Source of the DNA: Candidatus Eremiobacteraceae bacterium
GTDB lineage: Bacteria > Vulcanimicrobiota > Vulcanimicrobiia > Eremiobacterales > Eremiobacteraceae
NCBI GenBank assembly: GCA_036511855.1
Contig: DATCBN010000077.1
Location: 1-39,718 of the forward strand
Direction of reading: 5' to 3'
Length of the DNA stretch: 39,718 nt
Shown: piece after piece, positions 1-39,718 of the stretch
How the letters are laid out: each line of letters opens with the position of its first letter
How positions within the stretch are numbered: the stretch's first letter is position 1
Translations under genes and position numbers: made by a program
The notes under the pieces: generated by a model
Database searches by the model: none
What the model saw: only the letters and a program-made list of their open reading frames with translations
What the model was told of the DNA's origin: nothing

Positions 1-311
1 TCACGCGGGCGATGTGGCGACGGCGGCGGCGACACCGACGGTGACGGCAACGGCGACGGCAGTGGAGGCGGCAGCGGCGGCGGCGTCGGCGTGGGAGCCG
101 CCGTCGGAGCAGGCGCAGGAGCACCGCTCGGACCGGGCGACGGTGATTGTAATGGAAGCGGAGAGCTTGACGCGGCCGGGAGCGCCGATGCGGTGGGCGA
201 CGGCACGACGCTGGGCGGGGGCAATGCGATCAGGGCATTCGACGCCCCCGCGTTCGCCGCGATGCTGCAGATCACGATGACGGCGCCGCACGCGAAGTTT
301 CGGAGATTCAC
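1..311 (-). CDS. Proline-rich secreted protein, partial (runs off left edge)
   Basis: This reading frame enters from the left edge and begins at a GTG at 309-311. The first about 26 residues look like a Sec signal peptide: MNLRNFACG, then a hydrophobic stretch (AVIVICSIAANAG). After that the protein is dominated by Pro, Ser and Ala, with runs such as PTPTPPPLPPPLPSPLPSP, the kind of extended linker or wall/envelope spacer seen in exported proteins. An in-frame TAG lies about 40 bases upstream of the GTG with no other start between, so the start is fairly constrained, although no clear Shine-Dalgarno site is seen. It sits 54 bases downstream of the DUF4097-like gene on the same strand. A competing frame with a stop at bases 1-3 gives Arg/Ala-Val repeats and looks like a shadow. 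The function is unknown, and the rest of the protein lies outside the window. Confidence 0.5.
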   Translation of the reverse strand, partial: MNLRNFACGAVIVICSIAANAGASNALIALPPPSVVPSPTASALPAASSSPLPLQSPSPGPSGAPAPAPTAAPTPTPPPLPPPLPSPLPSPSVSPPPSPHRPR

Positions 312-365
312 TGGCTGGGCGTTCGCGCCGTGTCGTGCGCCCGCCCTCTATCGGTTTTCGCCGCG

Positions 366-1352
366 CTAGATCGGCTTGTGCGGTCGGATCGTCACCCGCC
401 CGAATTTGCTGGATGCGGTGATCTCAGGACCGCCGCCGCGCAACGCCATGGAAAGCGCGTGCCGATTGAAGATGCGCACGCTCCCCGGGCGCTTTTCAAA
501 TGCGTTCACGACCGAGCCAGACTCGCTCTGCGCGTCCACGTTCGCCGCGGCGTCCGGCGCCAATCCTACCTGAATGTTTCCCTGACGCGAATTGAAGCGG
601 TATGCGCCCCGCCCAAGCGACGAGAATTCCCAGTCGACGTCGCCCGATTGCGTCGTGACGTCGGCTTGATTCACGGACATCTGGCGTGCCGTTATGGCGC
701 CGCGCGCCGACTCGACGCCGAGCGCCCCTGCGATTCCGTTCAGCGTGATCGGCCCCGTCCACGTGCGTACGAGTCCACGCCCGGACATGTTCTGAAGGTT
801 GATGCCGCCTCGGCCGGTGACGATCACGTAGGTGCCGGTGAGATTGCTGGCGCTGACGTCGCCTGGTCCGGCGCCGACGATGAGCCCAGCTAGCGTCGGC
901 GGCACGTAGATCGTTATGTCGCTTCCGCCTCTATTGGTGACACTCAGTCCGTCGCTGCCGTCTTGCAGCCCGGGGATTGTGAAACTGCGCGGACCCAATC
1001 CGCCGCGAACAGCGCCCGGCGCCGCGCCTGCGTTGCCCGCTGCAGGCGCCGCCGCAGGCGCTCCCGCCTTGCCGACAACCGGCGCTCCTTGTTGCGGCAA
1101 CATGATGTGACCGTCGGCGTCCGCCGACACTGCGAAATGCTTCAACGCGACTCGGTCCGGACTCACAACACGCACTTCGCCAGGATTTCCAACCATGATC
1201 GTGACGGTGCCGCCGGCCGACTTTATCGCGACAAGGCCCGCTCCGGCGAGCGGTGACGTCTGGTCGGCGCAGGCAGCAGCCGATGTCGCGAACATCGCGA
1301 TTGCGGCAAGGACGGTGGCGAGCGGCGCGGGTCCGCGGAGGCGGTGAAGCAT
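366..1352 (-). CDS. Secreted DUF4097-type (adhesin-like) beta-solenoid protein
   Basis: A 328-residue protein with an N-terminal signal sequence (LATVLAAIAMFATSAAACA). A Gly/Ala/Pro-rich linker follows at about residues 100-120. The C-terminal half repeats short beta-strand units such as GDVSASNLTG, GGINLQNMSG, GAITARQMSV, SGDVDWEF and GNIQVGL. Repeating 'S-x-x-G-x-I/V' turns of this type are typical of DUF4097 (putative adhesin) domains, which fold as right-handed beta-solenoids. It lies 112 bases downstream of the histidine kinase gene on the same strand, so it may be part of, or a target of, that two-component system. No clear ribosome-binding site precedes the ATG. The molecular role of the family is unknown. 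Confidence 0.7.
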   Translation of the reverse strand: MLHRLRGPAPLATVLAAIAMFATSAAACADQTSPLAGAGLVAIKSAGGTVTIMVGNPGEVRVVSPDRVALKHFAVSADADGHIMLPQQGAPVVGKAGAPAAAPAAGNAGAAPGAVRGGLGPRSFTIPGLQDGSDGLSVTNRGGSDITIYVPPTLAGLIVGAGPGDVSASNLTGTYVIVTGRGGINLQNMSGRGLVRTWTGPITLNGIAGALGVESARGAITARQMSVNQADVTTQSGDVDWEFSSLGRGAYRFNSRQGNIQVGLAPDAAANVDAQSESGSVVNAFEKRPGSVRIFNRHALSMALRGGGPEITASSKFGRVTIRPHKPI

Positions 1353-1464
1353 GTTTAACCGATCGGGAGGACGTCGTTGGTCTTCCCAACCTTCACAGTA
1401 CGCTTTTGGGGCCGGGAGCGCATGAATGGCCTGTGAACTGAAGATGAGGTCAGCATGAGAACAC

Positions 1465-2913
1465 TCAAGCGGCCGGCATTTCGACGGTAAACGTCGTGCC
1501 CACGCCTAGCCCGGAGTCGGCCCGGATGTCGCCGCGATGGACTCGTATGATGTTGCGGACCACGGCGAGCCCCAAGCCCGTACCCTCGACGCGTCGAGAG
1601 CGGGCCGGATCGGCGCGGTAGAACCGTTCGAAGACGTGCGGAAGCGCGCCGGCCGGAATTCCCGGCCCGGTATCGGTGACGGTCAACCGGACGCGAGATT
1701 TCTCGCGCACCACCGTGAGCGAGACGCCGCCGGTTTCCGTGAACTTGATCGCGTTCTCGGTGAGATTGGTGATCAATTGGCGCAACAGTCCCGGCTCGCC
1801 GCGCACGACCGAATTCCCGTCGCATCGCACGGTTAGAGTCAAGCCCTTTTGTTCTGCACCGGGCCGCATCGCCGTTGCTACGTCGTGCACGACGGCCGCC
1901 ATGTCGACGGTCTCCATCGACAACGCGTCCGCGTCGTCGGTCTTGGCAAGCGTCAGCATGGCGTTGATGACGCGCGCCATGCTCGCGCTTTCGGCGCGGA
2001 TCGTCTCGAGCGCCTCCGCGCGCAATACGGGGTCGCTGTCGGCCCAACGTTGCAGCATCTGCGCGTTGCCGTTGATCACGGTGAGCGGTGTCTTCAGCTC
2101 GTGCGACGCGTCGGCGATGAAGCGCCGCTCGCGCGCGAAAGCGCCTTCCAGACGGCTCAACATCTCGTCGAACGTCGCAGCCAACACGCCGAGTTCGTCG
2201 CGACGGTCCTGCCAGTTCAAGCGCTTTGCGAGATCGTCGCCGCCGATCTCGCGCGCGGCGCGAGCGATCTCGTTGATCGGGGCGACGGCGGTGCGCGTGA
2301 GCCAAGCGCCCGCGGCGATCACAGCGACGGCCGCGAGCGCGACGCTCAAGAGCAAGAACACGCCGAACGCGGCAAGCGTCTGCCGGACGAGGACGAGCGA
2401 CTCGGCGACGTAGACGACGACCTCCGGTCCCTGCGGGCCATTGATCGTCATCCAGTGCGCGAGCACGGGACCGACGGCGGTATCGGCCGTGCCCCAGTTC
2501 TCGTCGAAGCCCCCGGGGGCGCGCCATGGCGTGTAACCCGACGTCGGGAGCTCGGCGGAACCGAGGTTCGCGCTGCGGCCGATCGGATACGCGGGGTTGC
2601 CTGGAGTGAATACCTCGACGTAGAGTCCGGCACCGGCGAATGTGTTGAGCGTGGACTCGTCGGCAAGCAGCGTGCGCACACTGACGACGCCGAATGGTTC
2701 GTTGCGTTCGTCGCGCGCCGCGCTCGCGATCTGATCGCTGACACCGCTCACACGTTGCGCCGTCGAGATCGTGAGCACGCGCGCTGCGCCGGCGTTCACG
2801 GCGATAGCGAACGCGGCCAGCAGGACGAGCATCAACCCCCCGTACCACGCCATCATGCGCCAGCGCAGTCCGGCGAAGAACGGCGGAGCGGTCGACTTCA
2901 GATCGACCGGCAC
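1465..2913 (-). CDS. Two-component sensor histidine kinase (HAMP/HisKA/HATPase)
   Basis: A 482-residue membrane histidine kinase that should autophosphorylate and pass phosphate to the response regulator encoded just upstream. Transmembrane helices at about 22-42 and 181-203 enclose a roughly 140-residue extracytoplasmic sensor. A HAMP linker follows at about 203-255. The H-box is ASHELKTPL with His271 as phospho-acceptor. The N-box contains NLTENAIKF near 383-391, G1 is DTGPGIP at 414-420 and G2 is GTGLGLA at 444-450, so all catalytic boxes are intact. The start is GTG; no strong Shine-Dalgarno site is seen, and the gene begins only 13 bases after the regulator stop, implying co-transcription. 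The stimulus cannot be read from the sequence. Confidence 0.92.
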   Translation of the reverse strand: MPVDLKSTAPPFFAGLRWRMMAWYGGLMLVLLAAFAIAVNAGAARVLTISTAQRVSGVSDQIASAARDERNEPFGVVSVRTLLADESTLNTFAGAGLYVEVFTPGNPAYPIGRSANLGSAELPTSGYTPWRAPGGFDENWGTADTAVGPVLAHWMTINGPQGPEVVVYVAESLVLVRQTLAAFGVFLLLSVALAAVAVIAAGAWLTRTAVAPINEIARAAREIGGDDLAKRLNWQDRRDELGVLAATFDEMLSRLEGAFARERRFIADASHELKTPLTVINGNAQMLQRWADSDPVLRAEALETIRAESASMARVINAMLTLAKTDDADALSMETVDMAAVVHDVATAMRPGAEQKGLTLTVRCDGNSVVRGEPGLLRQLITNLTENAIKFTETGGVSLTVVREKSRVRLTVTDTGPGIPAGALPHVFERFYRADPARSRRVEGTGLGLAVVRNIIRVHRGDIRADSGLGVGTTFTVEMPAA

Positions 2914-2926
2914 GGTGCGATCCGCG

Positions 2927-3622
2927 CTAGGTCCGGAGAGCGTAGCCGACGCCCCGGACAGTGTGAATCAGTTTGTCGTCCGCACCCTCGTCGACTTTAT
3001 TGCGGAGGTAGCGAATATAGACATCGATGAGATTCGACTCACCGAGAAAATCCGAACCCCACACGCTATTGAAGATCTCGTCGCGGGTATGGACCTTATT
3101 GGGATACATCAGCAGAAATTCGAGCAGCGAAAATTCCTTGGCCGTGAGCGTGATGACGTTTGGCCCACGCTTCACTTCGTGCGTGTCGCGGTTGAGGATG
3201 AGATCCTTAGCGCTCAACGTCCGTTCGACCGGTTCGTGCGAGCGCAGCTGCACGCGGATGCGCGCGAGCAGCTCTTCGATGGAAAACGGTTTTGTCAGAT
3301 AGTCGTTCGCACCGGTGTCGAGCCCGGCGATGCGGTCCGGCACCGCATCTTTGGCGGTGAGCATGATGATCGGCACCGAGGAATGACGGCGCACCCTTCG
3401 GCAGACCTCAAGGCCGTCGATTCGTGGCAGCAATAGATCGAGGACGATGAGGTCGGGGCCCTTGAGCGCGCGCTCGATGGCGCTTGCCCCGTCGGCGCAG
3501 ACCTCTATTCTGAAGCCCTCGTGCTCGAGCTCAAGCTGCAGTACGCGCGCGATCTTCTCATCGTCTTCAACGATGAGTATCCACTGCTTCTCAGCCGATC
3601 CTACGGTGGCTGTTTGCTCCAT
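2927..3622 (-). CDS. OmpR/PhoB-family response regulator
   Basis: A 231-residue DNA-binding response regulator. The receiver domain (about residues 14-125) has the acidic pair D20/D21, phospho-acceptor D62 in VLDLLLP, switch T89 and conserved K111 in LTKPF. A winged-helix Trans_reg_C domain (about 138-230) ends in the characteristic VRGVGYALRT. It is the first gene of the pair with the histidine kinase downstream. An 11-base-period direct repeat of the kind bound by PhoP/OmpR dimers lies about 50 bases upstream, suggesting autoregulation (inference). The regulon is unknown; the neighbouring DUF4097 gene is the obvious candidate target. Confidence 0.94.
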   Translation of the reverse strand: MEQTATVGSAEKQWILIVEDDEKIARVLQLELEHEGFRIEVCADGASAIERALKGPDLIVLDLLLPRIDGLEVCRRVRRHSSVPIIMLTAKDAVPDRIAGLDTGANDYLTKPFSIEELLARIRVQLRSHEPVERTLSAKDLILNRDTHEVKRGPNVITLTAKEFSLLEFLLMYPNKVHTRDEIFNSVWGSDFLGESNLIDVYIRYLRNKVDEGADDKLIHTVRGVGYALRT

Positions 3623-3672
3623 TATGCCCTCGTCCAGTGCATGTAGCGGTTGGCTCTGTCACCCATCTTAAA

Positions 3673-3689
3673 GGTTAACGGCTGGTGAA
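3673..3689. promoter_or_regulatory. Candidate response-regulator box (direct repeat, 11-base period)
   Basis: GGTTAA-N5-GGTGAA, two near-identical hexamers one helical turn apart, lies about 50 bases upstream of the response-regulator start and between the divergent regulator and thpR genes. The layout matches PhoP-type boxes (hexamer-N5-hexamer) known for the OmpR family. Being a binding site here is inference from spacing and position. The same bases also read as an imperfect inverted repeat (GGTTAAC/GTGAACC). Confidence 0.35.
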
Positions 3690-3738
3690 CCCGCTCGCAT
3701 TAACGGCACGTGAAACCGGAATTGCCTTGGGGCAATCC

Positions 3739-3753
3739 GTATTAGGGCAAGCC
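3739..3753 (+). repeat. Truncated head of the palindromic repeat
   Basis: GTATTAGGGCAAGCC repeats the 5' flank and left arm of the dispersed palindrome and directly precedes the full copy starting with GTACTA at 3754. It has no right arm, so it is a half-element in direct tandem. Confidence 0.6.
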
Positions 3754-3759
3754 GTACTA

Positions 3760-3778
3760 GGGCAAGCATCGCTTGCCC
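3760..3778 (+). repeat. Dispersed palindromic repeat, perfect copy, GTACTA flank
   Basis: GGGCAAGC-ATC-GCTTGCCC, an 8-base inverted repeat with a 3-base loop, preceded by GTACTA. It lies between the divergent response-regulator and thpR genes, in the thpR direction. Confidence 0.95.
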
Positions 3779-3798
3779 AAATATGCGGATTTGTAGTA

Positions 3799-3817
3799 GG
3801 GCAACCATCGCTTGCCC
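3799..3817 (+). repeat. Dispersed palindromic repeat, one mismatch, GTAGTA flank
   Basis: GGGCAACC-ATC-GCTTGCCC, with one left-arm base changed. It is in direct tandem with the copy at 3760, with starts 39 bases apart, and ends 9 bases before the thpR ATG. It may displace or mask the thpR leader. Confidence 0.9.
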
Positions 3818-3826
3818 AAAAATGCG

Positions 3827-4402
3827 ATGGCCGTGAGACTCTTCGCCGCTATTCCGTTGGACGCCGGCGCGCGCACGTACGTCGCGACAGCACTCGATGC
3901 TCTCAAGCGAGAAGGCGCTCGCGCGCGATGGGTTCGGCCCGAAAATTGGCACGTCACAATAGCGTTTCTCGGCGAAGTCGCCGACGCGGGCCTCCCTGCG
4001 GTCATCTTGGCGTTCCGGTCTGTCGTTCAAAGTTCCGTACTAGGGCAAGCATCGCTTGCCCAGTCAATGATAAAACCTTTTTCGCTCCAGCTATCTAGTA
4101 TCGGCGCATTCCCGAATCTACTGCGGCCCCGCGTCATCTGGGTCGGCGGGCGCGAACCAGATCTCGCATTCGAGCGCGCCTCACTCGCGTTACGCACTGC
4201 CTTCGCCTCGCTGGGCTTTCGTTTTGACGACGCGGCAACGCCGCACGCGACGATCGGCCGCACGAATGGGTCCACGCCGCTGCGCGCTCCTCAGCTATCC
4301 GTCGAGTTTTCAATGCCGGTGACGCGGCTCGTGCTTTTTGAATCGGTACTCGGGCCTGCGGGCGTGCGATACCCCGAACGCGAAGAGATCATCCTCGGAT
4401 AG
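3827..4402 (+). CDS. thpR: RNA 2',3'-cyclic phosphodiesterase (2'-5' RNA ligase family)
   Basis: A 191-residue 2H-phosphoesterase. The two signature motifs are HVTIAFLG (His42, Thr44) and HATIGR (His140, Thr142), which together form the catalytic site that opens 2',3'-cyclic phosphates. I chose the ATG at 3827 (MAVRLFAAIPL) because it matches the family N-terminus; the frame stays open farther upstream only because it runs through a palindromic repeat. No Shine-Dalgarno site is visible. A copy of the repeat lies inside the gene in frame and encodes VLGQASLAQ at about residues 71-79, between the two HxT motifs. Both motifs survive, so the product is probably functional. The SIMPL-domain gene starts 23 bases after the stop. 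The cellular substrate of bacterial ThpR is not settled. Confidence 0.88.
   Translation: MAVRLFAAIPLDAGARTYVATALDALKREGARARWVRPENWHVTIAFLGEVADAGLPAVILAFRSVVQSSVLGQASLAQSMIKPFSLQLSSIGAFPNLLRPRVIWVGGREPDLAFERASLALRTAFASLGFRFDDAATPHATIGRTNGSTPLRAPQLSVEFSMPVTRLVLFESVLGPAGVRYPEREEIILG
4043..4061 (+). repeat. Palindromic repeat inserted in frame inside thpR
   Basis: A perfect GGGCAAGC-ATC-GCTTGCCC with the GTACTA flank, in the coding direction. It is translated as part of VLGQASLAQ. The extended flank GTTCC-GTACTA is shared with the copies in uvrA and at 19742. Confidence 0.95.
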
Positions 4403-4425
4403 ACCGTCGAGATGAAGGATATGAA

Positions 4426-5190
4426 ATGAAACACATGCTCGTCATCGGTGCAGTTTTGTTTGGGTTAGCCTCGAGCTTTGCGCCATGCGCCGCTAAAGCG
4501 GCTGAAGGGCCAGGATTCAATGGACCGCCGCCCAGCATCTCGGTCTCGGCGAGCGGCAGCGTGAAGTACGCGCCCGATATCGCCCACGTTTCGTTCGGCG
4601 TGCGCGCACAGTCGCAGGCTGCGACTGACGCCGCCGCACAGGTCAACACACGCGCACAAGCGGTGGTCAAGGAATTGCGCGGTATGGGCATTTCCGACGC
4701 TGACATAAAGACGAGCGGTTATACGCTGGACTTTCAACAAAACGATTCCGGCATGGGTGGTTCTGTCTCGAACGGCCCGCTGGCGGGCGAACCGCACCGG
4801 CCGATTTCGCTCGGCTACTACGTCGCCACCGAAAGCATCGATGTCACCGTATCGGTTTCGCAGGCCGGCGCTGCCCTTGACGGTGCGGTCAAAGCCGGTG
4901 CAAACGAGACGTACGGACTTTCGTACGACACATCGCAACGCGACCGGCTCTATCGTCAAGCACTCGCCGCCGGAGTCTCATCTGCGCGCGCGCAAGCCGT
5001 CGCTCTCGCGGCGGCTGCCGGCGTCCAACTTGGAAGTATAATAGCGATATCCACCGGTGGCGGCGGTGGGCCCATGCCCATGCAAGGACGGATGATGATG
5101 ATGGGCGCGAGCGCAGTCGCACCGCCCGTGCTTGGTGGAACGGACACGATCGACGCGACGGTCAGCGTGATCTACGCCATCAAACCTTAG
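4426..5190 (+). CDS. Periplasmic SIMPL-domain (DUF541) protein
   Basis: A 254-residue exported protein. Residues 1-26 form a signal peptide (MLVIGAVLFGLASSFAPCAAKA). The mature part opens with ISVSASGSVKYAPDIAHVSF, the classic SIMPL/DUF541 start, followed by ALD-rich helices and the conserved GISDADIKTSGYTL segment; the domain ends with VSVIYAIKP. A Shine-Dalgarno-like AAGGAT precedes the ATG. It lies 23 bases after thpR and probably shares its transcript. A Gly/Met-rich loop (GGGGGPMPMQGRMMMMG) near the C-terminus is unusual. SIMPL proteins have been linked to oxidative-stress tolerance and to signalling in animals, but the biochemical function is unknown. Confidence 0.85.
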   Translation: MKHMLVIGAVLFGLASSFAPCAAKAAEGPGFNGPPPSISVSASGSVKYAPDIAHVSFGVRAQSQAATDAAAQVNTRAQAVVKELRGMGISDADIKTSGYTLDFQQNDSGMGGSVSNGPLAGEPHRPISLGYYVATESIDVTVSVSQAGAALDGAVKAGANETYGLSYDTSQRDRLYRQALAAGVSSARAQAVALAAAAGVQLGSIIAISTGGGGGPMPMQGRMMMMGASAVAPPVLGGTDTIDATVSVIYAIKP

Positions 5191-5193
5191 CAC

Positions 5194-5222
5194 AAAAAAA
5201 ACAGGGCAAGCGTTGCTTGCCC
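5194..5222 (-). terminator. Repeat-derived intrinsic terminator (minus strand)
   Basis: On the minus strand the 8-base-pair hairpin of the repeat is followed by TG and then eight Ts (A-run 5194-5201). It is placed to end transcripts from the small gene at 5289-5429. It may also limit read-through from the plus side. Confidence 0.5.
5204..5222 (-). repeat. Dispersed palindromic repeat, perfect copy
   Basis: GGGCAAGC-GTT-GCTTGCCC, 13 bases after the SIMPL gene stop. The loop (AAC on the minus strand) matches the prs copy. The usual flank is missing, so orientation is inferred from the A-run on its left. Confidence 0.9.
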
Positions 5223-5288
5223 CACTGTGGGTCGCGTTGGCCGGAGGTTGCAAATCCGGCTACGCTTTTAGGCGTTGAGGAGAGTCTC

Positions 5289-5429
5289 TTACTTTTTGCG
5301 TACGAGCGCCATGGCCCAACCGCCGGCGGTCATTTTTCGGACGATCATCCCGTCTTTGCGACGGTCGAAGAATTGGAAGCCCAGGCTTTCAGCCTCTCCT
5401 AGATCCTTGAAAACGAGCAATCCTTGCAT
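5289..5429 (-). CDS. Small protein, 46 residues, unknown function
   Basis: Translates as MQGLLVFKDLGEAESLGFQ followed by FFDRRKDGMIVRKMTAGG and WAMALVRKK. It is preceded by a convincing Shine-Dalgarno site (AAAGGAAA, about 8 bases before the ATG) and followed by a repeat hairpin with a T-tract. The sequence is well balanced (hydrophobic, acidic and basic residues), unlike the Arg/Ala-rich shadows of this genome. The frame stays open upstream to 5600, but the extension lacks a ribosome-binding site. The gene stands alone between the SIMPL gene and pyrK. I recognise no family. The bases between it and pyrK (5430-5585) show no other gene. Confidence 0.55.
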   Translation of the reverse strand: MQGLLVFKDLGEAESLGFQFFDRRKDGMIVRKMTAGGWAMALVRKK

Positions 5430-5585
5430 GGCCTGGTTTCCTTTCGGCGTGTCGTCCTGTGCATGTGACGTATAACGGTAGTAAAACATTACATGAATGT
5501 CCCAACTTAGTTGTGGAATTGTCATATGATGACGCGAAGCACGCCGAGGTAGCCCTTCAACGGGACGCGAAAGCCGAATTTCGAT

Positions 5586-6407
5586 ATGCCCGAAGTCCAA
5601 CTCGCCGTCGAGACCGCAGTCGTCAGCAGCCGGGAGCCGTTAGGCCCCGGCTTTTGGCGTATCGCCCTTCGGTGTCCGCGCATCGCGCGCGCGGCCGGCC
5701 CCGCCCAATACGTCGCGACCGATTTGCCGGGGCCGTTCGCCGTGCGGCTTCCGCTGGGCATCTGGACGGTCGACGGCGACGAGTTCACGCTGCTGTTTCG
5801 CGAGTGGGGCGAACGCACGGCTCAACTCTCGCGCGTGATGCCGGGCACAGAAATCTCCGTCATCGGTCCGCTCGGCAACAGCTTTAGCATCCCGGCGCCG
5901 GGATCGCACGCGACGATTGTCGCCGGTGGGGTCGGCGTCGTGCCATTCTGGCTGCTCGGGCGCGCGCTCATCAAAGCGGGCGTCCAGACGCGCGTCCTTC
6001 TTGGCGCGCGCACGAAGGCTATGTTGATCGGTGCCGCCGAGCTTCGAGATCTCGGTCTAACGCTCGACACTTGCACCGATGACGGAACTGCCGGCCAAAA
6101 AGGCACGGTTCTCGACCTGCTGCGCGATCAGGGCCCTGTGGACATGCTTTACGGCTGCGGCCCGCCGGCCATGCTGCGCGCGCTGTGCGAGCACGCGAAC
6201 GCCGCCAAAATCCCGTGTCAGATATCCATGGAAGAAACTTTTGGATGTTCGATGGGAACGTGCTGGGGTTGCGTGGTGCCGGTCCGCCGAGGATGTACGC
6301 AGGCCACCGGATATCCCAGAGCGCCGGATGAGCGGCGGCCCTACGATCTCTCGCGCATCTGCACCGACGGCACCGTTTATTCCGCGTCCGATGTGGAGTG
6401 GCTTTGA
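5586..6407 (+). CDS. pyrK: Dihydroorotate dehydrogenase B electron-transfer subunit
   Basis: A 273-residue PyrK. It passes electrons from PyrD through FAD and a [2Fe-2S] cluster to NAD+. An FAD-binding beta-barrel occupies about residues 1-100 (RLPLGIW region), followed by a NAD-binding Rossmann part (VAGGVGVVPF near 112-121, YGCGPPAML near 189-197). The C-terminal cluster site has Cys221, Cys226 and Cys229 (FGCSMGTCWGCVV) plus Cys259 (RICTDG). Length matches the family. The TGA overlaps the pyrD ATG by one base, indicating translational coupling with the type 1B enzyme encoded next. No strong ribosome-binding site precedes the ATG. Confidence 0.93.
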   Translation: MPEVQLAVETAVVSSREPLGPGFWRIALRCPRIARAAGPAQYVATDLPGPFAVRLPLGIWTVDGDEFTLLFREWGERTAQLSRVMPGTEISVIGPLGNSFSIPAPGSHATIVAGGVGVVPFWLLGRALIKAGVQTRVLLGARTKAMLIGAAELRDLGLTLDTCTDDGTAGQKGTVLDLLRDQGPVDMLYGCGPPAMLRALCEHANAAKIPCQISMEETFGCSMGTCWGCVVPVRRGCTQATGYPRAPDERRPYDLSRICTDGTVYSASDVEWL

Positions 6408-7348
6408 TGGGCGTCGATATGTCGGTCCACATCGGCCCGGCAATATTGAAAAATCCGGTGATCGCCGCGAGCGGCTGCTACAACCGCGGCGCCGAGTACG
6501 CGCGCGTGACCGAAATCGGCGAATACGGTGCGATCACGATCAAAAGCATCACGAGCAAACCCCGGCTCGGCAACTCGATGCCGCGCGTGATTCCAGTTCC
6601 CGGCGGTCTGCTCAACGCGATCGGTCTGCAAGGACCGGGCATCGATCACTTCTTAGCGCACGATGCGCGGGAAATAGCGGCGGTGCCGACGGCGATCATC
6701 GCGAGCGTCGCCGGTTTTTCGGTGGCCGAGTTCGCTGCGGTCGCAGTGCGCATGAACGGGCTCCCCAACGTCATCGCGATCGAACTCGACGTATCGTGTC
6801 CGAACGTCGACCGTGAGGGCGAGTGCTTTGCGGAGAGCGCTGCGGCGATCGGCGAAGTGGTGCGTGCGGTGAAAGCGACGGCGAAACTCCCCGTCATCGC
6901 AAAGCTCACCCCGAACGTATCCGACCTACGATCGATCGCAGTTGCGGCCGAAGCCGCCGGCGCGGACGCGATCTCGCTCATCAACGCGGTTCGCGGCATG
7001 GTCATCGACACGACGCGCGCTCGACCGTGGCTTGCGAACGGCACCGGCGGTCTCACCGGACCCGCGATTCGTCCGATCGCCGTTCTCGCCGTCTGGGAAG
7101 TGGCCCGCGCCGTTCGGATTCCGATCATCGGCATGGGTGGAATCGAAACGGCCCGGGATGCGCTGGAATTCATGTTCGCAGGCGCGACAGCGGTGAGCGT
7201 GGGCACCGCGAATTTCCGCGATCCCGACGTGGCCCGCAAGATCAACGCCGGGCTCCGCGGCGAAGCGGCGAGGCGCGGATTTGCATCGGTGAGCGCATTG
7301 ACGGGTCTGGCAAACCCCGAGTTCGCAGGCGTGAGGGTCAGCAGGTGA
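6407..7348 (+). CDS. pyrD: Dihydroorotate dehydrogenase (NAD+), catalytic subunit, class 1B
   Basis: A 313-residue FMN-dependent TIM-barrel that oxidises dihydroorotate to orotate. Landmarks are NPVIAASGCYNRG near the N-terminus, ITIKSITSKPR with the FMN-contacting Lys, LDVSCPNVDREG with the class 1 catalytic Cys, INAVRGMVIDT, and the phosphate-binding GMGGIETARDALEFMFAGA. The adjoining pyrK fits class 1B. I took the ATG at 6407 (MGVDMSV) because it overlaps the pyrK stop (TGATG) and has GGAG eight bases upstream; a GTG at 6398 or ATG at 6419 are alternatives. The stop overlaps the pyrF start by four bases. Confidence 0.94.
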   Translation: MGVDMSVHIGPAILKNPVIAASGCYNRGAEYARVTEIGEYGAITIKSITSKPRLGNSMPRVIPVPGGLLNAIGLQGPGIDHFLAHDAREIAAVPTAIIASVAGFSVAEFAAVAVRMNGLPNVIAIELDVSCPNVDREGECFAESAAAIGEVVRAVKATAKLPVIAKLTPNVSDLRSIAVAAEAAGADAISLINAVRGMVIDTTRARPWLANGTGGLTGPAIRPIAVLAVWEVARAVRIPIIGMGGIETARDALEFMFAGATAVSVGTANFRDPDVARKINAGLRGEAARRGFASVSALTGLANPEFAGVRVSR

Positions 7349-8040
7349 CTCAACTCATCGTCGCCCTAGACGAGCCGGATTACGACCGCGCACGCTTTAT
7401 TGTAGAGCAGACCGCGCCGGATGTACGGTGGTATAAGGTCGGTTACGAGGCCTACTGCGGTTACGGCGATCAAATACTGACGCTGTTGCGCAAGACCGGA
7501 AAATCCATCTTTCTCGACCTCAAATTACACGACATCCCGAACACGGTGGGTGCGGCTGTTCGCGCGGCTGCGCGATCCGGCGCAAGCCTGATCACGCTGC
7601 ACGCTTCAGGCGGTTCGGCCATGATTGCGGCCGCGTCCGCCGCGCGCGTCGAATACAACGCAGCCGGTGGCAAGCTCCGGCTCCTCGCGGTCACCGTGCT
7701 GACAAGTCTGAACGCCGAAGATCTACGCGCGCTCGGCATTAATGGTTCGCCCGAAGAGCAAGTGCTTCGACTTGCAACGCTCGCGTCGGCGGCGGGAGCG
7801 GACGGCGCAGTGTGTTCCGTGGCCGAAGCGCCGGCCGTGCGCTCCACATGCGGAGCCAGTTTCGTACTGCTATGTCCGGGCATCCGCCCCGCCGGCGCCG
7901 ATGCGCAAGATCAGCGCCGGGTCGCCACCCCCGCCGATGCGGTGCGCGCCGGCGCAGATTTCATCGTCGTCGGCAGGCCGATCACAAAGGCGTCTGATCC
8001 CGGCGCCGCAGCTCGGGCGATTCTTGCCGACCTATCTTAG
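7345..8040 (+). CDS. pyrF: Orotidine 5'-phosphate decarboxylase
   Basis: A 231-residue decarboxylase that makes UMP from OMP, the last step of de novo pyrimidine synthesis. It begins TQLIVALDEPDYD and holds the catalytic Lys/Asp cluster in FLDLKLHDIPNTV, TLHASGG and LCPGIRP, ending with the phosphate-binding ADFIVVGRPIT. The start is GTG at 7345, overlapping the pyrD TGA (GTGA), with AGGG about eight bases upstream. It completes a pyrK-pyrD-pyrF operon; pyrE lies 2.2 kb on, after two unrelated genes. Bases 8041-8138 after the stop show nothing recognisable. Confidence 0.95.
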   Translation: MTQLIVALDEPDYDRARFIVEQTAPDVRWYKVGYEAYCGYGDQILTLLRKTGKSIFLDLKLHDIPNTVGAAVRAAARSGASLITLHASGGSAMIAAASAARVEYNAAGGKLRLLAVTVLTSLNAEDLRALGINGSPEEQVLRLATLASAAGADGAVCSVAEAPAVRSTCGASFVLLCPGIRPAGADAQDQRRVATPADAVRAGADFIVVGRPITKASDPGAAARAILADLS

Positions 8041-8138
8041 ACCCTCAGTTGTTAATCCCGTCGGCTTCTCGTCGAAACCGGCCGACACGCACCGGGCTTG
8101 CGTGTCAGCCAGTTACGGCTCCAGTGTAATCTGTGCCG

Positions 8139-9125
8139 CTACATTCGTGTGAAAGCCTCAACTGTATTCAATACGCCGCTGCTATTCGCTCCGCCGACAA
8201 CGTATATTGTATGACCGATAACGCGGCTAGCCAGAGCCCAACGTGTTGTCGGCATGGACACCGTCGTGGTCCAAGTGTTCGTTGATGGATTGTAAACTTC
8301 GACCGTATGTCTTCCCTGGGTGCCGTTAATGCCGCCGATGGCATACAGTCTGTCCCCAAGAATGCTCGAAGCTAGACAGCAGCCTTTCCTCTTCATGGGC
8401 GCCTTGGTTGTCCAAGTATCCACGACAGGATCGTACGCCTCAACGGTATTTATAGAGTACGACCCACCTACCGCGTAGAGCACGCCGTTAATAACTCCAA
8501 CAGCGAGGTTGGGGCGTGGCGTCGGCATGGAAGCTTTGGTGGTCCAGGTGTCTGTCGTTGGATCGTAAGCCTCAACGGTGCTTAGGTAGGGGTCGCTTTC
8601 GCCGCCAACGGCGTAGAGTATGCCGTTGACGACGCCGACAGCTAGACCGAAGCGCCCAGTTGGCATGGGTGCCTTGGTGGTCCAGCTGTCTGTCATAGGA
8701 TTGTATGCCTCAACCATATTCAAGCCGCAGTTCCCGAACTTGCAGGTACCATTGTAGCCACCGACGGCATAGAGTATTCCGTTGACGACACCAATGGCTA
8801 GCGCGTACCGCGCGGTCGGCATAGGTGCTTTAGTCGTCCAAGAATCTGTCGTTGGATTGTAAGCCTCGACCGTGCTCAAGTTTTTATTGCTAGCATCATA
8901 GCCGCCAACTGCGTAGAGTATGCCGTTGATGGCCCCCGCCGCTAGCCAAGTGCGCGCGGTCGGCATCGGTGCCTTGGTGACCCAAGTCCCGAGGGCTTGT
9001 GGCGCCACTCGGGCGCCTTCTGTTCCGGGACTACGAACAATTGTGGTATTGCTCGCGCCTGAACATCCGGACACGGCCGCGATGAGCGCGGCAGCAACCC
9101 ATAGTCGGGTATTTCTCAGATTCAT
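8139..9125 (-). CDS. Kelch-repeat beta-propeller lipoprotein
   Basis: A 328-residue exported protein. The N-terminus MNLRNTRLWVAAALIAAVSGC ends in a lipobox, so Cys is probably lipidated. Six kelch blades follow, each with the pattern W-x-TKAPMPT-x-R, hydrophobic strand, NGILYAVGG, then VEAYNP-T-DSW; the set could close a single six-bladed propeller. A strong Shine-Dalgarno site (GGAGGG) eight bases before the ATG at 9125 fixes the start. The blades are very similar to one another even at DNA level (tagagtatgccgttga-like segments recur). The gene is visibly less GC-rich than its neighbours and lies opposite the flow of the pyr genes, hinting at recent acquisition or expansion. Ligand unknown. 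Confidence 0.88.
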   Translation of the reverse strand: MNLRNTRLWVAAALIAAVSGCSGASNTTIVRSPGTEGARVAPQALGTWVTKAPMPTARTWLAAGAINGILYAVGGYDASNKNLSTVEAYNPTTDSWTTKAPMPTARYALAIGVVNGILYAVGGYNGTCKFGNCGLNMVEAYNPMTDSWTTKAPMPTGRFGLAVGVVNGILYAVGGESDPYLSTVEAYDPTTDTWTTKASMPTPRPNLAVGVINGVLYAVGGSYSINTVEAYDPVVDTWTTKAPMKRKGCCLASSILGDRLYAIGGINGTQGRHTVEVYNPSTNTWTTTVSMPTTRWALASRVIGHTIYVVGGANSSGVLNTVEAFTRM

Positions 9126-9289
9126 TTTCCGCCCTCCGAATAAGCATGAGTTCCGATCTTCATATTGCTCCCTAGGCGTCGCGCCAGCGTCCACTCCGCC
9201 AGGGGCCACGCGGACGGCTCGGCGGCGGCAGGCGGAATCGTATACTCCTCGCTTCGAAACATTCGGGCTGGCCGGCGCGTAATAGCCAC

Positions 9290-10171
9290 ATGACTATCGT
9301 TGCGGCGCTGATTTCGGCGTTGTTCCTCGCGTCCACTCCCGCTCCCACAGTGGCTGCGCCCGCCGGATCCCTCACGCCCGCAGTCGAGCCGAGCCCCGTC
9401 GTCATCTACCACCGCGCGATCGCGGCTATGAGAAGCGCGAACGCGCATCGGCCGGACTATGCCACGTATCAGCTCGACTACATCGGTCACAACCTCGTCC
9501 TGACCCCGAAGGTGACGAAGGGCAAGACCGACTGGGATATGGATCTTAAGCACGCCAACGATTCCCACTCGTATCAAGTCTGGTATCGCTCGCACGACGA
9601 GAGAGCGCTCACGCAGGACTTAGCCACGCACGCCGCTTACCGCGGCGAGGCTCTGATCGCGCCGACTGAGGCCGACGTATTAGAAAACGGTTCGACGCCG
9701 AAGCCATCCGTCGGTCCGAGTCCGACGCCCTCTGGTCCGCCGGATTCGCCGGCGGGCGCCACGACCGAAGTGCTCGGCTCGGTCAGCGTCGAAGCCAGCC
9801 GATACTACGACATCACGCTTGTTGGCGTTGAAAATCTAAAGGGCAGCGAAGTCTATCATCTTCACCTTCACGCGAATAGCGACGTCATCGACCATCCGCT
9901 CACAGACCTGTATGTCGACACCACGACCTATCTAGTCCGGGCTGCGCACGCCGAGGTGACGTTGCGCGGCGTCGTTTTCGCGTTCGGTCTAGCCATCGAT
10001 GTCGCGTACGAACCGGTCGGCGCGTACTGGCTGCTCGACAATTTGCACTTCCACGGCAACGGCTACGCGTTGTTCTACCATGCCAACATGGAATGCACGA
10101 TGATCATGCACGACTTCACCGTACCGGCATCGTTGCCGGAGTCGTATTTCACGGTGCCCGCTACGCCGTAG
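9290..10171 (+). CDS. Secreted protein of unknown function
   Basis: A 293-residue protein with an N-terminal signal sequence (MTIVAALISALFLASTPAPTVAA). The body alternates beta-strand-like segments (ATYQLDYIGHNLVL, YYDITLVGVENLKG, YHLHLHAN, LTDLYVDTTTYLVRAAHAEVTL), broken by a Pro/Ser/Gly linker near residues 137-158. The pattern weakly resembles outer-membrane lipoprotein-sorting (LolA-like) folds, but I cannot assign it. There is no clear ribosome-binding site. It lies 34 bases before pyrE in the same direction and may share its transcript; a functional link with pyrimidine synthesis is not suggested by sequence. It is divergent from the kelch gene. Confidence 0.6.
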   Translation: MTIVAALISALFLASTPAPTVAAPAGSLTPAVEPSPVVIYHRAIAAMRSANAHRPDYATYQLDYIGHNLVLTPKVTKGKTDWDMDLKHANDSHSYQVWYRSHDERALTQDLATHAAYRGEALIAPTEADVLENGSTPKPSVGPSPTPSGPPDSPAGATTEVLGSVSVEASRYYDITLVGVENLKGSEVYHLHLHANSDVIDHPLTDLYVDTTTYLVRAAHAEVTLRGVVFAFGLAIDVAYEPVGAYWLLDNLHFHGNGYALFYHANMECTMIMHDFTVPASLPESYFTVPATP

Positions 10172-10205
10172 GTCCGTGCGCGGCGCGCGGCAAATGCCGA
10201 ACGCC

Positions 10206-10775
10206 ATGAATCCAAACGACGTGCTTACGCTGCTCGAACGCCGCGGCGCGATGCTGACCGGCCACTTCGTACTCTCGTCTGGGCTCCATAGCGACCGCTT
10301 CATCCAAAAGTTCCGCATCTTCGAAGACCCGCCCACGGCCGAGGCGGTCTGCGGCGCTCTCGCCGACCTGGTCCGCGCAACGCACCCGCAAGTCGTGGTT
10401 TCCGCCGCTGTCGGCGGTGTTATTCCGGGATACATCGTCGCCAAAGCGCTCGGCGTGCGCGACATCTTCTTAGAGAAAGAGAACGGCGTCGCCATGCTTC
10501 GGCGCGGATTTTTAATCTCGCACGGCGAGCGCGTCGCGGTCATCGAGGACGTGATGACCACCGGCAAGTCCACAGCAGAGATATTGGACGTGGTTCAGCG
10601 GCGCGGCGGAGACGTCGTCGCCATCGGCGCGGTGGTCAAGCGAGGCCGCGTCAGTCTCCCGTTGCCCGTCACTGCGCTGCTCGATTTGCCGCTCGCCGAC
10701 TACTTGCCGGCCGCTTGTGAATTGTGCAAGCGCGGCGTGCCGATCGTCGATCCGGGCAGCCGACGGGTGGTGTGA
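10206..10775 (+). CDS. pyrE: Orotate phosphoribosyltransferase
   Basis: A 189-residue type I phosphoribosyltransferase joining orotate to PRPP to form OMP. Key segments are GHFVLSSGLHSDRFIQK at the N-terminus, SAAVGGVIPGYIVAKALG, the flexible-loop LEKENGVAMLRRGF, and the PRPP-binding VAVIEDVMTTGKS at about 110-122. I favour ATG 10206 (MNPNDVLTLL), which matches family N-termini; ATG 10194 and GTG 10176 are possible. It uses the product of pyrD and, indirectly, of prs in this window. It is separated from pyrKDF by the kelch and secreted-protein genes. Two palindromic repeats follow its stop. Confidence 0.93.
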   Translation: MNPNDVLTLLERRGAMLTGHFVLSSGLHSDRFIQKFRIFEDPPTAEAVCGALADLVRATHPQVVVSAAVGGVIPGYIVAKALGVRDIFLEKENGVAMLRRGFLISHGERVAVIEDVMTTGKSTAEILDVVQRRGGDVVAIGAVVKRGRVSLPLPVTALLDLPLADYLPAACELCKRGVPIVDPGSRRVV

Positions 10776-10781
10776 AAATTG

Positions 10782-10800
10782 GGGCAAGCGATGCTTGCCC
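10782..10800 (-). repeat. Dispersed palindromic repeat, perfect copy
   Basis: GGGCAAGC-GAT-GCTTGCCC with TAGTAC on its right, so it points leftwards. It starts seven bases after the pyrE stop and is in direct tandem with the copy at 10833. Confidence 0.95.
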
Positions 10801-10823
10801 TAGTACGAGTGCAAAAACCCTAC

Positions 10824-10851
10824 AAAAAAAATGGGCAAGCGATCCTTGCCC
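10824..10851 (-). terminator. Repeat-derived intrinsic terminator for the ABC exporter operon
   Basis: On the minus strand a 7-base-pair stem from the repeat is followed by A and eight Ts (A-run 10824-10831). It lies 16 bases after the permease stop. Confidence 0.55.
10833..10851 (-). repeat. Dispersed palindromic repeat, one mismatch
   Basis: GGGCAAGC-GAT-CCTTGCCC with TAGTAC on the right, the same orientation as the copy at 10782, 51 bases apart. It lies between convergent pyrE and the ABC exporter. Confidence 0.92.
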
Positions 10852-10866
10852 TAGTACAATAAAGGT

Positions 10867-11712
10867 CTAGTAGTGGCCGAGGGTGCCGTCCATCTTCGCG
10901 CGTTGGACCGCGCGGTGGAAATAGAACAGTGAAATGGGGAGTAGGATCGTGGTGGCGACGCAAAGCCAAATCGCGTCGTACCAGGTCTGCACGAGAGACA
11001 ATCCAGCTACCGCGTCGCGCATTCCGTTGAGCGCGTGCGTGATGGGTAGGCACCACGACACTTTTTGCAGCCATAGCGGCAGCAAAGAAACCGGGAACTG
11101 CACGCCGCCGAGCAGACTCGCTGAAGAGCCCGCGATGAAGCCGGTGCCCGCGTTTTGCTTGTAGGTCATGATGGTGGCGGCGGCCATGACGCCGATGGAC
11201 GACATGCACACGACGATGAGGGTTAGGAAGACGATCATCGTCAAGAAGTTGGTGTGCGAAAGATTCAGCCCGAACGGCACGGCGACCAAGAGGAAGAAGA
11301 TCACCTGAAACGAGGTGAGCACGAACGCCCATAGTCCCGCGGAGAGCACGACCGTGGGCAGCCCCGTCGGCGTGGCGAGCACCACCTCGAGCGTGCCGAG
11401 CATCTGGTCGTTGCGAACCGCCATCTGGAAGCACTGGATGGCCATCGTCTGAAAGCGTGAAAACGCGAGCCCGATGATCACCCATGTGAAGTAGTCGCCG
11501 CCGGGGACATGCCGTTTGACCATCGGCGAACCCGACGTCAGTTTCGCGATGAAGAAGAACGCCACGACTTGGATCGCGATCGTGAACCACTGGAAGTAGA
11601 ACTGAAGATCGTACGACTTCGCGAGGCGCGCGTCGCGCATGAAGATCGCAAACGCCTTGCTGAAGCGATCGACGAAAATGTTGCTCGGAGCGACGATCCC
11701 AGTGCTACTCAT
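10867..11712 (-). CDS. ABC-2 type exporter permease
   Basis: A 281-residue integral membrane protein with about six hydrophobic segments (for example WFTIAIQVVAFFFIA, VILTSFQVIFFLLVAV-like and FLTMIVFLTLIVVCM). It ends with the common ABC-2 feature of a short loop before the last helix (LPITHALNGMRDAVAG). It forms the membrane half of an exporter with the ATPase encoded directly upstream, with which it overlaps by eight bases. The substrate cannot be predicted; relatives export drugs, lipids or polysaccharides. Confidence 0.88.
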   Translation of the reverse strand: MSSTGIVAPSNIFVDRFSKAFAIFMRDARLAKSYDLQFYFQWFTIAIQVVAFFFIAKLTSGSPMVKRHVPGGDYFTWVIIGLAFSRFQTMAIQCFQMAVRNDQMLGTLEVVLATPTGLPTVVLSAGLWAFVLTSFQVIFFLLVAVPFGLNLSHTNFLTMIVFLTLIVVCMSSIGVMAAATIMTYKQNAGTGFIAGSSASLLGGVQFPVSLLPLWLQKVSWCLPITHALNGMRDAVAGLSLVQTWYDAIWLCVATTILLPISLFYFHRAVQRAKMDGTLGHY

Positions 11713-12739
11713 CGTTGTCGGTCACTCGGATCAGGTCGCTGAATATGTCGATCGGGCGCACCGCCTCGGTGCGGAACGCGCGTACCGTGGCGCCGTTCGA
11801 GCTGACGGCGCTAAGCAATTGGGTGAGCGAGAGCTCGGACGGTGCGATCTCGATATCGAGCACGAAACCTTCGGCCGAGATCGAGGATTCGAACAGAGAC
11901 AATCCGGGGATAGCCTTCGCACGTTCCACGAGCGCATCGTCGAGCTGATCCACGACGATCTGATAGCGCAGCATGCGGGTGAAATTGGTGTCAAGCGAAT
12001 TCGGCGGACCGCATGCCACGACCTCACCTTGCTTGAGCACGGCGATCGTATCGCAAAGCGTCCACGCTTCGTCGAGAAGGTTCGTTGCGAGGACCACCGT
12101 CTTGCCCATTTTTCCGACGAGATCGTCGCGAATCATGCGGCGCAGTTCTTCCGCGTGCACAGGATCCACCGCGCGCGTGGGCTCGTCGAAGAACAAAAGC
12201 GGCGGGTCGGCGATCAGCGCACGCGCAACCGTCAGGCGCTGACGCATGCCCGACGAAAATCCGGAAAAGGGACGGTCCATGGCCGACTCGAGATCGACCA
12301 TCCTAATGACTTCTTTGATCCGTTTTCGCAGCGACCTACCGCGCACGCCCATGAGCGTTCCGAAAAATTCAAGATTTTGGCGCGCGCTCAGACGGAAATA
12401 AAAACTGCGCTCTTCACTCGTGCAAAGGCCGATGCGTCGCTTCGCAGCCATCGGACTGCGAACCGCGTTGATTCCATCGATACGAATCGTGCCGCTGTCA
12501 GGAATCGAGAGCGTGGCCAGCATCTTGAGGAGGGTCGTCTTGCCGGCGCCGTTGGCGCCGAGCAGGCCGAATAATTCGCCGCGACGGACGGAGAGTGAAA
12601 TGCTATGCAGTACTTCGCGCCGCGGAATGCGGCCGAAGTGCTTGATGGTCGGCATGATGCCGTACATGGTCGGGAATGATTTCACAAGCCGGTCGACAAC
12701 GATCATCGCGCCGGTGTTCACATCTGGACTATCGGGCAA
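11705..12739 (-). CDS. ABC exporter ATP-binding protein
   Basis: A 344-residue ATPase. It has Walker A GANGAGKTT (61-69), signature FSSGMRQR (161-168) and Walker B LLFFDEPT (181-188). An approximately 110-residue C-terminal extension resembles the accessory domain of drug or polysaccharide exporters. Two usual catalytic positions are altered: the Q-loop reads LCTSEERSF without Gln, and the switch His is Asn219 (VLATNLLDEA). The start is taken as TTG 12739, with AAGGA about ten bases upstream; a GTG at 12721 is an alternative. It overlaps the permease gene, so the two make one unit. The upstream 12740-12876 holds only its likely promoter region. Confidence 0.88.
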   Translation of the reverse strand: MPDSPDVNTGAMIVVDRLVKSFPTMYGIMPTIKHFGRIPRREVLHSISLSVRRGELFGLLGANGAGKTTLLKMLATLSIPDSGTIRIDGINAVRSPMAAKRRIGLCTSEERSFYFRLSARQNLEFFGTLMGVRGRSLRKRIKEVIRMVDLESAMDRPFSGFSSGMRQRLTVARALIADPPLLFFDEPTRAVDPVHAEELRRMIRDDLVGKMGKTVVLATNLLDEAWTLCDTIAVLKQGEVVACGPPNSLDTNFTRMLRYQIVVDQLDDALVERAKAIPGLSLFESSISAEGFVLDIEIAPSELSLTQLLSAVSSNGATVRAFRTEAVRPIDIFSDLIRVTDNDE

Positions 12740-12876
12740 CTGGAACGTCCTTACTCGAGATTATATGGCTTCTGTAGAAGTATATCGGCCGAATGCGACG
12801 CAGGATAGGGTCGATTGACGTGAACTGCCTGGGTCGCCGGTCGAGAGGATGTTCGCCATCCGTGCTCCGGACCACT

Positions 12877-13446
12877 TTAAGGGACGGCATCCCCGCCATT
12901 GCTATTGACCAGGTCGATAGCCGCGTCTGCTCCCTGCAAGCAGAAGGTTCGGATGCCGGCCACGGCGCGCTCGATCGCTTCGGGCAATAGCTTTTCTTCG
13001 TCACCGCTAAATGCTCCAAGAACGAATCCGATCGCGTCGAGGCCGTCGCGGCCGATGCCGAAGCGCAGCCGCGGGTAGTCTTTCGTGCCGAGGGCATTCG
13101 TTATGTCCTTTAGGCCGTTATTGCCGCCGTCACTGCCGCCGCGCCGCATCCGCAAACGGGCGAAGGGCAGATTGAAATCGTCACACACGATGAGCAGATC
13201 GGCCGGTGTCAGCTTATAGAACGCCGCAAGCGGTTGGACCGCTGCGCCCGAATCGTTCATGTACGTGAGCGGCATCGCAAGCACTGCATCGAGCGCGGGA
13301 GCTTGCGCGACTCGCGCGTTGAACTTCGAGCGCCAGCCATCGACGTTTTCGGTTGCAGCGAGCGCTTGAAGCACGCGAAATCCGATGTTATGACGGGTGC
13401 GAACGTATTGGGCCCCGGGATTGCCGAGGCCCACGACCAACCGCAT
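12877..13446 (-). CDS. pth: Peptidyl-tRNA hydrolase
   Basis: A 189-residue enzyme that recycles tRNA from dropped-off peptidyl-tRNA. The N-terminus MRLVVGLGNPG is diagnostic. Catalytic His19 lies in RTRHNIGF; MPLTYMNDSG and IVCDDFNLP carry the conserved Asn and Asp; RGGSDGGNNGLKDI is the other family signature. Length is normal. It is the last gene of the common prs-rplY-pth order on the minus strand. Three palindromic repeats lie in the 113-base gap between rplY and its start, in opposite orientation to the genes. Confidence 0.95.
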   Translation of the reverse strand: MRLVVGLGNPGAQYVRTRHNIGFRVLQALAATENVDGWRSKFNARVAQAPALDAVLAMPLTYMNDSGAAVQPLAAFYKLTPADLLIVCDDFNLPFARLRMRRGGSDGGNNGLKDITNALGTKDYPRLRFGIGRDGLDAIGFVLGAFSGDEEKLLPEAIERAVAGIRTFCLQGADAAIDLVNSNGGDAVP

Positions 13447-13469
13447 TCATGAACTCCGCTCTTGTAGGA

Positions 13470-13488
13470 GGGCAATCATCGCTGGCCC
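13470..13488 (+). repeat. Dispersed palindromic repeat, degenerate, TGTAGGA flank
   Basis: GGGCAATC-ATC-GCTGGCCC, with two changes from the consensus. It is preceded by TGTAGGA. It is the first of three direct copies at an exact 33-base step between rplY and pth. Confidence 0.85.
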
Positions 13489-13502
13489 ATCGACTCGCAT
13501 TA

Positions 13503-13521
13503 GGCCAAGCATCGCTTGCCC
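13503..13521 (+). repeat. Dispersed palindromic repeat, one mismatch, GCATTA flank
   Basis: GGCCAAGC-ATC-GCTTGCCC, the second of the three direct copies between rplY and pth. Confidence 0.88.
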
Positions 13522-13535
13522 ACCGACTTGTATTA

Positions 13536-13554
13536 GGGCAAGCATCGCTTGCCC
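13536..13554 (+). repeat. Dispersed palindromic repeat, perfect copy, GTATTA flank
   Basis: GGGCAAGC-ATC-GCTTGCCC, the third of the three direct copies, ending five bases from the rplY stop codon. Confidence 0.95.
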
Positions 13555-13559
13555 ACCGC

Positions 13560-14204
13560 CTAGGTCGCGACTTCTTCCGTCGGCTTCTTGCCGATGAGTT
13601 CCGGCTCGGCAACAACCTCGGCAACCGCGGCCACCACAGGCTCTTCAACCTTCGACGGCGGCAGCACGGCGACGATGACATCGTCGGGCTCTTCGATATA
13701 GCGAACGCCCTCGATAGCCGGCAGTTCGCGCACATGGAACGCGTCGGTGATGTTGAGGTCGCGGACGTCGACTTCGATGTGGTCGGGGATGCTGCCCGGC
13801 AAAGCCGAGACCGTGATCTCTCTCATCACGATATCGAGGATGCCGCCGTTCTTCACGCCCGCTGCCGTGCCGACCGCGACGATGCGCACGGTGGTCTCGA
13901 CTTCTTCATTGAGATTGACGGCGTGGAGATCGACGTGCAGCAGACGTTTCGTGACGGGGTCGAGTTGGCGGTCGTGCAGCAGCACGGGCGTGGGACCGCG
14001 GCCTTCAATTTCGAGGTTGATGACCGAGTGCGCGCCGTGGCTGAGCGCAACGCGCAAATCGCGCGATTCGATAACGATGGCGACGGGGTCGCCGAAGGCA
14101 CGTCCATAGACGATGCCCGGAATCTTGCCTTCGTCGCGCAGCCGTTTGACGGATTTGGAGCCGGTGGCCTCGCGAGGCTTTGCGGCCAACTTGATCTGTT
14201 CCAT
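13560..14204 (-). CDS. rplY: 50S ribosomal protein L25/general stress protein CTC
   Basis: A 214-residue L25 of the long CTC type, which binds 5S rRNA. It begins MEQIKLAAKPREATGSKSVKRLR and has the usual GKIPGIVYGRAF loop; HVDLHAVNLNEEVETTVRI starts the C-terminal TL5-like beta domain (about 95-185). The tail is rich in Val, Ala and Glu (KVEEPVVAAVAEVVAEPE), typical of CTC proteins. Its Shine-Dalgarno site (AAAGGAA) overlaps the stop codon of prs, which lies nine bases upstream, so the genes are coupled. Confidence 0.94.
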   Translation of the reverse strand: MEQIKLAAKPREATGSKSVKRLRDEGKIPGIVYGRAFGDPVAIVIESRDLRVALSHGAHSVINLEIEGRGPTPVLLHDRQLDPVTKRLLHVDLHAVNLNEEVETTVRIVAVGTAAGVKNGGILDIVMREITVSALPGSIPDHIEVDVRDLNITDAFHVRELPAIEGVRYIEEPDDVIVAVLPPSKVEEPVVAAVAEVVAEPELIGKKPTEEVAT

Positions 14205-14213
14205 GTTGTTCCT

Positions 14214-15305
14214 TTACGTTCGATGGGCAAGCGTTGCTTGCCCTAATACAGGGTCGGCCGGTTCTGCGGGCTCGTTGACCGACATCGAATCGAACAGCGT
14301 GGAGCCGCGCTGGCTTTGCGCCAACTCGCCTTCCTGCTCTTCGTAGATCTCCGAGATCGACCGATTTGTGCTGATGCGCTTGATGGTCTCGGCGAGCATG
14401 GGCGCGACCGAGAGCACCTTGATCTTCTCGCCGCGGATCTCGTTCGGCACCGGGATGGTGTTGGTGACGATGACTTCCGCAATCGGCGACTCGATGAACT
14501 TTTTGGCTGCGTCACCGGCGAATATCCCGTGGGTGGCGCACGTGATGACCGAAACGGCGCCGCGCTCGAGCAGCGCTTCGGCCGCCTTGACGAGTGTGCC
14601 GCCTGTGGAGATCATGTCGTCGATGATGATGGCCGTCTTGCCTCTCAGGTCGCCGACGACTTCGCTCACTTCATTGACGTCCGGCCGCGGCCGGCGCTTG
14701 AAGACGATGGCGACGGTGGCCTGGAGCCTCTTCGCAAACGCTTCGGCGCGCGCCACGCCGCCGGCGTCCGGCGACACGACCACATATCCGGGTCCGATCA
14801 TCTTCTTTGAATTGATGAGGTGATTGGCAAGGATGTAGCTGGCGGTGAGGTTGTCGACCGGCTGATCGAAGAAACCTTGGATTTGGGCGGCATGCAGATC
14901 CACGGTCACGATGCGATCGGCGCCGGCCGTCACCAGAAGATTCGCGATCAGCTTGGCCGAGATCGGCTCGCGGCCTTTCGTCTTTTTGTCTTGCTTGGCG
15001 TAGCCGTAGTACGGGATGACGGCCGTGATGCGATAGGCCGACGCGCGCTTAAGCGCGTCGATCATCAACAGCATTTCCATGAGCGAGTCGTTCACGCCAC
15101 AGAGGCCGTCGGCCGACTTACATATGGACTGGATGACGAAGACGTCGGCGCCGCGCACATTTTCGTGGATCTCGATGCGCCGTTCGTCGTTGGCAAAGGT
15201 GGTGACGAGCGCCTTGCCCAGGCGCGTGCCCATCCGGGCGGCGATCTCCTCAGCCAATGCGGGGTTGGAGGTGCCTGAGAAGAGGACCGGTTTTGCCGTA
15301 GCCAT
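14214..15305 (-). CDS. prs: Ribose-phosphate pyrophosphokinase with repeat-derived C-terminal tail
   Basis: A 363-residue PRPP synthase making PRPP from ribose 5-phosphate and ATP, the PRPP used by PyrE. Landmarks: LFSGTSNPALAEEIA at the N-terminus, FVIQSICKSADG, the flexible-loop region YYGYAKQDKKTKGREP, VDLHAAQIQGFFD, and the PRPP loop AIIIDDMISTGGTL. A typical enzyme is about 315-320 residues, so about 40 are extra. The extension ends in VLGQATLAHRT, whose first eight residues are the palindromic repeat translated in frame. GGGAGAA lies nine bases before the ATG. It heads the minus-strand prs-rplY-pth group and is divergent from uvrB. Confidence 0.94.
   Translation of the reverse strand: MATAKPVLFSGTSNPALAEEIAARMGTRLGKALVTTFANDERRIEIHENVRGADVFVIQSICKSADGLCGVNDSLMEMLLMIDALKRASAYRITAVIPYYGYAKQDKKTKGREPISAKLIANLLVTAGADRIVTVDLHAAQIQGFFDQPVDNLTASYILANHLINSKKMIGPGYVVVSPDAGGVARAEAFAKRLQATVAIVFKRRPRPDVNEVSEVVGDLRGKTAIIIDDMISTGGTLVKAAEALLERGAVSVITCATHGIFAGDAAKKFIESPIAEVIVTNTIPVPNEIRGEKIKVLSVAPMLAETIKRISTNRSISEIYEEQEGELAQSQRGSTLFDSMSVNEPAEPADPVLGQATLAHRT
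14225..14243 (-). repeat. Palindromic repeat at the 3' end of prs, translated in frame
   Basis: On the coding strand GGGCAAGC-AAC-GCTTGCCC preceded by GTATTA, oriented with prs. It encodes most of the last residues (VLGQATLA) before the stop at 14214. Confidence 0.95.
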
Positions 15306-15347
15306 AACAGCGGTTCTCCCATTCCGTTTTTTTGGGTTGCCGTACTA

Positions 15348-15366
15348 GGGTGACCAACGGTCACCC
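15348..15366 (+). repeat. Stem-swapped variant of the palindromic repeat
   Basis: GGGTGACC-AAC-GGTCACCC has the same 8-3-8 geometry, the GGG start and the same CGTACTA flank as the main family, but a different, fully self-complementary stem. It lies between divergent prs and uvrB. Confidence 0.75.
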
Positions 15367-15483
15367 CCTGTCGCTCCCCACTCCGCCGCGACCGAGTTTA
15401 ATCAAGCCATACTCTCTATCGCAGGCGCCGAATCAACTTCTACGAAGCCATCCTTTCGACCCCTGGCGATGGAGCGCCCTACT

Positions 15484-17532
15484 GTGCCGAAATTCGAAGT
15501 CATATCCCCGTTTTCGCCCTCAGGGGACCAGCCGCAGGCTATCGTGGCGCTCGCCGAAGGCATCCGCCGCGGCGACCGCGCTCAGACCTTGCTCGGCGTG
15601 ACGGGCAGCGGAAAGACCGCGACCATGGCGTGGGCGGTCGAGGCTGTGCAAAAGCCCACTCTTGTTCTATGCCACAACAAGACGTTGGCGGCGCAGCTAT
15701 GCGGCGAGTTCAAAGAGTTCTTTCCAAAGAACGCCGTCGAGTATTTCGTCAGTTACTTCGACTACTATCAGCCCGAGGCGTACATCGCGTCGTCGGACAC
15801 GTACATCGAAAAGGACTCCTCGATAAACGACGAGATCGAGCGGCTGCGGCACTCGGCCACACAGTCGCTGCTGACGCGGCCGGACACGATCATCGTCGCG
15901 TCGGTTTCCTGTATCTTCGGCTTGGGCTCGCCTTCGGACTATATGGAGATGTCGCTGAACCTGAAGCGGGGCCAAGAATTCGACCGCGATAAGCTGCTGC
16001 GCAAGCTTGTGGACATGCAGTATTCGCGCAACGACATCGCGATGGTGCGCGGAACGTTCCGGGTTCGCGGCGACGTGCTCGAATATGTCGCGGTGGACGA
16101 CGAGGTGGTCACGCGGCTGGATTTCTTCGGCGATCAGCTCGAAAGCATCACACGCATCAATCAGGTCACCGGCGAATTGATCGAAGAAGTCGACGAGTTG
16201 ACCATCTTTCCCGCGAAGCACTTCATCACGCCCGAAGAAAAGCTCCGCCGTGCGTGCGTTTCGATCGAAGAAGAGCTGGTGGACCGCGTCGCGTTCTTCA
16301 AGCGCGAGGGGCGGCCGCTCGAGGCGCAGCGCATCGAGATGCGGACGCGCAACGATTTGGAAAGTCTGCGCGAGCTCGGCTACTGCAACGGCATCGAAAA
16401 CTATTCGCGCCACCTAACCGGACGCGCGCCGGGTCAGACACCGTTCTGCCTGATCGATTTCTTCCCCGACGATTGGCTGCTGTTCGTTGATGAGTCGCAC
16501 GTGACGCTGCCTCAGGTGCACGGGATGTACCAGGGCGACCGCTCGCGCAAGGAAGCGTTGGTGGAGTACGGGTTCCGCCTGCCGTCGGCGCTGGACAACC
16601 GGCCGCTCACGTTCGACGAATTCGATAAGCACATCAATCAAGTCGTCTATGTCTCGGCCACGCCGGGCAAGTACGAGCGCGAGCATGCGACGCAAATCGT
16701 GGAGCAGATCATCCGCCCCACCGGCCTGGTCGATCCGCAGATCGTGCGCCGGCCCACCGCCGGTCAAGTGGATGACCTCATGGAGGAAATCCGCAAGCGG
16801 GCCGCTTCGGGAGAGCGCACGCTTGTCACCACGCTCACAAAGAAGATGGCCGAGGATCTGACCGACTATCTAATCGAGGCGGACGTGAAGGCGCGCTACC
16901 TGCATTCGGAGATCGAAACCCTGGAGCGCATCGCCATCCTGCGCGACTTGCGGTTAGGTGAATTCGATTGCCTGGTGGGCATAAATCTGTTGCGCGAAGG
17001 TTTGGATCTGCCGGAAGTGTCTTTGGTGGCGATACTCGACGCGGACAAAGAGGGCTACTTGCGTTCGGAGACGTCGCTGATTCAGACGATTGGCCGCGCT
17101 GCGCGCCACGTGAGCGGCATGGTGTTGATGTATGCGGATAACCTGACCGCATCGATGGAGCGCGCCATCAATGAGACCGAACGCAGGCGGGCGCGTCAGT
17201 TGGCGTACAACGCAGAGCACAACATCGATCCGCAATCCATCCGCAAGTCGATCCGGGATATATTATCTTCGGTGTACTCCGATCGCGAGCAACATGCGAA
17301 AGGCAAGAAGGCACTGCGCGAAGTGCCGCGCGACGTGTTGATGGCCACCATCACCAAGCTCGACCGCGAGATGCGCAATGCAGCGGCCAAATTAGAGTTC
17401 GAGAAGGCGGCGGCGCTGCGAGACGAGCTGTGGGAGCTGCGCAAACAGTTGCCTGACGGCGGGGACTCGCGGCTTTCGAAAAAAGCGCCGAACGTGTTCG
17501 GCCAGAAAGTCCGCGAAGCCGCCCTGTTCTAG
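15484..17532 (+). CDS. uvrB: Excinuclease ABC subunit B
   Basis: A 682-residue helicase-like damage-verification subunit of nucleotide-excision repair. Walker A GVTGSGKT is at 38-45. The DNA-gripping beta-hairpin region ([20 protein letters not shown]) spans about 91-110. Helicase motifs include [29 protein letters not shown] and QTIGRAARH. The UVR motif that binds UvrA/UvrC is at about 621-655 ([19 protein letters not shown]). I prefer the GTG at 15484, giving [18 protein letters not shown], because GGAG lies nine bases upstream and it matches family N-termini; an ATG at 15469 is also in frame. Its partner uvrA is 11 kb away in this window. Confidence 0.96.
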
Positions 17533-17555
17533 TATGTGAGCTCAATCCTGTAGGA

Positions 17556-17574
17556 GGGCAAGCATCGCTTGCCC
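17556..17574 (+). repeat. Dispersed palindromic repeat, perfect copy, TGTAGGA flank
   Basis: GGGCAAGC-ATC-GCTTGCCC, 23 bases after the uvrB stop, oriented with uvrB. Confidence 0.95.
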
Positions 17575-17598
17575 ACGTGTTTAGTACGAGTTCTGTGG

Positions 17599-17619
17599 GG
17601 CCGACCTTTATGGTCGGCC
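17599..17619 (+). repeat. GGCCGACC-type hairpin repeat
   Basis: GGCCGACC-TTTAT-GGTCGGCC, an 8-base stem with a 5-base loop, with GTGG before it. The same element occurs inverted at 34216-34236. The 5-base loop and stem differ from the main family, but it sits next to a main-family copy. Confidence 0.8.
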
Positions 17620-17711
17620 GGCCGTACTATCGTTTACCAAAAGGACTCTCGGGCGAGCGAAACGCACGACCCTGGGGCGCCTTCACACCCGCCTTGAATC
17701 GGAGTCCTACT

Positions 17712-18050
17712 TTGCCCAACTACAACCGCCTAGAGATCGCTCGCGAATACTACGGCGCTTATTTGTCCGGCGATCGCAACGTACTCGAGGAGCGACTGAC
17801 CGACGACTTGACGTTCTATAGTCCTGCGGACGTGGGCATCGACCGGGCGAAGTATTTCGAGCGGTGCTGGCCAAACGCTAAAGTTTCCGGAACGTTCGAC
17901 TTCAAACGGCTCGTCGAGTCCGGCGACGAAGTCATCGTGACCTACGAGAGCACGAAAAAGGATGGCAGCCGGTTTCAAAACACCGAGGTTCTCACGTTTA
18001 GGCTTGACAAGATTTGCAAGGTGGAAGTCTACTTCGGGTGGGACTTGTGA
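17712..18050 (+). CDS. SnoaL-like (NTF2-fold) protein
   Basis: A 112-residue protein of the NTF2/SnoaL superfamily: EIAREYYGAYLSGDRNVLEERLTDD forms the opening helices, followed by the cone-shaped beta-sheet (LTFYSPADVGIDRAKYFERCWPN, FDFKRLVESGDEVIVTYE, KVEVYFGWDL). Members include small isomerases, cyclases and many orphan proteins. The start is a TTG at 17712 with GGAG seven bases upstream; the frame is open farther upstream but that part runs through repeats. It lies 50 bases before the ferritin-like gene, in the same direction. Substrate unknown. Confidence 0.8.
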   Translation: MPNYNRLEIAREYYGAYLSGDRNVLEERLTDDLTFYSPADVGIDRAKYFERCWPNAKVSGTFDFKRLVESGDEVIVTYESTKKDGSRFQNTEVLTFRLDKICKVEVYFGWDL

Positions 18051-18099
18051 CGCGCGGGGAGAAACCCGAACATTCAGATCACTGACATAGGAGAGTAGC

Positions 18100-18576
18100 A
18101 TGCCTACAGCCGGCAAGAATAAATCGATAACGCGAGACAAGCTCGCTGCCCTACTGAACGAGGATCTTTCGCGCGAATATCAGGCGATCATCGCGTACGT
18201 CGTCTACTCTCAAGTGCTCAAGGGCGCGGAATATATGAGCATCGCAGCGCAGTTAGAGATACACGCAAAGCAAGAACTCGATCATGCGCTCATCATCTCA
18301 CGGCTCATCGACTATCTCGGGAAGATGCCGACGGTCACGCCCAAGCCGGTCCGCATTTCGGAAAAGGCCAAAGACATGTTGCGTTTCGATTTGGACAACG
18401 AAAATGAAACGATTCGCAACTATCGCGAACGCGTCCGCCAATGCGAGGAGCTCGGCGAATTCGCGATGGCAGAGCAGATCAGAGACATCCTCGTCAACGA
18501 GCAGGACCATCAAATCGACCTAGCCACCGCTCTTGGCGAAGACGCGCCGGACCTCACTCGCCGCAAGAAGTCTTAA
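18100..18576 (+). CDS. Ferritin-like/bacterioferritin-type diiron protein
   Basis: A 158-residue four-helix protein of the ferritin-like superfamily. The metal-ligand pattern is present: Glu in LSREYQAIIAYVVY, Glu and ExxH in LEIHAKQELDHA, Glu in NENETIRNYRERV, and ExxH in VNEQDHQIDLATALGED. This suggests a carboxylate-bridged diiron centre for iron storage or peroxide/iron detoxification. A good Shine-Dalgarno site (AGGAGA) precedes the ATG. It may share a transcript with the SnoaL-like gene. Two palindromic repeats separate it from the convergent Uma2 gene. Whether it binds haem or forms a cage cannot be told. Confidence 0.85.
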   Translation: MPTAGKNKSITRDKLAALLNEDLSREYQAIIAYVVYSQVLKGAEYMSIAAQLEIHAKQELDHALIISRLIDYLGKMPTVTPKPVRISEKAKDMLRFDLDNENETIRNYRERVRQCEELGEFAMAEQIRDILVNEQDHQIDLATALGEDAPDLTRRKKS

Positions 18577-18606
18577 GCGGCTAAACATTCGAGCGCAAAC
18601 GTACTA

Positions 18607-18625
18607 GGGCAAGCATCGCTTGCCC
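18607..18625 (+). repeat. Dispersed palindromic repeat, perfect copy, GTACTA flank
   Basis: GGGCAAGC-ATC-GCTTGCCC, 30 bases after the ferritin-like gene stop and oriented with it. Confidence 0.95.
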
Positions 18626-18652
18626 GGCGTTCGCGCCGCACTGACTGTAGGA

Positions 18653-18671
18653 GGGCAAGCATCGCTTGCCC
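18653..18671 (+). repeat. Dispersed palindromic repeat, perfect copy, TGTAGGA flank
   Basis: GGGCAAGC-ATC-GCTTGCCC, in direct tandem 46 bases after the previous copy, but with the other flank type. Confidence 0.95.
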
Positions 18672-18676
18672 TCGCG

Positions 18677-19213
18677 TTATTTAGGCTGCGGCGGGGTGAA
18701 TAGATATTGGATGGCCATGCTAAAGCCCGGCAGCACGGGATGTGCAAAAATATCGTCGCCGCCAAAGCGCTGCGTTTGACCGGATTCGCAGACCGTAGCG
18801 GACTGCGCATCGGTGTCCACGAGCACTACCGCCAGTGCGCCCGCGGCGAGATACACGCGGACTTTTTCGGCGACGTCGTCGGGACGATCGTCCGGCGATA
18901 GGATCTCGATTGGCACATCGGGCGCGACGCGAGGTATCTCGGTCTCGAGTTGCGCCGCGTACGGCAACCGCGCGTAGGATAGGTAAGCCACATCCGGCAC
19001 GAGCGGCCGGCGATCCTCGCCCGGCGGAGCCACGTAAAAGTGCCATTCGGTCCCTACCATGCCGCGGCCCGTCACCTGCGCCCATGCATCGCGTGCGGCC
19101 GCAAAGCGCGTTTGCGCGAGCGCATGTTTTCGCTTCGGGCTTACTTTCTGCACAGCCCGGCCATTGATCCATTCGAGCGCCGGTTTAGTCTCCGGCAAAA
19201 AGATTTCGCGCAT
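18677..19213 (-). CDS. Uma2-family (DUF820) restriction-endonuclease-fold protein
   Basis: A 178-residue protein of the Uma2 family, which has a PD-(D/E)XK nuclease fold. It opens with an acidic segment and RAVQKVSPKRKHALAQ. The putative active site is LVPDVAYLS (Asp) with VPIEILSPDD (Glu) and the following EKVRVYLAAGALAVVLVD. I take the ATG at 19213 (MREIFLPETKP); the frame is open to 19261, but the added residues look non-coding. A sigma70-like promoter lies just upstream. It stands alone, convergent with the ferritin-like gene. Uma2 proteins are abundant in cyanobacteria and some other phyla, and their role is unproven. Confidence 0.75.
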   Translation of the reverse strand: MREIFLPETKPALEWINGRAVQKVSPKRKHALAQTRFAAARDAWAQVTGRGMVGTEWHFYVAPPGEDRRPLVPDVAYLSYARLPYAAQLETEIPRVAPDVPIEILSPDDRPDDVAEKVRVYLAAGALAVVLVDTDAQSATVCESGQTQRFGGDDIFAHPVLPGFSMAIQYLFTPPQPK

Positions 19214-19230
19214 GGGTTTGATCGCACAAC

Positions 19231-19261
19231 AGTATATCATAGTGGACTGAGGCCAGGTCAA
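19231..19261 (-). promoter_or_regulatory. Candidate sigma70 promoter for the Uma2 gene
   Basis: On the minus strand TTGACC, 19 bases, then TATACT; the -10 matches 5 of 6 consensus bases. The spacer is longer than the ideal 17. The start codon would lie about 18 bases beyond the -10. Confidence 0.4.
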
Positions 19262-19362
19262 GACTCGCGCCCGCCTGACTGAATATGCAGTGCTTTACGT
19301 GAAAAATTGCGAACGTTTACAACTGAATCGCAATCTTCATTCACACGACGAGGAAACGCAAC

Positions 19363-19734
19363 GTGAGCGACACCATCAGCCCACAAGAACTCGATGAGAT
19401 GCGCAAAAAGGGAGACAATTTCATACTTCTCGACGTGAGGCGTGCGGAACACTTCGCAGAAGATCCATCTATCATTCCGGGCGCTGTTCGAAAACTTCCT
19501 GAATCAGTCGAATCGTGGGCTGCCGAATTGCCAGCCGGTACGCCGATCGTTCTCTATTGCGTCAGAGGCGGATCGGTCAGCCAAGCAGTGACTCCGGCGC
19601 TTCAAAAGCTCGGTCGTGACGCGAAGTATATCGCGGGTGGGATCGACGCTTGGAAAGCTAACGGCGGCGATGTGGAACCGGCCGACCCGCTAGTAGAAAA
19701 GTCCGATCGACGGGATACGCTTCGAAAGCGCTGA
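19363..19734 (+). CDS. Rhodanese-domain protein
   Basis: A single-domain rhodanese of 123 residues. It begins ISPQELDEMRKKGDNFILLDVRRAEHF, the common rhodanese strand and motif. The active-site Cys66 lies in LYCVRGGSVSQ, and YIAGGIDAWKANGG is the usual C-terminal signature. Such proteins move sulfane sulfur or act as thiol sensors. The GTG start has GAGGAAA upstream. The TGA is immediately followed by a seven-A run and the repeat hairpin that faces the convergent gene. No partner gene is apparent. Confidence 0.9.
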   Translation: MSDTISPQELDEMRKKGDNFILLDVRRAEHFAEDPSIIPGAVRKLPESVESWAAELPAGTPIVLYCVRGGSVSQAVTPALQKLGRDAKYIAGGIDAWKANGGDVEPADPLVEKSDRRDTLRKR

Positions 19735-19760
19735 AAAAAATGGGCAAGCGATGCTTGCCC
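19734..19760 (-). terminator. Repeat-derived intrinsic terminator for the NHL lipoprotein gene
   Basis: On the minus strand the repeat hairpin is followed by A and seven Ts (A-run 19734-19740). It lies downstream of the NHL lipoprotein stop at 19806 and abuts the rhodanese stop. Confidence 0.55.
19742..19760 (-). repeat. Dispersed palindromic repeat, perfect copy
   Basis: GGGCAAGC-GAT-GCTTGCCC with TAGTACGGAAC on its right, so leftward. The extended flank GTTCC-GTACTA is shared with the copies inside thpR and uvrA. Confidence 0.95.
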
Positions 19761-19775
19761 TAGTACGGAACGACG

Positions 19776-19794
19776 GGGCAAGCGACGCTTGCCC
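19776..19794 (-). repeat. Dispersed palindromic repeat, perfect copy, TCCTATA flank
   Basis: GGGCAAGC-GAC-GCTTGCCC with TCCTATA to its right, leftward, in direct tandem 34 bases from the 19742 copy. Confidence 0.93.
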
Positions 19795-19805
19795 TCCTAT
19801 AGGGA

Positions 19806-20840
19806 CTAGTGTAGGGCGATGCCGCCGGGCCGTATGATGTTGCTGCTGCCGCCTCCCAGGAGTGCGCCGGGACCGGTCGTGTTGGAGAAGCTCGGCGTGT
19901 ACGCAGTGATGTAGCCGAGCGCCTGTCCTTGCAAACCAGAGTTCGCGACGAAGAGCGTGCCTAGCGAATTCACGGCGAGACCCGACGGGTTGTAGAGTTG
20001 CGGCTGAGTAGTACCGACCCCTAGGCTGCGGATCTGCGTCGGCGTTCCCGAGCCCGAAAGCGCCGAATACTCACGGACCTCATAGTTTTGATCGCACGCA
20101 ACGTAGATGTTCTTCGCGCCATCGAGCGCGATGCCGTCGGGCTGCGCGCAATTACCGCTGAACGAAACGAGCGGTGCGACATTGCCGCTTGCGCCCGGAC
20201 CAAATATCGTGATGAGATTGTTCGCGATGTTCGTGACGTACACGTTGCCGGCGCCGTCCACGGCCGCGTACTGCGGATTGTTCAATAGTGTCGCAGATCC
20301 GCCGATGCGCCGGATTGGTCCCTGATTACCGGTTGGATTCGGCCCGAACTCCAATACCTCGAACAATCCCGAACTGTCTGTTTGCGAATTCACCACGAAT
20401 ACATCGCCGGCCGAATCGAAAGCGATGCCGATCGGCCCCGCGAGAAATGTGGAGCTACCTTGCACCGTATTGATGGGCGCGACGTTGCCGGTGGCACCCG
20501 CGTTGTACTCGGTGATGCTGCTCGTGTTGAAGTTCGTGACCCACATGTTGCCTGCCCGGTCCACCGCGATTCCCTGCGGCACCGAGAGTCCGGTGACGTT
20601 CCCAGTGATGTCTTGGGTGGGCGCCGGCCCCCCATTCGCGTTTTGCGGAAAGACGAGCACTTGGTCGATCAGCACGCCCGTGTCTATTGAGGAATCGGTA
20701 AGAAACATGGAGCCCGTCACGGGCGGTGGCGTTGGACCGGCGATGATTTGGTTGCTGGACGATGAATTGCACGCGGTGAGCAATAATAGCAACGCCGCCA
20801 GCGGTGCCGCAGCGGTCACTCGCTCGAACTTGATATTCAT
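19806..20840 (-). CDS. NHL-repeat beta-propeller lipoprotein
   Basis: A 344-residue exported protein. The N-terminus (VTAAAPLAALLLLLTAC) ends in a lipobox Cys. The rest consists of NHL-type blades: PQGIAVDRAGNMWVTNF, PIGIAFDSAGDVFVVNS, PQYAAVDGAGNVYVTNI, PDGIALDGAKNIYVACD and PSGLAVNSLGTLFVANS, ending PGGIALH. A clear Shine-Dalgarno site (GGGGAG) precedes the ATG. NHL propellers usually bind protein or sugar partners; the partner here is unknown. Two tandem repeats and a T-tract follow the gene. Confidence 0.87.
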   Translation of the reverse strand: MNIKFERVTAAAPLAALLLLLTACNSSSSNQIIAGPTPPPVTGSMFLTDSSIDTGVLIDQVLVFPQNANGGPAPTQDITGNVTGLSVPQGIAVDRAGNMWVTNFNTSSITEYNAGATGNVAPINTVQGSSTFLAGPIGIAFDSAGDVFVVNSQTDSSGLFEVLEFGPNPTGNQGPIRRIGGSATLLNNPQYAAVDGAGNVYVTNIANNLITIFGPGASGNVAPLVSFSGNCAQPDGIALDGAKNIYVACDQNYEVREYSALSGSGTPTQIRSLGVGTTQPQLYNPSGLAVNSLGTLFVANSGLQGQALGYITAYTPSFSNTTGPGALLGGGSSNIIRPGGIALH

Positions 20841-20950
20841 ACTTCTCCCCTAAGTCCGCCCTAGCTTGACCCCATGATACCCAAATAAACTGGGTCTATG
20901 ATGTGAAGCCGGTGAGACTTGTGGACTATTCCGCACGCGGCTTGTCGTAG

Positions 20951-20969
20951 GGCAAGCATCGGCCGCCCA
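20951..20969 (+). repeat. Dispersed palindromic repeat, degenerate copy
   Basis: GGGCAAGC-ATC-GGCCGCCC, with a damaged right arm that leaves only part of the stem. It lies between the NHL lipoprotein gene and the secreted protein gene at 20990, and is probably a decaying copy. Confidence 0.6.
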
Positions 20970-20989
20970 ACGACAAGGAACGCTGTGGA

Positions 20990-22159
20990 CTAGTGCGCGG
21001 GGCGCTTGGGAATTCGCGGCGTGATCGGATTCGCTCTACCCGCGACGGGCGCACCAAGCGGTCTGTCTCCGACGATCGACATGCGCTGTCCGGCGTGGCC
21101 GAGTGCCACCGCGTAGACGTGGTAGTCGAACGCAAACGTCCCGTGGCCGCCCTGGACTTCGCGAACCACAAACGACGTCGGCGTCTTAGCCGCGACGAAC
21201 AGTCCACGCGTATCCGCATCTGGGGTCAGCATGACCTGGTATGCCTGCCGCGGATCGAGAGTCTGCGCGAATGTCGGGTCCAGGCGCACGGTTGTCATTC
21301 CGTTCACGAGTTGGGCGGAACCCCAATCGTCTTCCGACGGAATTGCGGCCTTCGTCTCGAATGCCGAAGCGTTCTGGCCGCCATGCGTCTTGGCGAACGT
21401 ATTGAGCGTGCCATGGTAGAAGACGTCGCCGGCACTGTCGATGAAGAACAAGTCGTTGCCGTTCGAGTCCGTGGCGACGAACGGGAATCCGACACCGGGA
21501 GGTGTACGAGCGATGTCACCGATGTAGGTGCCCGAGATGTCGGAGCCGTTTCCGTTCGCGTTATTGCCGACAATCGCGGCTTGGCCGCCACCGCCGCCAT
21601 CGGCGTCGGCGTACAGGGCATCGCCCGTGCCCGCTTCAGCAAGGATCGCCGGATTGGCCGTTAAGGCGACGCCAAGGACGCCGTATCCGGAGCCGGACGT
21701 CGTCGCGACGATGCCGTCGGCGGCGCCTGCACCGTCGGCCTCCGTGTACATGCCGTCGGCGCCGAAGCTGAGCGCGGTGACGCCGTACGAGTTCGTGCTG
21801 CCGCCGGCTACGGCGGTGCCGTTCTTGCTGAAACCGTTAATGCCGGTTCCGTTGATCGACTGTCCGTCGACTGCTTTGTTGCCGTGCGAGATGCCCAAGA
21901 CGCCCTCGCCGTTAGCCGTCGCGACGCCACGAAGTCCGACGCCATCTCCGGTTTTCCCCAAAAGTGCGGCCCCGGTACCTTGATTGGTATACTGCTGACA
22001 CGGCGCCGTGCTGTTGCACGTGATCACCGTGAACGGCCCGACAGTAATTTGCCCGCCGTTTGCAAGCGCCGGCCGCAATGCCAACCCACCCGCCAGAATT
22101 CCGGCGGATGCGACGAGAGCAGCGACCACCAAAGGCGTGCGCCAAGATTTCGATTGCAT
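20990..22159 (-). CDS. Secreted Gly/Ala-rich repeat protein
   Basis: A 389-residue protein with a signal peptide (RTPLVVAALVASAGILAGGLALRPALA). Residues about 60-230 are a chain of short Gly-rich units (TGDGVGLRGVATANGEGVLGIS, NGTGINGFSKNGTAVAGGS, SGYGVLGVALTANPAIL), like the beta-helical shafts of fibres and hyalin-like proteins. The C-terminal part (DPRQAYQVMLTPDADTRGLF, TPTSFVVREVQGGHGTFAFDY) resembles a conserved domain found at the ends of such proteins. A Shine-Dalgarno site (GGAGGGG) and a good promoter lie upstream. It is probably surface-exposed or extracellular. No function is assigned. Confidence 0.75.
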   Translation of the reverse strand: MQSKSWRTPLVVAALVASAGILAGGLALRPALANGGQITVGPFTVITCNSTAPCQQYTNQGTGAALLGKTGDGVGLRGVATANGEGVLGISHGNKAVDGQSINGTGINGFSKNGTAVAGGSTNSYGVTALSFGADGMYTEADGAGAADGIVATTSGSGYGVLGVALTANPAILAEAGTGDALYADADGGGGGQAAIVGNNANGNGSDISGTYIGDIARTPPGVGFPFVATDSNGNDLFFIDSAGDVFYHGTLNTFAKTHGGQNASAFETKAAIPSEDDWGSAQLVNGMTTVRLDPTFAQTLDPRQAYQVMLTPDADTRGLFVAAKTPTSFVVREVQGGHGTFAFDYHVYAVALGHAGQRMSIVGDRPLGAPVAGRANPITPRIPKRPAH

Positions 22160-22186
22160 TGATTTCCCCTCCAGTTGTTGCAGAAA

Positions 22187-22215
22187 AGAATAACAAGACG
22201 CGCGCTATGTCTCAA
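22187..22215 (-). promoter_or_regulatory. Candidate sigma70 promoter for the secreted Gly-rich protein
   Basis: On the minus strand TTGAGA, exactly 17 bases, then TATTCT (5/6 and 4/6 matches). Initiation would give a leader of about 20 bases containing the strong Shine-Dalgarno site. A GCGCGC inverted repeat (22200-22205 and 22216-22221) overlaps the spacer and flanks the -35; it could be an operator or a weak terminator of the upstream RND operon. Confidence 0.45.
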
Positions 22216-22291
22216 GCGCGCCTCATCCATTATCCGAGTTTCCCTAGAGATGTCCGCGTCGCGCTCGGTTCTCCTGTTCGGAACGCGACAT

Positions 22292-25200
22292 TTACTGCGG
22301 CGGTTGCGCCTCCCGTCGAGCGCGCCGCCGCTCGCGGAAACGGTCCTCGGCGCCAGCGATGATCGCATATAACACCGGAATCACGAAGAGATTCAAAAGC
22401 GTCGAGAGCAACATACCGCCGACGACGGCTGTGCCGAGCGAATGGCGGCTGGCCTGACCGGCACCGCTCGCGAACACGAGCGGCATGATGCCGAAGATAA
22501 ACGCGAACGACGTCATCAAAATCGGCCGCAGCCGGGTCTTCGCCGCCTCGATGGCGGCCTTAGCCACCGGCATGCCCTGCGCACGCAAGAGATTGCCGAA
22601 CTGCACGATCAGAATAGCGTTCTTACTCGCGAGGCCCACAAGCATCACAAGCCCTATCTGACAGAAGATATCGTTTTGCAACCCGCGCAAGTAGACAGCG
22701 GTCAGCGCACCGAGAATGGCGAGCGGCACTGCCATGATGATGATGAGCGGATCGACCAAGCTTTCGTACTGCGCGGCTAGCACGAGAAACACGAAGACCA
22801 CCGCAAGACCGAATATGGCGATCGTGGCGCTGCCGGCTTCGATCTGATCGAGCGATGTGCCGGTCCATTCATAACTCATGCCGGGCGGTAGGATCTGCTT
22901 CATCAGCTTCTGCATCTCGTCAAGGGCGGTGCCAGACGCGACGCCCGGCTTCGGACTGCCGTTGAACTCGATCGATCGGAACAAATTGTAGTGGTAGATG
23001 GCCGGCGGTCCGAGCGTGCGCTGGACGGTGATGAACGAACTCAGAGGCACCATCGAGCCACTGTCGTTCTTCACGGCATACTGCCCGAGATCGTCGATGT
23101 GTGACCGGTACGGAGCATCGGCCTGCACGTAGACGCGATAGGACTTGTTGCGGTAGTTGAAATCGTTCACGTAGTCCGAACCGAGCAGTATCTGCAGCGT
23201 ATCGAAGACGTCGCCCAACTTCACATGCAGCGCTTGAACCGCGTCGCGATCGATGTTCAATTGCACTTGCGGGCTGTCGGCGCGGAATGTCGTGAACACG
23301 TTGGTGAGCAACTTGTCGGTGTTCCCAAGAAACATGGTTGTGCCGGCCGTAGTGGCGAGGGCCGGGATTCCCAATCCTGCTTGATCCTCGACTTCGAGAT
23401 CGAAGCCGCCGACGTTGCCCGCACCTTGGATTGCAGGCGGGTTGAATGCGAAGACCGACGCACCGGTGATCCCAAATAGTTTGCCGCCCAGGCGCGCTAA
23501 GATCGCCTGTGCCGATTCATCTTTTCCGCGCCGATCGGACCACGGCTTTAAGGAAGCGAACATGATGCCGTTGTTCGGGCCCGAACCGAAGAACGAGAAG
23601 CCGGCGACGCTGAAGATGTTCACCACATCCGGCTCGGCCCTCAAGATTTGCTGAGCCTGCTTCATGATGCCGTCGGTGTACTCAAGCGACGAACCGGGCG
23701 GCCCCTGTGCCACCACCACGAAGTAGCCTTGATCTTCGTCGGGTACGAACCCCGTGGGTACGACCTTGAACATGAAGATGGTGAGCACGAGCAAGCACGC
23801 GAACACGACCAACACGATGCCGCGCTTCTTTTGGACTGCGGGCAGCAGGCGGTTGTATCCGCCGCGGACGCGCTCGATGAAGTTTCCGACCGTCCGCATC
23901 AACGCGCCGTGCCTGGGCGCCTCACCTTCAAGCATCAACGACGCGAGGGCCGGTGCGAGCGTCAACGCGGTGAACGCCGAGATGGAGATCGTCGCCGCTA
24001 TGGTGAGCGCGAACTGCTTGTAAAGCTCGCCCGTGGTTCCCGGGAAGAACGCCACAGGCACGAACACGGCGAGAAGCACGAGCGATGTGGCGATGACCGC
24101 ACTCGTGATCTCACCCATCGCGAGCGGCGTCGCCGTCTTCGCATCCATCTTATGCTCGTGGATATACCGCACGATATTCTCGATGACCACGATCGCGTCG
24201 TCCACGACCAACGCGGTGGCGAGCGTCAGGGCGAACAGCGTGAGCGTGTTGATGGAGAAATTGAACGCTTTGAGCAGCGCGAACGTGCCGAGCAGTGAGA
24301 CCGGAATGGTCACCGCGGGGATGAGCGTCGTTCGCCAGTCCTGCAAGAAGAGGAAGATGACGAGCACGACGAGGCAGATCGCGAGCGTGAGCGTCTTGAG
24401 CACTTCGTTGATGGATTCGTGGACGAACGTGGTGGAGTCGAATGCGATGTTGTAGCTCACACCCTGAGGGAAATTGGCCGAAAGCGTTTTGAGCGCGTCG
24501 TTCACGCCCTTCGATACCGTGAGCGAATTGGCGTCCTGCAGCTGCAGAACGCCGATGCCGACCGCCGTCTTGCCGTTGAAGTTGAGATCGGTCGAGTAGT
24601 CCTGAGCGCCCAGATCGACGCGACCGACATCCGACACGCGCACGAGCACGCCGTTGCCGCTCTTCACGACGATGTCCGCGAACTGCGCCGGCGTGGTGAG
24701 CCGGCCCGCCACCCGCACGTTGAGAGTATACGGTTGATTCGCCGCTTCGGGCGCCTGACCGATCTGACCCGCGGCCACCTGGACGTTTTGGTCAGCCAGC
24801 GCCGTCGTGACGTCGTCGGGCGTCAGCCCGAACGATTGCAGTTTCTGCGGATCGAGCCAAAGGCGCATCGCGAACTTCCGCTCGCCGAAGATGATGACGT
24901 CTCCCACGCCTTTGACGCGTTTGAGCGCCTGGGTGATGTATCGGTCCGCGTAGTTGCTCAGGAAAAGACTGTCGTACTTCTTGCTGTCCGATGTGATGCC
25001 GATGGCCATGACGAACGACGTGGAATTCTTGGTGACCGTGATGCCTGTCTGCTTTACTTGCGCCGGCAGCACGCCCTGAGCCACGTTGACGCGCGTTTGG
25101 ACGTCCTGTTCCGCCTTGTCAGGATCGCGGCCGAGATTGAACGTGGCGGTGATCGAGCTGCTGCCGTCGGCAGTGCTGCTGGATGCTAGATAACGCAGGC

Positions 25201-25423
25201 CCTCAACGCCATTGATCTGCTCTTCGAGCGGATTGGTGACCGACGACTCCACGGCTTCGGCATTCGCGCCGATATACACGGAGTTCACCGAGATGGTCGG
25301 CGGCGCGATATTCGGATACTGCGAAATCGGCAGCGACGGAATCGAGAGCAGCCCGGCGAGCAGGATGACCGCAGCGCAGACAGCCGCGAGGATCGGCCGC
25401 GAGATGAAAATATTAGACTGCAT
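22292..25423 (-). CDS. RND efflux pump permease (HAE1/AcrB type)
   Basis: A 1043-residue inner-membrane drug/proton antiporter, the length typical of AcrB/MexB. The N-terminus FISRPILAAVCAAVILLAG is the family's first helix. The proton-relay pair lies in ALVVDDAIVVIENIVR (TM4) and the conserved Lys in VGLASKNAILIVQF (TM10). The pore-domain and docking-domain sequences (for example SQYPNIAPPTISVN, GNVGGFDLEVEDQAGLG) are intact. It follows the adaptor gene after three bases, so they form one operon. No outer-membrane factor (TolC/OprM) is encoded in the window. The substrates are probably hydrophobic compounds. Confidence 0.95.
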   Translation of the reverse strand: MQSNIFISRPILAAVCAAVILLAGLLSIPSLPISQYPNIAPPTISVNSVYIGANAEAVESSVTNPLEEQINGVEGLRYLASSSTADGSSSITATFNLGRDPDKAEQDVQTRVNVAQGVLPAQVKQTGITVTKNSTSFVMAIGITSDSKKYDSLFLSNYADRYITQALKRVKGVGDVIIFGERKFAMRLWLDPQKLQSFGLTPDDVTTALADQNVQVAAGQIGQAPEAANQPYTLNVRVAGRLTTPAQFADIVVKSGNGVLVRVSDVGRVDLGAQDYSTDLNFNGKTAVGIGVLQLQDANSLTVSKGVNDALKTLSANFPQGVSYNIAFDSTTFVHESINEVLKTLTLAICLVVLVIFLFLQDWRTTLIPAVTIPVSLLGTFALLKAFNFSINTLTLFALTLATALVVDDAIVVIENIVRYIHEHKMDAKTATPLAMGEITSAVIATSLVLLAVFVPVAFFPGTTGELYKQFALTIAATISISAFTALTLAPALASLMLEGEAPRHGALMRTVGNFIERVRGGYNRLLPAVQKKRGIVLVVFACLLVLTIFMFKVVPTGFVPDEDQGYFVVVAQGPPGSSLEYTDGIMKQAQQILRAEPDVVNIFSVAGFSFFGSGPNNGIMFASLKPWSDRRGKDESAQAILARLGGKLFGITGASVFAFNPPAIQGAGNVGGFDLEVEDQAGLGIPALATTAGTTMFLGNTDKLLTNVFTTFRADSPQVQLNIDRDAVQALHVKLGDVFDTLQILLGSDYVNDFNYRNKSYRVYVQADAPYRSHIDDLGQYAVKNDSGSMVPLSSFITVQRTLGPPAIYHYNLFRSIEFNGSPKPGVASGTALDEMQKLMKQILPPGMSYEWTGTSLDQIEAGSATIAIFGLAVVFVFLVLAAQYESLVDPLIIIMAVPLAILGALTAVYLRGLQNDIFCQIGLVMLVGLASKNAILIVQFGNLLRAQGMPVAKAAIEAAKTRLRPILMTSFAFIFGIMPLVFASGAGQASRHSLGTAVVGGMLLSTLLNLFVIPVLYAIIAGAEDRFRERRRARREAQPPQ

Positions 25424-25426
25424 CGA

Positions 25427-26776
25427 CTAGTGTTGCCCAGCCTTCGGCGTCGCGGTGCCCTTTGGTTTGGCGCCGGGCGCAGCGCCGCCCGGGGCCGCGC
25501 CCGGCGGCCCACCGCCTGTCGGAAGCGCTTGCACGGGTGTGCCCGGCTGCAGCGTGGCCGAGTGGTTGAGAATGGCCTGAACGTTCGGCGCCAAGCCCTT
25601 TCCGGTCACTTCCGTCCACTGATCGTTTTGAAGGCCGAGCTCAACCGGCACCACGGCTGCCTTGCCGTCAGCGATGATGAACATCGCATATCCTTCATCG
25701 GTCTGATAGACCGAAGCGGTTGGCGCGAGTAGCGCGTTCGACTTGCGAGCCTGCACCACCGCCGCCTGCGCGACCATGCCGCCGCGCAACTTGAGATCGG
25801 GATTGGCCAACCTTATGCGCGCCATGTAGGTGACCGTGCCGGGCTCCGCGGAGAGATTGAAGTATTCAACCGATCCGCTCCATGAACGCCCGGGCACGGA
25901 TCCCACGGTGATCGTGACCGGCGTACCGCCGTGCACGTATTTCAATTGATCGCCGGAGATCCCGGCGTTGACGTAGACCGGGTCTAACTGGTCGACGATC
26001 ATCAACGGCGAACCCGGCGCTGCGAGCGTACCGGGGTCGACCCCGCGAGACACGATGACGCCGTCGAACGGCGCGCGGACGTTGGTCTGTGCTATCTGCG
26101 CTTGGATGAGATCGCTCGCGGCGCTCGCCGAGGTGACGGCGGCTCTGGCATTGCGAAGGTCGGCGAGGGCCGAGCTGCTCGATCCTGACAGGTTGGAATT
26201 GGTGGCTTGGACCTCTGCGGCGCTCAAGGCCGCATCGGCCGCTGCCGTGGCAGCTTGCTGCTGGTCCACCGCTTGCTGCGAAACATAACCTTGCTTGAGC
26301 AAAGTGAGATCGCGTCGCAGCGTCGCGTCGGCCGTTGTGGCCGCGCTGCGTGCCGATGTCAGCCCGGCATTTGCGCTCGCCATCGTGCCCGAAGCGTTGG
26401 CCTGCGCGGACGCGTATCGTGCCTGTGCCGCTACGAGCAACGCATCGTTCTGATTCAATTGCGCCTGCAACGTGCTGTCGTCGATCTTGACGAGCAGATC
26501 GCCCTTTCTGACGCGTTGCCCGATCTGGCCGTTCACCGAAAGCACCGTGCCGGAAACCACCGACGACAAGACGGCGTGCTGCAGCGGAGCAACAGTCGCG
26601 TTCACCGTGAATGTCTGCTCGATCGGGCCACGCTTCATCGGTTGCGCGGACACTGGAATGGAGAAACCGCCCGCGCCGCCCGGAGGGCCGCCGGCCTGAT
26701 GGGGTGCGCAGGCGGACAGGGCGACAGCTGCGAGGAGTATCAACGCTCTCGCGGATTTCGTGGCGACGTGTGTCAT
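25427..26776 (-). CDS. RND efflux periplasmic adaptor (membrane fusion lipoprotein)
   Basis: A 449-residue AcrA/MexA-type adaptor. A lipobox signal (LILLAAVALSAC) anchors it in the membrane. The lipoyl half-motifs are GTVLSVNGQIGQRVRKGDLLVKIDD and VRAPFDGVIVSRGVDPG, separated by a long coiled-coil hairpin rich in Ala and Gln (about 115-215). Beta-barrel and membrane-proximal domains follow. The tail (GGGPPGAAPGGAAPGAKPKG) is a Pro/Gly/Ala-rich extension beyond the normal end. The ATG at 26776 has only a weak GGGGA upstream. The divergent HAD gene shares the 102-base upstream region. Confidence 0.93.
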   Translation of the reverse strand: MTHVATKSARALILLAAVALSACAPHQAGGPPGGAGGFSIPVSAQPMKRGPIEQTFTVNATVAPLQHAVLSSVVSGTVLSVNGQIGQRVRKGDLLVKIDDSTLQAQLNQNDALLVAAQARYASAQANASGTMASANAGLTSARSAATTADATLRRDLTLLKQGYVSQQAVDQQQAATAAADAALSAAEVQATNSNLSGSSSSALADLRNARAAVTSASAASDLIQAQIAQTNVRAPFDGVIVSRGVDPGTLAAPGSPLMIVDQLDPVYVNAGISGDQLKYVHGGTPVTITVGSVPGRSWSGSVEYFNLSAEPGTVTYMARIRLANPDLKLRGGMVAQAAVVQARKSNALLAPTASVYQTDEGYAMFIIADGKAAVVPVELGLQNDQWTEVTGKGLAPNVQAILNHSATLQPGTPVQALPTGGGPPGAAPGGAAPGAKPKGTATPKAGQH

Positions 26777-26878
26777 GGTCCCCGGCTATACTGCGCACGC
26801 CGGGCTTATTCATTTTGGCGGCCAACCAAGAGGTCCGAATCAAGGGACGTTCGCTTCCGCGAACAAAGAGGCGCCTCC

Positions 26879-27604
26879 GTGATTCGCGCCATTTTCTTCG
26901 ACCTGGACGACACGCTGGTCGATGATACGATTTCGACCGAGGAGTGCGCCGAAGCCGTCGCTCGAGAGGTGGCCGGTGGCCGTGGTCTCGCACCCGCGGA
27001 TCTTGCCAAGGCGTATTTGGATTCCGCGATCGCTTTTTGGGAAGGTCTTGCGCCGGGCTCCCCGCCTTCGCGCGGCGACGGCATTCGACGCACGATGTGG
27101 CGCGCGGCGTTACGTTCGCTCGGCGTCGACGACGACGCGCTTGCAGCAGCGCTAGCGGTGCGGTACGATGCGATTCGGGCCGAGCGCGTGGAATATTACC
27201 CCGACGCGGTTCCCGTGCTGACAAGTCTTCACGGCCAATACAAGTTGGCGATCATCACGAACGGTTTTACCGAAACGCACAAGGCGCGCATCGCGCCGCT
27301 GCAGCTCGGGCGGTTTTTCGATCACGTGGTGATGGCCGGGGATTTAGAAATGGTGAAGCCGGACCCGGCGATTTTCCGCCACGCTATGGGGTTGTTGGGC
27401 GTGGGACCGAGCGAGAGCGTCATGGTCGGCGACCGGTTCAACCGCGATGTGACGGGCGCTCAAGCTGCCGGCATGCGCTCTGTATGGATGAATGTTCGCT
27501 CGGAACCCATGCCTGCCGGCGCGAATCCGCCGGATGCCGTCATCACCACCTTGAGCGAACTGCCAAGGGTGATGACCGCCCTCACACAGCCTGGGGTCTC
27601 CTAG
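26879..27604 (+). CDS. HAD-superfamily hydrolase (subfamily IA)
   Basis: A 241-residue phosphatase-like protein. Motif I is FFDLDDTLVDD, motif II IITNG (Thr/Ser of the HAD core), motif III Lys in EMVKPDPAIF, and motif IV GDRFNRDVTGAQAAGM. An alpha-helical cap of about 80 residues sits after motif I, as in subfamily IA enzymes such as YjjG nucleotidase or haloacid dehalogenases. The start is GTG at 26879 with AGAGG about nine bases upstream; the frame is open far upstream only as a shadow of the adaptor gene. It is divergent from the RND operon. The substrate is unknown. Confidence 0.9.
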   Translation: MIRAIFFDLDDTLVDDTISTEECAEAVAREVAGGRGLAPADLAKAYLDSAIAFWEGLAPGSPPSRGDGIRRTMWRAALRSLGVDDDALAAALAVRYDAIRAERVEYYPDAVPVLTSLHGQYKLAIITNGFTETHKARIAPLQLGRFFDHVVMAGDLEMVKPDPAIFRHAMGLLGVGPSESVMVGDRFNRDVTGAQAAGMRSVWMNVRSEPMPAGANPPDAVITTLSELPRVMTALTQPGVS

Positions 27605-27639
27605 GTAAATTCGCGCGCACTCGATAAATGCAGGTAACC

Positions 27640-27675
27640 GGGCCGCTGTTTGTCCGGCCCCAAACTGCGATTTTT
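27640..27675 (+). terminator. Possible hairpin terminator after the HAD gene
   Basis: GGGCCG-N9-CGGCCC (27640-27660) lies about 35 bases after the stop, with a five-T run starting ten bases later. The T-run is too far away for a strong intrinsic terminator, so the call is weak. Confidence 0.25.
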
Positions 27676-27694
27676 CCTGCCGGGAGGATTCCCC

Positions 27695-28111
27695 GTGTTC
27701 AAACAACTCGGCCTTATCACTGTCGGCGCAGCTTTTCTTCTCATTTCAAGCGCGCTTCATCCATCGCCCGCGTTGGCCAGCTTTCGCGTGTGCAACGATT
27801 CCGGCGAGAAGATCTCCGTCGCCATCGCGTATTTCGGAAGCGACGCGGAGGGCTGGACGAGCGAAGGCTGGTGGAACCTCGACGACGGCGAGTGCGCCAC
27901 GCCGGTGAGCGGCGACCTCGACAATCGATACTACTATTTATTCGCTGACGGCGAAAAAAACAAATGGACGGGCGATTATACGAATTGCGTCGATCCAGAC
28001 CATTCGTTCACGCTCAAGCACGCCGATTCCGATTGCAACTTCGCGAAAAAGTCGTTCTTCAAAGTCGATACCGGCACGACAGCGACCGACTTTACCTATA
28101 CATTCAAGTAG
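27695..28111 (+). CDS. Secreted DUF1036 protein
   Basis: A 138-residue exported protein with a signal peptide (LGLITVGAAFLLISSALHPSPALA). The mature part has the DUF1036 pattern: FRVCNDSGEKISVAIAYF, EGWTSEGWWNLDDGECATPV, NRYYYLFADGE, with conserved Cys and Trp residues. The GTG start at 27695 has GGGAGG seven bases upstream; the frame extends upstream without a better site. It stands alone between the HAD gene and a convergent beta-barrel gene. The function of DUF1036 is unknown. Confidence 0.87.
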   Translation: MFKQLGLITVGAAFLLISSALHPSPALASFRVCNDSGEKISVAIAYFGSDAEGWTSEGWWNLDDGECATPVSGDLDNRYYYLFADGEKNKWTGDYTNCVDPDHSFTLKHADSDCNFAKKSFFKVDTGTTATDFTYTFK

Positions 28112-28114
28112 CCG

Positions 28115-28737
28115 TTAGTTCGCTTCGCCGGGCCGCTTAAAGAGACCGTAGCGGATTTCGAACGTCGGTCCAAAACCGACGTTCCGGTCCGCCGTGCGGC
28201 CATCGACGAAGTTGGCCGAGAAGTTGCAAAGCTGACATTAAGGAAGTCCGGGCCGCGCATGTGCGGCTGGTCGGCGGCGCTCGCCTCGAAGAATGTGGCG
28301 TGCGGCGAGCGCCAAGACCCGCGCAATTCATATCGCGTCCCCGCAAGTCGCGACATGTTGACCTCGTCGCGCCCCACGAACGGATAGTTCAATTGCGGCG
28401 TGCGCTGCGCGACGATGCCGCTCCCGATCCCGGCCCAATATTGACCGCGTCGATCGACCGGAACGCTCACGACACCGTTGAAGAGGCCGAAGCTCTGCGT
28501 GATCGCGCCCAAGCGGTCGCTTTTCGCGTGCGCGCCGTCGACGACGGGAATCCCTTCGAGGTGCAGTCGCAGATTTTTCCAGCGCTGAGTGATCTCGATG
28601 AACGCGCCGAGCGCAGAGCCCCGGACATCATTTCCATTTTCGAAATGACCGCCGGAAATTGAAAGGCCTTGCATGCCGATCTGCGTGTCAGCGCTGACGG
28701 CGGCAGGGACAGCCGCCAAGACCGCCGACAGAAGCAC
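28115..28737 (-). CDS. Outer-membrane beta-barrel-like protein with apparent frameshift
   Basis: A secreted beta-strand-rich protein of about 207 residues. The main frame ([64 protein letters not shown]) is coherent to about base 28226. After that it becomes Arg/Ser-rich, while the neighbouring frame becomes coherent: [19 protein letters not shown] then [17 protein letters not shown], ending at 28115 four bases from the convergent DUF1036 stop. One extra base near 28226 would restore a continuous reading. The start is also uncertain: GTG 28737 has no ribosome-binding site, whereas an ATG near 28777 in another frame encodes a basic MRRRQN leader. This may be a pseudogene or an assembly error. 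A lipid A deacylase-like role is possible but unproven. Confidence 0.6.
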
Positions 28738-28906
28738 CGAACAAAGCGCGCGATGTAACGTTTTGGCGCCTTCTCATTGCGGTCGTGCGCCTCCCGGATT
28801 CGTTTGCCCTAATCGGTTGCCCCATTCGTCCGTCTCGGAAGGATGGCAATCATCGCGTCCCTTGGAGGTCGGGCCCTCACCGTATACCGAAATACGCTCG
28901 TCGCCC

Positions 28907-31936
<3,030 letters not shown>

Positions 31937-32061
31937 TCAGGTCCGGCAGCGCTTTTGTGATGCATCTCACGCCCTGGGGTCAAGTTGCGGCGTCGAATGG
32001 CCGACAATCTAGAGATGACGGCTTGCCGTCCAATTCTTCATTTCAAGGACAGTGTCAGAAC

Positions 32062-32790
32062 ATGGCCGACGCCCTGGATGCCGAACATCTACCAACTGCG
32101 CTCACGCTGCCGGTCGTCATCACGGTGCGTAATTCCGACCTTGGGTTGAACGAGACCGGTCGCGTCAAACGTCTGGACCACGACAGTTTGGTCGCATCTC
32201 TGCCGGTGGCAATTCCAGACGGCACGGTGTTATTTTCGACGATCGACATGCGCACGCTCAATGCCACCGCGCGCGGACTCATCCGCGTTCGCACGCAGAC
32301 CACGATGGGCGAGGGCGCCGGATTCGATACCGTCGCCGACTTCGTCGAACTCAACGATGACGGCAAACAGAAAATCGATCGCCTTCTTGCCAATCAAGAT
32401 GGGGCGCCCGCCGTCGCGGCCGGGTTCGTCCCTGCCGCTCCGCCTGTTGGCGGCGCCGGCCGCAGCTTCGCCACCGATCAACTCGGGGTGCAGCCGGTCT
32501 ACTCACGGACGGCAGGAGCCAAACAAGACTATCAGATCACGCCGGAACGCAAAACGTATTTCGAACCGTCGCCCATGCGCGGCAAAGTCGAAGCATCGAA
32601 GAGCACGAAGTTCTGGGGCAGCATCGGCGTCACGGGCTATACCGTCATCATCCTCGCGGTCGTTGCGTTGTTCCCGCAAGGACGCTATTGGGAACTTTAC
32701 GTCTGGGACCACTTCGCGTGGGGTGTTTCCCGGATTTGGTACTGGGCGCAAAATATCGGCAACGTGAAGTTGTACAACAATACGCCATGA
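32062..32790 (+). CDS. PilZ-fold-like protein with C-terminal membrane anchor
   Basis: A 242-residue protein. Residues about 10-110 look like a PilZ beta-barrel: TLPVVITVRNSDLGLNETG, VASLPVAIPDGTVLF, ARGLIRVRT and a terminal FVELNDDGKQKIDRLL helix. However, the c-di-GMP RxxxR and NxSxxG motifs are not evident, so binding is doubtful. A flexible Pro/Ala linker follows, then one transmembrane helix (about 185-205, GVTGYTVIILAVVALF) and an aromatic tail (YWELYVWDHFAW). The ATG at 32062 starts MADALDAEHL; earlier in-frame codons look non-coding. It overlaps the following canonical PilZ gene by four bases, suggesting a c-di-GMP-linked pair. Confidence 0.6.
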   Translation: MADALDAEHLPTALTLPVVITVRNSDLGLNETGRVKRLDHDSLVASLPVAIPDGTVLFSTIDMRTLNATARGLIRVRTQTTMGEGAGFDTVADFVELNDDGKQKIDRLLANQDGAPAVAAGFVPAAPPVGGAGRSFATDQLGVQPVYSRTAGAKQDYQITPERKTYFEPSPMRGKVEASKSTKFWGSIGVTGYTVIILAVVALFPQGRYWELYVWDHFAWGVSRIWYWAQNIGNVKLYNNTP

Positions 32791-33143
32791 CGACTGCTAG
32801 CACTGGAACCGGCTCAGAACGGCGCGAACACGACCGTGTCGTCAAGGCCCTGCCCGTTAACGTGCACCGCGAACGGTCGCCCGAATCCGTTCCGGGCGAG
32901 ATCGTCAACATCGGCGCGGGCGGCGTGCTTTTGCGCACCGCGTTGCCGATCAGCACCAACGACTTGGTATCCATCGATCTGACCATCGACGGCGAGCAGG
33001 ATCCGATTTCTGTGTACGGCACCGTCGTCCGCAACGACGCGCGCGGCCTCGGTGTTTCGTTCGTGCGCATCAGCGAAGTCACGGCCGATCTCATCGCGTA
33101 CTTGATCCGCAAATGGCAGCGCGACGGAGCCCCTAGCGCCTAA
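32787..33143 (+). CDS. PilZ-domain protein, probable c-di-GMP binder
   Basis: A 118-residue single-domain PilZ protein. It has the N-terminal RREHDRV (RxxxR type) and NIGAGGVLLR, matching the second motif with Gly in place of Ser (N-x-G-x-x-G). The barrel continues through VSIDLTIDGE, VYGTVVRND, GLGVSFVRI and ends in the helix DLIAYLIRKWQR. The ATG overlaps the previous gene's stop (ATGA), so it is translated with the membrane-anchored partner. Loss of the Ser could weaken c-di-GMP binding. The output target is unknown; it might act in motility, secretion or envelope synthesis. Confidence 0.85.
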   Translation: MTTASTGTGSERREHDRVVKALPVNVHRERSPESVPGEIVNIGAGGVLLRTALPISTNDLVSIDLTIDGEQDPISVYGTVVRNDARGLGVSFVRISEVTADLIAYLIRKWQRDGAPSA

Positions 33144-33145
33144 CC

Positions 33146-33173
33146 GTATTAGGTCAACTGTATTAGGGCAAGT
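33146..33173 (+). repeat. Two truncated heads of the palindromic repeat (14-base ladder)
   Basis: GTATTAGGTCAACT and GTATTAGGGCAAGT lie in direct tandem, each 14 bases, leading into a third, complete copy that starts GTACTAGGGCAAGC at 33174. Only the flank and left arm are repeated. It starts three bases after the PilZ stop. Confidence 0.75.
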
Positions 33174-33179
33174 GTACTA

Positions 33180-33198
33180 GGGCAAGCATCGCTTGCCC
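33180..33198 (+). repeat. Dispersed palindromic repeat, perfect copy, GTACTA flank
   Basis: GGGCAAGC-ATC-GCTTGCCC following the two half-copies, oriented with the PilZ genes. Confidence 0.95.
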
Positions 33199-33205
33199 CG
33201 TTTTT
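33180..33205 (+). terminator. Repeat-derived intrinsic terminator after the PilZ pair
   Basis: The repeat hairpin is followed by CG and five Ts (33201-33205), 37 bases after the PilZ stop and in the direction of transcription. Confidence 0.5.
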
Positions 33206-33220
33206 CATTTCCATGTAGTC

Positions 33221-33239
33221 GGGCAAGCATCGCTTGCCC
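33221..33239 (+). repeat. Dispersed palindromic repeat, perfect copy, TGTAGTC flank
   Basis: GGGCAAGC-ATC-GCTTGCCC, in direct tandem 41 bases after the previous copy and 20 bases before the epimerase start. Confidence 0.95.
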
Positions 33240-33259
33240 ATTTGTGTAAGTGACCGTCG

Positions 33260-34201
33260 ATGAAAAACATTGCCGTGATCGGTTACGGCGCCGTTGGGCG
33301 TGCGACGGTCTCTACGCTTGCAACGCGCGGCGATTCCGTACGGATCGTGCAGAGGACGAAACCGAAAGAACTTCCCGAGGGTTGCACGTTTCACGCGGCC
33401 GATTCGACCGATCATGATGCGATAATTCAAGCGTGCGCGGGGATGGATACGGTCGTGTGCTGTCTCGGCTTTCCGTACGATTCGGCGCTGTGGAGGCGCG
33501 TGTGGCCAGCCACGATGGCCAACCTGATCGACGGCTGTTCAAGTTCGAGCGCACGTTTCGTCTTTGCAGACAACCTCTACATGTACGGGCCGCAGACCGC
33601 GCCGCTGACCGAGGACAAGCCGCTTACGGACTACGGACGCAAGCCCGCGCTCCGTGCGGAAATCACCAAGCTATGGATATCTGCGCACGACTCCGGCCGC
33701 CTGCGCGCGGTTGCCGTCCGCGCAGCAGATTTTTATGGGCCGGATGTCGCGACGTCGGTGATCTCGGCGTTTGGTGTCGCGCGGTACTTGGCCGGCCAGT
33801 CCGCGTTCATCCCCTACAATCCCGAGCATCCGCATGATTTTGCCTACGTCCCCGACTTTGCGCGAGCGCTCGTCACCTTGATCGACGCGCCGGACGATGC
33901 CTATGGGCAAGCGTGGCATGTTCCGAATGCGCCGACGCGGACGCTGCGCGAGGTGTTGTCCCTTGCCGCGAGCCTCATCGGGGTTCCGCCAAGAATCAGT
34001 GTGCTGCCAAGCGCGCTCGCACCGGTCGTTGGTCTGTTCAGCAAAGAAATCAGAGAAATGGGTGAGATGCGCTTCCAGTGGGATCGCCCATACATCGTGG
34101 ACTCGTCAAAATTTGCTGAGCGCTTCTGGAAAGACGCGACGTCATTCGAGCGCGGCCTCGGTAATACGATTCAATTTTATCGGACAGCGTCGACTAGGTA
34201 A
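33260..34201 (+). CDS. NAD(P)-dependent epimerase/dehydratase-family protein
   Basis: A 313-residue Rossmann protein of the extended short-chain dehydrogenase type. The cofactor motif is VIGYGAVGRATV (GxGxxG) near the N-terminus. VVCCLGFPYDS, FVFADNLYMYGP and RAADFYGPDV mark the sheet and the substrate side. The usual YxxxK is not obvious (TDYGRKPALR), so the activity could differ from sugar epimerases. HDFAYVPDFARALVTLID is the common late signature. No strong ribosome-binding site precedes the ATG. It lies alone, flanked by repeats, and 62 bases before ligA. Substrate unknown. Confidence 0.85.
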   Translation: MKNIAVIGYGAVGRATVSTLATRGDSVRIVQRTKPKELPEGCTFHAADSTDHDAIIQACAGMDTVVCCLGFPYDSALWRRVWPATMANLIDGCSSSSARFVFADNLYMYGPQTAPLTEDKPLTDYGRKPALRAEITKLWISAHDSGRLRAVAVRAADFYGPDVATSVISAFGVARYLAGQSAFIPYNPEHPHDFAYVPDFARALVTLIDAPDDAYGQAWHVPNAPTRTLREVLSLAASLIGVPPRISVLPSALAPVVGLFSKEIREMGEMRFQWDRPYIVDSSKFAERFWKDATSFERGLGNTIQFYRTASTR

Positions 34202-34215
34202 GGAAAATTTTTTCA

Positions 34216-37033
<2,818 letters not shown>

Positions 37034-37037
<4 letters not shown>

Positions 37038-37840
37038 CGCGCGCGCAGACGCTGAAGCTTGTCGCGCTCGATCTCGACGGCACGACGCTCGATTCGGCGG
37101 GCCGCGTCAGCGAACGAACCAAGCGAGCCGTCGCCGCAGTGAGCGCGCGGAACATCGGCGTCATCGTGGTGACGTTTCGCGCATATCTCTCGTCAAAGCC
37201 GTTCGTGCGCGAACTCGGATTGCACTTGCCTCTGGTCTGCGTCAACGGCGCGCTCGTCAAGGACGCGAGTGACGACCGGGTTCTGGAAGAATATCCGCTG
37301 CCTGCCGAGGCGGCCCGAGAAGCCGTCAACTATGGCGTGACGCACGGCTATGAGATGTGCATCTTCGCCGGCGAATCGTACGTCGGCAGTCCCGAAATCA
37401 TCCGCAAATATGGAGCCGGTCACGAGCATCAGTGGGTCGCGAGCGACGACTTGCGCGCGTCGGTGCGGGAACAATCCGCCCTCATGGTTCGTTACTTCGG
37501 AGATCACCGCTTCGAGCAGGCGCGTTTGGATTTGGCACATCTCGGGGTAGAACAAGTGGACGACTGGCTAGACAAGACCTTTGAGTTGACGCTCATGCGC
37601 GCCGGCGTGTCCAAGCATTTCGCGCTCGAACGATTTGCCGCGCAGCGCGGCATCGATCGCGCGGACGTCCTCGCCATCGGCGACGGCGCCCTCGATGCGG
37701 GCATGCTTCGATGGGCCGGCCACGGTGTGGCCATGGCCAATGCTGCGCCCGAGACGCTCGCCGCCGCGGACGAAATCACGCTAACAAACGACGAGGACGG
37801 CGTAGCCGTCGTTCTCGAGCGTTACGCTAGGGGATCTTGA
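37034..37840 (+). CDS. Cof-type HAD hydrolase with altered motifs
   Basis: A 268-residue HAD phosphatase of the Cof/YidA type. Motif I is LVALDLDGTTLD and is intact. VCVNGALV (usually NGA) and the C2 cap fit the family. Two motifs deviate: motif II, normally TGR, is VTFRAY, and motif IV, normally GDxxND, is GDGALDAGML, lacking the Asn. The Mg-binding Asp of motif IV may thus be reduced. The activity may be weak or changed. Its ATG overlaps the GNAT stop by four bases. Confidence 0.85.
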
Positions 37841-38373
37841 TGAAAATACGATGGATACTGACGGGCGCCGGATTGCTCATACTGGTGGGCTTGATCGCCG
37901 CTTATGCGGCGGTTTCGTTCGGACTCGTGCCCGCAAACGCGGACGGGAAGCCGAGCGGCATAGAACGATGGGCGGCACGAACGTCGTTGAAGGCGACGAT
38001 CCGTCGCGAGGCGACCGCGTCGCCAAACCCGCTCCCGATGACCGACGACAACCTGAACGCCGGGCTGAAACTGTATGCGACGAATTGCATGGCGTGCCAC
38101 GGCGCATCGGATGGGAAGCCGTCAAACATCGCTCAAGGCCTTTATCAGCACGCGCCGCAGCTTGGCGATCACGGCGTCGAAGACGATCCGGAAGGTGACA
38201 CGTATTGGGTCGTTCAGCACGGCATCCGGCTCACCGGCATGCCGTCATTCGGCGTGCGGCTAAGCGATTCGGAACTTTGGCAAGTCGTGATGTTCCTCAA
38301 GCACATGGACAAATTGCCGTCGCCGGTTGCCGCCGCATGGAAGAAAGAACCATCGCAATCCCCGAAAAAGTAG
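37840..38373 (+). CDS. Membrane-anchored class I cytochrome c
   Basis: A 177-residue protein with one N-terminal helix (WILTGAGLLILVGLIAAYAAVSF) that anchors it in the membrane. The haem site is CMACHG (Cys83, Cys86, His87), and the second axial ligand is probably Met134 in GMPSFG. The sequence around it (NAGLKLYATNCMACHG, DTYWVVQHGIRLTGMPSFG, ELWQVVMFLKHMDKLP) is typical of small electron carriers. It overlaps the HAD stop by one base (TGATG) and has GGGGA six bases before the ATG. The link to the upstream genes is probably transcriptional only. It is followed by two tandem repeats. Confidence 0.88.
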   Translation: MKIRWILTGAGLLILVGLIAAYAAVSFGLVPANADGKPSGIERWAARTSLKATIRREATASPNPLPMTDDNLNAGLKLYATNCMACHGASDGKPSNIAQGLYQHAPQLGDHGVEDDPEGDTYWVVQHGIRLTGMPSFGVRLSDSELWQVVMFLKHMDKLPSPVAAAWKKEPSQSPKK

Positions 38374-38391
38374 CCCGTCAACTCTGTAGGA

Positions 38392-38410
38392 GGGCAAGCA
38401 TCGCTTGCCC
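38392..38410 (+). repeat. Dispersed palindromic repeat, perfect copy, TGTAGGA flank
   Basis: GGGCAAGC-ATC-GCTTGCCC, 18 bases after the cytochrome stop, in its direction. Confidence 0.95.
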
Positions 38411-38417
38411 ATTTTTT
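38392..38417 (+). terminator. Repeat-derived intrinsic terminator after the cytochrome gene
   Basis: The repeat hairpin is followed by A and six Ts (38412-38417), the clearest terminator-like copy on the plus strand. Confidence 0.6.
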
Positions 38418-38431
38418 CGTCGTCTGTAGGA

Positions 38432-38450
38432 GGGCAAGCATCGCTTGCCC
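38432..38450 (+). repeat. Dispersed palindromic repeat, perfect copy, TGTAGGA flank
   Basis: GGGCAAGC-ATC-GCTTGCCC, in direct tandem 40 bases after the previous copy. It lacks a T-tract and lies 15 bases before the convergent haloperoxidase stop. Confidence 0.95.
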
Positions 38451-38465
38451 TGAGTGTTCGTCTTC

Positions 38466-39695
38466 TCAGGGTATGAAGCGCGAAATCGCGAGTGCTCCGA
38501 TCCTGCGGCCGAGCGTGTCTCCAACCTCGCAAGAATTCCGGAAGTGCACGCCGCCCCAGATGCGAGCATTCGAAATCTCCTGATCCCACTGCTCTATGTC
38601 TGCGAAGTGTCGCGTGACGCCCGGCAATAACGGGCTTTCAAAAGCCATCGGATTGGGGCCGACGCCGAACCACGCCTCAAGCACTTCGGCGCTCGAACCG
38701 GCGATTATGGAATGCGCCGCGATATATTCGGGGAACGGCGGCGTATCGATCGCCGGCGACCAATCGCCGGCTCCTCCGGCGCGAATAGCCGTGATCGGGC
38801 GCCAAAGATTATACGCGTACTTAGCGTCCCAAGCGACGGTGAGCGCATCGGCGTTCGCAACATTCAGCGCCGCGAAGAGTCGCGCATCCTGTTCGGCGCT
38901 GAGGCCGTGAGCTTTGGCCAGCTGCGTGGCCGCATAATTCGGATACGCCGGACCGACCCATTGCCAATAGATCGCTGCTTGAGTCTGGTCCGGGCTTCGA
39001 GTGGTGCTCGTAGCACTGCCGATGCTCGTCACCTCAGCGAGATCTCGCAGGTAGATCGTGCTGCCGAGCGCCGGCGGCGGACCTGGCCGAAGCGCGTCGG
39101 GCGCGGCTAAAAGCCACGTCGCCGTGTGCGCTAGCTGCGGCATCAACGCGGGCAGGAGACGTGGCGCGGTGGGTTGCCAATCGCCGGCATTTGAGCCCGG
39201 TGCATACGCTTTGATTGATGCCGGTGGTATATCATGTTGGTGCATCGCCACAAGCTGCGCCGCAATGGCAACGCCGGTCGCGACGCCATCGTCTTTAGCC
39301 TTGCCGGCGGCAATCCGATCGAGCGACTCGCGAAGATCCGCATCGAGTTTTTCGCGCTGGTCTGGGTACAGGCTCACGAGAACCGCATGCGCCGCCGCTG
39401 CCGCTGCGGCATCCGGCGACGCGCCGCCGATCGATTTCAGAAAGACGACGGAATACGGCCGATGCGCGGGAGAGGCCGAAATGTTTGCAATCGCGTCGGA
39501 GACCGCAACCTGCACGAGAGCCATACTATGGCTATCCGTCGGATTGCCGGCCTTTGCGGTCGCGATTGCGCGAAGTGCGATGTCATTCCAATCGAGGACG
39601 ACATTTCCGCCATCGGCGGCGCGCGCCGCGAGCGGTGCGGACAGAACCAATGCGGCGACGCTGATAAGCGCACCGGAAAGTCGCGAAATGGTCAT
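38466..39695 (-). CDS. Exported vanadium-haloperoxidase-like (PAP2 superfamily) protein
   Basis: A 409-residue exported protein with a signal peptide (GALISVAALVLSAPLAARA). The PAP2/vanadate site is present: WDAKYAYNLWRPITAIR (Lys and Arg), FPEYIAAHSIIAGSS (His), and ARIWGGVHFRNSCEVGDTLGRRIG (Arg, His). Such enzymes either oxidise halides with peroxide using vanadate or act as phosphatases; the pattern here matches the bacterial haloperoxidase-like class. GGGAG precedes the ATG by about eight bases. It is convergent with the cytochrome c gene. The native reaction is untested. Confidence 0.87.
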   Translation of the reverse strand: MTISRLSGALISVAALVLSAPLAARAADGGNVVLDWNDIALRAIATAKAGNPTDSHSMALVQVAVSDAIANISASPAHRPYSVVFLKSIGGASPDAAAAAAAHAVLVSLYPDQREKLDADLRESLDRIAAGKAKDDGVATGVAIAAQLVAMHQHDIPPASIKAYAPGSNAGDWQPTAPRLLPALMPQLAHTATWLLAAPDALRPGPPPALGSTIYLRDLAEVTSIGSATSTTRSPDQTQAAIYWQWVGPAYPNYAATQLAKAHGLSAEQDARLFAALNVANADALTVAWDAKYAYNLWRPITAIRAGGAGDWSPAIDTPPFPEYIAAHSIIAGSSAEVLEAWFGVGPNPMAFESPLLPGVTRHFADIEQWDQEISNARIWGGVHFRNSCEVGDTLGRRIGALAISRFIP

Positions 39696-39718
39696 GGCGA
39701 TCTCCCGTCCTGGAAATG

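Follow-up and report, generated by a model that had tools for sequence, protein, structure and literature searches.

The thpR gene of a Candidatus Eremiobacteraceae bacterium contains, between its two catalytic motifs, a copy of a short palindromic repeat that is translated with the rest of the protein, raising the question of what this repeat is, how it came to lie inside a conserved enzyme and whether the enzyme tolerates it. The window, meaning the whole stretch of 39,718 nt that was analyzed, corresponds to positions 1-39,718 of contig DATCBN010000077.1 in assembly GCA_036511855.1, a genome of 3.07 Mb in 112 contigs. The insert is very probably a RAYT-associated REP copy, of a kind spread by an IS200/IS605-type HUH tyrosine transposase, that is tolerated in a surface loop. 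Features in and around thpR are as follows, in window coordinates.

3827..4402, + strand: thpR, encoding an RNA 2′,3′-cyclic phosphodiesterase (LigT/2H family) of 191 aa (TIGR02258, PF02834, 5ldm).
3950..3958, + strand: first HxT motif (H42-V-T44), in invariant columns.
4244..4252, + strand: second HxT motif (H140-A-T142), with H140 invariant and T142 at 90% or above.
4028..4063, + strand: net 36-nt (12-aa) insertion relative to homologues, from the 27-homologue alignment, with ends uncertain by a few codons.
4032..4036, + strand: GTTCC flank, common to only two other exact copies and outside the general element.
4037..4061, + strand: REP element of 25 nt, consisting of the tag GTACTA (4037-4042) and an 8-bp stem with ATC loop (4043-4061).
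3754..3778, + strand: REP copy upstream of thpR with a half-arm copy before it, from the flank alignment.
3793..3817, + strand: REP copy upstream of thpR with a GTAGTA tag and one stem mismatch, from the flank alignment.

ThpR was assigned by its two HxT motifs, LigT fold and equivalog score: the protein scored 102.6 bits against TIGR02258 (cut-off 65.7) and 81.4 bits against PF02834, and the best solved match of its AlphaFold2 model (25 sequences) was E. coli LigT (5ldm, TM 0.79/0.86). In the frame 3827-4399, the REP copy is read as VLGQASLAQ at residues 71-79. The sequence-only reading had placed a repeat at about these residues, in frame between the HxT motifs, and the exact core at 4043-4061 and homologues without the peptide bear it out. 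Comparison was with 27 aligned homologues from the same class, and the peptide was absent from all 27; the difference was exactly 12 residues for 25 of them and 13 for the other two, and homologues with loops of equal length lacking the peptide were not found. The exact ends of the insertion in thpR cannot be fixed because ThpR of the closest relatives is only 53% identical. No clean DNA-level empty site for the thpR copy was obtained: the genus sisters were too diverged, and a scan of public genomes returned distant homologues only.

The ThpR model had a mean pLDDT of 93, while residues 71-80 averaged ~53 and were its only poorly ordered internal stretch, lying between a helix (53-65) and a strand (85-89). 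Column conservation was scored over 25 sequences; H42, T44 and H140 were invariant and T142 nearly so, in agreement with the earlier claim that the two catalytic motifs survive. In the model, the insert forms a loop at the surface of the 2H fold, with both HxT motifs kept. That the extra residues are instead a natural ThpR loop-length variant with a convergent match to the repeat, or an assembly error, deserves next to no credence: a loop carrying another copy, in uvrA, does vary in length in its family, but the thpR copy matches all 25 nt of a repeat with hundreds of copies, for which the chance expectation is ~0, and the 27 homologues lack the insert.

The repeat itself was defined from its core outward. 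Positions 4043-4061 form an exact 19-base palindromic core, GGGCAAGCATCGCTTGCCC, that can be written as the hairpin GGGCAAGC-ATC-GCTTGCCC, with an 8-bp stem and a 3-nt loop; its fold energy is -9.2 kcal/mol as single-stranded DNA (z = -5.5). The window held 37 matches with three or fewer mismatches against a shuffle mean of 0.02, corresponding to ~21 sites rather than 37 because palindromic sites count on both strands. Genome-wide, there were ~520 hairpin copies with two or fewer mismatches, against 1 for a reversed-pattern control. Alignment of 98 copies with their flanks defined a conserved 25-nt unit in which GTA(C/G)(T/G)A precedes the 19-base hairpin. Position -7 was a pyrimidine, G was very rare at +1, and sequence from -8 outward showed no strong conservation in this alignment. 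Gene-level and tag counts refer to 203 copies sampled from 1.26 of the 3.07 Mb (41% of the genome). The tag was GTACTA in 112 of these and GTAGGA in 45; GTAC was thus the main tag, and the GTAG tags comprised GTAGGA and GTAGTA subsets. A half-arm copy lay upstream of 37/203 copies. Like a REP, the element is a short (20-40 bp), high-copy palindrome that is mostly extragenic, as only 13/203 copies lay inside four supported genes, plus one at the prs end. REPs carry a conserved GTAG tetranucleotide, or a close variant of it, 5′ of the hairpin; the conserved tag at that place is here mainly GTAC. Opposite-orientation pairs, 23 of 84 close pairs, recall the inverted REP doublets of Pseudomonas (REPINs, PMC3116915), whereas here same-orientation tandem pairs prevail (61/84) and 60/203 copies are singletons; the commonest spacings were 41-42 bp. 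A second hairpin type, GTAGGA-GGGTGAGC-AAC-GCTCACCC, was mixed with the main REP in arrays (for example, L033:513-540).

The strength of the fold, which reaches -13 kcal/mol as RNA, raises the alternative that the copies are mainly RNA hairpins, acting as terminators or mRNA-stability elements, with the thpR copy modulating its message. In keeping with this, 57/203 copies were followed within 12 nt on their 3′ side by at least four consecutive T. However, a T run is missing at the thpR copy (CCCAGTCAATG), which also sits inside an open frame; both make termination at this site unlikely, and an RNA role leaves the linkage to RAYT genes, described below, unexplained. We consider it highly improbable.

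Copies elsewhere that are referred to below are the following.

19742..19771, - strand: intergenic REP copy with GTTCC, the second unit of a two-REP array (19742, 19776).
29705..29729, + strand: REP copy in frame in uvrA, read as VLGQASLAH, net +6 aa relative to two genus sisters.
14225..14249, - strand: REP copy with a GTATTA tag, giving the prs C-terminal residues VLGQATLAH, from the reading frame.
C4:124410-124770 (L041:4410-4770): nine-REP array in the gene for an ArsP-like permease, supported by Pfam/homologues.

The sequence-only reading had also pointed to GTTCC-GTACTA upstream of the thpR, uvrA and 19742 copies and suggested a mobile unit longer than the 19-base core. The shared string is correct, as GTTCC with an otherwise exact unit occurs in three copies genome-wide, all in the window (4032-4036, 19767-19771 and 29700-29704). 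The unit does exceed the core, by the 6-nt tag that most copies conserve, to 25 nt; it does not reach GTTCC, since GTTC(C/T) lies directly 5′ of the REP in only 5/203 sampled copies and sequence from -8 outward is not strongly conserved. Outer flanks compared across copies differ in most of them, and on these unconserved flanks GTTCC was rejected as an element end. Clustering of the three copies in the window is unusual, judged post hoc, because the window has ~4% of copies. As CGTTC(C/T) recurs between REPs in arrays, the three copies might have arisen by local spread of a spacer of such an array.

Two genes with a Y1_Tnp domain, on C109 and C4, were found in the genome. The C109 gene is intact and scored 95.5 bits against NF047646 (REP_Tyr_transpos, cut-off 80); its protein has a PDHVH (HUH) motif, with PDH-x-H conserved, and tyrosines in the expected region (GYYDRI) that are candidates for the catalytic residue. 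A phmmer search of the RAYT against the PDB gave no match, and a fold search with the model found as top structural match 4er8, the structure of a RAYT in complex with a REP hairpin (E 2.9e-8). By equivalog score, HUH motif and Y1 transposase fold, C109 encodes a RAYT (TnpAREP). The C4 gene scored 62 bits on NF047646 and loses its reading frame ahead of the C-terminal part. The apparent frameshift (L033:604-1070) could be real decay, an assembly error or a programmed shift. GTACTA REPs in inverted orientation lie on both sides of the C4 gene. Two GTAGGA REPs lie 3′ of the C109 gene, whose other side has degenerate copies. Both loci show the inverted arrangement of like REPs around a RAYT gene, the gene at C4 reading as frame-shifted. 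RAYT genes of related genomes (G009, G001, G002) are flanked by different hairpin arrays of their own, as REP-RAYT pairs are expected to be. G009 has three RAYTs and three hairpin types.

These observations suggest how the REP could have reached thpR. A RAYT encoded elsewhere in the genome, an IS200/IS605-type HUH enzyme, would act on single-stranded hairpin DNA and thereby spread the REP; that these particular RAYTs mobilized the copies is a proposal, and the single-strand mechanism is taken from PMC8266576, where enzymology of the tag, hairpin and cleavage is published. On entering thpR, the REP would have taken the orientation and phase in which it is translated as VLGQASLAQ, and the net length added is divisible by three. 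Rare coding insertions would survive if the frame is kept and the site is a loop or linker, and the thpR copy may have survived by falling in the 2H surface loop, where the catalytic histidines and threonines stay in place and the added peptide would be neutral. Some facts run against this explanation: the 25-nt unit falls 11 nt short of the net gain of 36 nt in thpR; the net gain in uvrA is only 18-21 nt; and the RAYT gene adjoining GTACTA copies reads as frame-shifted.

Coding copies in other genes were counted only where the gene was backed by Pfam or homologues. Codon-usage scoring of genes around every copy was dropped, as the model was too weak and missed thpR itself. Many long frames through REPs, at coaD, an ABC ATPase, a TonB-dependent receptor and an amidase, were stop-to-stop upstream extensions or antisense and were excluded. 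The class II ribonucleotide reductase has two REPs 36 bp apart in the linker before its zinc tail and is 25 residues longer than both sisters; the same gene (contig C15, L045:7400-11992) has an intein with a LAGLIDADG domain. The ArsP-like permease has nine in-frame tandem REPs, 42 bp apart, and is 110-114 residues longer than both genus sisters. In sister G001, the corresponding gap also contains a REP, just past the prs stop codon. All five carriers (thpR, uvrA, the class II ribonucleotide reductase, the ArsP-like permease and the prs end) are translated in one sense frame, VLGQA(S/T)LA(Q/H), even though the element is open in four of its six frames. With five genes, this shared frame is no more than suggestive: insertion may depend on orientation, or copies giving worse peptides may have been removed.

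The shared frame and the nine tandem copies in the permease also invite the explanation that the intragenic repeat is a coding module, kept for VLGQASLAQ because it benefits the cell through the carrier proteins, and PMC3733652 offers the speculation that REPs inside genes change repair proteins. Against this, the sites are loops, linkers or a terminus, homologues manage without the peptide, and the modeled ThpR insert lacks order. Five genes are few, the other open frames give Cys- or Pro-containing peptides that may be less tolerated, and the number of sampled copies in such genes (13/203 and the prs end) is small. A selected module is quite improbable on this balance, and a tolerated REP copy is the explanation retained.

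The REP-RAYT system was then placed among its relatives. Tagged copies numbered 465 in this genome, 51 and 74 in the two genus sisters and at most 2 in any of 58 other relatives, so by these counts the element is nearly confined to the genus. The sisters have mostly the GTAGTA type, GTAG being the rule in both, and the syntenic stretch of sister G001 has fewer REP sites, mostly at other places. The closest described systems are GTAG-tagged REPs with RAYTs (REPtrons), for example group 3 of Stenotrophomonas maltophilia (PMC8266576), which likewise combine a short tag with a perfect 8-bp stem and 3-nt loop, occur in hundreds of copies as arrays and inverted pairs, and include a RAYT flanked by the same hairpins. 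Here, in contrast, GTAC is the majority tag and the tag is longer by two bases (TA or GA) before the stem. GTAC is absent as a word from the survey PMC3733652. That survey (Di Nocera et al., 2013) describes in-frame REPs, single or tandem, in real genes from a number of bacteria, among them uvrA and further repair genes, and suggests that they serve as flexible linkers or loops; its passages on these genes do not mention thpR, class II ribonucleotide reductase or an ArsP-like permease. Rickettsia palindromic elements (RPE), palindromic repeats that also lie in frame in ORFs, are likened to the present element by description only, as given in the same survey, where CGTC-type repeats corresponding to RPE form a separate super-family.

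The base 5′ of the tag differed with the tag, the C:T ratio being 51:23 for GTACTA and 7:35 for GTAGGA (Fisher p = 8e-8, with half-arm copies excluded and array copies not independent). In one system, a change from GTAG to GTAC can redirect cleavage (PMC8266576). A simple guide rule drawn from that work, in which GTAC cuts at GT or GA, was tried and made no direct prediction of C at -7. A fuller scenario would have two REP populations sharing one hairpin, with GTACTA and GTAGGA tags, each beside its own RAYT; the genus-typical GTAG would have switched to GTAC and the new population expanded, the 5′ base (C for GTAC, T for GTAG) would be as expected if the tag steers cutting and insertion, and genic copies would have been kept only in the frame of a tolerated peptide. 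Taken as a whole, we regard this scenario as unlikely.

In-frame REPs in genes, uvrA included, are already known, as PMC3733652 attests; what stands out here is the majority GTAC tag, together with the way the base 5′ of the tag varies with it. The genome offers a RAYT/REP system in which GTAC is unusually abundant as a tag, along with clear examples of REP translation within conserved enzymes, and its GTAC and GTAG populations, on one hairpin in one genome, are a natural test of the tag-guided choice of cleavage site (PMC8266576).

Follow-up and report, generated by a model that had tools for sequence, protein, structure and literature searches.

A rare stem variant of a GTAG-related REP family in the prs-uvrB gap of a Candidatus Eremiobacterota genome

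A small hairpin between prs and uvrB in a Candidatus Eremiobacterota genome (3.07 Mb, 112 contigs) is a copy of a family of repetitive extragenic palindromes (REPs), and its stem is a rare one within this family. In the explanation that we prefer, and to which we assign a probability of about 0.85, the REP is spread by a RAYT, its stem drifts through compensated changes, the folding of doublets acts as a force on the stems, and the rare stem in this gap arose by insertion or conversion. The family has a high copy number, a head on one side only, a covarying stem and RAYT genes flanked by REPs, and it occurs in all three genomes of the genus that were compared.

The element occupies positions 15342-15366 of the window (i.e. 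the whole stretch of 39,718 nucleotides that was analysed). On the plus strand, the head GTACTA (15342-15347), a GTAG-type REP tag with C in the fourth place followed by TA, precedes the perfect 8-3-8 hairpin GGGTGACC-AAC-GGTCACCC (15348-15366), which has the TGACC stem type. Direct reading agrees with the first-pass annotation on the coordinates, the (C)GTACTA head, the GGG start and the perfect 8-3-8 layout, and also on the complementarity of the arms, which pair at eight of eight positions despite the base changes. By contrast, the statement that six bases differ in each arm has to be corrected, as GGGTGACC differs from the common GGGCAAGC at three of eight positions per arm (pairs 4, 5 and 7), and six is the sum over both arms. 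Folded as a DNA strand, the hairpin has a predicted energy of -8.4 kcal/mol (z -2.87), and one of 200 shuffles folded equally well. The flanking genes diverge, with prs, encoding ribose-phosphate pyrophosphokinase, on the minus strand (14214-15305) and uvrB on the plus strand (15469-17532). Thus, the hairpin, which lies 36 bases upstream of prs and 102 bases upstream of uvrB, is extragenic, as expected of a REP. It is a singlet with no inverted partner in the prs-uvrB gap and, in this respect, is not a REPIN. Closer to uvrB, the motif TTCTACGAA at 15438-15446 has the conserved counterpart TTCTNCGAA in nine of 11 relatives in the alignment; at a guess, it could be a damage-response operator.

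Exact patterns were counted genome-wide, and free hairpins were scanned for in a sample of 631,719 bases (21% of the genome). The pattern GTACTAGGG-N13-CCC has 332 matches in the genome and none in the reversed control, and GTANNAGGG-N13-CCC, which accepts any GTANNA head, has 571 matches with two in the reversed control, i.e. the copy number of a high-copy REP. The latter pattern has 41 and 66 matches in two congeners (three in each control) and between zero and five in each of 38 further relatives (controls 0-7). The window itself holds 19 matches to the family pattern, and two common-stem REPs of this family, with GTACTA and GTAGGA heads, stand in tandem on its plus strand at 18601-18671. 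The scan of the 21% sample returned 184 GTA-headed 8-3-8 hairpins with at least seven of eight pairs, while block-shuffled controls gave 7, 14 and 6, and the same scan with five other three-base heads gave 19, 28, 17, 7 and 1. The tag is one-sided in that the GTA head is on the 5' side only, and the 3' flank is little conserved. In the 21% sample, the REPs often cluster.

Several further repeats were recorded in the course of this work. A common-stem REP lies in frame within the uvrA coding sequence (28673-31936) at 29705-29729 of the window; at this site, which falls between the UvrA interaction and DNA-binding domains, both congeners are 18 bases shorter. A second dispersed hairpin, GGCCGACC-TTTAT-GGTCGGCC, is present at 17599-17619 and 34216-34236 and several times in one congener (G002), and a Kelch-repeat protein with tandem DNA repeats is encoded on the minus strand at 8139-9209. 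A GACC-pattern scan of named genomes found matches in three contigs (8, 10, 32) of the Candidatus Eremiobacterota MAG JABCYQ01, in two Candidatus Electrothrix contigs and in one gammaproteobacterial MAG.

Of the eight stem pairs of the family, three covary, and they do so not freely but as a set of six discrete, perfectly paired types. In a sample of 168 copies from 21% of the genome, picked regardless of the five inner pairs, there are at least six perfect stem types (CAAGC 118, TGAGC 25, CGAGC 6, and TGACC, CGACC and TTAGC 1 each), in line with the earlier suggestion of several subfamilies. The pattern used for picking fixes GGG and CCC, and the three outer pairs can therefore not vary in the stem-type or covariation tests. 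The five inner pairs are perfect in 152 of the 168 copies, compared with 95.7 on average, and never more than 109, in 2,000 shuffles of the right arms, although this and the other shuffle tests count related copies as independent and are, therefore, too generous. Of the 50 copies whose stem is not plain CAAGC, 34 are fully paired, and a further 12 carry changes in a single arm. Across 66 distinct copies from the three genomes, 97.2% of cells pair and the covariation score is 0.252 versus 0.113 after shuffling, with none of 500 shuffles as high; changes on both sides are found at pairs 4, 5 and 7 in 15, 29 and 6 sequences, respectively, and the number of pairs with such changes is not above that of the shuffles (267/500). 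The first-pass annotation had proposed that selection or copying acts on structure plus flank and not on stem sequence. Its covariation part is real, but independence of stem sequence goes too far because pairs 6 and 8 are near-invariant, few letters are used elsewhere and one stem accounts for 70% of the sampled copies. The exact stem GGGTGACC/GGTCACCC occurs once genome-wide. In other words, the hairpin is the sole one of its type as far as the exact stem goes, but not as regards the family or the GACC type, of which there are two stems in this genome (the TGACC and CGACC copies) and two and four in the congeners. A neighbour with one mismatch, GGGTGAGC with GGTCACCC, is on contig C109.

The genome carries two RAYT genes, on contigs C109 and C4. 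The C109 protein scores over the NCBIfam cut-off (95.5 versus 80 bits) and keeps the motifs HVH and YITQNP, which we take to be the HUH pair and the catalytic-tyrosine region of the RAYT family, respectively. PMC3733652 agrees with this assignment. REPs in inverted orientation lie on both sides of the gene, the 5' one with one broken pair. The C4 gene (L032, 1426-1892) is 73% identical to it over 114 residues, scores below the cut-off (62.3 bits) and loses its frame before YITQNP, either through a real mutation or through an assembly error; it is likewise flanked by REPs in inverted orientation, mainly with GTACTA and also with GTAGGA heads. Thus, both genes have the flanking repeats of a RAYT-linked REP system (REPtron), and only C109 also has a protein over the cut-off. 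The Y1_Tnp family is found in 12 of 41 genomes, including all three of the genus. The RAYTs of the two congeners share 41% and 33% identity with the C109 protein; a search near them for family REPs with a GT head and seven or more of eight pairs found none.

In the model that we suggest, the REP, a short palindrome tagged by a head at its 5' end, would be copied round the chromosome; the likeliest agent is the genome's own RAYT, an HUH single-strand transposase that would act on the strand once folded. The enzyme would read the head, the loop and the intact fold and, to judge from other REPs in vitro, would accept many paired stem swaps while rejecting mismatches; if so, stem types would drift as compensated pairs. 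In the Stenotrophomonas maltophilia REPtron, stem swaps were mostly tolerated, while a mismatch in mid-stem strongly lowered cleavage (PMC8266576). By analogy, we infer that these results, and the published ones on doublets, may hold for this genome. A second force would then keep at least two stem types, because unequal stems of a doublet would fold alone and equal stems would collapse together. The 15342 copy would have its place here as a solitary REP whose rare TGACC stem differs by a single pair from both the abundant TGAGC and the genus-wide CGACC, and by three pairs from CAAGC.

The doublets in the genome are consistent with such a second force. Doublets and heads were counted among 159 copies with one of the six perfect stems, i.e. 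after 25 imperfect or unrelated matches had been dropped from the 184, and a head-out doublet was defined as two perfect-stem copies at most 60 bases apart. Of 29 head-out doublets, 23 have unequal stems versus 11.1 expected, a number reached in none of 20,000 shuffles, and 20 of these 23 combine CAAGC with TGAGC. Tandems behave in the opposite way, with unequal stems in 10 of 50 versus 19.2 expected. When doublets were folded with DNA energies and no G-T pairs, and a two-hairpin fold was taken as fewer than eight pairs across, 20 of the 23 unequal doublets were predicted to form two hairpins and three to fold across, while all six equal-stem doublets were predicted to fold across into one hairpin. 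Nine of these 20 predicted two-hairpin folds nevertheless retain six pairs between the two heads. It is, therefore, likely that several stem types are kept because unequal doublets let their hairpins fold separately. Heterodimers are described as preferred in most REP families without obvious explanation, and protection from hairpin clearance has been suggested (PMC3733652). At C44:74449-74452, two back-to-back REPs share one palindromic GTAC, giving CCCTAGTACTAGGG.

How did the rare stem come to lie in the prs-uvrB gap? Both congeners have a REP in the same gap and orientation. That of G001 reads GTAGTA GGGCAAGC ATC GCTTGCCC, and that of G002 is decayed but shows the same inner stem. Because the 15342 copy sits where both relatives have a common-stem REP, it probably reflects a further REP insertion or a conversion. 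The hairpins are 21, 21 and 19 bases from a common GCGACCG in the three genomes, and the congener REPs directly adjoin TTCTCCC on their other side. In this genome, by contrast, TTCTCCC and the head are separated by 21 bases (15321-15341, plus strand) that are absent from both congeners; they contain T7-GGGTTGCC and resemble the remains of an earlier REP or spacer. We see an even chance that a second, rare-stem REP inserted independently into the same gap and that the older copy was lost: T7-GGGTTGCC resembles REP spacers or collapsed REPs elsewhere in the genome and REPs often lie together, but this resemblance is a short one that chance may explain, and no source copy with a TGACC stem is known. 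Somewhat less probable, in our view, is that an ancestral REP of the genus had its CAAGC stem replaced in situ by TGACC, through gene conversion from another copy or a series of compensated mutations. The shared gap and orientation, the near-equal spacing to GCGACCG, and the single-pair and one-mismatch intermediates elsewhere in the genome speak for such a change. Moreover, among 11 REP-bearing intervals of the window that were compared with the congeners, a REP is held in common at three, i.e. the prs-uvrB gap, 14.2 kb (with G001 only) and 20.9 kb (in all three genomes), and the REPs at the two other sites differ in stem or loop. At 14.2 kb, CAAGC here corresponds to CGAGC in G001, and the REP at 20944-20968 has a broken right arm here, while its inner stem is still paired in both congeners. 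On the other hand, a change in place would have to alter three pairs with compensation as well as the loop and the head, and it leaves the 21 extra bases of this genome to be explained next to congeners whose REPs abut TTCTCCC. A second swap in place with a GACC stem was looked for; at ~152 kb on C4, both congeners share a CGACC-type REP, but this genome has none. All in all, we slightly favor entry of a second REP over a stem exchange in place.

The position between divergent genes and close to the prs start, together with the perfect dyad symmetry, would also suit an operator or terminator of prs or uvrB that is unrelated to REPs. We consider this very improbable. The scan of 15250-15500 for terminators and promoters gave no match of either sort, with no intrinsic terminator (a G+C-rich hairpin followed by a T-run) on either strand, and because prs and uvrB diverge, a terminator is not needed between them; no Rfam family reached its gathering threshold anywhere in the window. 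The alignment also covers eight sequences from other genera, with prs adjacent to uvrB in six. None of the eight has a hairpin of this family there, and the 8-3-8 hairpins present in two of them are unrelated. Finally, this hairpin shares its head and outer stem with the dispersed family.

The tag provides some counter-evidence to the preferred explanation, a REP spread by a RAYT. In the sample, 102 of 159 heads read GTAC and 45 read GTAG. Most pattern matches in the congeners (29 of 41 and 58 of 66) have a GTAGTA head. The 15342 copy itself reads GTAC and, in the strict sense, falls outside the GTAG superfamily; since the family and the congeners also have GTAG, we go no further than to call it a REP of a GTAG-related family. 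GTAC is a tag that abolished cleavage by the S. maltophilia RAYT (PMC8266576). Also, the RAYT that is flanked mainly by GTACTA REPs, on C4, is the one that is out of frame and below the cut-off. The GTAC copies stand apart in other ways. GTACTA heads are preceded by C in 64 of 95 cases and by T in 27, while GTAGGA heads are preceded by C in one of 35 and by T in 31. Half-REPs, i.e. a collapsed head plus left arm, lie directly before 26 of 102 GTAC copies versus none of 57 others (Fisher p 3e-6; the count rests on one self-made text pattern), for instance at C74:21827, C11:14901 and window 3739-3778, and in 23 of the 26 cases, their stem type is that of the following full REP. It is conceivable, if rather unlikely, that this lineage switched its tag from GTAG to GTAC and expanded, that two stem classes are held apart by doublet folding, and that GTAC copies spread by a distinct route that leaves half-REPs. 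Retargeting of the cleavage site by GTAC, by analogy with the Marinomonas assays, was considered and rejected, as GT and GA directly precede only three and none of the 102 heads, respectively; GT within eight bases downstream is equally common with GTAC (42/102) and GTAG heads (17/45).

REPs with a GTAG tag form a superfamily of families GTAG-1 to GTAG-24 (PMC3733652). The design described there is overall similar to the one found here: high-copy palindromes of 20-40 bases have the tag at one end, subfamilies have alternative complementary stem residues, RAYTs are flanked by the repeats, unequal doublets are mostly preferred, and in GTAG-1 and GTAG-2 the tag is likewise separated from the stem by two unpaired bases. 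However, the published variation is at the second and third tag positions, while 102 of 159 copies here read GTAC. The S. maltophilia REPtron shares the perfect 8-base stem and the 3-base loop, but its stem directly follows GTAG, while two bases intervene here, and its cleavage is abolished by the GTAC that the 15342 copy bears (PMC8266576). REPINs of Pseudomonas fluorescens are inverted REP doublets linked to RAYTs; as described in PMC3116915, they form one long hairpin, while most doublets here are unequal and predicted to form two.

Our literature search found nothing that joins Eremiobacterota with repetitive extragenic palindromes, and PMC10558695 mentions Eremiobacterota and RAYT. Thus, as far as this search shows, the family is a new one in a phylum new for REPs, although of a kind already known. 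Because REPs and their stem variants are known from other bacteria, the element itself is ordinary, and the single 15342 hairpin is of little importance by itself. The unusual points are the GTAC tag in so many of the sampled copies and the half-REPs before GTAC copies only. The finding extends REP-RAYT systems to Eremiobacterota and provides a natural data set on why REP doublets prefer unequal stems and on whether the guide tag can change in nature.
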